Below are positions 1 through 60,737 of a DNA stretch of 60,737 nucleotides, one piece after another. The stretch comes from Actinomycetes bacterium. GTDB taxonomy: Bacteria > Actinomycetota > Humimicrobiia > Humimicrobiales > Humimicrobiaceae. Numbering within the stretch: position 1 is the first letter of the stretch; each line of letters begins with the position of its first letter. The position numbers and the translations under genes were made by a program. The notes beneath the pieces are model-generated. The model had not been told where the DNA came from. It ran no database searches and saw nothing but the letters and a program-made list of their open reading frames with translations. The stretch lies in NCBI GenBank assembly GCA_022396035.1, contig JAIOXO010000009.1, forward strand, positions 1 through 60,737. Direction: 5' to 3'.

Positions 1-126
1 GATGAGGCCTGCACCAAGTGCGGCAGCCAGGACATAGTTAGAAATTATTCAAGTTTTGAATTCAATGCCAATGTAAACAAGGACAGCGGAGGAGGAAGCT
101 GCAGCAGTGGTTGCTGTGGATTCTAA
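1..126 (+). CDS. C-terminal end of a small zinc-ribbon-like protein (5' partial)
   Basis: The reading frame is open from the first base of the window to a TAA at 124-126, giving 41 residues. It contains a CxxC pair (ACTKCGSQ) near its start, then a polar stretch, and ends in a Gly/Ser/Cys-rich tail (GGGSCSSGCCGF). The CxxC pair followed by a glycine/cysteine tail resembles FmdB-type and other short zinc-ribbon proteins found beside metal-cluster genes, but the fragment is too short to assign. The start lies outside the window. A strong terminator follows directly. Confidence 0.6.
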   Translation, partial: DEACTKCGSQDIVRNYSSFEFNANVNKDSGGGSCSSGCCGF

Positions 127-143
127 AATAATAAACCTGTAAA

Positions 144-180
144 AAAAGGGGTCGCTCTTTAGCGGCCCCTTTTGCTATTT
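144..180 (+). terminator. Rho-independent terminator of the upstream partial gene
   Basis: A 13-bp stem (144-156 with 161-173, one G-U pair) with a 4-nt loop is followed by a T-containing tail. It closes the transcription unit ending at 126 and separates it from the regulated promoter at 254-282. Confidence 0.85.
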
Positions 181-253
181 AAGACCTTCAAACAAAGCGC
201 TATTTACCCTCTTTAAGCTAATAAAAGTTAAAAAAATTAATATCTCAAAACTC

Positions 254-308
254 TTGCATTATGAACGATAGTTCATTATAATAATATTATAAATTGAACA
301 ATAGTTCA
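254..308 (+). promoter_or_regulatory. Sigma-70-type promoter with two palindromic operators
   Basis: TTGCAT (254-259) and TATAAT (277-282) are separated by exactly 17 bp. A 14-bp palindrome TGAAC-GATA-GTTCA fills the spacer at 262-275. A second copy, TGAAC-AATA-GTTCA, lies downstream of the expected start at 295-308. The copies are 33 bp apart, about three helical turns, so two repressor dimers could bind the same face. The core GAAC-N4-GTTC is also the core of Bacillus-type LexA boxes, but the central four bases differ from the LexA boxes elsewhere in this window. The regulator is unknown. It should control the DUF5320 genes that follow. Confidence 0.75.
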
Positions 309-326
309 TTATAGGAGGTGTTTACA

Positions 327-554
327 ATGCCAGGTTTTGATGGAACAGGACCAGCAGGAATGGGTCCCATGACTGGAAGAGGTGACGGTTATTGTGTTAT
401 GCCTGCTGGGTTTATCCCGGCCAGACCTAACCTACAGGTAAATATTACCGGAAACAGGTCGCCAGTATATAGGTTGTATGGCCCAGGATTAAGAAGGGGA
501 AGGTTTTGGCAGGCAAGAGCACCTATAAGATCAGGCCGTAGAGGCAGAAGATAA
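327..554 (+). CDS. DUF5320 family small glycine-rich protein
   Basis: This is a 75-residue protein opening with the DUF5320 signature: MPGFDGTGPAG, then MGPMTGRG and GYC. The rest is rich in Gly, Arg and Pro and ends in a basic run (GRRGRR). I chose the ATG at 327 because AGGAGG (313-318) sits 8 nt upstream; an in-frame GTG at 318 would overlap that ribosome-binding site. DUF5320 proteins are usually encoded next to NifX/NifB-like and MinD-like ATPase genes in anaerobes, as here, but their biochemical role is not established. It is the first gene after the two-operator promoter. The first ~14 codons are almost identical in DNA to those of the next gene. Confidence 0.8.
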   Translation: MPGFDGTGPAGMGPMTGRGDGYCVMPAGFIPARPNLQVNITGNRSPVYRLYGPGLRRGRFWQARAPIRSGRRGRR

Positions 555-591
555 AATAATAAATTACTATCCGAGGAAAGGAGTGATTGGT

Positions 592-957
592 ATGCCAAGA
601 GGAGATGGAACAGGACCAGCAGGAATGGGTCCCATGACCGGAAGATCAGCAGGATATTGTGCCGGATACAATGTAGCCGGTTTTATGAATCCTTCCGGCG
701 GAAGAGGTTATGCAGGAAGGCCGATGGGAGGATCTGGACGAGGCAGAGGACACAGAAATGCCTATTATGCTACCGGGCTTCCTTTCTGGGCCAGGTATCC
801 GGCACCGCCGGCAGGAGCTGCGCCCTACTATGGGACTGAAGCTGGGCCTGAAGATGAAACCGAGCAGCTTAAACAGCATGCGGATGCATTAAAACAGCAG
901 CTGGATGACATACAGGCCAGAATGGATGAATTGGGCAAATCCAAAAAAGAAGAGTAA
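592..957 (+). CDS. DUF5320 family protein with C-terminal coiled coil
   Basis: This 121-residue DUF5320 protein has the N-terminal signature MPRGDGTGPAG and MGPMTGRSAGYC, a Gly/Pro/Tyr-rich middle, and a charged heptad-like C-terminus (about residues 85-121) that should form a coiled coil. The ATG at 592 follows AAAGGAG with good spacing; an in-frame GTG at 583 overlaps the site and is less likely. It is co-transcribed with the preceding paralogue and precedes an Mrp ATPase gene. The family is recognisable, but function is unknown beyond the association with Fe-S/Mo cofactor-type gene clusters. The coiled coil suggests it oligomerises. Confidence 0.85.
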   Translation: MPRGDGTGPAGMGPMTGRSAGYCAGYNVAGFMNPSGGRGYAGRPMGGSGRGRGHRNAYYATGLPFWARYPAPPAGAAPYYGTEAGPEDETEQLKQHADALKQQLDDIQARMDELGKSKKEE

Positions 958-980
958 AATAATTAAGCAATAATAAAATA

Positions 981-1025
981 AAAAAGGATAGGGCTAAATG
1001 AAGGTTTGGTCTCTATCCTTTTTAA
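981..1025 (+). terminator. Hairpin terminator or attenuator before the Mrp gene
   Basis: Perfect 11-bp arms (981-991 with 1013-1023) enclose a 21-nt loop, and the 3' arm ends in TTTTT. It lies 23 bp upstream of the Mrp start, so it may terminate the DUF5320 transcript or attenuate entry into the Mrp gene. An in-frame ATG at 998 lies in the loop and is not a credible start. Confidence 0.65.
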
Positions 1026-1045
1026 AAATTAGAAAAGGTGGAGCA

Positions 1046-1849
1046 ATGAACAATATCGACCAGGACAGCCAGTTAACTGAGAATCTTTCACAGATAAAAA
1101 GAAAATTTATGGTTTTCAGCGGCAAGGGGGGAGTAGGCAAAACTACGGTAGCGGTTAATCTGGCCTATTCCCTGATGTCCAAGGGAAACAAGGTGGGACT
1201 TCTGGACATAGACATACATGGGCCTAATGTAATAAAGGTTCTGGGTCTGGAAAAAGAAAAGCTTACCGGCAGCGGCCAGAAAATAAAGCCCATTGAAGTC
1301 TTTTCCCATATGAAAGTAATGAGTACAGCTTCATTGTTGGAGACCGAAGACAGCCCGGTTATCTGGAGGGGCCCGTTAAAGATGAAGATTATCCGGCAAT
1401 TTTTAACTGATGTCCAATGGGGAAAACTTGATTATTTGATCATTGATTCACCGCCGGGAACCGGAGATGAGCCTCTCTCCATTGCCCAGCTGATGCCCGA
1501 TATTACCGGAGGTATTGTAGTTACCACTCCCCAGAAAATCGCTACTATGGATGCCAGAAAGAGCATAAGGTTTGCCCAGCAGCTTAAACTTCCCTATATA
1601 GGAGTAGTGGAGAACATGTCAGGTTTTCTCTGTCCCCATTGCGGAAAGAGGATAGATATATTTAAGACCGGCGGCGGACAGGAGATTGCCAAAGAACTGG
1701 GCGTGGATTTCCTGGGAAGAATACCTTATGATCCCAAAGTTATGTCCCTGAGCGATGAAGGGCATGTCTATCTAAAAGACTATAAAAACGGTACCCAGGT
1801 AAGTGAAGCCTACAGCCATATATCCAATAAAATAATTGAATTATTTTAA
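1046..1849 (+). CDS. mrp: Mrp/NBP35-type P-loop ATPase, iron-sulfur cluster carrier
   Basis: This 267-residue cytosolic P-loop protein belongs to the Mrp/ApbC/NBP35 family, which carries and transfers Fe-S clusters. The deviant Walker A with its signature lysine (GKGGVGKTT) is at residues 26-34, and the switch region IIDSPPGTGDEP is at 132-143. A C-terminal CPHC pair (Cys196, Cys199) is the usual cluster-bridging site of the dimer. I start it at the ATG at 1046, preceded by AAGGTGG, because the alternative at 998 lies inside a hairpin. It sits between DUF5320 genes and a flavoredoxin operon, consistent with metal-cluster assembly. Length is normal. Confidence 0.92.
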   Translation: MNNIDQDSQLTENLSQIKRKFMVFSGKGGVGKTTVAVNLAYSLMSKGNKVGLLDIDIHGPNVIKVLGLEKEKLTGSGQKIKPIEVFSHMKVMSTASLLETEDSPVIWRGPLKMKIIRQFLTDVQWGKLDYLIIDSPPGTGDEPLSIAQLMPDITGGIVVTTPQKIATMDARKSIRFAQQLKLPYIGVVENMSGFLCPHCGKRIDIFKTGGGQEIAKELGVDFLGRIPYDPKVMSLSDEGHVYLKDYKNGTQVSEAYSHISNKIIELF

Positions 1850-1860
1850 ATATCTGGCAC

Positions 1861-1889
1861 TTGAATAGAAGGAATTTAGTTGATAATAT
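1861..1889 (+). promoter_or_regulatory. Promoter for the flavoredoxin / MBL / radical SAM operon
   Basis: TTGAAT (1861-1866) and TAATAT (1884-1889) are separated by 17 bp, 37 bp upstream of the next start codon. This is a motif match only. Confidence 0.55.
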
Positions 1890-1926
1890 AATTGTGAGTA
1901 TATGCCCAAAACCAAGGAGGTAAACA

Positions 1927-2487
1927 TTGAAAAAAGAATTTGATGCAACTACTGCAGCCTACCCTCTGCCGGTGGTGCTGGTAAGCACCCATGACGAACA
2001 GGGTAATAATAATATTATGACTGCAGCCTGGACTACTAATGTAAGCAGAAAAAATCCATGTATCGCTGTATCCATGGGAAAAGATAAGCTATCTTTCAAA
2101 AATGTTGAAAAAACAGGAGATTTCGTGGTTAATATCTGTGGCCATAAATGGCTGGAACAGGTGGATATCTGCGGCGAAACCCATGGCCAGGATGTAGATA
2201 AATTTACCATAGCTGGATTTACTGCTGTTCATGCCAGTATGGTAGGGGCAAAGCTCATATCTGAATGTCCCATAAATATGGAGTGCAGGTTAAAACAGGC
2301 TTATGCCATAGATACAGGTAATATGGTTGTGGGGGAGATAGTAAAAGTGCACATTGATGATGAAATCCTGGACGCTGAAGGAAATATTGATTATGGCAGA
2401 CTGGATCCCATAGTATATGCCCAGAAAACATACTATAAATTAGGAAAGGCAGTAGCCAGGAGAGGTTTTTCTCAAACAGATGGCTAA
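1927..2487 (+). CDS. Flavin reductase-like protein (flavoredoxin family)
   Basis: This 186-residue protein has a flavin-reductase-like FMN-binding split-barrel fold, recognisable by the VVLVSTHDEQGNNNIMT start, the AAWTTNVSRKNP stretch and the NFVVNI-like segment (GDFVVNIC). Family members bind FMN and shuttle electrons between ferredoxin-like donors and acceptors in anaerobes. The start is a TTG at 1927, supported by AAGGAGG ending 6 nt upstream; no ATG fits better. Its last 8 nt overlap the next gene, so the two are translationally coupled. The partner proteins are unknown; context points to Fe-S or redox homeostasis. Confidence 0.87.
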   Translation: MKKEFDATTAAYPLPVVLVSTHDEQGNNNIMTAAWTTNVSRKNPCIAVSMGKDKLSFKNVEKTGDFVVNICGHKWLEQVDICGETHGQDVDKFTIAGFTAVHASMVGAKLISECPINMECRLKQAYAIDTGNMVVGEIVKVHIDDEILDAEGNIDYGRLDPIVYAQKTYYKLGKAVARRGFSQTDG

Positions 2488-3319
2488 CCGGGAAAGTATA
2501 AGTATAACTATACTGGTGGAAAACTGTGTTGGTCTGGCCGGACTGAAAGCAGAACATGGCCTTTCTGTGCTAATAGAAACCGATGGCCAGAGATTTCTAT
2601 TTGATTGCGGCCAGACCAATCAACTACAGGAAAATGCAAGCAACCTGGGTCTCAGCCTGCATAATCTCGATGCGGTCATTTTAAGCCATGGCCACTACGA
2701 CCATAGTGGTGGGCTAATGTCGATAATAGGCAAAAATCCGGGCATAAGGGTATATGGCCACCCGGCTGTTTTTGAAAAAAAATATATAAGTATGGATGGT
2801 TCCTACCGTTATATAGGTATGCAGTACAAAAAAGAAGATTATGAAAAAGCGGGAGCTAAATTTATGTTATCGGAGAAAAGCCAGCAAATAGGAGAGGAGA
2901 TATACAGTTGCGGCTTTATACCCAGAACCACAGAATTTGAGCAGGTCAGCCCCTCTTTTTTTAAAAAAGTTGGCAAAAATTATATTGAAGATGATATACC
3001 TGATGATAACTGTCTGGTAGTCCAGCAGGGAAAGAAAAATATTCTGTTTTTGGGCTGTACCCACAGTGGAATTATTAATACCTTAAAACATGTTAGCAAG
3101 ACCTGGAACATGAGCGGTTTCCTTATGGTAGCAGGCGGCATGCATCTGGTAGATAAAAGCAGGCAGTATGTGGAAAACGTCCTGGGTAAAATGGAAGAAT
3201 TTAATATAGATAAAGTAATGCCCCTGCATTGCAGTGGACTTAACCATCTGGGACTTTTTAGCCAGTACTTCGGATCCAGCCTGAATTATGGCAGCACCGG
3301 AAAAATAATGAGGTTTTAA
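2480..3319 (+). CDS. MBL-fold metallo-hydrolase (COG1237-like)
   Basis: This is a 279-residue metallo-beta-lactamase-fold protein. The metal-binding motif HGHYDH is at residues 70-75, and further histidines are at GCTHSG (about residue 194) and PLHCSG (about 249). The sequence resembles the COG1237 group related to the tetrahydromethanopterin-pathway enzyme that makes RFA-P, but in bacteria the substrate is usually unknown. The start overlaps the flavoredoxin gene by 8 nt, and the next gene begins 11 nt after its stop, so the three form one operon. The family is clear; function is not. Confidence 0.88.
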   Translation: MANRESISITILVENCVGLAGLKAEHGLSVLIETDGQRFLFDCGQTNQLQENASNLGLSLHNLDAVILSHGHYDHSGGLMSIIGKNPGIRVYGHPAVFEKKYISMDGSYRYIGMQYKKEDYEKAGAKFMLSEKSQQIGEEIYSCGFIPRTTEFEQVSPSFFKKVGKNYIEDDIPDDNCLVVQQGKKNILFLGCTHSGIINTLKHVSKTWNMSGFLMVAGGMHLVDKSRQYVENVLGKMEEFNIDKVMPLHCSGLNHLGLFSQYFGSSLNYGSTGKIMRF

Positions 3320-3330
3320 CAAGGAGTATT

Positions 3331-4266
3331 ATGTTTTACGGACCGGTTTTATCACGCAGATTTGGTTACTCTTTGGGAGTAGATATTATACCCTTTAAGG
3401 TATGTGTTTATAACTGTATTTACTGCCAGCTGGGACCGACTACCGAAAAGACTACCAGCAGGAAAAGGTATCTGGATATAGATTTAGATGAATTTGGAAA
3501 GGATTTAAATAAGAAGATTAAAGAATTTCCCTATACTGATTATGTAACCTTTTCCGGATCAGGGGAACCTACCTTAAACAGCGATATAGACAGGCTGATA
3601 GAAGCAGCAAAGCTAAACAGCTTGGTACCGGTAGTAGTGCTTACCAGTGGGGGAACTCTGGGGCTGGAGGGAGTGGCAGAAGACCTAAAGAATGCTGATA
3701 TAGTAAAGGTCTCCCTGGATGCCTGCAGCCAGGAAATGCTGGAAAAAATAAACTGTCCTGCGGAAGGGGTCCGGCTTGAGAAAAATATGGAAGGAATCAA
3801 AAGATTAATCAATATATCTGATGCCAGCATCTGGCTTGAAATAATGATAATGGCAGGTATAAATGATGATATGGTAAGTGCCAAAAAATTTAAGGACATT
3901 ATTGAAGATTTTAGACAGGGCATTGAAAAAATTCACTTAAATACAGCAGTAAGGCCATCGGGAAAGGGCTATATGAGACTGCCCGAAAGAAAAAGGCTGG
4001 AACAGATCAAAGATGTTTTGGGCCAGAAAGCAGAGATAATTGGCAAAGTAAACTATGGGAAATACAGCAGCAACCTGGTCCAGACGGAACAGGAAATAGA
4101 AAAACTTATAAAAAGAAGGCCGGTTACCATAGCCGACATATCTTCTGCTCTGGGGATAAATAGAAATGAAGCTATTAAAATTTGTGACAAATTGATGTCC
4201 GAGGAAAAAATAGATTATAGCACAAGCAAAAATGAAAAATATTATATTAAACCAAGAATACTGTAA
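3331..4266 (+). CDS. Radical SAM protein (COG0731, wybutosine-synthase-like) with C-terminal helix-turn-helix
   Basis: This 311-residue radical SAM enzyme has the cluster motif CVYNCIYC (Cys25, Cys29, Cys32), followed by SGSGEPTL, the glycine-rich SAM-binding region. The N-terminus (MFYGPVLSRRFGYSLGVDI) is typical of the COG0731 Fe-S oxidoreductases found beside NifX and Mrp genes. Roughly the last 65 residues look like a winged helix (VTIADISSALGINRNEAIKI). The start has AAGGAG 6 nt upstream. It closes the operon begun at 1927. The substrate is unknown; an RNA-modification role is only a family analogy. An IS110-type element is inserted immediately downstream. Confidence 0.85.
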   Translation: MFYGPVLSRRFGYSLGVDIIPFKVCVYNCIYCQLGPTTEKTTSRKRYLDIDLDEFGKDLNKKIKEFPYTDYVTFSGSGEPTLNSDIDRLIEAAKLNSLVPVVVLTSGGTLGLEGVAEDLKNADIVKVSLDACSQEMLEKINCPAEGVRLEKNMEGIKRLINISDASIWLEIMIMAGINDDMVSAKKFKDIIEDFRQGIEKIHLNTAVRPSGKGYMRLPERKRLEQIKDVLGQKAEIIGKVNYGKYSSNLVQTEQEIEKLIKRRPVTIADISSALGINRNEAIKICDKLMSEEKIDYSTSKNEKYYIKPRIL

Positions 4267-4290
4267 TAAACAAATAAATTGATAACACGG

Positions 4291-4311
4291 AATTTAATTG
4301 ATAAATTTCTC
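4291..4311 (+). repeat. Left sub-terminal inverted repeat of the IS
   Basis: AATTTAATTGATAAATTTCTC pairs with the inverted copy at 5838-5858; they share ATTGATAA and TTTCTC with one inserted A. The outer part is A/T-rich and may match by chance. Confidence 0.6.
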
Positions 4312-4344
4312 TCAAATAGCAAAATTATACAGATGGGAGAAAAT

Positions 4345-5607
4345 ATGAAGGCCAAGAAAAAAGCCAAACTGGATTTAATTGGTGATGACACATTAGTAGT
4401 TGGAATCGATATAGGAAAGAGGAACCATTACTGCCGGTTTATTAATGTAAGAGGTTATGAGATAGGTAAAGGATTTAGTTTTTCTAACAATAGAGATGGT
4501 ATGGAAAAGATAATATCTAAAATTGAAGAAGCAAAAATACAAAACAACCTGGCCAAAGCTGTAATAGGTATGGAACCCTCGGGCCATTACTGGAAAGCCG
4601 CGGCCCATTATCTATCCAGAAATGGATACAAGTTAACTCTGGTAAATCCATATCATATAAAAAGGATAAAAGAAATAGAGGATAACAGCCAGACTAAAAC
4701 AGACCCCAAGGATAGCCTCCTTATTGCAAAACTTGTAAGAGACGGGGACTTCTTTGATCCTAACCTGGCAGGTGGCGTCTATGCGGAACTTAGAAGAATG
4801 TACAGGTTAAGACTTAAGGTCAGTAAATCCCTGGTACAGGAAAAGACAAAATTAAAAATACTGCTGGACGAATATTTTCCTGAATACGAAGGCTTATTTT
4901 GTGATATATTAGGGGCAACTTCAGAGTACATAATAGATAACTATTTTCTCCCAGAGATTGTAGCTAAGGAAAATATCCTATCCCTTACAGGAAAGATTAA
5001 AATGATAAGCAGAGGCAAGATAGGTGCTTATAAGGTACTAAAACTCATAGAATGTGCCAGGAGCTCCATAGGGATAAACACAGGTATAGATGCAGCAGTA
5101 CTGGAAAAAACCTATATACTTAAAGATATTTTAAGCCTGAAGTTAAAGCTTGACCACTTAAATAAAAAACTAAAGTATTACCTGGACAGGATAGAGTGTT
5201 CAAAATATCTACTGAGTATACCGGGAGTCGGCATAGTCACCGCAGCCGGATTTCTAGGCGAGGTTGGAGATATCTCAAAATACAAAAGCGCAAAGGAGAT
5301 AATAAAGATGGCTGGGCTTAATCTTGTTGAGATATCCTCAGGGATAAAGAAAGGCAAAAAGAAGATATCAAAAAGAGGAAATAATAGACTTAGATGTCTT
5401 CTTTACCAGTGCGCAATAGTAGCAATATCTAAAAACAGCCAGCTCAAGAGATACTATTGCTATCAGGCAGAGATAAAAAATAAGATGAAGATGGTAATAG
5501 CAGTGCAGTGCAAGCTGGCAAGAATAATGTTTGCTCTTTTAAAACATAAAAAATATTATGACCCTGAAGAAGTTTTAAAAAGTATGGTTGCCCAAGAGGT
5601 AGCTTAG
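4345..5607 (+). CDS. IS110-family DEDD transposase (RNA-guided recombinase family)
   Basis: This 420-residue transposase has an N-terminal RuvC-like DEDD domain with Asp22 (GIDIGK), Glu77 (GMEPSG) and Asp120/Asp123 (TDPKD). The C-terminal Transposase_20 domain starts at SIPGVGIVTA (about 291) and includes the serine-bearing segment EISSG (Ser331/332) and the SKRGNNRLR motif. All catalytic residues are present, so it looks functional. I start it at the ATG at 4345, with GGGAG 5 nt upstream; TTG 4279 and ATG 4333 are weaker alternatives. Family members related to IS621 act with a bridge RNA. Codon use is somewhat more A/T-rich than in neighbouring genes. Confidence 0.93.
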   Translation: MKAKKKAKLDLIGDDTLVVGIDIGKRNHYCRFINVRGYEIGKGFSFSNNRDGMEKIISKIEEAKIQNNLAKAVIGMEPSGHYWKAAAHYLSRNGYKLTLVNPYHIKRIKEIEDNSQTKTDPKDSLLIAKLVRDGDFFDPNLAGGVYAELRRMYRLRLKVSKSLVQEKTKLKILLDEYFPEYEGLFCDILGATSEYIIDNYFLPEIVAKENILSLTGKIKMISRGKIGAYKVLKLIECARSSIGINTGIDAAVLEKTYILKDILSLKLKLDHLNKKLKYYLDRIECSKYLLSIPGVGIVTAAGFLGEVGDISKYKSAKEIIKMAGLNLVEISSGIKKGKKKISKRGNNRLRCLLYQCAIVAISKNSQLKRYYCYQAEIKNKMKMVIAVQCKLARIMFALLKHKKYYDPEEVLKSMVAQEVA

Positions 5608-5614
5608 GGTTAAA

Positions 5615-5815
5615 ATTAGAGCTTGGTGGGGGATTCTGGTTTCTCCGTAGGGCGTATTTATACGACCCCGTAACTAAGAATTAGAACCCCCACTTCAAGA
5701 TCAAAACATCGAACGAAGTACTGTAAGGGATTTACTTAGGTAAATACCCCGGAAGACATGATAGGGTAGATGTGATCTTGCCAACAAGTGGGTACCTTCA
5801 CCCAGCTTTAATCTT
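5615..5815 (+). ncRNA. Candidate bridge RNA / seekRNA of the IS110-type element
   Basis: Immediately after the transposase stop is a ~200-nt stretch with no reading frame and several strong helices. Helix 1 is 11 bp with one bulged A (5626-5637 with 5683-5693) and encloses a hairpin of 7 bp (5650-5656 with 5661-5668). Helix 2 is 8+4 bp with a 3-nt bulge (5696-5710 with 5769-5780) and encloses a 9-bp hairpin (5727-5735 with 5740-5749). A short third hairpin follows (5789-5793 with 5800-5804). Two large internal-loop stems in series are what the target- and donor-binding loops of a bridge RNA look like. Placement 3' of the transposase matches the IS1111 subgroup. Guide pairing has not been tested. 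Confidence 0.65.
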
Positions 5816-5837
5816 AATAAATATGATTTCTTTATGG

Positions 5838-5858
5838 GAGAAATTATCAATAAAATTT
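5838..5858 (-). repeat. Right sub-terminal inverted repeat of the IS
   Basis: This is the inverted partner of 4291-4311. It lies 23 nt after the candidate bridge RNA and about 39 nt before the next start codon, so the element ends within a few bases of here. Confidence 0.6.
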
Positions 5859-5896
5859 ATTTTGATTTATTAACTACATTAAGATAGGAGTAAAAT

Positions 5897-6280
5897 ATGA
5901 AAATTGCTATTTCTACTGATAATAATATGGTGTCGCCCCATTTCGGCAGATGCCCCCAGTTTACTATAGTAGATATTGAAGATGATAAGGTAAAAGACAG
6001 GACAACTATCAACAATCCCGGTCATCATCCAGGATATCTGCCGCAGTTTTTATCAGAAGCCGGGGTTAACTGTATTGTGGCTGGTGGAATGGGGTCCAGA
6101 GCCGAAGAATTATTCAAACAGGCTGGTATTGATACCATATTAGGAGTTAAGGGAGAAATTCCCGTGGTAATAGATAAGCTGGCAGCCGGCACCTTAAATG
6201 GCGGCCAGAGCATATGTGGCCCCGGAGCGGGAAGGGGTTACGGAATTGATAAAACTGAATGTGAACATGAGGAGGAATAA
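5897..6280 (+). CDS. NifX/NifB-C-like protein (dinitrogenase iron-molybdenum cofactor family)
   Basis: This 127-residue protein of the Nitro_FeMo-Co family starts MKIAISTDNNMVSPHFGRCP, the family hallmark. It continues with the HHPGYLPQFL region and a GVNCIVAGGMGSRA loop, then a Gly-rich tail. The family includes NifX, the NifB C-terminal domain and the orange protein (ORP) of sulfate reducers, which bind Mo/Fe or Mo/Cu sulfide clusters. There is no nitrogenase in this window, so a general metal-cluster carrier role is more likely. ATAGGAG precedes the ATG with normal spacing. It is followed 3 nt later by a DUF5320-like gene and is probably in one operon through 9036. Confidence 0.9.
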   Translation: MKIAISTDNNMVSPHFGRCPQFTIVDIEDDKVKDRTTINNPGHHPGYLPQFLSEAGVNCIVAGGMGSRAEELFKQAGIDTILGVKGEIPVVIDKLAAGTLNGGQSICGPGAGRGYGIDKTECEHEEE

Positions 6281-6283
6281 ATC

Positions 6284-6502
6284 ATGCCAAGAGGAGATGC
6301 AACAGGACCGGCAGGTCAGGGACCTGGAACCGGAAGAGGACTCGGCCGCGGAGGCGGCAGGGGAAGAATGGGCGGATCAGGTGCTGGAGCTCAGGGCTAT
6401 TGTATTTGCCCTGATTGCGGGCATAAAATTGAACATCAGGCCGGGGTACCCTGTACTGAATTGAAGTGCCCTGAATGTGGAACCAGTATGGTAAGAGAAT
6501 GA
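6284..6502 (+). CDS. DUF5320-like protein with zinc ribbon
   Basis: This 72-residue protein has two parts. Residues 1-35 are a Gly/Arg-rich DUF5320-type start (MPRGDATGPAG, GPGTGRG). Residues 38-72 form a small cysteine domain with Cys40, 42, 45, 57, 62 and 65 (CPDCG and CPECG knuckles) resembling a zinc ribbon. GAGGAGG precedes the ATG. Its stop overlaps the next start in an ATGA (6499-6502), so the two are coupled. It is the third DUF5320-type gene of the island and the only one with metal-knuckle cysteines; function is unknown. Confidence 0.85.
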   Translation: MPRGDATGPAGQGPGTGRGLGRGGGRGRMGGSGAGAQGYCICPDCGHKIEHQAGVPCTELKCPECGTSMVRE

Positions 6503-6930
6503 GTGCCAGACCAAGAATAAAAAAAATAGTTGATAGTCTGCCCCTGTATGTGCTGTACAAGCCTATGGGGGTTGATGAAGAGAATCTGGAAACTGAAAGC
6601 CTGACCCTGGAAGAGGTTGAGGCCTTAAAGCTTAAGGATGGGCAGGACTTAAAACAGGTTGAAGCAGCCAAGCAGATGGGTATATCCAGGTCTACTTTCC
6701 AACGGCTGCTTCATTCTGCCCGGAAAAAGGTTGTAAATTCTCTACTGGAAGGCAAAGCCATTAAGTTTGAAGGTGGAAATTATATAGCCAATGAGAACAT
6801 AATAAGCTCAAAATGCACTAAGGGAAATTACCACTTTTTTATAAAGAAAAGTGATCTCAAGGGCCAGCAATACAAGCTCAGTAAAATAAAATGTCCCAAG
6901 TGCGGCAAGAAGCTGGTTGATTTTAAATAA
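6499..6930 (+). CDS. DUF134 family DNA-binding protein
   Basis: This 143-residue protein begins MSARPRIKKI, then has a DUF134 sigma-factor-like helix-turn-helix (residues about 54-77; QVEAAKQMGISRSTFQRLL). It ends in a CPKCGKK knuckle (Cys132, Cys135). DUF134 proteins almost always neighbour NifX-like genes and are presumed regulators. I start it at the ATG at 6499, which overlaps the previous stop by ATGA, rather than at an upstream ATG at 6475 inside that gene. It is a plausible regulator of this island, but no direct link to the palindromes at 262-308 can be shown. Confidence 0.85.
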   Translation: MSARPRIKKIVDSLPLYVLYKPMGVDEENLETESLTLEEVEALKLKDGQDLKQVEAAKQMGISRSTFQRLLHSARKKVVNSLLEGKAIKFEGGNYIANENIISSKCTKGNYHFFIKKSDLKGQQYKLSKIKCPKCGKKLVDFK

Positions 6931-6948
6931 AAAAAGAGGAGGAAAAAA

Positions 6949-7329
6949 ATGATTATTGCAATTTCGTCTACTGGTACCAGTCTGGAATCTAATGTTGATG
7001 CCAGATTTGGAAGATGTCCATTTTTTATATTTTACGATACGGAAAATGATAGCTTTGAACATGTATCCAATGAAGCCAGAGGAGCCATGGGTGGAGCAGG
7101 GATACAGACAGGTCAAATGATTGCCAATAAAGGAGCCAAAGCGGTTATTACCGGAAATGTTGGCCCTAATGCTTTCCGGGTACTGTCCACAGGTAAAGTA
7201 AAAATTTATACAGGAGTTTCAGGAAAGGTAAGTGAGGCTGTAGAAAAATTTAAGGCAGGCCAGCTTACAGAAACCACTGCACCCAATGTTACTTCACACT
7301 TTGGCATGGGTGGAGGAGGTAGAAGTTAA
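6949..7329 (+). CDS. NifX/NifB-C-like protein, second copy
   Basis: This 126-residue protein of the dinitrogenase iron-molybdenum cofactor family contains VDARFGRCPFFIFYD, the GAMGGAGIQTGQMIA helix and a VITGNVGPNAF loop, and ends in a Gly-rich tail. It differs strongly from the NifX-like protein at 5897, so this is an old paralogue rather than a recent duplicate. GAGGAGG lies 7 nt upstream of the ATG. The last codons contain the ribosome-binding site (AGGAGGT, 7314-7320) of the following MinD-type gene. By family it binds a metal-sulfur cluster that the two adjacent MinD-type ATPases may insert. Confidence 0.9.
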   Translation: MIIAISSTGTSLESNVDARFGRCPFFIFYDTENDSFEHVSNEARGAMGGAGIQTGQMIANKGAKAVITGNVGPNAFRVLSTGKVKIYTGVSGKVSEAVEKFKAGQLTETTAPNVTSHFGMGGGGRS

Positions 7330-7330
7330 A

Positions 7331-8170
7331 TTGATAATATCAGTTGCTAGCGGTAAAGGTGGTACCGGAAAGACTACAGTTGCCTGCAATCTGGCTCTGG
7401 CTGTAGGTTACTGCCAGTTAATGGATTATGATGTAGAGGCTCCCAATACCAGTTTTTTTATCAAGCCGGATATAAAGCATATCCAGAAGGTATCCATAAA
7501 GCAGCCTTATTTCTTAACTGAAACCGGTGCTGATTTCAGCAAGTGTGCAGAATTTTGCCACTATAATGCGGTAGCGGTAATAGGAGAGGAAGTTATACTC
7601 TTTCCCGAGCTATGCCATGGCTGCGGCGGCTGCCTGCTGGTGGGCCCCAAACAAGCAGTTAGAGAAAAGGATGTAGTGGTGGGTGAAGTAAAAAAGGGAG
7701 TAGCCAAGCCCAATATTAATTATTATATGGGGGATCTCAGACCCGGTTCCATGCGTACGGTTTCGTTACAGTCAGCTTTGGATAAGGATATAATCAAGTC
7801 TGAACTGGTAATTATAGACTGCCCTCCAGGGACTTCCTGTTCCATGGTATTTTCAGTAAAGGATTGTGATTACTGTATACTGGTAACCGAACCTACGCCT
7901 TACGGCCTTAATGACCTCCAGCTTTCTGTAGAGGTGCTCAAAGATATGGGCAAACCTTTTGGTGTGGTTATAAACAGGGATGGGATTGGAGATGACCAGG
8001 TTGAAAAATATTGCCGGGACAATTACATACAGGTACTGGCTAAAATACCCAATGACATTGAAATTGCCCGTTATTATTCCAGGGGAGACTCCATTATTGA
8101 TTATAATCCGGAATACAGGCAGGTATTTGAGAATATATTAAAGGATATAGAAAAGGAATTGGAATTATGA
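7331..8170 (+). CDS. MinD-family ATPase with degenerate ferredoxin insert
   Basis: This 279-residue P-loop protein has Walker A GKGGTGKTT at residues 8-16. A ferredoxin-like insert spans residues 65-112, followed by the MinD core (IIDCPPGTSCS, VTEPTPYGLNDL). In comparison with its neighbour at 8167, the insert has lost cysteines. The first cluster keeps only Cys72 and Cys76. The second has Cys95, Cys98 and Cys101, but glycine (LVGPKQ, residue 105) replaces the fourth. It may bind one cluster or none. The start is a TTG at 7331 preceded by AGGAGGT. Its stop overlaps the next gene by ATGA, and paired MinD-ferredoxin ATPases of this type often work as heterodimers in ORP-like clusters. Confidence 0.88.
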   Translation: MIISVASGKGGTGKTTVACNLALAVGYCQLMDYDVEAPNTSFFIKPDIKHIQKVSIKQPYFLTETGADFSKCAEFCHYNAVAVIGEEVILFPELCHGCGGCLLVGPKQAVREKDVVVGEVKKGVAKPNINYYMGDLRPGSMRTVSLQSALDKDIIKSELVIIDCPPGTSCSMVFSVKDCDYCILVTEPTPYGLNDLQLSVEVLKDMGKPFGVVINRDGIGDDQVEKYCRDNYIQVLAKIPNDIEIARYYSRGDSIIDYNPEYRQVFENILKDIEKELEL

Positions 8171-9036
8171 AACAGCTGACCATTATCAGTGGAAAGGGCG
8201 GTACCGGAAAGACTACGGTTGCTTCCAATTTTATAAACATGGCCAATGACCATATTGCTGTAGATTGTGATGTGGATGCTGCCAATCTGCATATTTTGCT
8301 GGAGCCGAAAATAATAAACCAGGAAGAGTTCAGCGGAGGGGCTATAGCTACTGTTACCGGTGAGTGTATTAATTGCGGGAAATGTGAAGAATTGTGTAGG
8401 TTTGAAGCCATAACTGATTCAGAAACAGATATTAAGATTGATGACATAAGGTGTGAAGGCTGTGGGGTATGCGTGTATGCCTGTCCTACTGACGCCCTGG
8501 AGCTTAAACCTTCAGTACAAGGTACAAGCTTTATATCAGAGACTGATTTCTGTCCCATGGTTCATGCCAAACTTGTACCCGGTGCTGAAAATTCCGGTCT
8601 GCTTATAACCAAAATAAGGAATATGGCCGAGGATATTGCCAATGAAAAAGACCTGAAGCTGGTCATGATTGACGGCGCCCCCGGCATAGGATGCCCGGTT
8701 ATTTCTTCACTGAACGGGGTAGATGCAGCCCTGATTGTAACCGAGCCTACACTTTCCGCTATCAGTGACTTTAAAAAGGTATACCAGGTAGCAAAAATAT
8801 TCGACATAAAGGTATTTGCATGCATCAATAAATATGATCTGAACCAGGAGAACAGTTTGCAGATAGAAGATTTCTGCAGGGGAAATGATATAGAAATGAT
8901 AGGCAAGATACCCTATGATGATCAGGTTTCCATTTATTTATCCCTGAAAAAATTTATAGTTGATAACCAGCAAAGTGAAGCAGCTATGGAAATTAAAAGG
9001 ATGTGGGAAACATTAAAGGAATACTTGTACCAATAA
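8167..9036 (+). CDS. MinD-family ATPase with 2x[4Fe-4S] ferredoxin insert
   Basis: This is a 289-residue P-loop ATPase with Walker A GKGGTGKTT (9-17). Its complete dicluster ferredoxin domain has Cys67, 70, 73 and 77 for cluster 1 and Cys96, 99, 102 and 106 for cluster 2. The MinD switch II motif (IDGAPGIGCP) follows. These proteins are thought to couple ATP hydrolysis to assembly or reduction of metal-sulfur centres. It is translationally coupled to the preceding paralogue, whose ferredoxin part is eroded, so the pair probably divides the roles. It is the last clear member of the island. Confidence 0.92.
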   Translation: MKQLTIISGKGGTGKTTVASNFINMANDHIAVDCDVDAANLHILLEPKIINQEEFSGGAIATVTGECINCGKCEELCRFEAITDSETDIKIDDIRCEGCGVCVYACPTDALELKPSVQGTSFISETDFCPMVHAKLVPGAENSGLLITKIRNMAEDIANEKDLKLVMIDGAPGIGCPVISSLNGVDAALIVTEPTLSAISDFKKVYQVAKIFDIKVFACINKYDLNQENSLQIEDFCRGNDIEMIGKIPYDDQVSIYLSLKKFIVDNQQSEAAMEIKRMWETLKEYLYQ

Positions 9037-9070
9037 TTATTGTAAAAAAACAGCAGATAGAAAGAGGACA

Positions 9071-9931
9071 ATGAAGTTAAACCTAAAGTGTATACCATGT
9101 TATGTAAACCAGGTAATGCAGGCAGCAGAACTTCTGCAGGTAGACGAAGAGACTAAAGAAAAAATGGCCAGAGAGGCTCTGGAGGCAGTATCCAATTTTA
9201 AAATGGGAGAGCATGCCTTTTATACCTTTAATCTGGCCCAGGATGTGGTAAGGAAACATGAACCCAAAAAGGATCCTTACCGGAAACTGAAAAAAAAATA
9301 CAACCGGATATGTCTTCATCTGGAACCAAAAGTAAGAAAAAAGATAGCCGATTCTGAAGATAAGTTTGAAACAGCCTTAAGAATAGCCATTGCCGGAAAT
9401 ATTATAGACTTTGTCCAGCAACCGGATATGGATGAAGGAATAGTGCAGGAAACTATTGAGCAGGCGCTGGTTCAGCCCCTGAATAAGGAAAAAATAAAAT
9501 TACTGAAACAGGAAATAGATAAAGCCGGTCATATTTTATATGTGGGTGATAACACCGGTGAAATAGTTTTTGACAAGGTGTTTATAGAACAAATTGGACC
9601 TGATAAGGTAACTTTTGTGGTAAGGGGTGGCCCAACCATAAATGATGCGACCATGGAAGATGCCAAAGAAGTGGGTTTGACCAAACTGGTAAAAGTTATC
9701 ACTACCGGTACTGATCTTCCGGGAGCAATGGTGGGCCTGGCATCTCCCCAGTTCAGGGAAGCATTTAACCAGGCAGATTTGATCATTGCTAAAGGCCAGG
9801 GTAATTACGAAGCCTTGAATGAAGAAAAGAAAAATATTTTCTTTCTGCTAAAAGTAAAATGCCCGGTAATAGCTGAAAGCATGGGTAACCGGTACCAGGT
9901 AGGGGACATAGTGGTAGATACTGCTTTATAA
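9071..9931 (+). CDS. DUF89 / COG1578 family metal-dependent phosphatase-like protein
   Basis: This 286-residue protein of the DUF89 (ARMT1-like) family has an N-terminal CIPC pair (Cys7, Cys10) in a helical region. The catalytic-type motif YVGDNTGE, with Asp160 and Asn161, follows, and then the KGQGNYE loop. DUF89 enzymes are metal-dependent damage-control phosphatases acting on sugar phosphates or pantetheine intermediates; the microbial branch with the N-terminal CxxC is uncharacterised. It starts 34 nt after the MinD gene behind an AAAGAGG site and may be the final gene of that operon. No terminator is obvious before the hdr promoter. Confidence 0.85.
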   Translation: MKLNLKCIPCYVNQVMQAAELLQVDEETKEKMAREALEAVSNFKMGEHAFYTFNLAQDVVRKHEPKKDPYRKLKKKYNRICLHLEPKVRKKIADSEDKFETALRIAIAGNIIDFVQQPDMDEGIVQETIEQALVQPLNKEKIKLLKQEIDKAGHILYVGDNTGEIVFDKVFIEQIGPDKVTFVVRGGPTINDATMEDAKEVGLTKLVKVITTGTDLPGAMVGLASPQFREAFNQADLIIAKGQGNYEALNEEKKNIFFLLKVKCPVIAESMGNRYQVGDIVVDTAL

Positions 9932-10013
9932 TTTTTTTTAGGGCAAAACAATTGAAGTTAATTATTCTGGACCTCTGGCTATAAAACTGTATAAGTATTT
10001 TTTAAATTTACGC

Positions 10014-10042
10014 TTGCATAGGATTAATGGATTGTGTATTAT
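10014..10042 (+). promoter_or_regulatory. Promoter of the hdrCBA-flxDCBA operon
   Basis: TTGCAT (10014-10019) and TATTAT (10037-10042) are separated by exactly 17 bp. The -10 overlaps codons of an in-frame GTG start at 10034, which argues for the later hdrC start at 10082. Confidence 0.6.
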
Positions 10043-10081
10043 GGTTTTAATTTTAATAAACCTACCTACCTAAATTTGTTC

Positions 10082-10618
10082 ATGGGAAAAAAAGGTATAG
10101 ATTACCAGAAACTAAACAGTGATCTTGAAAATTTTGTAGAGCCCAATATGAACTATTGCTGCCAGTGCGGCAAATGCAGCGCTGGTTGTCCGGTGATAGA
10201 GCTTTATGAATACAAGCCTCATCAAATCATTAGCCTGATCCAATCAGGCCAGATGGAGAAGATAGTTAATTCCAATACCATATGGCTTTGTGTGGAATGC
10301 GATATCTGTTCTACCAGATGCCCCGAAGATATAAGTATAGCTGCTATCATGAATCATTTAAGGGTGGCAACCTGGCAGGAAGATACCAGGAAGAATAAGA
10401 ATATTTCCAAGTTTTACCGGCTGTTTGTAAAGATATTGCAGTTCTTTGGCCGGAGTTATGAGCCGGGTCTTATAATGGGACTGAATGTGGGTACCGGAAG
10501 ATTGTTTAATGATGCCGATATTGCAGTGGATATCTTAAAAAAGAGGAAGATAAAAATACTGCCCGAGCTGATAAAAGGCAGAAAAGGTTTGGGAAAAGTA
10601 ATCAAAAAATATGAGTAG
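10082..10618 (+). CDS. hdrC: Heterodisulfide reductase subunit C-like protein
   Basis: This 178-residue iron-sulfur protein carries two [4Fe-4S] motifs, Cys26-29-32-36 and Cys70-73-76-80, each ending in CP, as in HdrC. It passes electrons between HdrA and the HdrB catalytic subunit in the cytosolic HdrABC complex. The ATG at 10082 is preferred because a promoter -10 overlaps the upstream GTG at 10034; neither has a good ribosome-binding site, so a leaderless or unusual start is possible. It heads the operon hdrC-hdrB-hdrA-flxD-flxC-flxB-flxA and overlaps hdrB by 8 nt. Confidence 0.9.
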   Translation: MGKKGIDYQKLNSDLENFVEPNMNYCCQCGKCSAGCPVIELYEYKPHQIISLIQSGQMEKIVNSNTIWLCVECDICSTRCPEDISIAAIMNHLRVATWQEDTRKNKNISKFYRLFVKILQFFGRSYEPGLIMGLNVGTGRLFNDADIAVDILKKRKIKILPELIKGRKGLGKVIKKYE

Positions 10619-11558
10619 GGATATGGCCAGAGAAAAAAATAACAAAAAAATTGCATATTATCCGGGGTGCTCACTTAACTCCACTGCCATAGATTACAAT
10701 GTTTCCATAAAGAAATTGTTAAATGTTCTGGGGGTTGAGTTTGAGGAAATTGAAGACTGGAACTGCTGTGGTACCACTCCTGCTCATCACACCAATGAAG
10801 AGTTATCGGTAGCACTGTCCGGCAGAAATCTTATTTTAGCCAGGCAAAATGGGTATGAGGAGATTTTATGCCCCTGTGTATCCTGTTATATAAAACTAAC
10901 CCAGGCAGCTAACCTGCTTAATGCTGATAATGAGAGCTTGAATGAATTTGAGCAACGAAGGAGAAAGCAGCTGATCGCAGATCTTAAGGATATGGGTTTG
11001 GAGATAGAAGAAAATTATAATTTCAAAATTTATTCCATTCTAAATTTTTTAATAGAAAACAGGCCGCTGATAAAACAAAAATATGAACAGGCAGTACAGG
11101 ATCCCGATTACAGGAGACCGGAAATACTGTCCAAGCTTAATCCTGCCTGCTATTATGGTTGTGTAATTTTCAGGTCCAGGGATGCCCTGAAGTTTGACCA
11201 GGCCGAAAACCCGACTTCCATGGAAAAATTGCTGGAAGATGTGGGTATAGAAAGCAGGAAGTTTCAGTTTAAGACAGAATGCTGTGGAGCTATTCTGTCG
11301 CTAACCAATAAGGATACGGTATTAAAGCTCAGCAAAGGTATAATTGAGATGGCCGATGATTGCGGGGCTAACAGCCTGGTTGTATTCTGCCAGTTATGCC
11401 AGCAAAACCTGGACTTAAGACAATCCCAGATTAACCGTACCTTTAAAACCAGTTATCATATACCGGTTATATATTTAACCCAGGTGCTGGGAATGGCACT
11501 GGGTCTTTCTGAAAAAGAAGTAATGCTGGACCGGCTTTTTGTAGAGCCGGCCATTTAA
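10611..11558 (+). CDS. hdrB: Heterodisulfide reductase subunit B-like protein
   Basis: This 315-residue protein has two CCG domains, the hallmark of HdrB. The first has YYPGC (Cys20), WNCCG (Cys52-Cys53) and a CPCVSC segment. The second has CYYGC, TECCG and CQLCQQN. In HdrB these bind the two non-cubane [4Fe-4S] clusters that reduce a disulfide. In bacteria the physiological disulfide is unknown, though DsrC or methylene-THF reduction have been proposed. Start codons at 10611 and 10623 are both possible; I keep 10611, which overlaps hdrC. A gap of 18 nt precedes hdrA. Confidence 0.92.
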   Translation: MSRDMAREKNNKKIAYYPGCSLNSTAIDYNVSIKKLLNVLGVEFEEIEDWNCCGTTPAHHTNEELSVALSGRNLILARQNGYEEILCPCVSCYIKLTQAANLLNADNESLNEFEQRRRKQLIADLKDMGLEIEENYNFKIYSILNFLIENRPLIKQKYEQAVQDPDYRRPEILSKLNPACYYGCVIFRSRDALKFDQAENPTSMEKLLEDVGIESRKFQFKTECCGAILSLTNKDTVLKLSKGIIEMADDCGANSLVVFCQLCQQNLDLRQSQINRTFKTSYHIPVIYLTQVLGMALGLSEKEVMLDRLFVEPAI

Positions 11559-11576
11559 GAAAGGAGCTTACAGGCT

Positions 11577-14500
11577 TTGAGAATAGGAGTATTTATCTGC
11601 TACTGCGGTTCCAATATTGCGGCTAATGTGGATGTGGAAAAAGTAGGCGAAGAAGCAAAGAAGTTCCCGGGGGTGGTTTTTACCCAGACCAATCTTTATA
11701 CCTGCTCGGAACCGGGCCAGCTCCAGATTGTAAAGGCGGTAAAAGAGAATAATCTTAACCGGGTGGTGGTAGCATCCTGTTCTCCCCAGGTACATAATGT
11801 CACTTTTATGAGAACAGTAGAGTCTGCCGGACTGAATCCCTACCTGTTTAATATGGCCAATTTGAGGGAGCAGGATTCCTGGATACATGATGACCGTGAA
11901 AAAGCAACCCAGAAGGCTGTCGAGCTGGTAAGGATGGCGGTTAGCAAGGTTTACCGGCAGGGCAAGCTCTATCCCAAATACTTTGATATAAATAAAACGG
12001 TAATGGTTATAGGGGGAGGAATTACCGGTATACAGACTGCTCTGGATATTGCCAATGGCGGAAGAAAAGTAATACTGGTGGAAAAAGAGGCGTCCATCGG
12101 CGGCAAGATGGCCCAGCTGGATAAGACCTTTCCAACAATTGATTGCTCCGCCTGCATACTTTCCCCCAAAATGGTGGATGTGGGAACCCATGAAAATATT
12201 GAGCTTTTAACCAATTCCGAGATAGTAAAACTGGAAGGATCAGTAGGTAATTTCACTGCTACCATCAGGAAAAGGCCAAGATATATAGATTTGAAGAATT
12301 GTACTTCCTGCGGGGATTGCGAAAAAGTCTGTCCGGTTACTATACCCAACAGCTATGAAGCAGGCGTAGCGGATAGAAAAGCCATATCCAAGATGTTTGC
12401 CCAGGCGGTTCCTTCTGCTTACAACATACATAAGAGGGGAAAGGCTCCCTGCAGGAGCAGCTGCCCCGCTGATGTTGCTGCCCAGGGCTATATTGCTTTA
12501 ATCAGGGAAGGTAAATACCTGGAAGCTTTAAAACTTCACCGGGAAGACAATCCATTTCCTTCTATATGCGGAAGGGTTTGTACCCATCCCTGTGAATTAA
12601 ACTGTACCCGTAAACTGGTAGATGACCCCATAGCCATAATGTCTTTAAAAAGATTTATAGCCGATTATCAACTAAAGCTGGGTGAAATTCCGGTACCCCA
12701 GCTGGAAGAGAAGAAATCAGAAAAGGTGGCTATTGTGGGATCGGGGCCTGCAGGCCTGACTGCAGCTTATTATCTGGCCAAAAAGGGATACGGGGCCACT
12801 GTATTTGAGGCTATGCCGGTGGTGGGAGGCATGCTGAGGACCGAAATACCGGATTACCGGCTGCCCCAGGATATACTGGATAAAGAGATTGATGTAATTA
12901 ACCGTATGGGTGTTGAGATTAAAACCAATAACAAAATTGAAAATACAGAACAGTTGTGGAAACTTAGGAAAGATTTTGATGCGGTATTTTTAGCCACCGG
13001 AGCCCATAAGGATATGCCCATAAATATTGGTGAAGAGGGTGTGGAAGGCGTTATTTCAGGGGTAAAATTTTTAAAGGATGTCTCTTTAGGCAAAGGAGAC
13101 AGGCTTGAAGGCAGGGTGGCAGTCATAGGCGGAGGAAACGTAGCTATTGATTCCGCCCGGTCAGCATTGAGGCTGGGCGCAGACCAGGTGGATATATTTT
13201 ACCGTAGAAGCCAGAAAGAGATGCCGGCTATCGAAGAAGAATATGAGGATGCGGTTGAAGAAGGCGTAAACATGAACTTTTTAACTACCCCGGTAAAGAT
13301 TATAAAGGAAGATGGCAGGCTTAAGGGCGTAGTATTTATTAAGAACAAGCTGGGAGAGCCGGACAGCAGCGGAAGAAGAAGTTTTATACCTATTGAGGGC
13401 AGTGAGTTTAGCTGTGAACTGGACTGGTTGATATTGGCCATAGGCCAGAGACCGGATACCGCTTATCTGGTAAATGGTGAGGATAAGTTAGAAATTACCC
13501 GGTGGGATTCAGTACAGATGGAAGATGAAAGCATATTGCTGGCAGACAGCAGGGGCATATTTGCTGGTGGAGATGCGGTTACCGGCCCGGCTACGGTTAC
13601 CGAGGCCATAGGCCACGGAAAACTGGCAGCAGGGGTAATAGACCGCTATATCAGGGGAGATAAGCTGGAGGATATATCCAAGGCTGTAGCTGAAGAGAAA
13701 AAGGCAGAAAACAGGCTTAAGGCTGAAGAAGTATTTACTGAAAAAGAGCTGAAAGACTTTAAGCGTCAGTCCAGGCTGCAGATAGCCAAGATGGATGCTC
13801 AGAACAGGATCAAAGGTTTCCAGGAAGTGATGTCAAACATCTCTGAGGAAGAAGCCAAAAGAGAGGCTGAGCGTTGTTTGAATTGTGGAATTTGTTCGGA
13901 GTGCGGACAGTGCATAGAAGCCTGTGAGGCAAAAGCCATAGATTATAGCCAGAAAGAAGAAATGCTGGTTGAGAATATCGGGGCAGTAGCGGTTACGGTA
14001 GGAGTAGATGTGCTTACTGCCGATATGTTTGGAGAATATGGCGGCGGTGAGCTTGAAGATGTGATAACCAGTCTTCAGTATGAAAGATTGATGTGTGCTT
14101 CCGGGCCTACTCATGGCCATATAGCCAGGCCTTCGGATAAAAGAGAGCCTAAAAAGATTGTATTCTTATCCTGTGTGGGTTCCAGGGATAAATCCAGGGG
14201 ATTGGATTATTGTTCCAGTGCCTGCTGCATGTACATAGCCAAGCAGGCTATCTTAACCAAGGAACATATAAAAGACTCTCAATCCTATGTGTTCTATACC
14301 GATATAAGGTCCCCGGGCAAAGATTATGATGAGTTTATTGACCGGGCCAAGCAGTATGGGACTAAATATATACGGGGAAGGGCTTCCAAGGTTTACAAGA
14401 GAGAAAAGGACGGAAAACTTATAGTTAAGGGTGTGGATACAGTTTTAAACCAGATGGTTGAAATAGAAGCGGATCTGGTGGTTTTGGCTACCGCTATGGT

Positions 14501-14969
14501 AGCCGGCGAAAAGGCAAAACAGCTGGCCAAGGTATTGAATATAAGTACCGGTCCCTTTGGCTTCTTTAAGGAAAGCCATCCCAAGCTGCGGCCGGTAGAA
14601 ACCAATACCAACGGCATATTTATAGCCGGGGCCTGCCAGTCACCCAAGGATATTCCTGCAAGTGTTGCCCAGGGCGGCGGGGCAGCCTCTAAGATACTGG
14701 CCCTGATGTCCCAGGATAAGCTGGCCAGTGATCCTCTGGTGGCCATGGTGGACCAGGTAAGGTGTATCGGGTGTAACAAGTGTCTGTTGGTCTGTCCTTT
14801 CAATGCCATTGAAGAGGTAGAAGTAAGGGGCAGGAAAGTAGTAAATGTAATAGAAACAGTTTGCAAGGGATGCGGGCTCTGTGAGGCTACCTGTCCTATT
14901 AATGCTGTAACCTTAAACGGGTTCAGTGATGAATTGATACTTGAGGAGATTAAGGCTTTTTCCAAATAA
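11577..14969 (+). CDS. hdrA: HdrA with inserted glutamate-synthase-beta/NfnB-like module
   Basis: This is an 1130-residue flavo-iron-sulfur protein. HdrA parts are an N-terminal domain with CYCG, an FAD Rossmann motif GGGITG (146-151), a [4Fe-4S] motif at Cys242-252, the HdrA core with CVGSRD and the GLDYCSSACC cysteines (866-884), and two C-terminal ferredoxin motifs (Cys1063-1073, Cys1096-1106). Residues about 285-720 are a GltD/NfnB-like module inserted between these parts, with a cysteine-rich Fer4_20 segment, an FAD motif GSGPAG (388-393) and an NAD(P) motif GGGNVA (518-523). Another cysteine cluster, 767-783, follows it. HdrA is the proposed flavin-based bifurcation site; the insert adds a second FAD and an NAD(P)H site. 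The start is TTG at 11577 after AAAGGAG. Confidence 0.93.
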   Translation: MRIGVFICYCGSNIAANVDVEKVGEEAKKFPGVVFTQTNLYTCSEPGQLQIVKAVKENNLNRVVVASCSPQVHNVTFMRTVESAGLNPYLFNMANLREQDSWIHDDREKATQKAVELVRMAVSKVYRQGKLYPKYFDINKTVMVIGGGITGIQTALDIANGGRKVILVEKEASIGGKMAQLDKTFPTIDCSACILSPKMVDVGTHENIELLTNSEIVKLEGSVGNFTATIRKRPRYIDLKNCTSCGDCEKVCPVTIPNSYEAGVADRKAISKMFAQAVPSAYNIHKRGKAPCRSSCPADVAAQGYIALIREGKYLEALKLHREDNPFPSICGRVCTHPCELNCTRKLVDDPIAIMSLKRFIADYQLKLGEIPVPQLEEKKSEKVAIVGSGPAGLTAAYYLAKKGYGATVFEAMPVVGGMLRTEIPDYRLPQDILDKEIDVINRMGVEIKTNNKIENTEQLWKLRKDFDAVFLATGAHKDMPINIGEEGVEGVISGVKFLKDVSLGKGDRLEGRVAVIGGGNVAIDSARSALRLGADQVDIFYRRSQKEMPAIEEEYEDAVEEGVNMNFLTTPVKIIKEDGRLKGVVFIKNKLGEPDSSGRRSFIPIEGSEFSCELDWLILAIGQRPDTAYLVNGEDKLEITRWDSVQMEDESILLADSRGIFAGGDAVTGPATVTEAIGHGKLAAGVIDRYIRGDKLEDISKAVAEEKKAENRLKAEEVFTEKELKDFKRQSRLQIAKMDAQNRIKGFQEVMSNISEEEAKREAERCLNCGICSECGQCIEACEAKAIDYSQKEEMLVENIGAVAVTVGVDVLTADMFGEYGGGELEDVITSLQYERLMCASGPTHGHIARPSDKREPKKIVFLSCVGSRDKSRGLDYCSSACCMYIAKQAILTKEHIKDSQSYVFYTDIRSPGKDYDEFIDRAKQYGTKYIRGRASKVYKREKDGKLIVKGVDTVLNQMVEIEADLVVLATAMVAGEKAKQLAKVLNISTGPFGFFKESHPKLRPVETNTNGIFIAGACQSPKDIPASVAQGGGAASKILALMSQDKLASDPLVAMVDQVRCIGCNKCLLVCPFNAIEEVEVRGRKVVNVIETVCKGCGLCEATCPINAVTLNGFSDELILEEIKAFSK

Positions 14970-14996
14970 TTTAACCAGTTAAGGAATTTATAAAAA

Positions 14997-15413
14997 ATGA
15001 ATGATGAACAGAAAAACAGCAGCAGTGACGGAGAGGTAAGGATTGTAGCCTTTCTCTGTAACTGGTGCTCTTATGCCGGGTCTGATGCAGCAGGTACAGC
15101 CAGGCTGAGGCAGCCGGAGAACCTAAGGATAATAAGGGTTCCCTGCAGCGGAAGGATAAACCCTCTTTTTATCCTGAAGGCGTTTTCCATGGGTGCTGAC
15201 GGGGTTCTGGTTTCCGGGTGCCACCCCAATGATTGCCATTATACCGATGGCAATTTCTATGCCCGGAGAAGGCTGGAGGCATTAAAAGAGTATCTTCCCT
15301 TTATGGGGATTGATAACAGGCGGTTCTCCTACCAGTGGGTTTCTGCTTCCGAAGGACAGAAATGGCAGAAGGTAGTAACTAATTTTGTAAAAAGAATAAA
15401 AAGTATAAACTGA
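14997..15413 (+). CDS. flxD: MvhD/FlxD-like iron-sulfur electron-transfer subunit
   Basis: This 138-residue MvhD-family protein has the conserved cysteines CNWCSYAGSD (Cys21, Cys24), RVPCSGR (Cys50) and GCHPNDCHY (Cys75, Cys80). In MvhD homologues these bind a [2Fe-2S] cluster that delivers electrons to HdrA. The gene lies directly after hdrA, and the next gene starts 3 nt after its stop. The neighbouring NAD(P)H-oxidising FlxA-like subunit makes FlxD a better name than MvhD, because no [NiFe] hydrogenase genes are present. Confidence 0.92.
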   Translation: MNDEQKNSSSDGEVRIVAFLCNWCSYAGSDAAGTARLRQPENLRIIRVPCSGRINPLFILKAFSMGADGVLVSGCHPNDCHYTDGNFYARRRLEALKEYLPFMGIDNRRFSYQWVSASEGQKWQKVVTNFVKRIKSIN

Positions 15414-15415
15414 TT

Positions 15416-16393
15416 ATGAATATAGAAAACCTGAATCAGAAGTTGATTGAAAAAGCAGAGAATTTATTTGACCAGGTAGAGGTACTGGCAGGGTATTGCC
15501 AGTCCAGCCATCCCCTGAAGGTAAACCCCTGTTTTATTGATAAAAAGGAAGATTTAAATAAGCTTATATTTAACCAGCTTTGCATCAATAACCTGGCCAG
15601 CTATGCCTATAAATTATCCAAACAGGTAAAGGGAAATATAGGTATGGTAGTAAAACCCTGTGACAGTAAGGCGGTAGCGCAGCTTATCAGTGAGGGATTA
15701 ATAGAAAGAGACAAGTTTAAGCTTATAGCGGTAGGATGTAATGGTGTAATGGATTACAAAAAAATCAGCAGGGCAGTAGGCGGGGCCAGAGTATCCGGGC
15801 TGGATATAGGCCAGGATAAAATAAAAGTAGAAACCGCCCGGGGATCTCGGGAGCTGGAGAAAAAAGATTATTATGCTGATAAATGTTACTGGTGCGAACT
15901 ATGGGAAAAACCGCCTGTTTATGATGAATTTTTGGAAAATGAGCATAAGCTGGATATAGAAAAAAGAGACCGGTTTGCAGATATAAAGGAACTGGAGCAG
16001 ATGGATCTGGACCAGATATTCTCATACTGGCAGAAAGAGTTTGACCGGTGCATAAGATGTTATGCCTGCAGAAATATCTGCCCCATGGAGGTTTGTCAGG
16101 ACCAGTGTATTGTGCATCTGGATTTTCCCAACTGGCAGTCTCAGAAAGTAAATACCGATGAGAATAAGTTTTTCCAGATGATAAGGGTTATGCATCTGGC
16201 GGGAAGATGTGTAGAGTGCGGGGAGTGTGAAAGGGTCTGTCCCCAGAATATAAGCCTGCTTAAACTGATGAAAAAGATGAATCAAATAATAGGACAACTG
16301 TTTGATTTTGAGGCTGGTATGGATATGGAGGCAAAGCCTCCATTGCTTACCTATAATACATTAGAGAAAAATATTAAAGAGGAAGAATTATAA
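15416..16393 (+). CDS. flxC: FlxC-like iron-sulfur protein, 2x[4Fe-4S]
   Basis: This 325-residue protein has an N-terminal domain with a KPCDSKA motif (81-87), related to the one in the next protein. Cysteines follow at 157 and 160, and two [4Fe-4S] motifs lie at Cys212-215-218-222 and Cys265-268-271-275. The position between flxD and flxB mirrors the hdrCBA-flxDCBA order described in Desulfovibrio, which is the main reason for the name. It likely relays electrons from the flavin subunit FlxA towards FlxD and HdrA. Family identity is less certain than for its neighbours. Confidence 0.78.
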   Translation: MNIENLNQKLIEKAENLFDQVEVLAGYCQSSHPLKVNPCFIDKKEDLNKLIFNQLCINNLASYAYKLSKQVKGNIGMVVKPCDSKAVAQLISEGLIERDKFKLIAVGCNGVMDYKKISRAVGGARVSGLDIGQDKIKVETARGSRELEKKDYYADKCYWCELWEKPPVYDEFLENEHKLDIEKRDRFADIKELEQMDLDQIFSYWQKEFDRCIRCYACRNICPMEVCQDQCIVHLDFPNWQSQKVNTDENKFFQMIRVMHLAGRCVECGECERVCPQNISLLKLMKKMNQIIGQLFDFEAGMDMEAKPPLLTYNTLEKNIKEEEL

Positions 16394-16403
16394 TTCAATA
16401 GTT

Positions 16404-17513
16404 ATGGAAAAAACATATATTTTAAAAAAGGAAAATCTGGGCTCATGGCTTTTAGCTATGGCCAAAGATGCTGATGTCTTTGTCCCTGCAGAAGACAGGG
16501 AAAACAGCATAATTAATTTTTTTAACCTGTCCCGCATTGAACCGGAGCTGGGCTGGGGCCGGGAACAGGATAAACCATATTCTTTGAACCTGGAAGAGAA
16601 GACCAGATTGAGCCCCAAGCAAATAATTTATCCCCAGAGCGAAGATTTACTTGATTTCAGCTACCAGAAGAATATGGAGCAGCTGGATGATGTAGAAATC
16701 TCCATAGCCCCATCCAAGACAGACGGCAAACAAATAATCTTCGGATTAAAACCCTGTGATGTTCAGGGTATAGCCAGGCTGGATGCTGTATTTGCAGAAG
16801 GGGTGGTAAAAGACAGCTACTATATGGATAGAAGGAATAACACCACACTGATAGCCAGGGGTTGTAACACTGTTTACGAGGATTGTTTCTGCACCATGGT
16901 AGAGGGTAGCCCCTATAATTTTGAGAATGCGGATATAGGCATGTATGAGCTGGATGATGACTATGTGGTTAATGTATTTACAGAGAAGGGCCGGCAGCTA
17001 GCAGACAAGTACGGTGATTTTCTTAAGCCGGCACCCAATGATGCTGATTACTACAGCAAGGCGCTTGATGACAGGGAAAGCCAGTCTTCTGAAAAAATTA
17101 ATGCCCTGTGGGAGGGTACTGATTACAAGGATATCCCGGAAATCATGAATGCCAATTTCGGGGCAGAAGCCTGGAAAGAAGTATCCAAAAAATGTATAGG
17201 CTGCGGCGCATGCACTTTTGTTTGCCCCACCTGTTACTGTTTTGACATCAGGGATGAAAAAGATAATCAGCAGGGGCAGAGATACCGTTGCTGGGATTTC
17301 TGTACCAGCTATCTGTATACCCTGGAAGCCAGCGGGCATAATCCAAGGGCAGAATTAAGCCAAAGATACAGGAATAAAATAAACTGTAAATATAATTACA
17401 ATTATCGCCGGCACGGCCATCTGTATTGCGTGGGTTGCGGCAGGTGCATAGATGTTTGTCCGGTTAACATGGATATAAGAGAGATAGTTGGCACCATAGT
17501 TAAAGAAAAGTAA
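16404..17513 (+). CDS. flxB: FlxB-like 4Fe-4S dicluster protein (AsrA/HydB-type)
   Basis: This 369-residue protein resembles anaerobic sulfite reductase subunit A and sulfhydrogenase beta subunits. It has an N-terminal domain with GLKPCDVQGIARLD (114-127), a C-x-C region (Cys154, Cys161, Cys163), and a C-terminal 4Fe-4S dicluster at Cys264-267-270-274 and Cys342-345-348-352. It partners the FAD/NAD(P) subunit encoded next, as in AsrAB and FlxAB. There is no catalytic sulfite reductase subunit nearby, so the electron-input role in the Flx-Hdr complex is preferred. Confidence 0.85.
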   Translation: MEKTYILKKENLGSWLLAMAKDADVFVPAEDRENSIINFFNLSRIEPELGWGREQDKPYSLNLEEKTRLSPKQIIYPQSEDLLDFSYQKNMEQLDDVEISIAPSKTDGKQIIFGLKPCDVQGIARLDAVFAEGVVKDSYYMDRRNNTTLIARGCNTVYEDCFCTMVEGSPYNFENADIGMYELDDDYVVNVFTEKGRQLADKYGDFLKPAPNDADYYSKALDDRESQSSEKINALWEGTDYKDIPEIMNANFGAEAWKEVSKKCIGCGACTFVCPTCYCFDIRDEKDNQQGQRYRCWDFCTSYLYTLEASGHNPRAELSQRYRNKINCKYNYNYRRHGHLYCVGCGRCIDVCPVNMDIREIVGTIVKEK

Positions 17514-17534
17514 AAGAAAAAATTTGGAAGGAAT

Positions 17535-18407
17535 ATGGAAAAGACAAATATAGTTAAGGGCAAAGACATAGTGGGAAAAGAAAATCCTTACCTGCCATCG
17601 GTAGCGGTGGTTAAAAAAGTAATTGAAGAAACGCCTAATATATTGTCTATTCAGTTGCAGTTACAGGACCCCGAAGAAAGAAAATCATTTAATTTTAAGC
17701 CTGGACAGGTGGGCCAGATATCCATATTTGGTTCAGGGGAGTCAACTTTTGTGATAAATTCCCCGGTAAGTAATAAGGAATACTTGCAGTTTACGATTAT
17801 GAAGGCGGGGGTAAATACCACTGCTATAAGTAATTTAAGTCAGGGTGAACGGGTGGGTCTGAGGGCTCCTCTGGGAAACTGGTTTCCCTGCCAGCAGTGG
17901 GAGCAGAAAAATATTCTTATCGTGGGTGGAGGAATTGGGCTGGCTCCTCTAAGGCCCCTTATATTTTATATCCTGGAAAACAGGGATAAATATAAGGATC
18001 TGACAGTTCTGTATGCAGCCAAAACCCCTGAGGACCGGTGTTATAAATATGATCTGGAAAAATGGGAAAAGTCCAGCGACATTAATCTGGTACAGACTAT
18101 TGACACCGCCTGCCACGGATGGGATCAGGAGGTAGGGCTTTGTCCCAATGTACTGGAAGAACTGAAGCCTTCGCCGGAGGATAGAATAGCCATAACCTGC
18201 GGACCTCCCATAATGATTAAGTATACCCTGGAAGTTCTAAAGAAGCTGAATTTTGGCAGCGATACGGTGTATACCACCCTGGAGAGAAGAATGAAATGCG
18301 GTGTGGGTAAATGTGGAAGATGTAATATCGGACACAAGTTTGTATGTGTCGACGGCCCGGTGTTTTCGCTGGAGGAACTGGAAGAGATCCCTGAGCCCTT
18401 CATTTGA
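17535..18407 (+). CDS. flxA: FlxA-like FAD/NAD(P)-binding oxidoreductase with [2Fe-2S] site
   Basis: This 290-residue protein belongs to the ferredoxin-NADP reductase superfamily (AsrB, sulfhydrogenase gamma and dihydroorotate dehydrogenase electron-transfer type). It has a beta-barrel FAD domain at residues 20-120, the NAD(P)-binding loop GGGIGLAPLR at 131-140 and a TCGPP motif at 221-225. Its C-terminal [2Fe-2S] ligands are Cys255, 260, 263 and 271. It should oxidise NAD(P)H (or reduce NAD(P)+) and exchange electrons with FlxB. AGGAAT precedes the ATG. It is the last redox gene of the operon. Confidence 0.9.
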   Translation: MEKTNIVKGKDIVGKENPYLPSVAVVKKVIEETPNILSIQLQLQDPEERKSFNFKPGQVGQISIFGSGESTFVINSPVSNKEYLQFTIMKAGVNTTAISNLSQGERVGLRAPLGNWFPCQQWEQKNILIVGGGIGLAPLRPLIFYILENRDKYKDLTVLYAAKTPEDRCYKYDLEKWEKSSDINLVQTIDTACHGWDQEVGLCPNVLEELKPSPEDRIAITCGPPIMIKYTLEVLKKLNFGSDTVYTTLERRMKCGVGKCGRCNIGHKFVCVDGPVFSLEELEEIPEPFI

Positions 18408-18465
18408 TGGTGTAAGGTTCAGCATCCTATTTACAAGTCTATAGCTTAAATTAAAGGTATAACCC

Positions 18466-18813
18466 ATGCATGAATATTCAATAACCAGTTCAATCATTGA
18501 AATCGTTAAACGTAACATCAAAGAAAAAAACCTGGGCCCTATCCAAAAGATCAATTTTGAATTAAGCCCCCTTTCCCAGATAGAGCCGGAATCGGTTAAT
18601 TTTTATTTCAGAGCCCTTACTGCAGAAGACCAGTATTTAAAAGATACCAAATTAAATTTTATAAAAAAGAAGTTAAAGTTAAACTGCAGGGAGTGTAAAA
18701 AAACTTCCGGGACAGAGGACTACATTGTAAAATGTCCCCTTTGCGGAAGCACAGATATAGAGGTCGAACAACCGGAAGAAATAAAGATAGTTTCAGTTGA
18801 AACCAGTGATTAG
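18466..18813 (+). CDS. hypA: HypA-family nickel chaperone / zinc protein
   Basis: This 115-residue HypA homologue starts MHEYSIT, and its N-terminal MHE supplies the Ni ligand His2. The zinc site is Cys74, Cys77, Cys90 and Cys93. HypA delivers nickel to [NiFe] hydrogenase or urease, but neither those enzymes nor hypB-F are in the window. It lies 58 nt after flxA, so it could be transcribed with the hdr-flx operon; whether it serves a distant hydrogenase cannot be seen here. Confidence 0.88.
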   Translation: MHEYSITSSIIEIVKRNIKEKNLGPIQKINFELSPLSQIEPESVNFYFRALTAEDQYLKDTKLNFIKKKLKLNCRECKKTSGTEDYIVKCPLCGSTDIEVEQPEEIKIVSVETSD

Positions 18814-18818
18814 GAAAG

Positions 18819-18848
18819 TCTGGCGGTTTGTAACCAGAAGGTTTTTTA
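18819..18848 (+). terminator. Possible weak terminator after hypA
   Basis: A 5-bp stem (TCTGG 18819-18823 with CCAGA 18834-18838) is followed 3 nt later by six Ts. The stem is short and an alternative GGTT/AACC pairing competes, so the call is tentative. Confidence 0.3.
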
Positions 18849-18883
18849 AGGAAAAAATAAGAAAATTTTAAAGGGAGGATTGT

Positions 18884-19666
18884 ATGAAAGCTATAGATCT
18901 AAGCGGCAGGGTGTCATTTATTACCGGCGGATCGGGACAAATAGGCAGGACTATATGCAAACATATGGCCCTTTGCGGGGCCAGGGTAGCTTTTAGCTAC
19001 TACAGCCAAAAAGAACAGGCAGAGAAACTAAAGCAGGAAATTGAAACAAGTTATGGCCAACAGGTATTGGCTCTCAAAGCAGATATTACCGATAAAGATT
19101 CTTTAGAACAGGCCAAAAAATTAATTAACCAGAATATGGGAAAAGTAGACATAATTGTCAATAATGCAGTAATACAGTATGAATGGAAAGAAGTCATAAA
19201 ACAGGATATACAGAGTTATGAGGGCCAGTTCAGGTCATCGGTTCTCCATAATGTATTTATGGCTCAGGTTTTCGTGCCGGATATGATAGAACAGAAATAC
19301 GGGAGAGTAATAGGCATAAATACCGAGTGTTCCATGCAGGCCTTCAGGACCCAGTCTGCCTATATCTCCGGAAAGAGGGGAATGGATGGAGTATTGAGGG
19401 TGCTGGCCAGGGAAGTAGGGACGCACAACATTACTGTAAACCAGGTAGCCCCCGGGTGGACACTTACCGATAGCTGCAGGGATGCTGACGGCAGCGAGGC
19501 CAATATAAACCAGGATTTTCCTTATATAGATGCAGTTCCTATGGGCAGGAGGGGATCGGATGAGGATATAGCCAATGCAGTCTGTTTTTTAGCATCGGAT
19601 TTAGCCGGGTTTATTACTGGGGTTTATCTGCCGGTTACTGGAGGCAATGTAATGCCCTGCATATGA
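18884..19666 (+). CDS. SDR-family (FabG-like) NAD(P)-dependent oxidoreductase
   Basis: This is a 260-residue classical short-chain dehydrogenase. It has a TGGSGQIG cofactor motif (14-21), an NNA motif (NNAV, 93-96) and the YxxxK active site Tyr160/Lys164 (YISGK). The position normally held by the catalytic serine, 13 residues before Tyr160, is Thr147 (INTECS), with Ser150 close by. It is therefore a slightly divergent SDR. The C-terminal GRRGSDEDIANAVCFLASD and TGGNV segments are normal. GGGAGG precedes the ATG. It seems to be a single-gene unit; the substrate cannot be told from sequence. Confidence 0.88.
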   Translation: MKAIDLSGRVSFITGGSGQIGRTICKHMALCGARVAFSYYSQKEQAEKLKQEIETSYGQQVLALKADITDKDSLEQAKKLINQNMGKVDIIVNNAVIQYEWKEVIKQDIQSYEGQFRSSVLHNVFMAQVFVPDMIEQKYGRVIGINTECSMQAFRTQSAYISGKRGMDGVLRVLAREVGTHNITVNQVAPGWTLTDSCRDADGSEANINQDFPYIDAVPMGRRGSDEDIANAVCFLASDLAGFITGVYLPVTGGNVMPCI

Positions 19667-19710
19667 GGTAATTTTGCAGACCCTTTTTTAAAATAAATTG
19701 CTGTCGATAG

Positions 19711-19739
19711 TTGACTTAAAAGTTAGGTAAAGTTAAAAT
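19711..19739 (+). promoter_or_regulatory. Candidate promoter of the rny leader RNA
   Basis: TTGACT (19711-19716) and TAAAAT (19734-19739) are separated by 17 bp. A transcript starting near 19746 would carry a ~280-nt leader before rny, including the folded region at 19832-19948 and the terminator at 19974-20002. The intergenic DNA between 19667 and 20023 contains no gene. Confidence 0.55.
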
Positions 19740-19831
19740 AGTTAACAGATTATAAATTTTTAATATAGTTAAAAATATTGTTTGATTTTCGATTATTGGC
19801 AGCAGGAATAACTAATTTAAGTTTTAGATAA

Positions 19832-19948
19832 ATTTTATAAGTATAGGAAAGCATGAGGGTATCAGTAGCAAAATTGAAAGGGGAATTTTTTAAAAAATTA
19901 AATACCTAAACTCCTTGATATCCGGGGGTGCACTAATACTTATAAAAT
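19832..19948 (+). ncRNA. Unclassified structured leader RNA upstream of rny
   Basis: A perfect 13-bp helix joins 19832-19844 with 19936-19948. Nested inside is an 8-bp helix of GGGTATCA (in the segment after GCATGA, about 19858-19865) with TGATATCC (about 19917-19924, one G-U pair). Within that is a hairpin from the self-complementary run AATTTTTTAAAAAATT. Conserved-looking purine-rich single strands (AGGAAAGCATGA and CGGGGGTGCACTA) flank the inner helix. A terminator follows 25 nt later, directly before the rny ribosome-binding site. That is the layout of a riboswitch or protein-sensing attenuator. I do not recognise any known riboswitch consensus. Confidence 0.5.
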
Positions 19949-19973
19949 AGAAAATACAGCGGCAATAATATTT

Positions 19974-20002
19974 AAAGTCAGGCAATATGCTTGGCTTTTT
20001 TT
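19974..20002 (+). terminator. Terminator in the rny leader (attenuator)
   Basis: A 10-bp stem (19974-19983 with 19989-19998, two G-U pairs) with a 5-nt loop runs into seven Ts (19996-20002). It sits only 22 nt before the rny start, so readthrough must be regulated or partial for rny to be expressed from upstream. Confidence 0.75.
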
Positions 20003-20023
20003 ATTAGAGAGAGGATGGTAGAA

Positions 20024-21568
20024 GTGGTAGAATTATTAAGGATTGGCGGCATAGGGCTGGTAATACTTATCATCGGTTTTGTAATAGGTTTCTTTTATCG
20101 AAAATTCATTATTGACTCCAAGCTGAATTCAGCAGAACAGAAAGCAACAAGCATTTTGGGCGATGCCGAAAAAGAAGCCCAAACCTTAAAAAAAGAGGCT
20201 TTACTGGAGGGTAAGGAAGAAATACAGAATCTCAAACTTCAGGCAGATCAGGAAATAAAAAGCCTGAGGATTGAGATGCAGAAGATGGAAAACCGCCTTT
20301 TATCCAGAGAAGATGCTAATGAAAAGAAAACCCATTATCTGGAGAAAAAAGAGTACAGCTTAAATTCCAGGGAAAAAGAAATTGACCAGAAAAATGAACA
20401 GCTTGATGAAATACTCAAGAAAGAAGTATTACGCCTGGAGGCCATTGCTGAGCTTACCAGGGATGAAGCAAAAGCTGTGCTTATGAAAAAGATGGAAGAA
20501 AAGGCCAAATATGAAGCAGCCAAGGAGATTAGAAAAATAGAAACCAGGCTCAAGGAAGATGCGGACAAGATGGCCAAGAAGATTATATCCCAGGCCATAC
20601 AGAGATGTGCCATAGACCACGTATCGGAAACCACGGTAAGTGTGGTTAACCTGCCCAATGACGAGATGAAGGGTAGGATAATTGGAAGGGAAGGAAGAAA
20701 CATAAGGGTTTTTGAAAACCTGACCGGCATCAATATTATTGTAGATGATACACCGGAAGCAGTAATCCTTTCCTCATTTGACCCGGTACGAAGGGAGATT
20801 GCCAGGGTAACTCTGGAAAACCTTATAGTGGACGGGCGTATACATCCTGCCAGGATAGAGGAAATGTATGAAAAGGCTTCTAAGTTAATAAATAATGAGA
20901 TAAAGCTGGAAGGTGAGCAGGCGATATTTGATACCGGCATTTCCGAGCTCAATCCGGGCATTATAAAAGTGCTGGGCAGGCTTAAATACAGGACCAGTTA
21001 TGGTCAGAATGTATTGATGCATTCCAAGGAAGTAGCTTATGTGTCAGGGATCATAGCTTCCGAGCTGGGCTATAATGTTAAGAAAGCAAAAAGAGCCGGG
21101 CTGCTGCATGATATAGGCAAGGCTCTAACCCATGACATTGAGGGTTCTCATGCCAAGATCGGGGCCGAGCTAGCCAGGAGGCTTCATGAAGATGAAGAGA
21201 TATGCCACTCCTTAGAGGCCCATCATAACGAAATTGAAGCTACCTCAATGCTGGATGTAATAGTACAGGCTGCTGATTCCATATCCGGCGGAAGGCCTGG
21301 GGCAAGAAGGGAAACACTGGAAAGCTATATCAAGAGACTGGAGACACTGGAGAATATTGCTACTGAATTTAATGGCATAGAAAAGGCTTATGCCATACAG
21401 GCGGGAAGAGAAATAAGGGTAATAGTCAAACCCGATGATGTTGACGAGGACATGTCGCTGGTTCTGGCCAGAGATATTGCCAGAAAAATTGAAAGTGAAA
21501 TGGATTATCCCGGACAGATAAAGGTTACAGTTATAAGGGAGAGCAGAGCTGTAGATTATGCAAAATAA
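20024..21568 (+). CDS. rny: Ribonuclease Y
   Basis: This is a 514-residue membrane-anchored endoribonuclease that starts mRNA decay. It has one N-terminal transmembrane helix (about residues 5-25) and a long coiled coil (about 35-195). A KH domain with [10 protein letters not shown] is at 217-226, and an HD domain with HD at 362-363 (LLHDIGK) provides the metal-dependent phosphodiesterase site. I use the GTG at 20024, 9 nt after GAGAGAGG; the ATG at 20015 abuts that site, and a TTG at 19991 lies in the terminator. It overlaps the next gene by 11 nt. Expression is probably controlled by the leader RNA and attenuator upstream. Confidence 0.95.
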
Positions 21569-22655
21569 TTCCGATATCAAGAAGTTCCTGGCAGACCTTA
21601 ATATGTCTGATGTGCTGAATGTTGAAGAAGATCTGGGGAATGGATTTGTAAAGCTTAAGATATCTGAGGCAGAAAGAAGACAGGCTCTCCAGGACATAAA
21701 TTGCGTGGAAGACATAATTGTTGAGCTTTTAAGAAACAGCAGGGATGCTGATGCCAAAAATATTTTTATAGGCACCAAAAAGCTGGGCGACAGTAAAAGG
21801 ATAATACATTTTATAGATGACGGTACCGGCATTCCTGAAAAATTCCAGAGGATTATTTTTGAATCAAGGGTTACCTCCAAGCTGGAAAATGCAAAAAAAG
21901 ATGCCTATGGGTTTCATGGACGGGGTATGGCCCTGTTTTCCATAAAACTTAATGTTGAAGAAATAAGCATAACTTATTCAGACCACCTGAAAGGAACCTG
22001 TTTTTTTGTATCAGTGGATTTAAATGATCTCCCAGAAAAAAAAGATCAGTCCCTGATGCCGCAGATTATAGAGACTGAAGAGGGCTTAACCTTGATTGGG
22101 GGAGTGAATAATATAATTAAAGCCATAATGGAATTTAAGTTCCAGAACCCAGGTATAAATATCTATTACGGCACTCCAACCCAGATACTGGCAACCATGA
22201 GAAGCATAGAAGCTGATTATCCCAGTTTTGGAGAATGGGAACAGGTAGTCAAATATATAAATTCCAACCATATTAAGATATTTGAAATGCCTCTGCTTAC
22301 TAACAACTATAATATACTGGAGCAGATCAGCCGCAATATAATGGGTATGGATATTTCACAGAGGAGCATACAGAGGACTATTTATGGTGAACTGCAGCCC
22401 CTGGAATGCATAAAAGTACAAGATCTGGAACCAGTAGAGAAAAAAGAAGAGAAAAAAAACCGCAATATCAAACTATATGATGAAATAGGACTGGTAAACA
22501 GGTTTAAACCAGAAGAAATAAAGGGTATAATTGAGACAGTCAGGCAGGAAGTTGACCGTATAGGAAAGAAATATTTCTTATCAGTACAAAATGTAGAATA
22601 CAAGAAGAAAAACAATAAAATATTTATAGAAATAGAATTAAAGCAAAAAGATTGA
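21558..22655 (+). CDS. GHKL-type ATPase-domain protein of unknown function
   Basis: This 365-residue protein has a Bergerat (GHKL) ATP-binding fold at residues 50-160. Its N box is [14 protein letters not shown] (Glu56, Asn60), its G1 box FIDDGTGIP (85-93) and its G2 box [10 protein letters not shown] (118-127), as in Hsp90, MutL and topoisomerase VI-B type proteins. The rest (residues 160-365) matches nothing I recognise and ends with a charged region (about 298-310) and a short mixed domain. There is no histidine-kinase phosphoacceptor domain. It overlaps rny by 11 nt and precedes spoVS by 15 nt, so a role linked to RNA decay or development is possible but speculative. Confidence 0.8.
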
Positions 22656-22670
22656 ATTTAAGGCAACAGA

Positions 22671-22931
22671 ATGAAACTTCTGAAGGTTTCTTCAAACTCA
22701 AAACCTAACTCGGTTGCAGGAGCTATAGCCGGTATAATAAGGAGTGAGGGCAAAGTGCAAATCCAGACCATAGGGGCTGGAGCGCTTAACCAGAGCATAA
22801 AGGGAATTGCCATTGCCCGCGGCTATATTGCGCCTACCGGCCAGGATCTGATTTGCACCCCATTTTTTAAGGATATTGAGGTAAATGGTGAGACCAAGAC
22901 TGCAATTGTTCTTACCGTTGAACCAAAATAA
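22671..22931 (+). CDS. spoVS: Stage V sporulation protein S family
   Basis: This is an 86-residue SpoVS protein of normal length, with the conserved start KLLKVSSNSKPNSVAGAIAG and the AIGAG-like and RGYIAP segments (TIGAGALNQSIKGIAIARGY). SpoVS is an Alba-fold small protein that affects sporulation and septation in Bacillus, but it is also conserved in many non-sporulating bacteria. It lies in the typical rny-spoVS-miaB order. Its presence alone is not evidence that this organism forms spores. Confidence 0.93.
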   Translation: MKLLKVSSNSKPNSVAGAIAGIIRSEGKVQIQTIGAGALNQSIKGIAIARGYIAPTGQDLICTPFFKDIEVNGETKTAIVLTVEPK

Positions 22932-22962
22932 GCAGCTTACCCTGGATGTGGACAAGAATACC

Positions 22963-24279
22963 ATGAAAGCATATATAAAAACATTCGGATGTCAGATGAA
23001 TGAATATGACTCCGAGAGGATTGCATATTACCTCCAGGGTCAGGGATACAGCCTGACCGGGAAGCTGTCTGATGCTGATATTATAGTTTTTAATACCTGC
23101 GCGGTAAGACAGAAAGCTAAGAACAAACTGTACGGCCATCTGGGCAATCTTAAGATTTTAAAAAAAGAAAATCCTGATCTTATCATCTGCGTGGGCGGAT
23201 GCACAGCCCAGAATCTAAAGCAAGAAATAACCGATGATTTTCCTTTTGTGGATATAGTGTTTGGCACTCTTAATATTTCAGAGCTGCCCCAGCTTATTGA
23301 AGAAAACAGAAGAGCTGACAGCAGTATCTGCAGGGTACCGGACAGCGGGTTTGACTACCATCTGGGCAATTCGGAAAATACTTATTCATTTAAGGCTTAT
23401 GTGCCAATTATTACCGGATGCAATAACTTCTGCTCTTACTGCATAGTACCCCTGGTAAGGGGAAGAGAAAAGTCTCTGGCCCCTGATGGAATAATTGGCC
23501 AAATTAAGCACCTGGCTGCCAATGAAGTAATGGAAGTTACTCTTCTGGGGCAGAATGTGAACTCTTACGGCAATGATTTAAAACAGGATATTGATTTCTC
23601 TGATCTACTGCAGAGGGTTAGCGACACCGGCATAAACCGTATAAGGTTTATGACCTCTCACCCCAAGGATTTCAGCAGTAAGGCTATTGAGGTTATAGGC
23701 AGCAGGGAAAATATTGCCAATCATATTCATTTACCCCTGCAGTCTGGCTCCAACCTGGTCTTAGACCGGATGAACCGCAAATATAATGCAGAAAAATATA
23801 TGGATATTGTAAGCCGGATTAGAAAGAATATAGAAGATTGCTCCCTCACCACCGATATAATAGTGGGTTTTCCTGGAGAAGAAAGAAAAGATTTTGAAAA
23901 AACTCTGGATATGATAAAAAAAATAAGGTTTAAAAGAGCATTTACTTTTATATATTCTCCCCGCCAGGGAACCGGGGCAGCAGAATATGATGACCCGGTA
24001 AGCAGTGATGAAAAAAAGAAGTGGTTTTTACAGCTTTTAGAAGCCCAAAACAGGATAAGTTATGAGGAAAACCTGAAAATGCAGGGCAAAAGGTTTGTGA
24101 CCCTGGTGGAAGGTCCCAGCCCTAAAGGCAAGGGTATGCTCCAGGGCCGGCTGGAAGACAATACCATTGCCTTATTTGAGGGTAAGCCCGAGCTTACAGG
24201 TAAACTGGTATTGCTGGATATAGCAGAAGCCAAAAATTTTTACCTCATAGGAAAACTGAAAAAGTTATGCAAGGTTTAA
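22963..24279 (+). CDS. miaB: tRNA-2-methylthio-N6-dimethylallyladenosine synthase
   Basis: This 438-residue radical SAM methylthiotransferase adds the 2-methylthio group to i6A37 of tRNAs. The UPF0004 domain cysteines are Cys10, Cys46 and Cys80 (auxiliary cluster). The radical SAM motif is Cys153-157-160 (GCNNFCSYC), and a TRAM domain closes the protein (about 370-438). I start at the ATG at 22963, where homology begins; an ATG-like frame extension back to 22885 overlaps spoVS. No clear ribosome-binding site is seen, so coupling to spoVS is likely. The reading frame overlaps miaA by 13 nt, and miaA makes its substrate. Confidence 0.94.
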   Translation: MKAYIKTFGCQMNEYDSERIAYYLQGQGYSLTGKLSDADIIVFNTCAVRQKAKNKLYGHLGNLKILKKENPDLIICVGGCTAQNLKQEITDDFPFVDIVFGTLNISELPQLIEENRRADSSICRVPDSGFDYHLGNSENTYSFKAYVPIITGCNNFCSYCIVPLVRGREKSLAPDGIIGQIKHLAANEVMEVTLLGQNVNSYGNDLKQDIDFSDLLQRVSDTGINRIRFMTSHPKDFSSKAIEVIGSRENIANHIHLPLQSGSNLVLDRMNRKYNAEKYMDIVSRIRKNIEDCSLTTDIIVGFPGEERKDFEKTLDMIKKIRFKRAFTFIYSPRQGTGAAEYDDPVSSDEKKKWFLQLLEAQNRISYEENLKMQGKRFVTLVEGPSPKGKGMLQGRLEDNTIALFEGKPELTGKLVLLDIAEAKNFYLIGKLKKLCKV

Positions 24280-25259
24280 GTCATGATATGGAAGCTATCT
24301 CTGAACATATAAAAAAACCCTTGATTTCAAAAAAATATGTACTGGTTATATGCGGGCCTACCGGTGTGGGCAAAAGCAGGGTAGCCGCCATCCTGGCCCG
24401 GCAGTGGAAGACAGATATAATTTCAGCCGATTCCATGCAGGTATACAGGGGAATGGATATAGGTACAGATAAACAGCATAGCCCGGATTTTAAATTATAT
24501 ATGACCGATCTTTTTACCCCTGACCACCACGTAACTGCGGTCCAATTTAAAAAAACATGCAGGAAAATAATTGAGGACGAATTCTTTGCTAAGGGCAAAA
24601 TAGCTGTTCTGGCTGGCGGTTCAGGTCTCTACATTAGAGCGGTAATGGATAAGTTAAAGTTTGCACCCCCCAGAGACAGCCAGCTGAGAGAACAGCTGAG
24701 ACAGAAGATAAAACATCATGGCCTGGAAAAATATTACCAGCTGCTGGAAGAGATAGATAGACCCTACAGTCAAAAGATCAGCAGCAATGATGCCAGAAGG
24801 ATTATCAGGGGACTGGAAGTATATTATTTAAGCGGTAAGCCCTTTTCTTCTTTTCAGGATAACTGGAATGAACGGCAGTCTATCTATAACAGTGTATTTA
24901 TTGGGCTTAACCAGGACAGGCAGCTGCTGTATAAAAATATAGATAACAGGGTAGACCAGATGTTTGAAAGGGGTCTGGTTTCAGAAGTAAAAGCGCTGCT
25001 GGATCAGGGATATGATAGCAGTTACCCTTTAAAACAGGCTGTAGGTTACAAAGAAGTAGTAAGCTATGTAAAGGGGCAGATAGACCTTAATAAATGCAGG
25101 GAACTGGTTAAGAGAAATACCAGAAGGCTGGCCAAAAAACAGTTAACCTGGTTCAGAAAAGACCCCCGCATTAATTGGATAAGAGTAGATAATTATGATA
25201 ATATTTGTTCTCTACAGGATGAAATTATAAGGGTGATTGAAAAGAGGTTAAATGACTGA
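24267..25259 (+). CDS. miaA: tRNA dimethylallyltransferase
   Basis: This 330-residue enzyme transfers dimethylallyl to A37 of tRNAs reading UNN codons. It has a P-loop GPTGVGKS (30-37), the DSMQVYRGMDIGTDK signature just after it, and GGSGLYIRA further on. About 20 extra residues precede the P-loop; starting at ATG 24288 would shorten this, and the true start is uncertain. It overlaps both miaB upstream and dapF downstream (8 nt), so the genes are translated as a tight operon. Confidence 0.94.
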   Translation: MQGLSHDMEAISEHIKKPLISKKYVLVICGPTGVGKSRVAAILARQWKTDIISADSMQVYRGMDIGTDKQHSPDFKLYMTDLFTPDHHVTAVQFKKTCRKIIEDEFFAKGKIAVLAGGSGLYIRAVMDKLKFAPPRDSQLREQLRQKIKHHGLEKYYQLLEEIDRPYSQKISSNDARRIIRGLEVYYLSGKPFSSFQDNWNERQSIYNSVFIGLNQDRQLLYKNIDNRVDQMFERGLVSEVKALLDQGYDSSYPLKQAVGYKEVVSYVKGQIDLNKCRELVKRNTRRLAKKQLTWFRKDPRINWIRVDNYDNICSLQDEIIRVIEKRLND

Positions 25260-26127
25260 TTGGACCTTTTCAAAATTAAACGGCCAGGGAAATGATTTTG
25301 TACTGATGGATGGCATAGGGCAGGAAATAAACCTGGATAGAGATCATATCATTAATATGTGTGACCGGCATTTCGGTATAGGTGCTGACGGCATTATAGT
25401 AGTACGGAGTTCAAAAGTAGCCGATTTTAAAATGGATTACTACAATGCAGACGGTTCGGTGGCGGAAATGTGCGGTAACGGCATAAGGTGTATGACCCGA
25501 TTTATCTGGGAGAAGGGTCTCAGCCGTAAATCAGAATTAGATATTGAAACTCTGGCCGGAATAAAGGGTATAACCATAGATGTTAACGGAAAAAAGGCAG
25601 AAAATATTAGGGTAAATATGGGTGCCCCTTCATTTTCAGCCCGGAGCATACCTGCCGATGTAAAAGGGGCGGGGGAGGTATTTGGTTACAACATTAAAAC
25701 CGGAAGCCAATCCTTTAATATAAATCTGGTTTCCATGGGCAATCCCCATTGTGTTATACTGCTGGACCACCATGAAGATTTAGAGAGATTTGAAGTTAAA
25801 AAGTGGGGACCGATGCTGGAGAATCATCCTTTATTTCCCCAAAAGACAAATGTAGAGTTTATTAAAATTAAGGATAAACATTCAATAAGCATGAGAGTAT
25901 GGGAGAGGGGAGTAGGGCAGACCCTGGCCTGTGGTACCGGTGCCTGTGCTTCAGCGGTAGCAGCAATAAAACTGGGTAAACTGGTCCCCGGAAGGATTCA
26001 GGTTGATCTGGCGGGAGGGACCGTGTATGTTACCTGGACCGGAAACGGAGACGTTTATCTGGAGGGAACTACCGAGTATGTATTTGATGGAAATTATTTG
26101 AAATTTAAGGAAGGAAATAATTTATGA
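25252..26127 (+). CDS. dapF: Diaminopimelate epimerase
   Basis: This 291-residue enzyme interconverts LL- and meso-diaminopimelate, supplying lysine and the peptidoglycan cross-linker. The two catalytic cysteines are Cys74 (EMCGNGIRC) and Cys227 (LACGTGACAS). It overlaps miaA by 8 nt and its downstream partner dapL by 4 nt (ATGA), so epimerase and aminotransferase are produced together. Confidence 0.95.
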   Translation: MTDWTFSKLNGQGNDFVLMDGIGQEINLDRDHIINMCDRHFGIGADGIIVVRSSKVADFKMDYYNADGSVAEMCGNGIRCMTRFIWEKGLSRKSELDIETLAGIKGITIDVNGKKAENIRVNMGAPSFSARSIPADVKGAGEVFGYNIKTGSQSFNINLVSMGNPHCVILLDHHEDLERFEVKKWGPMLENHPLFPQKTNVEFIKIKDKHSISMRVWERGVGQTLACGTGACASAVAAIKLGKLVPGRIQVDLAGGTVYVTWTGNGDVYLEGTTEYVFDGNYLKFKEGNNL

Positions 26128-27287
26128 ATATAGTAGAATCGGATCGGCTTAAATCTTTGCCGCCTTATCTTTTTGCAGAAATTGACCAGATAATTAAACA
26201 GAAAAGAAAGGAAGGTCAGGATGTCATAAGCCTGGGCATAGGCGACCCGGATATGCCTACATCGGATAAAGTTATCAAAGGGCTTTGTGATGGTGCTAGG
26301 GATCCCCAAAACCACCGCTATCCATCCAGTTACGGGATGCCTGAATTTAACCAGGCGGTTATAAAATTCTATAAGGACAGATTTAAGGTTGCACCGGAAA
26401 TTGATCAGGTACTTCCTTTATGGGGTTCCAAAGAGGGGATTGCCAATATAGCCTATACCTTTATCAATCCGGGTGATTATTCCATTATTCCCGATCCCGG
26501 TTACCTGGTGTATAAAATTGGCACTATGTTTGCAGGAGGCAAGTCATACATGGCTCCCCTAAAAGAAGAAAATAATTTTTTAATGGATCTGGACAGTATA
26601 GATAAAAAAATTGCAGAAAAAGCTAAAATATTGTATCTAAATTATCCTAACAACCCTACCTCTGCTGCTGCCAGTATTTCCTTTTTCCAGAAAGTAGTGG
26701 AGTTTGCCAAACGCTACAATATAATTGTATGTCATGACAATGCATATTCAGATATCTTTTCAAATCCCGGAGATAAGCCGGTAAGCTTTTTGAATGCTGA
26801 AGGTGCTGATGAGGTAGGGGTAGAGTTTAACTCCATGTCTAAAAGCTTCAATATGACCGGATGGAGAATTGCTTATGCAGTTGGTAACAGCAAGGTTATA
26901 AGCAGCCTGGGAAAATATAAGACCAATGTAGACTCGGGTATTTTTAATGCAATCCAGGTGGCAGCTATCCGGGCTCTTGAAAATTACCAGGAGTTGATTG
27001 GTAAAAACAATGATGTTTATAACCTGAGAAGAAAAAAGGTAAAATCTCTGCTGGATAAAATTGGTATCCAGTACTATGACTCTGATTACACCATATATGT
27101 ATGGTCAAAAGTTCCTGCTGGATTTACATCAAAAACCTTTGCTAAAATGTTATTGGATAAGGCAAACGTGGTGGTAACTCCGGGCAGTGCTTTTGGTGAT
27201 AGCGGTGAAGGGTATTTCAGGATTTCGCTAACCATAGAAGATAGTAGTCTGGAGGAAGCGCTTGACAGGATTAAAGATGCTCTGTAA
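26124..27287 (+). CDS. dapL: LL-diaminopimelate aminotransferase
   Basis: This 387-residue class I/II PLP aminotransferase has its PLP lysine at Lys240 (SMSKSFNMTGW). The region GIGDPDMPTSD (38-48) and NYPNNPTSA (173-181) are typical of DapL. DapL converts tetrahydrodipicolinate directly to LL-DAP, bypassing acylated intermediates. Adjacency to dapF strongly supports DapL over a general aspartate aminotransferase. This route is common in anaerobic and deep-branching bacteria. Confidence 0.88.
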   Translation: MNIVESDRLKSLPPYLFAEIDQIIKQKRKEGQDVISLGIGDPDMPTSDKVIKGLCDGARDPQNHRYPSSYGMPEFNQAVIKFYKDRFKVAPEIDQVLPLWGSKEGIANIAYTFINPGDYSIIPDPGYLVYKIGTMFAGGKSYMAPLKEENNFLMDLDSIDKKIAEKAKILYLNYPNNPTSAAASISFFQKVVEFAKRYNIIVCHDNAYSDIFSNPGDKPVSFLNAEGADEVGVEFNSMSKSFNMTGWRIAYAVGNSKVISSLGKYKTNVDSGIFNAIQVAAIRALENYQELIGKNNDVYNLRRKKVKSLLDKIGIQYYDSDYTIYVWSKVPAGFTSKTFAKMLLDKANVVVTPGSAFGDSGEGYFRISLTIEDSSLEEALDRIKDAL

Positions 27288-27303
27288 AGGTGATATTTAT
27301 TAG

Positions 27304-28617
27304 ATGAACTCAGTACCCGGCAAAGCAAAAACAAAATATCTGGAAAATATTAGAGACAGTAGGGAAAAAGCATTACTGATATTCATAAAAAACAGGAAAA
27401 ACCGTATAAACTTTGACCAAAATGTCAAAGAACTTCAGAACCTGGCCTTGAGCGCAGGGGCGGATGTTGAGGATACGGTTATTCATTCCCAGGATGAGCC
27501 TAATCCCAAATACTATATAAGTACAGGGAAATTGGAACAGATAAAGGGTATAGTAGAGCAAAAGGGAATAGGGCTGGTAATAATTGACGAAGAGATTATT
27601 CCTACCCAGCAGCGTAACCTGCAAGATAAGCTTAAAACTAAAATTATTGACCGCACTGCCCTGATACTGGATATATTTGCCCAGAGGGCCCACAGCAGGG
27701 AAGGAAAGCTGCAGGTTGAACTTGCGCAGTTGAACTATTTGCTTCCCCGGCTCAGGGGCAGGGGTATAGAACTGTCCAGGCTGGGTGGAGGAATAGGTAC
27801 CAGGGGCCCGGGGGAGACCAAACTGGAGGTAGACAGGAGAACCATTCGTAAGAGAATAAGCCAGCTGGAAAAGAAGATAAATCAGATTGGTACCCAGCGC
27901 AAAACCCAGAGAAAAAAAAGAAAAGCCAATCAGACACCGCAGGTGGCCCTGGTGGGGTATACTAATAGTGGAAAATCTACCTTGTTGAATACTCTAACCC
28001 AATCCAGGGTGGAAGCAAAAAACATGCTGTTTTCTACTCTGGATTCAACAGTGAGGAAGCTAAAATTAGGTCCGCACCAGCATCTGCTATTATCAGATAC
28101 GGTAGGTTTTATAGAGAAACTCCCGCATCAGCTTATAGCTTCATTTAAATCCACCCTGGAAGAGGTAAAACAATCGGATCTGCTGCTGATGGTAGTGGAT
28201 ATAAGCAATACCAATTACCCCAACCATATTAACAGTGTAAAATCGGTTTTAAGGGAAATAGAGGCTCATCGTAAGCCAATTATTTGTGTATTTAATAAAG
28301 TAGATAAGGTGGATGCAGAGATTGTAAAAAGAGCCAAGCTTAAACACCCTGGTTCAGTGTTTATTTCTGCAATAAAGGGCACCAGTCTGGATGTTTTGAT
28401 AAATAAAATTGAACAGAATTTACAAAAGGATTATATAACCCTGACTGTCAAGCTGCCTTACAGCAAAAACAAATTAATATCATCGGTGTTTGAACATTGC
28501 CAGGTGCTTAATAAAAAATATCTGGAGGATAGTGTGCTTTTAACCTTGAGCGCTGATTCCCAGTTTTATTCCAAGCTTTCCGATTATATATATAAGGGAA
28601 GTCTTAGCGATTATTAA
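27304..28617 (+). CDS. hflX: GTPase HflX
   Basis: This is a 437-residue ribosome-associated GTPase that splits stalled or hibernating ribosomes. It has an N-terminal glycine-rich HflX domain (residues 30-185, with RGRGIELSRLGGGIGTRGPG) and a coiled-coil linker (185-210). The GTPase has G1 GYTNSGKST (218-226), switch II DTVGF and an NKVD specificity motif. Its stop overlaps the convergent lexA stop by 4 nt (28614-28617). Confidence 0.95.
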   Translation: MNSVPGKAKTKYLENIRDSREKALLIFIKNRKNRINFDQNVKELQNLALSAGADVEDTVIHSQDEPNPKYYISTGKLEQIKGIVEQKGIGLVIIDEEIIPTQQRNLQDKLKTKIIDRTALILDIFAQRAHSREGKLQVELAQLNYLLPRLRGRGIELSRLGGGIGTRGPGETKLEVDRRTIRKRISQLEKKINQIGTQRKTQRKKRKANQTPQVALVGYTNSGKSTLLNTLTQSRVEAKNMLFSTLDSTVRKLKLGPHQHLLLSDTVGFIEKLPHQLIASFKSTLEEVKQSDLLLMVVDISNTNYPNHINSVKSVLREIEAHRKPIICVFNKVDKVDAEIVKRAKLKHPGSVFISAIKGTSLDVLINKIEQNLQKDYITLTVKLPYSKNKLISSVFEHCQVLNKKYLEDSVLLTLSADSQFYSKLSDYIYKGSLSDY

Positions 28618-29258
28618 AAATACTTCCTTACAACTCCAATTACTTTACCAATAATGGAAACATCCTTGGTTACTATAGGCTGCATATTATCGTTTTCAGG
28701 GATCAGTTTTATTTGTTTTGAGGTTTTAAAGAACCTTTTAACAGTAGATTCGTCATCCATCAGGGCAACTACAATTTCCCCGTTTAGAGCTGTGTCCTGT
28801 TTTCTAACTATTATAAAATCCCGATCCATTATTCCAGCATTTATCATACTGTCACCCCTAACCCTTAACACAAAAACAGGATTATTTCCTTTAACGAAGT
28901 CACTGCTTAAGGGAAAATAATCTTCAATATTTTCCTCTGCCAGTATGGGAGTACCGGCAGCAACGTTACCTACCAGGGGAACCATGACGTTGTTATCGGA
29001 CTTAAAATCCGGGGCAGGGTTTAGCATGGCAGTAGTTTTCTTCAAAACTTCAATAGCCCTGGGCTTGCTGGGGTCTCTTTTTATATAGCCATTCTTTTCA
29101 AGTTTCTTTAAATGGGAATATACTGTAGCTGACGAGCTTAAACCTACAGATTTGGCAATTTCTCTTACTGTAGGGGGATAACCGTTTGATTTCAGGGAAG
29201 ATAAGATAAACTCTAATATCTTGGTTTGTTTGCCGCTTATGTCAGAATTTTTATTCAT
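28614..29258 (-). CDS. lexA: LexA SOS repressor
   Basis: This is a 214-residue LexA. A winged-helix DNA-binding domain (8-70, with PPTVREIAKSVGLSSSATVY) is followed by a cleavage site Ala101-Gly102. The S24 peptidase dyad is Ser137 (RGDSM) and Lys174 (STVKRF). I start it at 29258; a longer frame to 29324 would begin inside its own operator hairpin, upstream of the promoter. The promoter (TTGCCA-17-TATAAT) and a LexA box lie just upstream, indicating autoregulation. There is no clear ribosome-binding site, only an A/T-rich leader. Confidence 0.94.
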   Translation of the reverse strand: MNKNSDISGKQTKILEFILSSLKSNGYPPTVREIAKSVGLSSSATVYSHLKKLEKNGYIKRDPSKPRAIEVLKKTTAMLNPAPDFKSDNNVMVPLVGNVAAGTPILAEENIEDYFPLSSDFVKGNNPVFVLRVRGDSMINAGIMDRDFIIVRKQDTALNGEIVVALMDDESTVKRFFKTSKQIKLIPENDNMQPIVTKDVSIIGKVIGVVRKYF

Positions 29259-29291
29259 ATATATATTTATGAAAATTAACTGTTGCTTTGG

Positions 29292-29337
29292 ATTATAGCA
29301 AAAAAGCGAACCTATGGCAAACATAGGTTCGCTTTTT
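29292..29337 (-). promoter_or_regulatory. Combined ilvC terminator, lexA promoter and LexA box
   Basis: On the minus strand, a 16-bp perfect stem with a 5-nt loop (29322-29337 with 29301-29316) and a run of six Ts terminates ilvC. The same bases hold the lexA promoter: -35 TTGCCA (29315-29320) in the loop, 17 bp, then -10 TATAAT (29292-29297). They also hold a LexA box, CGAACCTATGTTTG read on the minus strand (29318-29331), which overlaps the -35. It matches the two boxes at 30438 and 30467 closely. Confidence 0.8.
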
Positions 29338-29341
29338 ATAA

Positions 29342-30376
<1,035 letters not shown>

Positions 30377-30431
30377 TTAAAATAATTATGTAAAAACATA
30401 AACCTAATTGAAAGAAAAAATAAAAATTTTG

Positions 30432-30480
30432 TTGACACAAACATATGTTCGCTATATTATTATAAGCAAACACATGTTCG
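30432..30480 (+). promoter_or_regulatory. SOS promoter with two LexA boxes
   Basis: TTGACA (30432-30437) and TATTAT (30455-30460) are separated by 17 bp. LexA box 1, CAAACATATGTTCG (30438-30451), fills the spacer. Box 2, CAAACACATGTTCG (30467-30480), covers the expected start site, 29 bp further on. Both are one or two bases from the Bacillus consensus CGAACATATGTTCG. GGAGGT follows at 30484. Confidence 0.88.
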
Positions 30481-30493
30481 CTTGGAGGTATAG

Positions 30494-30784
30494 ATGAAAG
30501 CAATAAATATTTTAAAAACAACTTTTTTAGTACTGGTAATCTTAATAACTGCATCCGTAACCCTGGTGGCAGTTTATTTTAATATTGGTAAAATCAAGGG
30601 TGTTGATGTAGCTAAATATACTCAAATAAGAGTAGACTCACCGGCCAGGGTAGAGGAGATAGCTGCCATTTATTCAGATCCCAATATTAAAGATAAATTT
30701 ATAGACGAAACCATGCGTCTCAACACTATAAGCCCCTCTGGTTATATCAGCGGACAAACGATAATAATACCTGTTTTTGAGTAA
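30494..30784 (+). CDS. YneA-like SOS-induced membrane protein (candidate division inhibitor)
   Basis: This 96-residue protein has one N-terminal transmembrane helix (about residues 9-29) and a short extracytoplasmic domain. That domain resembles a degenerate LysM (RVEEIAAIY, then SPSGYISGQTIIIPVF). In Bacillus, YneA has this same TM-plus-LysM layout, is LexA-controlled and stops septation during DNA damage, and its gene neighbours lexA. Here the gene is the divergent neighbour of ilvC-lexA and has two LexA boxes at its promoter. Sequence identity to YneA cannot be judged by eye, so the function is inferred from size, layout and regulation. Confidence 0.75.
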   Translation: MKAINILKTTFLVLVILITASVTLVAVYFNIGKIKGVDVAKYTQIRVDSPARVEEIAAIYSDPNIKDKFIDETMRLNTISPSGYISGQTIIIPVFE

Positions 30785-30851
30785 GTTTTCCTTTTATTTA
30801 CCTGGTAAATATTATAAACTTTATTGAATTGTTTTCTATTTTTTTAATTTT

Positions 30852-32054
30852 ATGGTCAATGACAGGTGGGGGCAGTTTAAAGGTTACTGGATTGAATTTC
30901 CAAACTTTTTAGCCATATTAATATTTTCCATGTACTTTCTTTTACCCAGCCCAATTCTGCTGGACATAAGCAAAGATACTGGATTAAGCACTGCTAATCT
31001 AAGCCTGATGTTTACTCTTTTTATAGTGGGAGGAATAACAGGACAGCTGACCTCTGTATTTTACAGCAGGAGATTTAAGAGATTACACATAATAATTGTT
31101 GCCTTTGGTTCGCTTATACCCATAACTCTTATATTTTTATTTTTTAATGTATCCCTGATCCTGTTTTACATCCTTTATTTTCTAGCCGGATATATCCTGG
31201 GATTGTTATGGATACAGGCTAATGCAAATGTATTTGAGAGCAAAGTTAAAAATAAAGATAGACTTACTACTGTGGCTTTAACTTTTTATCCCATCGGAGC
31301 ATTTTTTGCGCCGATGATAGCTTCAAGTATAGTAAAAAATAACTTGAACTGGAAAGGCATATATATAGTATTGCTGGTACTTATAGTGGTAACTTTAATC
31401 CTTTATATAATCAATGGCAAAAAGATGGGCTCCAGTATGGTGGAAAGTGAAAAAAATGTGGCCATATCTGAAATATTTAAAAATAAATATAATAATATTC
31501 TTTTGCTGCTGGTTACTATCTCCATTATAACTTATTGTCTGGCAGAGGCGGTTATTTCTACCTGGGCTCCCACATTCTATAGAATGGCCCGGTTATTTAA
31601 TGTCCAGGAAGCTGGATTTATAGGCTCAACATTTTGGGGTTCGATAATAGTAGGGAGGGTTCTGGTAGGTTTTCTGGCGGGTAGGGTAAAAAACTATATT
31701 ATCATGTTGTCTCTGGCAGCAATTGCGGCTATATCCATCATATTTGCTGTTTTTATGCAGGAAAAGATCATGGTTTATATAAGTATATTCTTTACCGGTA
31801 TCGGATTTTCAGGCCTGTTTCCGCTATTGGTGTCTTCAGGCAATAAAATTTTTCCCAGGGGTAAAGACCTTATAGCCACTATTTTGTTTGCGGCAGCCAA
31901 TATAGGCATTTCACTGGCTCCTTTTTTAACCAGGATTATTTCCGAAAATAATTTGAATTGGTCCATTCTTATATCTTCAATTTTTATGATGACTTCATTT
32001 CTGTTTATTGTAGCTCAGTCCATCATGGCTAAAAACAGGGGAATGGATCTTTAG
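30852..32054 (+). CDS. MFS transporter (fucose permease/NarK-like)
   Basis: This 400-residue integral membrane protein has about 12 hydrophobic segments in two halves, separated by a charged loop near residues 195-210. The RRFKRL loop between helices 2 and 3 resembles the MFS motif A position. The C-terminal half contains IGFSGLFPLLVSSGNKIFP, common in FucP-type and related MFS proteins. The substrate cannot be predicted. The start at 30852 has no clear ribosome-binding site. It lies 67 nt after the SOS gene, with no terminator visible between them, so part of its expression could be DNA-damage-linked. Confidence 0.8.
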   Translation: MVNDRWGQFKGYWIEFPNFLAILIFSMYFLLPSPILLDISKDTGLSTANLSLMFTLFIVGGITGQLTSVFYSRRFKRLHIIIVAFGSLIPITLIFLFFNVSLILFYILYFLAGYILGLLWIQANANVFESKVKNKDRLTTVALTFYPIGAFFAPMIASSIVKNNLNWKGIYIVLLVLIVVTLILYIINGKKMGSSMVESEKNVAISEIFKNKYNNILLLLVTISIITYCLAEAVISTWAPTFYRMARLFNVQEAGFIGSTFWGSIIVGRVLVGFLAGRVKNYIIMLSLAAIAAISIIFAVFMQEKIMVYISIFFTGIGFSGLFPLLVSSGNKIFPRGKDLIATILFAAANIGISLAPFLTRIISENNLNWSILISSIFMMTSFLFIVAQSIMAKNRGMDL

Positions 32055-32518
32055 AATTTAGTCACTGCCCTCTCTCTGCATAGAAAATATCTAAATTAAA
32101 CCATGAAAATAATTTGTAATTATAGCTGCAATGGGTGTAGAATATTAATAAATCATATAAAAAGAATAAAAGTATAGTTTTTTCGAAGGGGAAATGAACT
32201 ATTCTTGAAAAGTAGAAGTGGTGTTTTTCTATTAAAGGCACCACTTTTATGATTTTAGAAGCAAATTAACTTATCTAATCTTTACATCAATAAATCTTCT
32301 ATTTTTTAAACATTAAAGTTTGAATATAATGGTATAATTAATGTTTAAGTTTAATGTTTTATATTCAATTTATACCTGATAGTTAAGTTTAAATTAACAT
32401 TAAACGTAACATTTAATATTTAAAATATTTATATTTTAGGTAGAATATGTATCAGTTATACAAAAAAACAGCTATAATCATGGCAAGAAAGCAGACTTTT
32501 AAGGAAGGAAAATAAAAA
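32055..32518 (+). other. A/T-rich intergenic region with repeated TTAATGT motifs
   Basis: No gene is seen in these 464 bp. After the terminator at 32216-32248, the stretch 32305-32420 carries several copies of TTAATGT or its inverse: 32310-32317, 32338-32344, 32350-32357 and 32397-32404. It also has a 10-bp inverted repeat TTGAATATAA/TTATATTCAA. These could be operator sites for dut or simply A/T-rich noise. Confidence 0.4.
32216..32248 (+). terminator. Rho-independent terminator after the MFS gene
   Basis: The stem AAGTGGTG/CACCACTT (32216-32223 with 32239-32246) is followed by TTTT and then A/T-rich sequence. It lies 160 bp after the MFS stop, so the transcript has a long 3' end, or a short untranslated RNA ends here. 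Confidence 0.6.
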
Positions 32519-32956
32519 ATGGTTAATATTAATATAAAATTACTGGATAAATCCATAAATATTCCCAAATATGCCCATGGTGGTGACGCAGGATTAGATC
32601 TGTACAGTAGAATTGATTTAATTTTAAAACCATTTGCAAGATCGAAGATACCTACTGGAATACAAATAGCTATACCCAGTGGATACGCTGGATTTGTTCA
32701 GCCAAAGTCTGGATTAGCCATTAAGAACGGAATAGCCCTGGTGAATAGTCCTGGATTAATAGATTCGGGCTTCAGGGGTGAAATATGCGCCATATTAATA
32801 AATTTAGACAAGGAAAAAGAGTTTAAAATAAATAAAGGCGATAAAATATGCCAGTTGGTGATACAAAAAGTGGAAAAAGCTGGCATATCAATAGTTAAAG
32901 AATTGGATGCTACCAGCAGGGGAGAGGGTGGCTTTGGATCCACCGGCAAGTATTAA
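32519..32956 (+). CDS. dut: dUTP diphosphatase (dUTPase)
   Basis: This 145-residue trimeric dUTPase hydrolyses dUTP to dUMP. All five motifs are visible: GDAGLDLYS, the PTGIQIAIP region with QPKSGLAIK, GLIDSGFRGEI, a degenerate motif 4 (KGDKICQLVI) and the C-terminal arm GEGGFGSTGKY. AAGGAAGG is upstream of the ATG. It is an isolated gene between long A/T-rich spacers. Confidence 0.95.
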   Translation: MVNINIKLLDKSINIPKYAHGGDAGLDLYSRIDLILKPFARSKIPTGIQIAIPSGYAGFVQPKSGLAIKNGIALVNSPGLIDSGFRGEICAILINLDKEKEFKINKGDKICQLVIQKVEKAGISIVKELDATSRGEGGFGSTGKY

Positions 32957-33421
32957 TAAATACATATTATATATAAAGTATATAAAAATTAAAATACCTG
33001 TTTAAATCAATTCATGCTGCCTACAACCATTAATAATTAAATTCCTAAATATTTGAGGCCTCTATGGGTATTATAACGCGGCCAGGATAACAACCAATCA
33101 TATAAATATAGCTGATTTAGAAAAGAGATTCCATTATAGGGATATAGGGAAATATAATTAGCAAGCAAAAAGAATATACATAAATTAGAGAACCAAAACC
33201 ATATACTGGGAAACAGTTAAAGATAGGATGGTACCAAAAATATCAACAAAAGTCATTTAATAGAGAAAAGTCTGACAGCCCTCAGCCAATAGATGAATAA
33301 ATAATAGTTCCGATAATATATATTATGTAAACTTAATTACATTTATTTAATTATAAACACCTATTCCAATTTGTCAACCCTACTCGCCCATTTTTTAATA
33401 TATTACTCTTACTACTAATAA
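32957..33421. other. Gene-free A/T-rich intergenic region
   Basis: I see no reading frame with coding character, RNA gene or mobile-element remnant here. Small palindromes (GAGGCCTC near 33056 and ATGTAA-N6-TTACAT near 33325) are the only structure. It lies between dut on the + strand and the end of the minus-strand sugar operon. Confidence 0.5.
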
Positions 33422-33458
33422 AAGAGTGTGAGAGTCAGGAGTTGACTCTCACACTCTT
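33422..33458 (-). terminator. Strong terminator of the sugar catabolic operon
   Basis: A perfect 16-bp stem (33422-33437 with 33443-33458) with a 5-nt loop is followed on the minus strand by TTTTATTAG. It lies 25 bp after the isomerase stop and closes the eight-gene operon. Confidence 0.88.
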
Positions 33459-33482
33459 AATATGCTTTATTTATATAATTAG

Positions 33483-35282
33483 TTATACCTTCTTATACAA
33501 CGCTCCAAAATTCTGGCATGCCCTGTAATCTGCTGCTTCCATCTCTTTGGTACCAAAAGCAGACCAGGCTGCAGGCCTAAATAGTTGGTCATCGGTAACA
33601 TTATGCATGGCCACCGGAATCCTCAGAAGTGAAGAAAGCGTAATCAGAAGGCTGCCTATATGCCCATAACTAAATACAGCATGGTTTACTCCCCAGTTGT
33701 TCATAAGGGTATAGGTATCATTAAAGGGTATTTTTCCAGTAATTTTTGGAGCAAACCAGGTATTGGGCCAGGTAGGATCGGTTCTGTCACTTAAGATCTT
33801 GCCCACCTTATCCGGCAAGGACACAGCATAGCCTTCCGCAATCTGCAACACAGGTCCCAGGCCTTTTATAAGGTTAATCCTGAACATGGTTACCGGCATA
33901 TCGCCCCGGGTTACAAAATTTGCCGAAAAACCGCCTCCCCTGAAATATTCCACTGAAGCCGGTCTAAACTGAGAATTAGACAACATATTATTTACATCAT
34001 CGTCAGTTATTTCCCAATAAGGCTTCATGGCCGGCTGGCCATCTATGGTTTGCTGGCCGGTTCCATCCAGGGCTGCTGAACCGGAATTTATAAGGTGGAT
34101 TATTCCAGTTACAGCTTTGCCTTCAAGATCATAACCGGTTATCCTTTTCACTGCTTCCGGGCTCCAGAAGGTTCTAACATCAGCAAAAACCTGTGCGGTA
34201 TCGGTTAAAAGATGACCAAATATCATGGGTACAGCGTTTAAAGCATCGTTCTCTGTGGCCATAATATAGGGCTGCCTGATACCATTCCAGTCAAATGAAG
34301 AGTTGAGTATAGTTTCAGTAAAGTCGCCATTGGGGAAATAGTCAGTCCACTGTCTCTGGCCCTGAAAACCAGCTGCCAGAGCATTATGGCCCATAGCTTC
34401 TTCAGCATAATCAATATCTATAAGATTGGGGTTTCCTACCATAAGGTCCCTGGCTATAAGGGTCATCTTTACTACAAATTCCCAGTCTGCGTCCTTTTGC
34501 TGCCTGGTTCTCTGCATATGTTCAGGATTGTTGTCCGTACCTTCGGTGCAATTGTTTTTCACCCAATTTAGAGCTTTCTGGTATTCCTGTTGGTCAAAGA
34601 TTCCCTCTTCTACCCTCCTTATTATCTCAGTAGAGTCCGTATATTCACATCTCATACCCAGATAATCTTCAAAGAAATGGGGATCAACAATGGAGCCGGC
34701 TATCCCCATGGAGGTATTTCCTATGGAAAGGTAAGATTTTCCTCTCATGGTAGCTACTGCCAGACCAGCCTGGGCAAACTGCAGCAGCTTCTGAGCTACA
34801 TCCTCAGGTATGGAAGTGTCGTCTGCATCCTGTACGTCTTTTCCGTATATGCCAAAGGCAGGAAGCCCTTTCTGGGCATGAGCCGCCAATACTGCTGCCA
34901 GATATACGGCCCCGGGCCTCTCACTGCCGTTAAATCCCCATATAGCCTTGGGTCTGGTAGTATGCATATCCATGGTTTCAGAACCATAACACCAGCTGGG
35001 GGTAACGGTAATGGTGAGGCCTACACCTTCTTTGGCAAATTTATCATCCGCCATGGAAGCTTCGGCTACTCCCCCTATAGTTGTATCAGCGATCACGCAT
35101 TCCACCGGATCGCCGGAAGCATGTCTTAGATTTTCTGTCAGCAATTTAGCTGCAGATTTAGCCATATTCATGGTTTGATCTTCCAGGGATTCCCTTACCC
35201 CTTTTCTGCGCCCGTCAATAGTGGGACGTATACCTATTTTGGGAAGTGTCCCTATCAATCTGTTCTTAAATGAGTTGCTCAT
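33483..35282 (-). CDS. fucI: L-fucose isomerase family protein
   Basis: This 599-residue protein aligns over its length with FucI. It has the N-terminal [20 protein letters not shown], the [13 protein letters not shown] segment, [15 protein letters not shown] and the [11 protein letters not shown] region. C-terminal [17 protein letters not shown] completes it. FucI is an Mn-dependent ketol isomerase acting on L-fucose, D-arabinose and related sugars. No fuculokinase or aldolase gene is adjacent, so the exact sugar is uncertain. It is the last gene of the operon, 34 nt after the preceding UroD-fold gene, with a terminator just behind. Confidence 0.9.
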
Positions 35283-35316
35283 TTTTTTCTGCTCCTTTAT
35301 ATGTATTGATTCTTAT

Positions 35317-36561
35317 TTAATATTTTCCGTAATCATAGGCTGCTTCCAGCATGGCAATTACATTTTCTGGAGGCACATCAGCTAAAATGTTATGTATCTG
35401 GTTGAATACCGCTCCACCCCCATCTGCCAGTATTTCCACTCTTTCTTTAACATCCTCTCTTACCTGGTCAGGAGTTCCTTTGGCCAGTACATCCCTGGTA
35501 TTACACCCTCCGCCCCAGAAAATTATATCTTCTCCAAACTCCTTCTTTAATTTTTCAGGCTCCATGTCCTTGGCGGTTGTTTGAACCGGGTTAAGCACAT
35601 CAAGCCCTGCCTCAATCAAACCTGGAAGTAACTTATATATGGAACCACATGAATGCAAAAATACCTTACAATTACTTTTTTCATGTACAAAATCCCACAT
35701 TTTCTTATGACGGGGCTTAAATACTTCATCATAGACTTCCGGAGACATAAAAGGACTGTCCTGGCCTCCAAGATCATCACCAAACTGTAATAGATCCACA
35801 TACTCCCCTACCCCATCAATTACTTTTTCGAGCTTAATCAAATTTCTCTCAACCAGAGTATCTAATAGGTGCATGGTATTTTTTTTATCAGTGTACATAT
35901 CGATCATAAAATTGGCCATTCCCCTTAAAAAAGTTCCTGTTTCAAACATGTTACATCCAACAGAAAGTACGATAGAGTAATCAGTTTCCCGGTACAGCTT
36001 TTCTATTCCCTTTACAAACACATCAAACTGTTGCTCATTAAAGACATCCAGGTGCCATGGAGGCGAAGGTACTGCCCACATATGTTTATCCAGATCCTGG
36101 TGGTTAAATTCTTCAGGAATGGATGGAAGATCCTGATAAATCCAGAAACATTGGTCTACATAAAGAGAAGATGCAGGTTTTTTACCCAGCCTGGTTCCAT
36201 CCTGATCCAGTATAAATACAGTGTTCTTTTCATCGATTTCTATATTAAGAAATTTTGGTATCAGACATTTTGAACCATCGTTTAAGGTCCAGGTCCTCCA
36301 ATCATCTTCATCATTTAAAAACCCCTGCCCGGCATCTATGGCGTCTATATGGAAATGTTCCATAACCTCTGGATGAGGAAAAGAAAGCTGTTGAATAAAG
36401 TCATACATTCTGGGCAGCTTGCCCTTAAATCCTAATTTACCTAATAGTTTATTATAAGCAATAGTAGATATACCGGAGGATCTCATACTGCCCAGATCAA
36501 TGGGCATCCTGTCAGCTGTTTTATGATTCAGTATTTTTTTGACTCTTTCCCTGGAATTCAT
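35317..36561 (-). CDS. UroD/MtaA-fold methyltransferase-like protein (zinc ligands complete)
   Basis: This 414-residue protein belongs to the uroporphyrinogen decarboxylase superfamily. It has the His303-x-Cys305 (FLHSCGS) and Cys353 (GGGCNTRD) pattern that binds zinc in the methylcobalamin:thiol methyltransferases MtaA and MtbA. That makes a methyl-transfer or demethylation role more likely than heme synthesis. It lies in a sugar uptake operon with a second, divergent family member upstream. No corrinoid protein gene is present, so a cobalamin partner, if any, is encoded elsewhere. The substrate is unknown. Confidence 0.82.
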   Translation of the reverse strand: MNSRERVKKILNHKTADRMPIDLGSMRSSGISTIAYNKLLGKLGFKGKLPRMYDFIQQLSFPHPEVMEHFHIDAIDAGQGFLNDEDDWRTWTLNDGSKCLIPKFLNIEIDEKNTVFILDQDGTRLGKKPASSLYVDQCFWIYQDLPSIPEEFNHQDLDKHMWAVPSPPWHLDVFNEQQFDVFVKGIEKLYRETDYSIVLSVGCNMFETGTFLRGMANFMIDMYTDKKNTMHLLDTLVERNLIKLEKVIDGVGEYVDLLQFGDDLGGQDSPFMSPEVYDEVFKPRHKKMWDFVHEKSNCKVFLHSCGSIYKLLPGLIEAGLDVLNPVQTTAKDMEPEKLKKEFGEDIIFWGGGCNTRDVLAKGTPDQVREDVKERVEILADGGGAVFNQIHNILADVPPENVIAMLEAAYDYGKY

Positions 36562-36573
36562 TTCTTCTCCCTG

Positions 36574-37734
36574 CTAATATTTGCCAAAATCCTTTAAGGT
36601 TTGCCACCAGGCCATTATATTCTCCGGAGGCACCGAGCTCTGTATGATATGAATAGGAGCAAAAATAAAGCCTCCGCCCGGGGCAAGATCGTTTATCCTT
36701 CTTTTAGTCTCCTCAACTACCTGCCGGGGAGTTCCAAAGGATAGAATATTATTATCACAGGAGCCTCCCCAGAAAGTAAGGTGTTGTCCAAATTCCTGTT
36801 TTAATGCCCTGGTTTCCATCCCCCTGCAGTTTACCTGTATGGGATTAAGAATGTCTGCTCCAGCCTCTATCAGTAAAGGAATAGCCTCCTTTATGGCTCC
36901 ATCACAATGGAAAAATATATAAACCTTTGATTTTGCGCAGGTTTTAATAAAATCAAAAAGTTTCTTATGATAAGGCCATATAAGTTCCTCATATAATTGC
37001 AGAGACACCAGTAGGCTATCCTTATTTCCCAGGTCATCAGCGGTGGATACTACCAGAACATTCTCGCCAACTGCCTCCAGTGCCCGTTTCCAGTACTTCA
37101 TTTTTATTTCCAGAAATTTGTCCATAATCGCATGAACCATTTTTTTATTGGTGAGCATATCCATAAAGAATTGTTCATAACCTCTCATCCACATGGCATT
37201 TTCCCACATACCTGCACTCATTCTTTCCAGAAAATAAGCCTTATCATTCCCGACTACCCGGTCAGCCTTTTGCTTGAGACCTCTAAACCTGGCTTTATCC
37301 GTGGGATCAGGCCAGGGATAGTTTTCAATATCAGCTACGGTCTCTGCATCCCTGAGAGGACTTTTATAAATATCGTAATAATGCCCGCCGCTTGCCGGCA
37401 TCCTGTATTCAATTCCAAATTCATCTATTAAACCACAGTAACCGTCCTTTATCCCTAATTGTTGGGATAAACCCGGTTTGCCGGGAGGGTTTGGAGACAC
37501 ATTGATTATATCAATATCCAGGCATTCAATAATATCTTCATCTATTTTACCCAGCTGGGTTATGGTATCCCAGACCTCTGCTTTGCTCTCCAGACCCAAG
37601 TAGTGCCTGAGTTTATTCAAGGCGATAACATTTATTCCTGCCACCAGGGCTCCACCCATATCAAAAGGAACTCGATCAGGTTCCTGATGTTCAAGCGAAG
37701 CTTTTACTCTTTTATAACTTGTAAATTTATCCAA
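36574..37734 (-). CDS. UroD/MtaA-fold protein, second copy with altered zinc ligands
   Basis: This 386-residue UroD-superfamily protein is encoded 12 nt before the first copy. The HxC motif reads His276-Cys277-Asp278 (FFHCDG), with Cys326 later (GGSCDN), so the second ligand position is Asp instead of Cys. The two proteins share layout (TADDLGNKDS, then the ligand motif, then ADILNPIQ) but are strongly diverged. They could form a heteromeric enzyme or act on different steps. The heme pathway is unlikely because no other heme gene is nearby. Confidence 0.8.
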   Translation of the reverse strand: MDKFTSYKRVKASLEHQEPDRVPFDMGGALVAGINVIALNKLRHYLGLESKAEVWDTITQLGKIDEDIIECLDIDIINVSPNPPGKPGLSQQLGIKDGYCGLIDEFGIEYRMPASGGHYYDIYKSPLRDAETVADIENYPWPDPTDKARFRGLKQKADRVVGNDKAYFLERMSAGMWENAMWMRGYEQFFMDMLTNKKMVHAIMDKFLEIKMKYWKRALEAVGENVLVVSTADDLGNKDSLLVSLQLYEELIWPYHKKLFDFIKTCAKSKVYIFFHCDGAIKEAIPLLIEAGADILNPIQVNCRGMETRALKQEFGQHLTFWGGSCDNNILSFGTPRQVVEETKRRINDLAPGGGFIFAPIHIIQSSVPPENIMAWWQTLKDFGKY

Positions 37735-37742
37735 TATATCTT

Positions 37743-39626
37743 TTATTTATTGATAAAGTCAGTAAGATCCAGCTCCAGCAGTTTATGGTAAGAAGGTTTT
37801 CCTTCCTGGTCCCATCCGGCAAGCTGGTAGTAGAGTTGTCTGGCTTCCATAAACTGTTGTTTGTCTATTTTCAGACCCTCAAGAGGGCCATTTTCAATAG
37901 GCTCAAATATTCTCTCCGGGAGCATATCCTCCTCCGAATTTTCCCTCAGGGCAAAAAGTTTGTACATGTTTATCCTTTTTTCACCAATCTTTATAAGCTC
38001 AAATAAAGAGCTTTCCCATCCGGTAACTGTATTTACAATGTCCACCAGGTGCTGAAAATCAAAAAACCTGACTGGAGAGAAAGCAAAGATACAGGCGCAT
38101 AAAGCATCAAGCATCGAGAATGCCGGTTGAAGCAAGAAAAACATCCTCACTTTCTGGTGACTTAAGCTATCAGCTTTAAGCCGGTCGTATACGGTAAGAG
38201 GGGCAACTTTATCCATAAATAGTCGATCTGCATTAAAATCAAAATCCGTATCATGCTCTACCACCGTATAATATGGCCCGATTGGTGATACTGCATATCC
38301 CAATCCCAGCATTTGTTTGATTCTGGGCTCATGGAAGGGCAGTTCCATCCCCTTTACATGCATTGCCATGCTCTTGGAACCCTTTATATGGGCAGAAGCA
38401 ATGCTTACCCCTTCTGCTAAAATATTTCCAATAGATTTTCTCTCCACAATCATTCTGGTCAGCTTGAGCATAGTTTGAGGGTCACCCCATTTTAAAGACA
38501 AACCCATAGTTTGGTCCGGACTGATAAGCCCATTTTCATAACACTCAACAGCATAGCCCAAAACATTGCCCAGAGATGTGCCATCAATTCCATAGTCACA
38601 GATCATATTCCATAATTTTAAGGTGGATTCCATGTCATCAACCAGAAGATTATAGGAGGTAGCGGCCAGGCTTTCCAGCTCTATCAACCCAAAATCAGGA
38701 TTGAGGCCGATATCCTTCAGGCCAGGGATTTTTTTCTTGCAACCTCCAGTACAATTTGCACAATTAATATTGTCTGGCGGATATTTGTCAGTGATGGTAA
38801 AACCATCTATTTTTTCCGAGCCGTCAAAGGATGAGAAATGAAAATTTTTTGCAGATAACATTCCCTGTTCAGACAACATTCTAAGATATCCGGCATTACT
38901 GGCCCTGCCGTGTTGATTCTTGTTCAAAGGATTGCTTAAAAAATTATTTTTAAAATAAAGAGACAAATCCTGTAATTTTTTATCATTATAAACAGCAATA
39001 TTTTTTTGACCTTTAACACACAATGCTTTTAAATTCTTGGAACCCATAACTGCGCCTACACCGCATCGGGAGCTTAAAAAACAGTTATCGGTAATTATGG
39101 AAGCAAAGCGTACCAGCCTCTCCCCCGCAGGGCCGATAAGTGCGATACTATGATCTTTCAAACCTTCATTTTTGGATAGAAGGTTATAGGCGTCAGAGGT
39201 ACAAAGACCCCACAGGTTATCAGCATCCAGTATTTTAATATCATCGCCAGTTATAGTTATAAAACAGGGCTTTTCCGATTTACCCTTTATGATAATGGCA
39301 TCAAACCCTGCCTTTTTAATCATTTCACCCATAAACCCTGGGGTAGTAGACTCTCCTACCCCATTAGTTAAAGGAGACTTGGTAACCACATTATGCATAG
39401 CAGTGCCGGGGCAATCCACACCAGTGATGGGTGAGGTGGAAAATATAAGAAGATTATTTTCAGATAATGGGTCTGTATTAGGCTTTAGATATTTGAGTAA
39501 AAAATAAGCAGCCAAGCAGGCTCCACCAAAATATTTGCGGTAAAATTTGTCTTCTAATTTTATAAATTCTACCTGTTTATTGGTTAAATTAATCTGCAGT
39601 ACTCTGCCATTGTAACCATAAGACAT
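37743..39626 (-). CDS. Aldehyde ferredoxin oxidoreductase (tungsten/molybdenum-pterin)
   Basis: This 627-residue AOR-family enzyme oxidises aldehydes to acids and reduces ferredoxin. The N-terminal pterin domain shows FGGACLAAYFL and SPITGVDCPGTAMHN. [4Fe-4S] ligands are Cys289, Cys292 and Cys296 (CANCTGGC), with the fourth in ALCACIF (about residue 517). The family includes AOR, FOR, GOR and WOR-type enzymes. In this operon it may oxidise an aldehyde made from the sugar, such as lactaldehyde from a 6-deoxyketose; that is inference. It is spaced 8 nt from the UroD gene and 6 nt from the ABC ATPase gene. Confidence 0.9.
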   Translation of the reverse strand: MSYGYNGRVLQINLTNKQVEFIKLEDKFYRKYFGGACLAAYFLLKYLKPNTDPLSENNLLIFSTSPITGVDCPGTAMHNVVTKSPLTNGVGESTTPGFMGEMIKKAGFDAIIIKGKSEKPCFITITGDDIKILDADNLWGLCTSDAYNLLSKNEGLKDHSIALIGPAGERLVRFASIITDNCFLSSRCGVGAVMGSKNLKALCVKGQKNIAVYNDKKLQDLSLYFKNNFLSNPLNKNQHGRASNAGYLRMLSEQGMLSAKNFHFSSFDGSEKIDGFTITDKYPPDNINCANCTGGCKKKIPGLKDIGLNPDFGLIELESLAATSYNLLVDDMESTLKLWNMICDYGIDGTSLGNVLGYAVECYENGLISPDQTMGLSLKWGDPQTMLKLTRMIVERKSIGNILAEGVSIASAHIKGSKSMAMHVKGMELPFHEPRIKQMLGLGYAVSPIGPYYTVVEHDTDFDFNADRLFMDKVAPLTVYDRLKADSLSHQKVRMFFLLQPAFSMLDALCACIFAFSPVRFFDFQHLVDIVNTVTGWESSLFELIKIGEKRINMYKLFALRENSEEDMLPERIFEPIENGPLEGLKIDKQQFMEARQLYYQLAGWDQEGKPSYHKLLELDLTDFINK

Positions 39627-39632
39627 AATATT

Positions 39633-41141
39633 TTAAATATAATAGCTTCCTATTTCCTTACTAACAATATTGTAGCTATCAGCATCTTTGTTTACTGATT
39701 CAATCTCTCCCACGATTTTCTTATCCCTGAAAATATATATACGGTTGGCGAGTGTTATTATTTCAGGCATATCTGAAGATATAAGGATTAAAGATTTACC
39801 TTCTTTGTGGGCCAGATTGTAAATAAGCTTATGTATATACTCCTTGGCACCCACGTCTACGCCAATAGTAGGCTCATCAAATATTATGATATCGCAATCA
39901 GCCACCAGCCATTTGGCGATGCTTACTTTTTGCTGGTTGCCCCCGCTCAGTTTACCTGCAATCTGGTTCAGTCCTGTAGTACGGATATCAAGGTTTTTCA
40001 CCATATTATCGGCATGCTCTTTTTCTTTATTACCGTCAATAAACCTTAATATTTTACTGGCAATCTTTGGCCATATGGTAATGCTTATATTGGTTTTAAC
40101 CGTACTGGTTAAGAGTAGTCCTTCTTCCTTCCTGTTTTCGGTAACATACCCTATACGGTGGCGGTAAAGGCTGTCAGCTATGGAGCGTGGATTAATCTTT
40201 TTACCCCGCAGATATACTTCTCCGGATTGTTTTCTATCCTCTCCGATTATTAACCTGGCCAACTCTGTTCTACCCGCTCCGACCAATCCATAAAACCCTA
40301 AAACCTCGCCCTTGTGCAGCTTAAAGCTTACATTCTCTGCTTTGTGCTCTTTATAAATATTTTTGGCTTCAAGTATTGAAATTTCTTTGTCAAATGAATC
40401 AAATTTATAAGATTCAATTTTTTCTTCTCTTCCTATCATCATCTTCACCAGATCCTGTTTATCTACAGAATTTATTGGTCTGGTATCAATTTTTTTACCG
40501 TCCCTAAGCACAGTTACCATCTCGCATACTCTGAATACTTCTTCCAGCTTATGGGTAACGAATAATATTATTATTCCTTTTTCTTTAAGCTCTTTCAGTA
40601 TGGAAAAAAGCGTTTCTACTTCGCTTTCAGATATGGAAGATGTAGGCTCATCCAGAAGCAGTATTTTTGATTTTGATGCCAGTGATTTGGCTATCTCCAC
40701 CATCTGTTTCTGGGCTACACTTAGCTCGCCTATAGGTTTGGTAGGGGGAACATGCAAACCTACCATATCCAGGTATTTTGAGGCTGTCTGGTTGATCTTT
40801 TTCCAGTTGAGTATACCGCTTTTGCCAAAGGTAGACATTTTGTCCAGCATTATGTTTTCAGCAACGCTGTATCTGGCCAGGACCTGTAGCTCCTGGTTTA
40901 CCACACTGATCTCCTTGCTTAATGCATCAATGTAGTTATCTACAACCAGCTCGTTAGAATCAAGATACATCTTGCCGCTGTCAGGCTTATGGACCCCGCA
41001 AATAACCTTAATAAGGGTTGATTTGCCGGCACCATTTTCACCTAAAAGAGCATGTATCTGTCCCTGTTCAAATTCAACAGAAACATCATCCAAGGCCCTT
41101 ACTCCAGGAAAAGACTTACTTATATTTTCTAACTTTAACAC
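39633..41141 (-). CDS. Ribose-type sugar ABC transporter ATP-binding protein
   Basis: This 502-residue protein has tandem ABC domains, as in RbsA, MglA and XylG. Domain 1 has Walker A GENGAGKST, signature LSVAQKQMVEIAKSL and Walker B LLLDEPTSS. Domain 2 has a degenerate Walker A GLVGAGRTE, signature LSGGNQQKVSIAKWL and IIFDEPTIGVDVG. It powers uptake through the permease encoded two genes upstream. Such a degenerate second P-loop is normal in this family. It should be membrane-associated on the cytosolic side. Confidence 0.93.
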   Translation of the reverse strand: MLKLENISKSFPGVRALDDVSVEFEQGQIHALLGENGAGKSTLIKVICGVHKPDSGKMYLDSNELVVDNYIDALSKEISVVNQELQVLARYSVAENIMLDKMSTFGKSGILNWKKINQTASKYLDMVGLHVPPTKPIGELSVAQKQMVEIAKSLASKSKILLLDEPTSSISESEVETLFSILKELKEKGIIILFVTHKLEEVFRVCEMVTVLRDGKKIDTRPINSVDKQDLVKMMIGREEKIESYKFDSFDKEISILEAKNIYKEHKAENVSFKLHKGEVLGFYGLVGAGRTELARLIIGEDRKQSGEVYLRGKKINPRSIADSLYRHRIGYVTENRKEEGLLLTSTVKTNISITIWPKIASKILRFIDGNKEKEHADNMVKNLDIRTTGLNQIAGKLSGGNQQKVSIAKWLVADCDIIIFDEPTIGVDVGAKEYIHKLIYNLAHKEGKSLILISSDMPEIITLANRIYIFRDKKIVGEIESVNKDADSYNIVSKEIGSYYI

Positions 41142-41171
41142 CTTTTAGTTCCCCCTACCAATTATATTGTT

Positions 41172-42278
41172 TTATTTAAAATACTCTGATTTAGCGTTAT
41201 CTGCTAAATCGTACGCAGCCTGCCAAAGCTCGTCCATAAAGGTATCCAGGTTATCCTGGGTTATAACGACACCAAAGGTGTCAATAAAGGTATGGTCAGC
41301 TTTGGGCTCCATGCCATCTATTAAGTATTCAAGAAGCAGCGGAGTTACATAACCCTGGCAGTATGGATTCTGGCCAAAAGTACCGGTTATATATCCCTGT
41401 TCTACAGCTTTTAGAACGGCTGGATCATCATCAATGCCTACAAAAGCTATACTGTCATTTTCCATCTCAGTCAGTATCTGGGCTGTAGCTACAGTAGGAT
41501 TATACCCTGTGGTTACTATACCGTTGATAGAATCACCACCGGCAGCCAGAGCGTTACTAACTTTTTCTGTACATTCCTCAATAGCGTTCATATCACCTAT
41601 GGTTTGTACTATCTCAACATCTGGATACTGTGCTACAACTTCTTCCACACCTTCTTTTCTAAGGATAGTGTTAGGATCAGTTACTACTTCCAGAACATTA
41701 AGTATGCCGCCTTTATAGTCCATGGCTTCGCATACTCTCTCAGTAGCTTCCATAGCAGCAGCTTTTACATCGGTAGCCACTGTAAATGAAGCAGGAGTAG
41801 GCTCCTGGGTGGGAGCGCCATAGTTATTAACATATACACCCTGTGCTACCACTTCTTCATATAGACCATTGGCTCCAGCAGCATCCAGAGGGAAAACCAT
41901 AAGTCCGTTGTATCCCTGGGCTATCAAAGCTTCAACCTGCTCATTTTCGGTTGGCTGGGTCCAATCGGTACCAATCTGTGAATAAACCTCCACACCGAAG
42001 TCCTCAGCATGTTTTGCCAGTCCTTTTTTTACTGATTCATAGTATGGATGAACTGCTGGCCAGTAAGAAGCAAGCTTATAGTTGCTGGTATCTGCTTCTT
42101 CAGCTGCTTCTTCTGCTACCTCTTCTACTTCTTCGGTAGCTTCCTCAGCCACTTCTTCAACCTCTTCAGCAGCTTCTTCAGCAGTTTCAGCAGTACCGGC
42201 GCAACCGCTAAGAGGAACTACTACTACCAACGATAATGCCAGTAGCATTATTATAATTTTTGATAGATGTCTTTTCAT
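41172..42278 (-). CDS. Sugar-binding lipoprotein of the ABC transporter (Peripla_BP_4)
   Basis: This is a 368-residue lipoprotein. It has a signal peptide with lipobox LSGC and lipidated Cys26, then a very acidic linker (residues 30-63) made of near-repeats of VEEVAEEA. A ribose-binding-protein-like domain runs from residue 67 onwards. It should sit on the outer face of the membrane and pass sugar to the permease. The linker is low-complexity and may be a rigid helix. Ligand specificity cannot be read, but the operon suggests a deoxysugar. Confidence 0.92.
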   Translation of the reverse strand: MKRHLSKIIIMLLALSLVVVVPLSGCAGTAETAEEAAEEVEEVAEEATEEVEEVAEEAAEEADTSNYKLASYWPAVHPYYESVKKGLAKHAEDFGVEVYSQIGTDWTQPTENEQVEALIAQGYNGLMVFPLDAAGANGLYEEVVAQGVYVNNYGAPTQEPTPASFTVATDVKAAAMEATERVCEAMDYKGGILNVLEVVTDPNTILRKEGVEEVVAQYPDVEIVQTIGDMNAIEECTEKVSNALAAGGDSINGIVTTGYNPTVATAQILTEMENDSIAFVGIDDDPAVLKAVEQGYITGTFGQNPYCQGYVTPLLLEYLIDGMEPKADHTFIDTFGVVITQDNLDTFMDELWQAAYDLADNAKSEYFK

Positions 42279-42360
42279 TTACTGTCACCTTTCTTCATAG
42301 TTTCATTAATAATATGGTTCAGGTTTATTATCACTACATCATATATCACCCCCATTTTTT

Positions 42361-43329
42361 TTACTCCAACAACCTTCTCTGGTTATAAATATTTCTTATC
42401 CTGTCAATGCCTACTGCTATAAGTATCAATAATCCCAGGTATGTCTGTTCCCAGTAAACATTGGTCTGCATTATAATAAGGCCATTTTTAATCATTACCA
42501 TTATAGCTGCGCCCAGAAGTAAACCGAATGCAGTCATAGAGCCTCCGCTAAGAGCAGTACCTCCCAGAATGGCTACCGCAAATGATATAATAAGCCAATC
42601 CTGTCCGGTTACCGGGGGTGCTGTCCCCATCCTGGATATGTAAAGCACAGCAGCAAGAGCAGCTACCAAACCCGATAGAGCGTGGCTGAGCATCTTGATT
42701 TTATCTGTATTTATACCTGAAAACTTGGATGCTTCCAAATTTTCACCAACTGCCAAAATCCTTCTGCCTACCAGGGTATATTTAAAGAAAAGATAAAGAA
42801 CTACCAAAGCAAAGAGGGCAAAAATAAAAATAAAGGGGATACCTACCACTCTGCCTTTTCCCAGCACAGTAAAGCTTAAAGGGATATCTACAAAGGAATA
42901 ACCTTGAGTAAAACCGAAATTTATACCGGTAAAAATAAAGGAAGTGGCCAGAGTTACAATAAAAGCATTTATACCAAACTTGGCGGTGATAACTCCGTTT
43001 ATAGCACCGCAGGCTATGCCTACTGCTAGTGCTGCTAGGGTAGCTACAATTCCATTCATGCCCTGGACATCCATTAAATATCCAGCAGTAATAGTAGCCA
43101 GGCCCCCTATTGCCCCTACCGAAAGGTTCATATCTCCAACTACCAGAACCAATCCCTGGGCCAGCCCAATAAACACATAAAGGGAAAGAGTTCGGCCTGT
43201 GGTATACATATTGAACGGTGTGAGGAAACTGTCAGAGAACAGAGAAAGAATTGCAAACAGTATCAGTGCCGCTATGAATAACCCGAAGTTTCCACTGGTC
43301 AAGGTATCTCTTATATAGTTTTTTTTCAA
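42361..43329 (-). CDS. Ribose-type sugar ABC transporter permease
   Basis: This 322-residue integral membrane protein of the BPD_transp_2 (RbsC/XylH) family has about ten hydrophobic segments. The conserved cytoplasmic loop GRRILAVGENLEASKFSGIN contacts the ATPase. The sequence GDMNLSVGAIGGLATI near residue 65 is typical of RbsC. It lies between the GntR regulator and the binding protein genes. A single permease gene is enough because these transporters use homodimers. Confidence 0.93.
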   Translation of the reverse strand: MKKNYIRDTLTSGNFGLFIAALILFAILSLFSDSFLTPFNMYTTGRTLSLYVFIGLAQGLVLVVGDMNLSVGAIGGLATITAGYLMDVQGMNGIVATLAALAVGIACGAINGVITAKFGINAFIVTLATSFIFTGINFGFTQGYSFVDIPLSFTVLGKGRVVGIPFIFIFALFALVVLYLFFKYTLVGRRILAVGENLEASKFSGINTDKIKMLSHALSGLVAALAAVLYISRMGTAPPVTGQDWLIISFAVAILGGTALSGGSMTAFGLLLGAAIMVMIKNGLIIMQTNVYWEQTYLGLLILIAVGIDRIRNIYNQRRLLE

Positions 43330-43384
43330 TTTCTTACTCCCCTTTGCTTGTTAAAGAATTTATTAAAATAGTAATCTTGCCAAT

Positions 43385-44122
43385 TTAATTCCTTAGCGGT
43401 TGATGCTCCAGGTCTGGTTTGGATTGCTGTATCTGTTTATAATTATTTTTTACAAATTTTAAGTGTGCCTTTATGCTATCTACAGCCTTATCCCCTTGCT
43501 TCTGTTTCAGGTATATAAATACATTATTGTGATCCTGGTAGGTTCTTTGCATAACTCCCGGTATAGCGGTAGTTTTTATAAGTATTTCGGTCATGCAATA
43601 TTTTAGTAAAGGGAATATTACGTCAAAATATTTTTTTATTACCTTATTATGGGTAGCATCTGACAATTTTTGGTGAAACTGGTAATCAAGCCTTACGAAT
43701 TCTTCCTTATTTTCCTTTTTTATATAAAAAGAAGTCAGCTCCAGGTTTTCTTCTATATCTTTAAGATCCTGTTCGGTGGCATTATTTATGGCTGATTGAA
43801 CCACAATCGATTCAAATAATTCTCTGAATTCTAATAAATCCGGGACCAGTTCATCATCCGGCCTGTAATTAATTCTGGCTGGATTAAAGAATGAATTAAT
43901 GGAAAAAGGTTTTATATATGCCCCTATCCCCGGTTTTACTTCTATAACATCTACCAGCTCCAGGGCCTGTAACGCTTCCCTAACACTGCCTCTTCCAGTA
44001 TTATATATGTCGCATAGCTCATTCTGTGAGGGCAAAAGCTGGCCGGGGCTTAATTTGCCCTGTTCAATATCTTCAAGGATATGGTCAATTATTACTCTGG
44101 GTGCTTTCTTTTTTATACTCAT
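43385..44122 (-). CDS. GntR/FadR-family transcriptional regulator (FCD domain)
   Basis: This 245-residue regulator has an N-terminal GntR winged helix (residues 5-75, with LPSQNELCDIYNTGRGSVREALQALE) and a C-terminal helical FCD ligand domain with RELFESIVVQSAI. The longer open frame starts at 44182, but ATG 44122 (or 44125) matches the family start and has an AGGT nearby. As the first gene of the sugar operon behind the LacI operator, it should respond to a pathway intermediate and adds a second layer of control. Confidence 0.88.
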   Translation of the reverse strand: MSIKKKAPRVIIDHILEDIEQGKLSPGQLLPSQNELCDIYNTGRGSVREALQALELVDVIEVKPGIGAYIKPFSINSFFNPARINYRPDDELVPDLLEFRELFESIVVQSAINNATEQDLKDIEENLELTSFYIKKENKEEFVRLDYQFHQKLSDATHNKVIKKYFDVIFPLLKYCMTEILIKTTAIPGVMQRTYQDHNNVFIYLKQKQGDKAVDSIKAHLKFVKNNYKQIQQSKPDLEHQPLRN

Positions 44123-44223
44123 CATACCTGTCATACAAGTATTATTGTACTTTAATATAGGCAACATTTGAGTAAAAGTCAATAATAAATTTACATATAA
44201 TATAAATGTAAAACAACTATTGG

Positions 44224-44263
44224 TGTTAACGTTTACATTATTAAAAAAATATTATTTTGTCAA
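44224..44263 (-). promoter_or_regulatory. Promoter of the sugar operon with LacI-family operator
   Basis: On the minus strand, TTGACA (44258-44263) and TAATGT (44235-44240) are 17 bp apart. The near-palindrome TGTTAACGTTTACA (44224-44237, + strand) overlaps the -10. The identical 14-mer occurs before the lacI gene (45288-45301), so the local LacI-family protein is the natural candidate repressor. Confidence 0.75.
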
Positions 44264-44265
44264 GT

Positions 44266-45276
44266 TTAGATCGTAGATTTCCGGATTATCAGATTGGTTC
44301 CCAGCCTGATAATTAGAGGCAGGCTGTCCTCACTAGAACTTTTCTGGCCAATTTTTTTTATTATTAATTCAGCAGCTGTATTACCCATACTGTAAACGGG
44401 CTGATTAACCGTAGTTATGGGTGGGTCGGCGATCTGGGTCCAATCGGGATTATCGAATCCCAGTATTCCAATATCTTCAGGAATCTTCAGCCCTTTCTGT
44501 TTAATTGCCAGCACCGATCCTAAAGTCATATCCAGATTAGTTATAAAAATTGCATCTGGCCCGGGACTGTCTTCTAATAATTCAGTGGTTAGATTAATCC
44601 CGCTTCTTTTCTTAAAATCACCGGTCTTAATTAAACTATTATTTATTATTTTCTTGGCTTCGGTTAAAGCCCTTATGTAACCTTCCAGTCTCTCTGCTCC
44701 TGTGGTACGGTCAGGATAGCCGTTAATAATGGCTATCCTTTCATATCCCCTGCTTATAAGGTATTTTACTGCCCGATATGAGCCTTGCTCATTATCCACC
44801 AGCACCGCATCGTTTTCCAGGCCGGGGATAAGACGGTCTACCAATACAACCTGTATTCCGGATTTTTTTAGCATTCTTATATACTCCGCATTTTTGCCGG
44901 TAGGGGTAAGGATAATACCATCTACCCGGTTAGATTTAAGAATCTTTAGATACTTTAGTTCTTTTTGTGGGTTATCGTCGCCATTACATAATATAAGGCT
45001 GTAGCCTTCATTTATGGCAACATCCTCTACCGCCTTGGCCAGAGTGGAATAAAACTGGGATAGTACATTACCCACTATGATACCCAGAATGTTTGTTTTT
45101 TTGCTTCTCAAGCTGCTGGCTACCGCATTTATTTCATAGTTGAGCTGCGAAGCTACCCGTAATACTCTTTTCCTGGTTTCCTCTTTTACTCCCGGATATT
45201 TATGCATAACCCTGGAAACAGTGGCTGTTGACACTCCTGCTTTCTGGGCTACAGTTTTGATGTTAATTCTCTTCAT
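44266..45276 (-). CDS. LacI-family transcriptional repressor
   Basis: This is a 336-residue LacI/GalR protein. The N-terminal helix-turn-helix is INIKTVAQKAGVSTATVSRV (residues 4-23), followed by the hinge helix ASSLRSKKTN and a periplasmic-binding-protein-like sugar sensor (from residue 62, ILGIIVGN). It lies immediately upstream of the GntR-ABC-AOR-UroD-FucI operon and has its own promoter and operator. The shared operator 14-mer indicates that it represses both itself and the operon. Confidence 0.93.
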   Translation of the reverse strand: MKRINIKTVAQKAGVSTATVSRVMHKYPGVKEETRKRVLRVASQLNYEINAVASSLRSKKTNILGIIVGNVLSQFYSTLAKAVEDVAINEGYSLILCNGDDNPQKELKYLKILKSNRVDGIILTPTGKNAEYIRMLKKSGIQVVLVDRLIPGLENDAVLVDNEQGSYRAVKYLISRGYERIAIINGYPDRTTGAERLEGYIRALTEAKKIINNSLIKTGDFKKRSGINLTTELLEDSPGPDAIFITNLDMTLGSVLAIKQKGLKIPEDIGILGFDNPDWTQIADPPITTVNQPVYSMGNTAAELIIKKIGQKSSSEDSLPLIIRLGTNLIIRKSTI

Positions 45277-45287
45277 AGTTTAAAATA

Positions 45288-45329
45288 TGTTAACGTTTAC
45301 ATAATATTAGAAAAAACATTGGAAATCAA
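45288..45329 (-). promoter_or_regulatory. lacI promoter and operator
   Basis: On the minus strand, TTGATT (45324-45329) and TATTAT (45301-45306) are 17 bp apart. TGTTAACGTTTACA (45288-45301, + strand) directly follows the -10. It is identical to the operator at 44224-44237, supporting autoregulation. Confidence 0.75.
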
Positions 45330-45334
45330 TAATG

Positions 45335-45892
45335 TTATAAAGATTTTTTTACAGTGGCCGGATTGCCAAATGCCAGACTGTTGGCAGGTATGGAATCCAG
45401 GATTAGAGAATGTGCTCCGATAGTTGTATTCTGGCCTATGGTAACCGGCCCCAGGGCGGTTACTCCGGTATACAATATTACATTATCTTCTATTACCGGA
45501 TAGCCTGGTTCCCCGTGATGAAATATTGAATGGCCCAAGCCTCCCAACACTACATTGGAAAAGATACTCACATTGTCCCCCAGACGCACTCCCCTGCCGA
45601 TGACTACCCCAGAAGGGTGCCATATCCTGCAGCCAGACCCAATTTCGGCACCTGGGTCAATTTCAGCGCCAGTTAACCAGTAATTAAACCTGCTGCATAT
45701 TTCAGCTATAAGGGCCAGCCTGATACGGTAAAGCCAGTGATAAAAACGATAAAAGATTAATGCTTGAACCCCTGGTTTTACCAGTAGGATCCTTATAGCT
45801 CCCCAGATAGTAGGTTTGCCCTTGATTGTTCCATATTTACTAAACAGGCGCCTTATATCCCCCATAAGGCCGCCCTGTGTAGTTTTAGCCAT
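45335..45892 (-). CDS. Serine acetyltransferase-like hexapeptide-repeat protein
   Basis: This 185-residue left-handed beta-helix acetyltransferase has an N-terminal helical part (to about 75), followed by hexapeptide repeats: IDPGAEIGSGCRIWHPSG, VIGRGVRLGDN, VSIFSNVVLGG, and VTIGQNTTIGAHS. It resembles short CysE proteins, which acetylate serine for cysteine synthesis, but exopolysaccharide acetyltransferases share this fold. No cysK is next to it. The start may be Met10 (MGDIRRL). It is the last gene of the minus-strand housekeeping run before lacI. Confidence 0.8.
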   Translation of the reverse strand: MAKTTQGGLMGDIRRLFSKYGTIKGKPTIWGAIRILLVKPGVQALIFYRFYHWLYRIRLALIAEICSRFNYWLTGAEIDPGAEIGSGCRIWHPSGVVIGRGVRLGDNVSIFSNVVLGGLGHSIFHHGEPGYPVIEDNVILYTGVTALGPVTIGQNTTIGAHSLILDSIPANSLAFGNPATVKKSL

Positions 45893-45897
45893 ATTTA

Positions 45898-46293
45898 TTA
45901 CTTGTTTATATATTTAAATATTAAACTGTGAAAATCTCTTTTGTAAAACAGCTTTATATTAATCTCAGGATAGAGTTTTTTTATCATCTTAATTTTTCTA
46001 TTCTTTTTAGTAACCAGTTTCTGGTTCATGGTGGTTAGCTCTATAAACAAATCATGATCAGTCAGATAAAAATCAGGCGTGAAGCTCTCCAGTATATTGC
46101 CTTCCTCCTCCCAGCTTAAGGGAAATGTTTTAGGTTCATACTCCCATTTTATTCTATAAAAATCTAATATCCTGGCAAACTCCTTTTCGCTTTCATGGGC
46201 AAACTTTATTTTTTCTGCATTAATAAATTCTGAGTCGGGACTATTTGCTTTATTGATATTGTTTTTTACTTCTGGCCGGTTTCCTTCCATCAC
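45898..46293 (-). CDS. Small PD-(D/E)XK-like protein of unknown function
   Basis: This is a 131-residue protein. A helix with HESEKEFARILDFY (Glu34, Glu36, Glu38) is followed by EYEPKTFPL, then FTPDFYL (Pro73-Asp74) and LFIELTT (Glu85). A basic stretch with LYPEINIKLFYKRDF comes last. The order E, PD, ExT resembles the core of a PD-(D/E)XK nuclease, but the usual lysine after Glu85 is Thr; Lys92 or Lys97 could substitute. It overlaps the DUF151 nuclease gene by 4 nt, so the two are made together. Nuclease activity is a guess. Confidence 0.6.
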   Translation of the reverse strand: MMEGNRPEVKNNINKANSPDSEFINAEKIKFAHESEKEFARILDFYRIKWEYEPKTFPLSWEEEGNILESFTPDFYLTDHDLFIELTTMNQKLVTKKNRKIKMIKKLYPEINIKLFYKRDFHSLIFKYINK

Positions 46294-46790
46294 TCTTCTT
46301 GCTTAAAATCGTCAGGGGTTACATGCTCTAAGAAATCCTTGAACTGTGCCACTTCATCCTCTATGGTTTGTATTTCCAGCCCAGCTGATTGAATTATATG
46401 GTCAGCGGCATAAATATCACATTTGCTTCTGACCGCCAATGCTATGGCATCTGAAGGCCTGGAATCAATTTTAAGTTTACCATAGGTTTGATTTTCCATA
46501 TTAATCACTGCGTAAAAAGTGTTCTCTTTAATATCACAGATTTCTATTTTGGTAATCTTGCAGGCTATTTTATCCAGTATATTTTTTATCAAATCATGGG
46601 TCATGGGCCTGGGGGTTTTAATGCTGGACATCTCCAGAGCTATAGCCGTTGCCTCAAATGCTCCAATCCATATAGGAAGATAGCGGTTCCCCTTATCCTC
46701 TTTTAAAAGTATTATAGGCTTCTGGGAGGGAAGCTCTATTCTTACTCCCTCCAGAGACATTTTTATTAGTTTTTGATTTTTTTCCTGCAT
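46290..46790 (-). CDS. Bifunctional nuclease domain protein (DUF151)
   Basis: This 166-residue DUF151/BFN protein has the conserved segments LPIWIGAFEATAIALEM and RPMTHDL, and the block KIDSRPSDAIALAVRSKCDIY. Homologues show RNase and DNase activity in plants and occur across Actinobacteria, Chlorobi and Thermotogae. In Mycobacterium the homologue lies next to garA and a MerR gene. The same three families occur in this 5-kb block here, separated by dacA, yerB-like and hpt. The start at 46790 or Met11 cannot be settled. Confidence 0.88.
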   Translation of the reverse strand: MQEKNQKLIKMSLEGVRIELPSQKPIILLKEDKGNRYLPIWIGAFEATAIALEMSSIKTPRPMTHDLIKNILDKIACKITKIEICDIKENTFYAVINMENQTYGKLKIDSRPSDAIALAVRSKCDIYAADHIIQSAGLEIQTIEDEVAQFKDFLEHVTPDDFKQEE

Positions 46791-46863
46791 AAACTTGGGT
46801 CACAATTATTTGTTATTATTATAACACTTAAACCCTTATTATAATACCGGGTATGGTACGGGA

Positions 46864-47469
46864 TTAAGGTCTGGAGTCTCCATTTAATGATTCAATATCT
46901 TTCTTTACTGTATTTATATTTAACTCATAAATGGAATCGAGATTCCTGAATTTTTGCTTATAGTCCAGACCATAGCCAACTATATACTTTTCCCCTATAC
47001 TAAAGCCCTTATATTTAATATTTATATCCGCCATTCTTCTTATATCCCTATCCAGCAGGGTGCATATTTCTATGCTTTTGGGAAACCGGGATTCCAAATT
47101 TCTTAGAAGGTAGCTGATGGTAAGTCCAGTATCTATAATATCTTCAGCAATAAGAACATCTTTGTCTTCTATGGATTCTTCAAGGTCTTTGGTTATCCTG
47201 ACTACTCCCCCGCCAGTATCGGATATGCCATAAGTAGATATACCCATAAAATCGATGCTCAAAGGGAGATTGATATGCCGGATAAGATCGATTAAAAAGA
47301 TAACCCCTCCACGGAGTATGCTTATTACCAGCAAATTTTTGTCAGCATAGTCACGGGTAATTTCCCGGCCCATTTCAGCAATCCTATTCTGGATGGTTGA
47401 ACTGGAAAACACTACTTTTCCTATAACATCTTCAATACCGGGTTTAACTTTTAAGTGCTGTAATTCCAA
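46864..47469 (-). CDS. hpt: Hypoxanthine phosphoribosyltransferase
   Basis: This 201-residue type I PRTase salvages hypoxanthine and guanine with PRPP. It shows the ILRGGVIFLIDLIRHI segment, the PRPP-binding motif IAEDIIDTGLT (about 109-119) and the C-terminal VGYGLDYKQKFRNLDSI loop that binds purine. It begins 5 nt after the upstream lipoprotein gene, suggesting co-transcription. Length is slightly above the usual 180 residues because of N- and C-terminal tails. Confidence 0.93.
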   Translation of the reverse strand: MELQHLKVKPGIEDVIGKVVFSSSTIQNRIAEMGREITRDYADKNLLVISILRGGVIFLIDLIRHINLPLSIDFMGISTYGISDTGGGVVRITKDLEESIEDKDVLIAEDIIDTGLTISYLLRNLESRFPKSIEICTLLDRDIRRMADINIKYKGFSIGEKYIVGYGLDYKQKFRNLDSIYELNINTVKKDIESLNGDSRP

Positions 47470-47474
47470 TTTAA

Positions 47475-48629
47475 TTAATAGATTACTCTGTCAACGCTTT
47501 CCACCATGGAAATCCAGGTAGTTCCTCTGTTAAACAGTATATCATTTCCCTGGTCATCTTTAAAATCAAAAGGCTCGGAAACACTTTTCCTGTCCCAGGT
47601 TCCCTCAATAACCTCGCCGTCCATAAAGAAAAAGGCTTTACCCCCATTAGTGGTTCTTACTATCATATGGCCGGCATCATCACCGGAATTAGCGATATCG
47701 GTTATCATTACCACTATGTTGCTGGCAACTATCTGTTCGCCTGTTTCACGATCCATATGGGCAGCATTGCCCACATACTTAAGGTAATTATTGTTTTCGC
47801 TGTCATATTCATATACCGCCTTATACTGCTCGTATGAAAAATCTACAGTTACCTGGTCTATAGTGCCCCTTTCGGAAAGCGGTGCATCCAGCTTGAACAT
47901 AAATGGAGACTGGCCGCCATCCACAGCATAACCCAGTCTCTGGGCATCTTCTTTTAATTGCAAAGTTGACATATAGCCATTATGGGGGGCAACCCTGCTG
48001 TCATCTCTCCAGTGGGATGCCTGGGCGGTAATAGAACTATTGCCGCTCTGATCGCCCAAAACGCTTAATACATCCATTCCCATATTTTCTATCAGCTTAT
48101 ATCCTTCAGGGTAGGTACCCCAGAATGCATAGATGGGATCAAAGCTTCGGGCTACTTCACCATAGTACTGCCGGGCGCTTCGAACTGGACCCAGCTTTTC
48201 GGCATCATAGGATGAATAGATGGCCACATATCTGGTAACTCCTCCCTCATCCACAATCTCAAACACAACATCAGCCAAACTCAGTCCGGATTGAGGCCTG
48301 GAATCAGGGCTATTTTCAATCATTACTGCTATTGGTCTGCTGTCATTTATCTGTTCCGAAATCTCCAGTCCGGATAATATATTTATATTGCCGGTAATTA
48401 TTTTTTGATGCAAGCCCCCTTCAGTGCCTTCCTCTTGCTCCTGTTCTTCCTGGCCTTCTGCAGGCTGCTTATCTCCGGATGATTCCTCCTCTGCAGGCTG
48501 CTCATCCTGGGGCTGCTGCTCTACTGGTTCCTGTCCTGAACAGCCATATATGCTAAAAGTTAAAGCCATGGCCAAAGCCATAGAAACTATTATCAATTTG
48601 ATAAAGATATTTTTAGTAAATGAACGCAA
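47475..48629 (-). CDS. YerB-like lipoprotein (DUF3048)
   Basis: This 384-residue lipoprotein has a signal peptide ending in SIYGC, with lipidated Cys30, followed by an acidic Glu/Gln/Pro linker (31-75). DUF3048 N- and C-terminal domains come next (ENSPDSRPQSGLSLADVVFE, then FDPIYAFWGTYPEG and FKDDQGNDILFNRGTTWI near the end). DUF3048 proteins such as YerB of Bacillus are secreted and of unknown role. It sits beside the DacA peptidase gene, which suggests an envelope function. Confidence 0.9.
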   Translation of the reverse strand: MRSFTKNIFIKLIIVSMALAMALTFSIYGCSGQEPVEQQPQDEQPAEEESSGDKQPAEGQEEQEQEEGTEGGLHQKIITGNINILSGLEISEQINDSRPIAVMIENSPDSRPQSGLSLADVVFEIVDEGGVTRYVAIYSSYDAEKLGPVRSARQYYGEVARSFDPIYAFWGTYPEGYKLIENMGMDVLSVLGDQSGNSSITAQASHWRDDSRVAPHNGYMSTLQLKEDAQRLGYAVDGGQSPFMFKLDAPLSERGTIDQVTVDFSYEQYKAVYEYDSENNNYLKYVGNAAHMDRETGEQIVASNIVVMITDIANSGDDAGHMIVRTTNGGKAFFFMDGEVIEGTWDRKSVSEPFDFKDDQGNDILFNRGTTWISMVESVDRVIY

Positions 48630-48647
48630 TTTTTTACCTCCAATTTA

Positions 48648-49895
48648 TTAAACATAAAATTTGGTCTTAAAAAATAAATTCTTAATTATTATAAATATAA
48701 ATATAAAAAAGTAAAACCCAAGTGCAAAAATCATTATCTTTTTATCACGCTGCTGATTGGCAGGATTAAGATTTTGCTCTACTACCGGTTTTTCCACTGA
48801 TTCATTGCTTACAAGAGAAACTTCCCTCACCATCTGGTCATTTATATAGACAGAAAGCCTTCCCAGATCCTGATTCTTTTGTACTGGAAGTTCAATTTGT
48901 TCTTCAATGCTGTATTGAAAATCTACTTTATCCTCGGCAGTGTTTATAAATTCATGATAATCCTGTGAAGGGTAAACATCTATATTGGCCTGGCTAAGAC
49001 CTCCTGCACTGACTGTATCAATTTTGAGTTTGTGGTCAACTATCTGTTCAAAATTATAATTTTGGTTTACATATTCAATTAAAGAAATTGCATCCTCTTC
49101 CCTGCTCTCCCTGGTGCTGTTCAGGATTACGGTAATAAGGTCAAGCCTGTCGGAATCCGAATAAGTTACTATACAGAATCCTGCCCGGGCAGTGAAACCG
49201 GTTTTAATCCCCTTGATATAATCAAATTGAAGAAGATCATTAGTATTTTTTATTTCAATTTCTCTGCCGCTGACAGTTATGGTATCCTGGTCGGTATCCA
49301 CTATTTGGGAAAACAAAGGATTATTCAGGCAGTATTTGGCTATAACCGCCAGGTCTTTGGCAGTAGACATATGTAAAGGATATACTGAATCAAGGCCATT
49401 GGTATTCTGGAAATAAGTATTGTTGGCGCCTATTTCCTTTGCCTTTTTATTCATGACTTTTACAAATTCTTCTTCGCTTCCGGATATGTGCTCTGCCAGG
49501 GCAATGGTAGCGTTGTTATGGGAACAGATTAAAGCAGCCTTTAGTAGATCCAATACGCTTACCTTATCCCCTCTTTTGAAAGTGAAAGCAGAATGATTTC
49601 TGCCATCGGCATTTTCACTTATCTCTGCAACCTGGCTGAGATCGCCTACTGTTTCAATAGCAATTATGGCGGTTAACATCTTGGTGGTACTGGCAGGATA
49701 CATCCTGCGGTAGCTATTCTTCTCCCATAGTATTTTCCCGGTTTCAGCTTCCATTACCAGCGCTGATTCTGCGGTGATCTCCGGGCCTGGTTCCCCATAC
49801 AGCTGACCGTAGAATAAAAAAGAAAGAAACAATACCACAAATACTAAAAAGAGGCTGGTAATGAATTTTTTAAGCAGTACCCTGTAGCCTATCAT
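48648..49895 (-). CDS. dacA: D-alanyl-D-alanine carboxypeptidase (S11 family)
   Basis: This is a 415-residue penicillin-binding protein that trims peptidoglycan stem peptides. The catalytic motifs are S69-T-T-K72, S125-H-N127 and K231-T-G. A signal or membrane segment lies at residues 10-30. A C-terminal beta domain is followed by a transmembrane segment near 390-412 and a short basic tail, instead of the usual amphipathic anchor. The start overlaps the MerR gene by 4 nt. Confidence 0.93.
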   Translation of the reverse strand: MIGYRVLLKKFITSLFLVFVVLFLSFLFYGQLYGEPGPEITAESALVMEAETGKILWEKNSYRRMYPASTTKMLTAIIAIETVGDLSQVAEISENADGRNHSAFTFKRGDKVSVLDLLKAALICSHNNATIALAEHISGSEEEFVKVMNKKAKEIGANNTYFQNTNGLDSVYPLHMSTAKDLAVIAKYCLNNPLFSQIVDTDQDTITVSGREIEIKNTNDLLQFDYIKGIKTGFTARAGFCIVTYSDSDRLDLITVILNSTRESREEDAISLIEYVNQNYNFEQIVDHKLKIDTVSAGGLSQANIDVYPSQDYHEFINTAEDKVDFQYSIEEQIELPVQKNQDLGRLSVYINDQMVREVSLVSNESVEKPVVEQNLNPANQQRDKKIMIFALGFYFFIFIFIIIKNLFFKTKFYV

Positions 49896-50605
49896 TTATG
49901 CTGTTCCAAAAATTTACGGTTTTTTCTTTTTACCAGTAAGCTATAAAAATTATTAAGATGTGAATCCAGCTGGCCCATGATCTTCTGGCCATTTTTATGT
50001 GATTCTTTACTGGAAGATAAAAACAGGGGCAGCACTATTTGCTGAATGAAAGATGAATGCCTGTTGGCAAAATTGTCAAACATTTTAAGGTGTTTGATAT
50101 GTATTCCATATTTTTCAAGCTGGGCAGCGATTTTTATAACATCCAGGTCATCGCTGGATATCATATCCCGTTCCCCTTCTTTTTGAGTTTCTATTATATT
50201 GTCTTCCACCAGCTCATTTATGTAAGAAGCGCTGATACTGTATCTGTCGGCAGCTTCTCCCAGTGTAAGGGATTTGGGTTCTGCTTCCTCATATTGTTCT
50301 CCCAGCTTAAGCTGCATATCCTTTAGCAGCTTGTTTTCATCATTCTGGGTGGAGAAATCTACAGTTTCAATTTTTTCTTTAACTACATCAAGAGGCATAT
50401 AATATTCTTTTTGCATCTTAAGTATAAAGTTAATCTTCTTTATATCCAGGGCAGAATAAATCCGGTACTTATTTTCGGCCCTGTCGGGATTAATAAGGCC
50501 CCTGGATTCCAAAAACCGCAGTTTACTGGAACTTATATCCGGATATACCTCCTTCAATTTTTCTACCAGCTCGCCAATGGTTAAGTATTTTTTATTATCT
50601 TCCAT
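49892..50605 (-). CDS. MerR-family regulator (FtsR-like)
   Basis: This 237-residue protein has an N-terminal MerR helix-turn-helix (LTIGELVEKLKEVYPDISSSKLRFLESRGLI-type start) and a second MerR-like region near residue 112 (SLTLGEAADRYSISASYI). No metal-binding cysteines are visible. The two-headed layout and position 10 nt after an FHA protein gene match the Rv1828/FtsR regulators of Actinobacteria, where the FHA partner is GarA. FtsR activates ftsZ in Corynebacterium; its role here is unknown. Confidence 0.85.
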   Translation of the reverse strand: MEDNKKYLTIGELVEKLKEVYPDISSSKLRFLESRGLINPDRAENKYRIYSALDIKKINFILKMQKEYYMPLDVVKEKIETVDFSTQNDENKLLKDMQLKLGEQYEEAEPKSLTLGEAADRYSISASYINELVEDNIIETQKEGERDMISSDDLDVIKIAAQLEKYGIHIKHLKMFDNFANRHSSFIQQIVLPLFLSSSKESHKNGQKIMGQLDSHLNNFYSLLVKRKNRKFLEQHK

Positions 50606-50615
50606 ATCCTATTGT

Positions 50616-51011
50616 TTAGGTTGTAAAATATAAAAATATGTATTTACCTATTTGAACCCTGTCGCCGCTTTTCAATAAGCAGCTATCCACCCTTTCACCG
50701 TTAACATAGCTTCCATTAAGGCTGCCGGCATCTTCTAGGGCCAAACCTTCCTTTTGGCTGTTGATAAAGGCATGCTGCCTGGAAACCGTAATATCGTCCA
50801 AAAATATATCAGATTCAGGACTTCTGCCTACGGATATTGAGTCTTTATTTATAAAGAACTTCTCTCCAATATTGGGGCCTTTTATTACCAGAAAACCATT
50901 TCTGCCCTTGGGCACTTCTTTCAGGTCCTCAATAATTCTGGCCTTTATTTCATCAGAAAGATCAACCTGCTGTTCCCTTATTGATTCTGTATTATTTATA
51001 TCCTTGTCCAT
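50616..51011 (-). CDS. garA: FHA domain protein (GarA-like)
   Basis: This 131-residue protein is mainly a forkhead-associated domain (residues 40-130). It has the phosphothreonine-binding residues GRSPESDIFLDD (62-73), SRQHA (77-81) and LNGSYVNG (98-105). Size and sequence resemble GarA/OdhI, which switches glutamate and 2-oxoglutarate metabolism when phosphorylated by Ser/Thr kinases. The N-terminal tail (residues 1-40) lacks the clear ETTS phospho-motif of mycobacterial GarA. No kinase gene is in the window. It is followed directly by the MerR gene, as in Actinobacteria. Confidence 0.82.
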   Translation of the reverse strand: MDKDINNTESIREQQVDLSDEIKARIIEDLKEVPKGRNGFLVIKGPNIGEKFFINKDSISVGRSPESDIFLDDITVSRQHAFINSQKEGLALEDAGSLNGSYVNGERVDSCLLKSGDRVQIGKYIFLYFTT

Positions 51012-51073
51012 GATAGATAATATCTGGTTATGTTTATTATATATTATATATTATTTTGCCCGGAAACTATAAT

Positions 51074-52519
51074 TTATTTTATTAGATTATTAATCTTTTT
51101 TTCTACAAAATTTTTAATTAAATTAAAGTCATTCTGGTCGGTTGTTTCAATATAGCATCGTATGAGGGGTTCAGTCCCCGAAGGCCTTATAAGCAGCCAC
51201 CCCTTGTATTTTTTTAGAATAAGTTTAACCCCGTCTAAGGTGTTAATTTCGGTAACCCGGTTATCACCTATATCGGCATCTTTTAAGCTCCTGAAGAATT
51301 TAATGATATCAGATTTCTTGTTCTGTGGGATTTCCAGATCCAGTCTCAGGTTGTAAAAAGTGCCAAACTGATTATAAATTTCATTAAGATAATCAGAAAG
51401 ATAGGGGCCTTTTCTATTTTTCTTCAGAAAAGACTGTATCTCCAGCAGCAGTAAATTTGCCAGTAAACCGTCTTTTTCCGGTATATGGCCCTTGATGCTT
51501 AAACCGCCGCTTTCTTCCCCGCCTATTAATACCTGTTCCTCCAGCATAGCTTTTCCTATGTGTTTAAATCCCACCGGGGTCTCTTTTACCTTCAGGCCCT
51601 TCTTTTTGCAGATTTCGTCTATTAGATGAGTGGTAGCAACTGTTCTTACTGCCATGTCTTCCTGGTCGAATTTTCCAGTTTCAGTTAAGTAAAAAAGAAT
51701 AATGGAAATTACATTATTGGGGCTTATATATTCTCCCCTGGCGTCTATTACTCCAAACCGGTCGGCGTCACCATCCAGGGCTATCCCTATATCCAGATTT
51801 TCTTTTTTAACAATTTCATATAGCCGGGTCAGGTTACTTTTGGAAGGTTCAGGAAGCTTGCCGCCGAACAAGGGATCCCTGAAGTTGTTTATAACCGTTG
51901 CATTAAGCTCCAAATGCTGGTTGAGTATTTCCGGAAGCAGCCTGCTGCCGGACCCGTACATGGTATCTGCTGCCACTGCGGGCTTATATTCTAAAATAAG
52001 GTCAGTGTCAACCAGTTCCAGCAACTTATCCACATAGGAGTGAAAGTCGCTGACAGTTACTAATTCTGCCCTGTCCCGGTGGTTTAAGCTTTCGGCACCA
52101 TTGTCCAGCTGGCCTATATGCTTCTCAATACTCCCGGTGATCTGTTCATCAGCCGGTCCGGCATAATGAGGGATAAATTTTATTCCATTATATCGGGGAG
52201 GGTTGTGGCTAGCAGTAAACATTAAAGCTCCGTCCAAATCCAGCTGTCTGACCATAAAGGCAGTCACCGGTGTGGGCACTGATTCAGAAGATAAAAAAAC
52301 TTTTATACCTTCATCAGCAATTATACCGGCAGCTTTTTGGGCGAAATCTTCAGATAAAAATCGATTGTCATAGCCTATAAATATCCCTTTATGTCCGGAA
52401 TTTTGACTTTTTAGATGCCTGCAGATTGCCCTGGTTACCAGGCCTACATTATCGAAAGTGAAATCCTGAGCAATAACCGATCTCCAACCGTCGGTGCCAA
52501 ATTTTATGCTACTGTTCAT
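51074..52519 (-). CDS. Phosphoglucomutase/phosphomannomutase family protein
   Basis: This is a 481-residue alpha-D-phosphohexomutase. The phosphoserine loop is TASHNPP (Ser104), the metal-binding loop is LDGDADRFG (about residue 240), the sugar-binding loop is GGEESGG, and the phosphate-binding loop is RPSGTEPLIR near the C-terminus. All four domains are present. Whether it prefers glucose, mannose or glucosamine phosphate cannot be told. It is a single gene between a tRNA and the FHA gene. Confidence 0.9.
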   Translation of the reverse strand: MNSSIKFGTDGWRSVIAQDFTFDNVGLVTRAICRHLKSQNSGHKGIFIGYDNRFLSEDFAQKAAGIIADEGIKVFLSSESVPTPVTAFMVRQLDLDGALMFTASHNPPRYNGIKFIPHYAGPADEQITGSIEKHIGQLDNGAESLNHRDRAELVTVSDFHSYVDKLLELVDTDLILEYKPAVAADTMYGSGSRLLPEILNQHLELNATVINNFRDPLFGGKLPEPSKSNLTRLYEIVKKENLDIGIALDGDADRFGVIDARGEYISPNNVISIILFYLTETGKFDQEDMAVRTVATTHLIDEICKKKGLKVKETPVGFKHIGKAMLEEQVLIGGEESGGLSIKGHIPEKDGLLANLLLLEIQSFLKKNRKGPYLSDYLNEIYNQFGTFYNLRLDLEIPQNKKSDIIKFFRSLKDADIGDNRVTEINTLDGVKLILKKYKGWLLIRPSGTEPLIRCYIETTDQNDFNLIKNFVEKKINNLIK

Positions 52520-52548
52520 GAGCTCCCTTAAAATTATGCTTAAATAAA

Positions 52549-52626
52549 TGGTCGGGACGAGAGGATTTGAACCTCCGACCCCCAGTACCCCATACTGGTG
52601 CGCTAGCCAAACTGCGCCACGTCCCG
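52549..52626 (-). tRNA. tRNA-Pro (anticodon GGG)
   Basis: A full cloverleaf reads on the minus strand. The acceptor stem is CGGGACG/CGTCCCG, the D stem GCGC/GCGC, and the anticodon stem CCAGT/ACTGG around the loop ATGGGGT (anticodon GGG). The T arm is GGAGG-TTCAAAT-CCTCT. The discriminator A and an encoded CCA follow (52549-52551 on the + strand). It lies between gpsA and the phosphohexomutase gene. Confidence 0.95.
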
Positions 52627-52681
52627 AAAATTTATAATTATTCTAGAATATATAAGTTTAATAGTAAAGTAAAACCAAATT

Positions 52682-53722
52682 TTAAAACTGCTCAATTTCA
52701 GGTTTAAACTTTCTATTCATCAAACTAAAAACGCTGTCTTTGGGGTCAGCACCCCGGTAGAGTATATTATAAATACAGAGAGTTATGGGAACATCTATTT
52801 TCATCTGCCTGGATAACCGGTACACAACTTTGGCAGTGTTATAGCCCTCGGCAACCATATACATCTGCTTTCGTACCAGATCGGGTTTATTTCCCTCTGC
52901 TATTTTTTGTCCCAACAGCCTATTCCTGCTGCTGGAGTTAAAACAGGTGGTAATAAGGTCACCCATCCCGGAAATTCCAGAAAAAGTAAGAGCCCTGGCA
53001 CCCATTTTTATCCCAAACCTGGTAATCTCATAAAGACCCCGGGTAACCAGGGCGGCCTTGGTATTGGTACCATATCCCAGTCCGTCTGAAATGCCGGCGG
53101 AAATGGCAATAATGTTTTTAACCGCAGCCCCTATTTCCACCCCGATAAGGTCCTGGTTGGTATATATCCTGAAATAATCTGTTGAAAACTTTGACTGCAG
53201 CCAGCCGGTAAGTTTTTGGTTGGGTGAAGCAAGGGTAGATACGCTGGGAAGTTTCTTTGCAATTTCTGAAGATATATTCGGTCCGGACAGGCAGGCAATA
53301 GCTGATTTTAATCTAACCGGAAGAGTCTGGCCCATTACTTCCGACAACCTCAGATTGGTATCCAGCTCAAAACCTTTAGCCACATTTACCACTGCCCTTA
53401 AATTTCTCTGCCGGTCCAGGCAATCATAGAACAGCTTTACAGAAGATCTGAGAGCATGTGAGGGCACTGCAAAAATTACCACATCTATAGTCTGTTTAAA
53501 GTTGTCAATATCATGAAAAGCAGTTACATTGGAGGGCAGCTGGAGGTCGGGGGCATACCGGGAATTTTTACCTTCCTTTAATATCTGGTTTAAGGTTTCC
53601 TTATTTCTTACCCATAGCCAGATATCATGACCTTTTTCTGCCAGCACTACCGAGAGAGTAGTACCCCAGCTTCCAGCTCCCACAATTAAAATGTTTAACC
53701 TGTCTCTGTTTGCTGTATTCAA
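52682..53722 (-). CDS. gpsA: Glycerol-3-phosphate dehydrogenase [NAD(P)+]
   Basis: This 346-residue enzyme makes sn-glycerol 3-phosphate for phospholipids. It has the NAD(P) motif GAGSWGTTLSVVLAEKGH (15-32) and VNVAKGFE. The active-site region runs VEIGAAVKNIIAISAGISDGLGYGTNTKAAL, with the catalytic lysine at about 208. The gene overlaps der by 4 nt. The order der-gpsA is shared with Clostridia and related Gram-positive lineages, although plsY is missing here. Confidence 0.95.
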   Translation of the reverse strand: MNTANRDRLNILIVGAGSWGTTLSVVLAEKGHDIWLWVRNKETLNQILKEGKNSRYAPDLQLPSNVTAFHDIDNFKQTIDVVIFAVPSHALRSSVKLFYDCLDRQRNLRAVVNVAKGFELDTNLRLSEVMGQTLPVRLKSAIACLSGPNISSEIAKKLPSVSTLASPNQKLTGWLQSKFSTDYFRIYTNQDLIGVEIGAAVKNIIAISAGISDGLGYGTNTKAALVTRGLYEITRFGIKMGARALTFSGISGMGDLITTCFNSSSRNRLLGQKIAEGNKPDLVRKQMYMVAEGYNTAKVVYRLSRQMKIDVPITLCIYNILYRGADPKDSVFSLMNRKFKPEIEQF

Positions 53723-55035
53723 TGTTTAGACCTGATAATAATGGGGGTTCCAATAAAACCAAAAATTTCCCTTATATGATTTTCTATATATCTTTTTATA
53801 TTAGTTTTTTTATTGATATTGATATTAGAAAAAACAAAAAACACCGGCGGGGCCTCCCTGACCTGTCTTATAAACTTAATCTTGAATTTCTTACCCTTTG
53901 AATATATGGTGCTTTCAGGGTCCAGGCCCTTAAACAGCTTCATCAGTTTATTCTCGGCTATCCTTCTTTGCCGTTCTTCCATCAACAGGTCAATGGTATC
54001 TATAATATCTTTCATTCCCTTTTTGTTTAAAGCACTGACTTTCAGGAAAGGTATATAAGAAGCAAAATCAAGTTTTTTATCCAGATCAGTTATAAGCTTC
54101 TTTAACTGCTGGTCATCTATAATATCAATTTTGTTAATGACAATGCAGATGCTAACCCCCTTCTCTATACAGGAATTAACTATCTTAATATCCTGCTTGC
54201 TGGCACCATTTTCAGCATCAATAAGTACCAGGCTGATATCAGAGTTTTCAATAGCCCTGATACTTCTCAGTTTACTGTAATATTCCAGATCTTCCTGGTT
54301 TAATTTACTCTTCTTTATTCCGGCGGTGTCAATAAATTTATACTGGCTGTCGCCAATGGCAATAATGCTGTCAATGCTGTCCCTGGTAGTGCCTTCCACC
54401 TGGTCCACTATGGCTCTTTCCTGTCCTATTATGCTGTTAAACAGGGTTGATTTACCTACATTGGGCTTGCCCAGTATGGATATACGGGGAATATTATCTT
54501 CGCATATTACCTCTTGCCTGTCCGGATAGAATTTCAGTATGGCCTCCACTGCCTCATCCAGTAAATCTCCTATTCCTATCCCCTGTATGGCTGAAACCTT
54601 AAAGGGGTATCCAAATCCAAACTTCAGGTAATCTTCAGTAAAATATGAACCCTGAGGATTATCCCATTTACTGGCCACCATAATTATTGTTTTTCCGGAT
54701 TTTCTTAAAATCTGGGCAATTTCCTGATCCAGGGCAGATACTGGCTGGGTTATATCTACCACAAACATTATTATATTGGCTTCATCTATAGCCTGCTTGG
54801 TCTGTACATATATTTGAAGGGCCAGTTTTTGTTTGGACCCAGGGTCAATTCCTCCGGTATCCATGATATAAAAACTTACTCCATTCCAGTCTGTAGAATA
54901 GTATTTCCTGTCCCTGGTTATCATGGGTTGATGGGATATTATAGCATCCCGGGTCTGGCAGATACGATTAATTAAAGTGGATTTTCCTGCATTCGGCTTA
55001 CCCACCACTGCAATTTTAGGTATATTTTTATCCAT
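53719..55035 (-). CDS. der: Ribosome biogenesis GTPase Der (EngA)
   Basis: This is a 438-residue double GTPase needed for 50S subunit assembly. The first G domain has G1 GKPNAGKST (12-20) and DTGG. The second has GKPNVGKST (about 188-196), DTAG and NKID. A KH-like domain ends the protein (from about 355). Overlaps of 4 nt with gpsA and 8 nt with the DUF512 gene show an operon. Confidence 0.96.
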   Translation of the reverse strand: MDKNIPKIAVVGKPNAGKSTLINRICQTRDAIISHQPMITRDRKYYSTDWNGVSFYIMDTGGIDPGSKQKLALQIYVQTKQAIDEANIIMFVVDITQPVSALDQEIAQILRKSGKTIIMVASKWDNPQGSYFTEDYLKFGFGYPFKVSAIQGIGIGDLLDEAVEAILKFYPDRQEVICEDNIPRISILGKPNVGKSTLFNSIIGQERAIVDQVEGTTRDSIDSIIAIGDSQYKFIDTAGIKKSKLNQEDLEYYSKLRSIRAIENSDISLVLIDAENGASKQDIKIVNSCIEKGVSICIVINKIDIIDDQQLKKLITDLDKKLDFASYIPFLKVSALNKKGMKDIIDTIDLLMEERQRRIAENKLMKLFKGLDPESTIYSKGKKFKIKFIRQVREAPPVFFVFSNININKKTNIKRYIENHIREIFGFIGTPIIIRSKH

Positions 55036-56062
55036 ATTTATGTAATACTCCTGTTAATTTATTAGCATTTTCTTCAATACTTATTAGTTTAGCATTAATA
55101 CCCAAAATATGCTCTTTCTTATAGCCATCCAATGTCAGGCCGTCCTGGTTAAAAATACAATCAGATATAATTATCCGGGAATAATTTTTAAAATCAATGG
55201 TTTTTAATTCCTTTAAAATATCGCTGCCGCTCAATAATCCTGTAGCCTTGATGGTGGTACCAAAAAAATTATTCTTTACCGTTAGCAGTTTAAAACCTGA
55301 ATCATATCCCAGTTCCAGGGCAAGCTGCTTGTAAACATAGCTGCCGTATTCAGAGGTAACCAGCAGCATACCGGCCCCATATTTCCCCTTTACCTCTTTT
55401 TTAAAGGCATGTATGAATTCTCTGCTCTTGCCTACCCCGTTATTTATCTGGCAGAAATCATAATATGACCGGTACCCGGGGAAACCCCGGCGGGCAATTA
55501 TATAGAACTCATCAGAAAGAAAAACCCGGTGGTAACTTTTATGCTGCTGGTTAAAATTATCTACCAGCCCTATGGTTTCTGTCGCCAAACTGTAATCCAC
55601 AGACATAAGCCGGGGGTTATGATTAAATCTGGTAAGCCCTACTGGAACTATGCCTATAGATTTTACACTTCTGTAACCGGATATCAGTTCCTCCAGGGTT
55701 TCAATAAGAGCGTTTCCATCATTTATATGGGGACATAGTACTACCTGGACATGCATATCTATTGAATTTTTACCCAGAGTTTTAAAATTTTGAAGCCCGG
55801 TTAAATGATTGTCGGTGCCAAAAATTAATTTTCTTATTTTATGGTTAAGACTATGCACCGACAGGTATAAAGGCTCCAGCCGTGAAGCAATAATTTTTTT
55901 TATATCTGCCTGACTAAGGTTGGAAAGGGTTATAAAGTTGCCGTACATATAGGAAAGCAGGAAATCATCATCTTTTACATAAAGGGTTTTACGCAGTCCC
56001 CGGGGAAGTTGGTTTACAAAACAGAATATGCATCGGTTATTACAGGTTCTAATCTTCTCCAT
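55028..56062 (-). CDS. DUF512 radical SAM-like protein lacking the N-terminal PDZ domain
   Basis: This 344-residue protein starts directly at the cluster motif CNNRCIFCF (Cys7, Cys11, Cys14), followed by VNQLPRGLRKTLYVKDDDFLLS and the DUF512 C-terminal domain. Family members are usually ~100 residues longer, with an N-terminal PDZ-like domain that is absent here. The ATG follows the ispH stop codon without a gap and lies in the same frame, so only one TAG separates ispH from it. The gene order DUF512-der matches Clostridia. Function is unknown. Confidence 0.88.
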   Translation of the reverse strand: MEKIRTCNNRCIFCFVNQLPRGLRKTLYVKDDDFLLSYMYGNFITLSNLSQADIKKIIASRLEPLYLSVHSLNHKIRKLIFGTDNHLTGLQNFKTLGKNSIDMHVQVVLCPHINDGNALIETLEELISGYRSVKSIGIVPVGLTRFNHNPRLMSVDYSLATETIGLVDNFNQQHKSYHRVFLSDEFYIIARRGFPGYRSYYDFCQINNGVGKSREFIHAFKKEVKGKYGAGMLLVTSEYGSYVYKQLALELGYDSGFKLLTVKNNFFGTTIKATGLLSGSDILKELKTIDFKNYSRIIISDCIFNQDGLTLDGYKKEHILGINAKLISIEENANKLTGVLHKYG

Positions 56063-56905
56063 CTAGCAGGCCTCAAGAAATTTTTTAACCTCTAATATAT
56101 GGTCATGGGGAGTAGAAGCTCCTCCACTCAAGCCTACTTTTTTAACCCCTTTTAGCCACTTTTTATCAATTTCTTTGTAGCTCTGTATATGTCTGGTATT
56201 GGGATTAACTTCCCTGGCAATATCAGCAAGATGGGTGGTATTTGCAGAATTTTTCCCTCCCACTATAAGCATTAGATCAACTCCGGCCGCAAGTTTCCTG
56301 GCTTCCTGCTGACGGCGTTTGGTGGTATTGCATATAGTATTTATCACTTTTAGCTGCTGGGCAAAATCCAGCAGCGGATCCACAATTTCCTTTAATTTTT
56401 CCAGGGTCTGGGTGGTTTGGACAATTACCCCTATTTTTTTTCGACTGGAAGGAATCCGCGCAAGATCTGCCTTGGTCTGGGCCACAATAATTTTATCAGA
56501 TTCAACCTGTTCTTTAATGCCTGTTACTTCAGGGTGATCCCTGGTCCCCACCAGCACCACAAAATACCCCTGATTACTTAAATCTTTTGCTTTCTGCTGT
56601 GCTGTTTTTACAAAAGGACAGGTGGCATCTACAGTGGAAATGCCCTTTTCATTTAGTTTTTTTATGGCAGAAGGAGGCAGCCCATGTGACCTTATAACTA
56701 CCAGACTGCCCTCAGGTATCTGTTCGATATTGCTTACCGAATGGATACCCTTCCGGTCCAGTTCCTCTACCACTATAGGATTGTGTATGATTTGCCCCAG
56801 AGTAAAAACTTTTCTTGGTTCATTTTTAAGGGTATCTTCAGCCATAGACAGGGCCCTTTTTACTCCAAAACAATATCCTGCCAAATCAGCGATCTCAATC
56901 TTCAT
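56063..56905 (-). CDS. ispH: 4-hydroxy-3-methylbut-2-enyl diphosphate reductase
   Basis: This is a 280-residue last enzyme of the MEP isoprenoid pathway. The [4Fe-4S] ligands are Cys12 (YCFGVKRAL), Cys96 (DATCPF) and Cys192 (ICNTTKRRQ). The substrate histidines are in GQIIHNP (40-43), RSHG (72-75) and HPEVTG (124-129). It overlaps plsC by 11 nt and abuts the DUF512 gene. There is no RpsA fusion, although cmk-plsC-ispH order is typical of Gram-positives. Confidence 0.96.
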   Translation of the reverse strand: MKIEIADLAGYCFGVKRALSMAEDTLKNEPRKVFTLGQIIHNPIVVEELDRKGIHSVSNIEQIPEGSLVVIRSHGLPPSAIKKLNEKGISTVDATCPFVKTAQQKAKDLSNQGYFVVLVGTRDHPEVTGIKEQVESDKIIVAQTKADLARIPSSRKKIGVIVQTTQTLEKLKEIVDPLLDFAQQLKVINTICNTTKRRQQEARKLAAGVDLMLIVGGKNSANTTHLADIAREVNPNTRHIQSYKEIDKKWLKGVKKVGLSGGASTPHDHILEVKKFLEAC

Positions 56906-57548
56906 TTATTTCCTTCAGTAATTTTTTAATAGAATCCATAACCTGGTCCACTATTACCTGACTGGCCTGTTTGCGGCCATATTCCTGTTTTATGCCTTTA
57001 ACATCAATCAAATCACCAGCAATCATTTTTATCTGTGGAAAAAAAAGTCTCTTATGGGGTTTCTGGATAATTTTATTGGCCCCGGCTATAGCCAGCGGTA
57101 TTATGGGAGCATCAGACATAACAGCCAGCATTCCTACCCCTCTTTTACCCTCTTTAACCTGACCATCCACCGATCTTGTGCCTTCCGGAAACAGACCCAG
57201 TGCCTGCCCGTCTTCCAGTATCTTTAAGGAAGTTCTTATGCTGCTGGTATCCCCGGAAGTGCGGTTAACCGGAAAAGAATTAAAAAAGGTAACCAGTCGT
57301 GCCAAAAACCGGTTACTGAATAATTCTCTTTTGGCCATAAAATAAACGTACCTGCCTATATTTGACCCTATTACTAACGGATCGATGTAGCTGATATGGT
57401 TTGAACAGATTAAAAGCTTGCCGTTAAGTGGTATCTTTTCAAAATTACACTTTTTTACCCTGAAAGGAAGCCTGAAAAACCATTTTATAAAAAACAAAAC
57501 GAAAATATAGAAGAATCTGTATAACTTTCCATGCTTAGTTCTTAACAT
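56895..57548 (-). CDS. plsC: 1-acyl-sn-glycerol-3-phosphate acyltransferase
   Basis: This 217-residue membrane-associated acyltransferase makes phosphatidic acid. The motif NHISYIDP (50-57, HX4D) and the substrate-binding FPEGTRS (about 119-125) are present. A hydrophobic segment at residues 8-25 should anchor it. It overlaps cmk by 14 nt and ispH by 11 nt, a tight operon. Confidence 0.94.
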   Translation of the reverse strand: MLRTKHGKLYRFFYIFVLFFIKWFFRLPFRVKKCNFEKIPLNGKLLICSNHISYIDPLVIGSNIGRYVYFMAKRELFSNRFLARLVTFFNSFPVNRTSGDTSSIRTSLKILEDGQALGLFPEGTRSVDGQVKEGKRGVGMLAVMSDAPIIPLAIAGANKIIQKPHKRLFFPQIKMIAGDLIDVKGIKQEYGRKQASQVIVDQVMDSIKKLLKEINED

Positions 57549-58239
57549 TTACTCTTTCCCGGTACAGCTGCTTAATATTATCTACAACCTCCCTTATGCT
57601 CATGCCGGTAGTGTCCATGGTTATCCCCCCCTCGGGAACCATCAAGGGGCTATCTTTACGGTTACTGTCAATATTATCCCTGCTCCTGATTTCTTTTTCT
57701 ATATGATATTTATCCGCTTTTTCTCCCTTTTTGGATATTTGGAGTAATCTTCTTTTAATCCTTTCTTCCAGGCTGGCGGTCAAAAATATCTTTAATGAAG
57801 CCTGGGGAAAAACCACGCTTCCGGTATCTCTTCCCTCTAAAACTGCCTGTCCCCGGGAAGCCGTTTCCCTCTGAAGTTTTACCAGGTACCTTCTCACTGC
57901 TGAAAGCTTGGAAACAATTGATACTGCTCCCCCTACCTGCTTGCTCCTGATATCTTCAGTTACATCGCGGCCGTCAATGGTTACTGACGTATATTTGAAT
58001 TCATCAGCTACAGAATTATCAAGTTGAAGGTCAACTCCTTCCAGCAGCTTAACTATGTTTACTTCGTCATTTAGATCTATACCATTTTCTATTGCCAGCA
58101 GGGTGGCTGCTCTGTACATTGCTCCTGTATCTATATATTTTAACTTAAGCTCTTTGGCCAGAAGTTTAGCTATCGTACTTTTTCCGCTTCCAGCAGGCCC
58201 GTCAATGGTTATTATATTATTGTCCACATCAAACCTCAC
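57535..58239 (-). CDS. cmk: Cytidylate kinase
   Basis: This is a 234-residue CMP/dCMP kinase. The P-loop is IDGPAGSGKST (12-22), followed by YIDTGAMYRAATL and the region VDGRDVTEDIRSKQVGG-like (IDGRDVTEDIRS). EGRDTGSVVFPQASLKIFLTA and RDNIDSNRKDSPL complete the family pattern. It is about 15 residues longer than typical. Overlaps with aroA (4 nt) and plsC (14 nt) show that it is translated within the operon. Confidence 0.95.
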   Translation of the reverse strand: MRFDVDNNIITIDGPAGSGKSTIAKLLAKELKLKYIDTGAMYRAATLLAIENGIDLNDEVNIVKLLEGVDLQLDNSVADEFKYTSVTIDGRDVTEDIRSKQVGGAVSIVSKLSAVRRYLVKLQRETASRGQAVLEGRDTGSVVFPQASLKIFLTASLEERIKRRLLQISKKGEKADKYHIEKEIRSRDNIDSNRKDSPLMVPEGGITMDTTGMSIREVVDNIKQLYRERVNVKN

Positions 58240-59522
58240 CTTTTATGTTTGTTTAATTTATCAAAAAAATTAGGAAAAGAAGTGTTTATGCATCCGGTAT
58301 CATCAATTACCGCCCCCTGTTTACCCAGAAGAGAAAGTATGGCACAGGACATGGCAATTCGATGGTCGCCAAAACTTTTAAGCCGTGCATAAGAAGGCCT
58401 AAAATCCGGGTCTCCCTTTATGGTAAGGCCATCCGGCTCCTGGCTTATATCTACACCCATTTTCAGAAATTGACTGTATATAGCATTAATCCTATCGCTT
58501 TCCTTATGCCTTAACTCCCCTGCCCCGGTTATAACTGTCTTGCCCCTGGCTTTTGAGACTGCTACGCATAGTATGGGTATTTCATCAATAATATTGGGAA
58601 CATTCTTCTTATCTATAGGAATGGCCTGCAGCTTGCTGGAAAAAACTTCAATGTCTGCTACCGGTTCGTTATTAAGGATTCTCTTATTTTTTATCCTGAT
58701 ATCTGCGCCCATATCCATAAGTATCTTTAGAAAATAGCTTCTGGTCTGGTTGATACCGATATCTCTAAGGGTTACGTGGGAATCATCCAGTATGAGGCAG
58801 GCTACTATAAAATAAGCAGCCGAAGAAATATCGCCAGGTACAAAGATATCCTTTCCCCTGATCCGGCTGCCGGAATTAATTTCAGAGTATTGCCCGTCAA
58901 ATTTAATATCGGCGCCAAAATACTGCAGCATTCTTTCGGTATGATCTCTGGATACCGCCGGTTGGCTTATTTTGGTAGTCCCTTTACAGTTTAGGGCCGC
59001 TATAAGCAAGCAGGACTTAACCTGGGCGCTGGCCACGGAAATATTGAACTGCTTGGCCATCAATTTCTTGCCACCCAGTATAACCAGGGGAGCAAACCGA
59101 TTGTTATCCCGCCCATAAATGGCCGCTCCCATTTGCCGCAGGGGTTCAATTATTCTATCCATGGGCCTGCGGTTTATGGAGCTGTCACCACTTAAAACTG
59201 ACATGAAGGGCGCTGCTGCCAGCAGACCGCTGATAAGCCTGATAGTAGTACCTGAATTTCCTACATACAGAATATCATCGGGCTCACTCAGCCCGTCCAT
59301 TCCCCTGCCGTATACGGTAATGGATTGATTTTCAATTATTATCTTAATCTGTAATTTTTTTAAAACCTCCAGGGTACTCAGGCAGTCTTCAGAAAAAAGG
59401 AAGTTTTTTATTATTACCTTCTGGCTGGTCATGGCCGACAGGATGGCGCTTCTATGGGAAATAGACTTATCGCCGGGGATTTCTATAGTGCCTGTAATTT
59501 TTTCAGCTCCCTTGATCTCCAT
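58236..59522 (-). CDS. aroA: 3-phosphoshikimate 1-carboxyvinyltransferase (EPSP synthase)
   Basis: This 428-residue shikimate-pathway enzyme has GDKSISHRSAIL near residue 18, GNSGTTIRLI (about 89-98), the RPMDRIIEPL segment and HKESDRI with SFGDHRIAMS near the end. The PEP- and shikimate-3-phosphate-binding residues therefore look intact. It follows tyrA by 1 nt, so the two aromatic genes are co-expressed with cmk. Confidence 0.96.
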   Translation of the reverse strand: MEIKGAEKITGTIEIPGDKSISHRSAILSAMTSQKVIIKNFLFSEDCLSTLEVLKKLQIKIIIENQSITVYGRGMDGLSEPDDILYVGNSGTTIRLISGLLAAAPFMSVLSGDSSINRRPMDRIIEPLRQMGAAIYGRDNNRFAPLVILGGKKLMAKQFNISVASAQVKSCLLIAALNCKGTTKISQPAVSRDHTERMLQYFGADIKFDGQYSEINSGSRIRGKDIFVPGDISSAAYFIVACLILDDSHVTLRDIGINQTRSYFLKILMDMGADIRIKNKRILNNEPVADIEVFSSKLQAIPIDKKNVPNIIDEIPILCVAVSKARGKTVITGAGELRHKESDRINAIYSQFLKMGVDISQEPDGLTIKGDPDFRPSYARLKSFGDHRIAMSCAILSLLGKQGAVIDDTGCINTSFPNFFDKLNKHKR

Positions 59523-59523
59523 T

Positions 59524-60645
59524 TTATTCCCCGATAACCTTTTTTACAGTTGCCTGAAATCCCTTACGGGCCAATGCCTTCTTGGCTATATTGCCTGCAC
59601 CCGAACCCTGTACCAGTACTTTCAATATACCACCGCCGCTATATTCGGTAGAATGGAATATGGAAATATCTTCTATATTTATTCCGCTCGAACTTATAGC
59701 CAGGGTAATATCACTCAATATACCCGGGGTATCTGTCATGGCTATCCTTACTTCATAAAGGTTGGAGATATCCTTTTCCACATACTTGGGCAGGTTCATT
59801 CTGGCCTCTTTGGCCTTAAGGTAATGATGTTTTATGTATTCGGAGCTATTTTCAGAAAGGCTGGTCTTAAAATTTTTCAAATAATTTATGTATCCATCAA
59901 TGACATTAATTATTTCTTCCTTGTTTTCCATGGTTATATCAACCCACATTTTAGGATTTGAGGCAGCAATCCTGGTCATATCCCGGAAACCCCCTGCACA
60001 TAATTTAAACAGGTTTTTTAGTTTTTTCTGTTCATCATCAATAAAATCAACCAGGTTTGCTGAAAGAACATGGGGCATATGGCTTATAAGGGCTACAATT
60101 TTATCATGCTCCTGGGGAGAAATGGTTATGACCTTGGAGCCCATCCGGGTAAACAGCGAATGCAGGGCCAACAATGGCTTGGTGGCAGTTTTATCGGTGG
60201 GAGTAAGCACATAGAAAGCATTTCTGAACAGATCCGGGGTTGCACTTAGCACTCCTTCATTTTCGGAACCGGCCATAGGGTGTCCCCCTATAAATACCAC
60301 ATTGTCCGGCAGTATCTTCTGCATCTGCTCCACAATCTTTTTTTTAGCACTTCCCACATCGGTCAGTATTGCTCCTGGCTTAAGCTTATCCTTTATACTG
60401 CCGGCAACATTGATAATCTCACTAATGGGTGTGGCTATTATTACCAGATCAGCATCTTTTACTGCATCCTCTATACTGCTGGAAACCGAATCTATTATAT
60501 TTCTGTATTTAGCTATATTCATGGAATCCAGACTGGAATCAAATCCTTTAATCTGAAAACCGTTATTTAAGTTTTTTAAAGAAAGAGCCAGTGAACCACC
60601 GATAAGACCCAGGCCTATTACGCATATGTTTTTTATATCCTTCAT
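59524..60645 (-). CDS. tyrA: Prephenate dehydrogenase with ACT domain
   Basis: This 373-residue TyrA oxidatively decarboxylates prephenate to 4-hydroxyphenylpyruvate. The NAD motif GLGLIGGSLAL is at residues 10-20 and GGHPMAGSE in the middle. The C-terminal ACT domain (from about 292, RIAMTDTPGILSDITLAI) likely gives tyrosine feedback control. The frame is open further upstream to 60729, but the ATG at 60645 is right before the Rossmann strand and is preceded by AAAGG. A candidate -10 TATAAT lies upstream. Confidence 0.94.
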   Translation of the reverse strand: MKDIKNICVIGLGLIGGSLALSLKNLNNGFQIKGFDSSLDSMNIAKYRNIIDSVSSSIEDAVKDADLVIIATPISEIINVAGSIKDKLKPGAILTDVGSAKKKIVEQMQKILPDNVVFIGGHPMAGSENEGVLSATPDLFRNAFYVLTPTDKTATKPLLALHSLFTRMGSKVITISPQEHDKIVALISHMPHVLSANLVDFIDDEQKKLKNLFKLCAGGFRDMTRIAASNPKMWVDITMENKEEIINVIDGYINYLKNFKTSLSENSSEYIKHHYLKAKEARMNLPKYVEKDISNLYEVRIAMTDTPGILSDITLAISSSGINIEDISIFHSTEYSGGGILKVLVQGSGAGNIAKKALARKGFQATVKKVIGE

Positions 60646-60688
60646 GATGACCTTTAGTAAATGATTGAATTTCTTTAATAGATTAACC

Positions 60689-60694
60689 ATTATA
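60689..60694 (-). promoter_or_regulatory. Candidate -10 element of the tyrA-aroA-cmk operon
   Basis: TATAAT on the minus strand lies 44 bp upstream of the tyrA start. No convincing -35 is found at 17 bp, and the window ends soon after, so this is tentative. Confidence 0.35.
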
Positions 60695-60737
60695 CTTTTT
60701 AAGCCAAAAAAAATAAACAACCTGGACAAATTTATAT

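Follow-up and report, generated by a model that had tools for sequence, protein, structure and literature searches.

The window, the whole stretch of 60,737 nt that was analysed, is contig C9 of an Actinomycetes genome of 1.6 Mb and carries the gene rny of RNase Y, the enzyme that initiates mRNA breakdown, behind a leader that contains an intrinsic terminator (Table 1). The naming of the downstream gene as RNase Y in the first-pass annotation is borne out by its TIGR03319 profile match, so that the leader belongs to the RNase's own gene. Relatives of this RNase Y include those of Candidatus Humimicrobium, Candidatus Hydromicrobium and many genomes named 'Actinomycetota bacterium', and genes for RNase E/G and RNase J are also present in the window's genome. 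The mechanically called rny reading frame begins at TTG 19991, within the terminator; given the Shine-Dalgarno sequence further downstream, GTG 20024 is the likely start codon, and a GTG start with equal Shine-Dalgarno spacing is also found in G002 and G003. Downstream of rny follow genes for an ATPase and a small protein and then miaB, miaA and dapF, the rny-miaB interval (21558-22931) being taken up by the ATPase, with weak MutL/histidine-kinase similarity, and by the small protein, which we take to resemble SpoVS and for which NCBIfam gave no match. Since these genes come next, rny is, judged from gene order, probably the first gene of an operon.

Table 1. Features of the rny leader and the controlled gene, with positions in the window
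Feature	Position	Strand	Basis
Promoter (TTGACT, 17-nt spacer, TAAAAT)	19711-19739	+	10/12 consensus matches
Strand A, antiterminator 5' strand (TATTGTTTGATTTTCGATTATTG)	19776-19798	+	pairing with terminator arm; covariation
Interior domain with outer helix, nested helix and inner hairpin	19830-19948	+	minimum-energy fold
Candidate 18-codon leader ORF (MRVSVAKLKGEFFKKLNT)	19853-19909	+	AGGA just upstream; equal length in G002
Strand A', antiterminator 3' strand	19963-19987	+	overlaps terminator 5' arm and loop
Intrinsic terminator	19974-20002	+	stem 19974-19984/19988-19998, loop 19985-19987, U-run 19996-20002
Shine-Dalgarno sequence of rny (GAGAGAGG)	20007-20014	+	sequence
rny (RNase Y), controlled gene	20024-21568	+	TIGR03319, 724.9 bits (cut-off 454)

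Terminator, antiterminator and interior of the leader

The terminator comprises 11 pairs including a G-U, a 3-nt loop and seven Ts and lies 21 nt ahead of the GTG, which keeps the terminator and its seven Ts as first described and corrects the earlier counts of 10 pairs and 22 nt. No other terminator-like site occurs in 19660-20060, a region in which shuffles yield 0.2. The element had originally been delimited as 19832-20002, an extent that omits both the promoter and strand A. Upon folding of the longer upstream region, ATATTGTTTGATTTTCGATTATTG pairs with CAATAATATTTAAAGTCAGGCAATAT. Strand A, located about 30 nt past the predicted start of the promoter (near 19746), forms 14 contiguous pairs with the 5' arm and loop of the terminator and a further 7 pairs upstream. 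As the 3' strand of the A:A' helix contains the entire 5' arm of the terminator, the two structures are mutually exclusive. Tested as a terminator/antiterminator attenuator, the leader thus has both a 5'-UTR intrinsic terminator and an alternative helix that uses the terminator 5' arm.

In an equilibrium model of the window leader, the terminator had a probability of 0.005 in the intact RNA and of 0.93 without strand A, with similar values if the RNA was cut halfway through the interior (0.92) or if A was shuffled (0.93), while shuffling of the interior raised it from 0.005 to 0.23. Among 25 leaders of the family, the intact RNA gave a terminator probability below 0.2 in 16 and of 0.30-0.83 in 9, and upon removal of A it was at least 0.91 in all 25. 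Folding during transcription should shift the balance further towards the antiterminator than at equilibrium, since A' is made before the 3' arm of the terminator.

Between the two strands lies the interior domain, for which a 13-bp closing helix, a nested 8-bp helix and a hairpin had been described. All three are recovered in the minimum-energy fold, the outer helix (19832-19844/19936-19948) as a perfect 13 bp and the nested helix (19857-19864/19916-19923) with one G-U among its 8 bp. The energy of this fold is -44.7 compared to -34.7 +/- 3.8 for shuffled sequences (z = -2.64), with 5 of 200 shuffles being equally good. In our reading, the outer helix holds A and A' near each other in the window.

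Regarding specificity within the genome, raw duplex energy proved to be a misleading measure, as it gives good scores to GC-rich pseudo-terminators in coding DNA, and was dropped in favour of contiguous pairing with the terminator arm. In this test rny ranks first, but with only 22 sites in 460 kb (a 400-kb genome sample, L163-L182, plus the window) its power is low. These 22 are all the confident intrinsic terminators in the sampled 460 kb, and the window's genome seems to make little use of this type of signal.

Conservation within and beyond the family

The family, relatives of Ca. Humimicrobium within the Actinomycetota, was searched across 35 genomes, in 28 of which rny is mostly complete. 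Enough upstream DNA is available at 26 loci (25 of the main set and L162), and in each of them strand A is complementary to a terminator-overlapping A'; A, A' and terminator are thus kept in 26/26, and the promoter as well wherever it is sequenced. In 24 of the 25 loci, and also in L162, a TTGACT-type promoter precedes A by 48-68 nt, the remaining locus, L044, being one where the contig stops before the promoter region. Wherever the upstream DNA of a family rny locus is intact, the terminator itself is retained. Two loci, L043 and L053, were negative at first look and revealed strong A strands farther upstream, at spacings to the terminator of about 593 and 657 nt, which are unusually long for an antiterminator; across the family this distance ranges from 194 to 657 nt. 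In L043 the sequence of A itself differs, CTCGATTTACAAATAGC being paired with GCTATTTGTAAATCGAG.

In alignment A1, with 22 distinct rows, 85.8% of the A:A' cells are standard pairs compared to 36-50% when the strands are slid, a percentage inflated by the positioning of the A core by best pairing. Nine pairs are changed on both sides, and the covariation score was reached by none of 500 shuffles. The terminator is paired in 99% of cells, likewise with covariation across the family, and in several columns (e.g. G/A, C/U, G/A) covariation is three-way, involving A, the terminator 5' arm and the terminator 3' arm. Strand A is the most conserved functional element of the leader.

The interior behaves differently. 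Its outer helix is recognisable in the three comparable species of the window's genus (3/3), not family-wide, and its inner helices, like its purine-rich strands, are common only to G000 and its sister species G002, the latter also being the only genome with a full-length alignment when the leader was used as DNA query. Between genera of the family, interior identity is 54.1% compared to 52.5% for shuffled sequences, and interior length varies more than threefold. The expectation that the helices would be conserved before rny in relatives thus holds for terminator and antiterminator and fails for the nested helices.

Outside the family, genomes of the same class (L059, L143-L146) have these elements in the same order ahead of rny, from the promoter through A, the interior and A' to the terminator, with unrelated sequence. 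An equivalent rny leader design with different sequence occurs in many further families of deep Actinomycetota. Examples are the pairing of AGGCTAATGCTTTTTGCTTATT with AATAAGCGAAAAGCATTAAGCC in L059 and of GGCAGAAATGCTTTACTAAGA with CTTAGTAAAGAGATTTTTGCC in f20. Of the loci outside the family with promoter and terminator, 22/33 reach <=0.05 against shuffled regions (other-family terminators, 12%). Unguided RNAalifold recovers A:A' in the f20 leader, where it forms the closing helix, and the f20 covariance model (R1) finds a single strong site per genome, each time before rny, including genomes outside its training (G071, as well as G041 and G042 of other families). These out-of-family checks are independent of the placement of A by best pairing in A1. 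Applied to the window's genome, the f20 model gave no site at all, the window leader included; on comparative grounds, we regard the two leaders as one design whose sequence has diverged. No such terminator was found at the rny loci of several other Actinomycetota families, f4, f9, f38 and f46 among them, and of most Clostridia, and in many other families examined rny has no leader terminator. Weaker signs were seen in two Bacillota (L090 and L097; Peptococcaceae, Clostridia), where a promoter and a GGTT..GTGGGTTTG strand precede rny and the matching strand overlaps a AAACCGAGC terminator within about 95 nt. From such traces, an extension of the design beyond Actinomycetota is possible.

With a conserved terminator and an exclusive A:A' antiterminator, the initial proposal of a transcription attenuator directly before rny stands. 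Comparison and modelling give us high confidence that rny, with any genes cotranscribed with it, is under the control of a terminator/antiterminator attenuator, and this control may extend to the whole operon including miaB, miaA and dapF. The feedback device on RNase Y that had been suggested alongside is plausible, with comparison and modelling supporting its attenuator part.

Candidate inputs to the attenuator

The attenuator geometry, the outer helix retained inside the window's genus and the hairpins conserved in leader interiors within f17 and within f20 would suit a classical attenuator or riboswitch, in which a protein or metabolite binds the interior and chooses between A:A' and terminator. 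We consider this unlikely, since the interior is unconserved between the genera of the family and very variable in length, so that no common binding site is visible and the A:A' helix is left as the only possible shared one; the conserved hairpins of f17 and f20 could nevertheless bind protein or ligand there. In agreement with its earlier description as unclassified, the window leader gave no match to the Rfam 15 covariance models at gathering score, nor did the rny loci of 14 relatives, and at relaxed thresholds the best weak local matches had E >= 0.26; the scan for a known family thus returned none. The unconserved interior, the negative Rfam search and the lack of a general leader peptide together argue against a metabolite aptamer. 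A new metabolite riboswitch is not supported, as a conserved aptamer core is not seen among orthologous leaders, and neither is the ligand-riboswitch reading of 19832-19948.

Conservation limited to the competing helices, together with an equilibrium balance that varies among species, would also be compatible with a constitutive attenuator, one that lacks a specific sensor and provides a fixed read-through or responds to temperature or to the speed of RNA polymerase. However, a promoter alone could set a fixed level more simply, a costly leader conserved across many families suggests a signal, and autoregulation is the rule wherever RNase Y and RNase E have been studied (PMC10303841, PMC10989929), rendering this reading rather improbable.

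Attenuation by a leader peptide, where translation of a short interior ORF would decide between the helices, is suggested by the 18-codon ORF with its AGGA in the window and in G002, whose version, MRVSNKQLKGVFLIKLNT, has identical length and stop position. It shows several amino-acid changes, though, and the underlying codon differences between the window and G002 include several non-synonymous ones. Moreover, Shine-Dalgarno-preceded ORFs occur in 19 of 46 leaders compared to 14.2 expected from shuffling, most genera have no such ORF, and no peptide is common to genera. With no conserved translated ORF with regulatory codons among the 46 leaders, we rejected this type of attenuator as highly improbable, and the 18-codon ORF is probably incidental. 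A 22-23-codon ORF ending in ..LLMIILVK recurs in several g7 genomes (L035, L036, L037, L048, L055). Finally, the 20-30 bp duplex at the leader ends might serve RNase III as a processing stem for trimming the rny mRNA and overlap the terminator incidentally, which is very hard to reconcile with the overlap with the terminator 5' arm being kept across families despite unrelated sequence.

Leader integrity as a proposed signal

Instead, we favour an attenuator that senses the integrity of its own leader, a reading of the system as a whole for which we see the balance as even. It is preferred because the conserved requirement is that the 5' end pairs with the terminator arm; an unconserved interior and a distance of 194-657 nt are as expected if continuity alone matters. 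Comparison and modelling support a transcript that starts shortly before strand A, long-range A:A' pairing that in the intact leader favours the antiterminator and read-through, and release of the terminator when A is lost. In the proposed model, the signal would be the physical continuity of the leader. RNase Y that is active and unoccupied by other substrates would cut the nascent leader within its AU-rich and unconserved interior, so that with the 5' fragment A would be gone, the terminator would form and rny transcription would end. Scarce or occupied RNase Y would leave the leader whole and rny expressed, amounting to negative feedback without an aptamer. Given the topology of A, A' and terminator, termination upon cutting gives a feedback of the right sign.

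We infer the cutting step, its timing and the nuclease by analogy, from the precedents of B. subtilis rny and Synechocystis rne. That sensing works by RNase cleavage of the leader at all is, in our estimate, evenly poised, and that RNase Y itself is the cutter slightly less assured. Somewhat more tentatively still, we suggest an aptamer-free integrity sensor, reading RNase Y cuts as termination, that would be ancestral in rny of deep-branching Actinomycetota and possibly in some Bacillota. Several points count against this model: RNase E/G or RNase J, both encoded, could instead be the cutter, the speed of cutting on nascent RNA is assumed, RNase Y is membrane-bound, and the 9 of 25 family leaders mentioned above have a substantial terminator probability though intact.

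It is an old question how the level of the enzyme initiating mRNA decay is set in cells, and what is known of RNase E and RNase Y autoregulation is mainly control of mRNA decay. In B. subtilis, RNase Y cleaves its own AU-rich 5' UTR at many sites and is reported to reduce its own expression in this way; there, regulation proceeds via decay of the mRNA following cleavages in its 5' UTR and early ORF, and no leader terminator or antiterminator is described (PMC10303841). The enzyme prefers to cleave after G in AU-rich RNA (PMC4608709). For rne of Synechocystis, likewise encoding a decay-initiating RNase, 5'-UTR cleavage is found alongside premature termination, estimated from measurements, as an inference, at 96% and relieved under UV stress, and negative feedback has been proposed; in contrast to rny, the enzyme is unrelated, terminator and coupling mechanism are undefined, and no antiterminator between 5' end and terminator is described (PMC10989929). 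The E. coli rne 5' UTR sensor (rne5) also senses enzyme activity in the 5' UTR of the main endonuclease gene, yet, as cited in PMC10303841 and PMC10989929, it acts on mRNA decay via a conserved stem-loop, and the window leader has no rne5 match.

Terminator/antiterminator attenuation is a mechanism of an already known kind, and T-box, trp and riboswitch attenuators equally use mutually exclusive helices involving the terminator 5' arm (PMC2965389). Unlike these, the rny leader has no conserved sensor domain or T-box motif, its antiterminator strand sits at the 5' end, separated from the terminator by as much as about 650 nt, and the controlled gene is rny. Neither the premature-terminator survey PMC2965389 nor the structured-RNA surveys PMC2864571 and PMC6429828 mention rny, and an rny attenuator was not found in the open-access literature searched. 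The rny leader therefore offers a concrete structure, conserved in many families, that would convert RNA cleavage into transcription termination. Integrity sensing, should it hold true, would give attenuators a new type of input and would explain an ancient regulatory leader whose sequence mostly varies freely, the very property that would hide such devices from ordinary riboswitch searches.

Within the interior of f20 leaders, a hairpin TTTAGTTTT-ACATAGATT-AAAACTAAA is shared (A2 columns 67-99; L192, L194-L196, L198, L199, L205, L206). Its loop ACATAGATT, AU-rich with a G in most members, is a candidate for an RNase Y cut site or a protein-binding loop.
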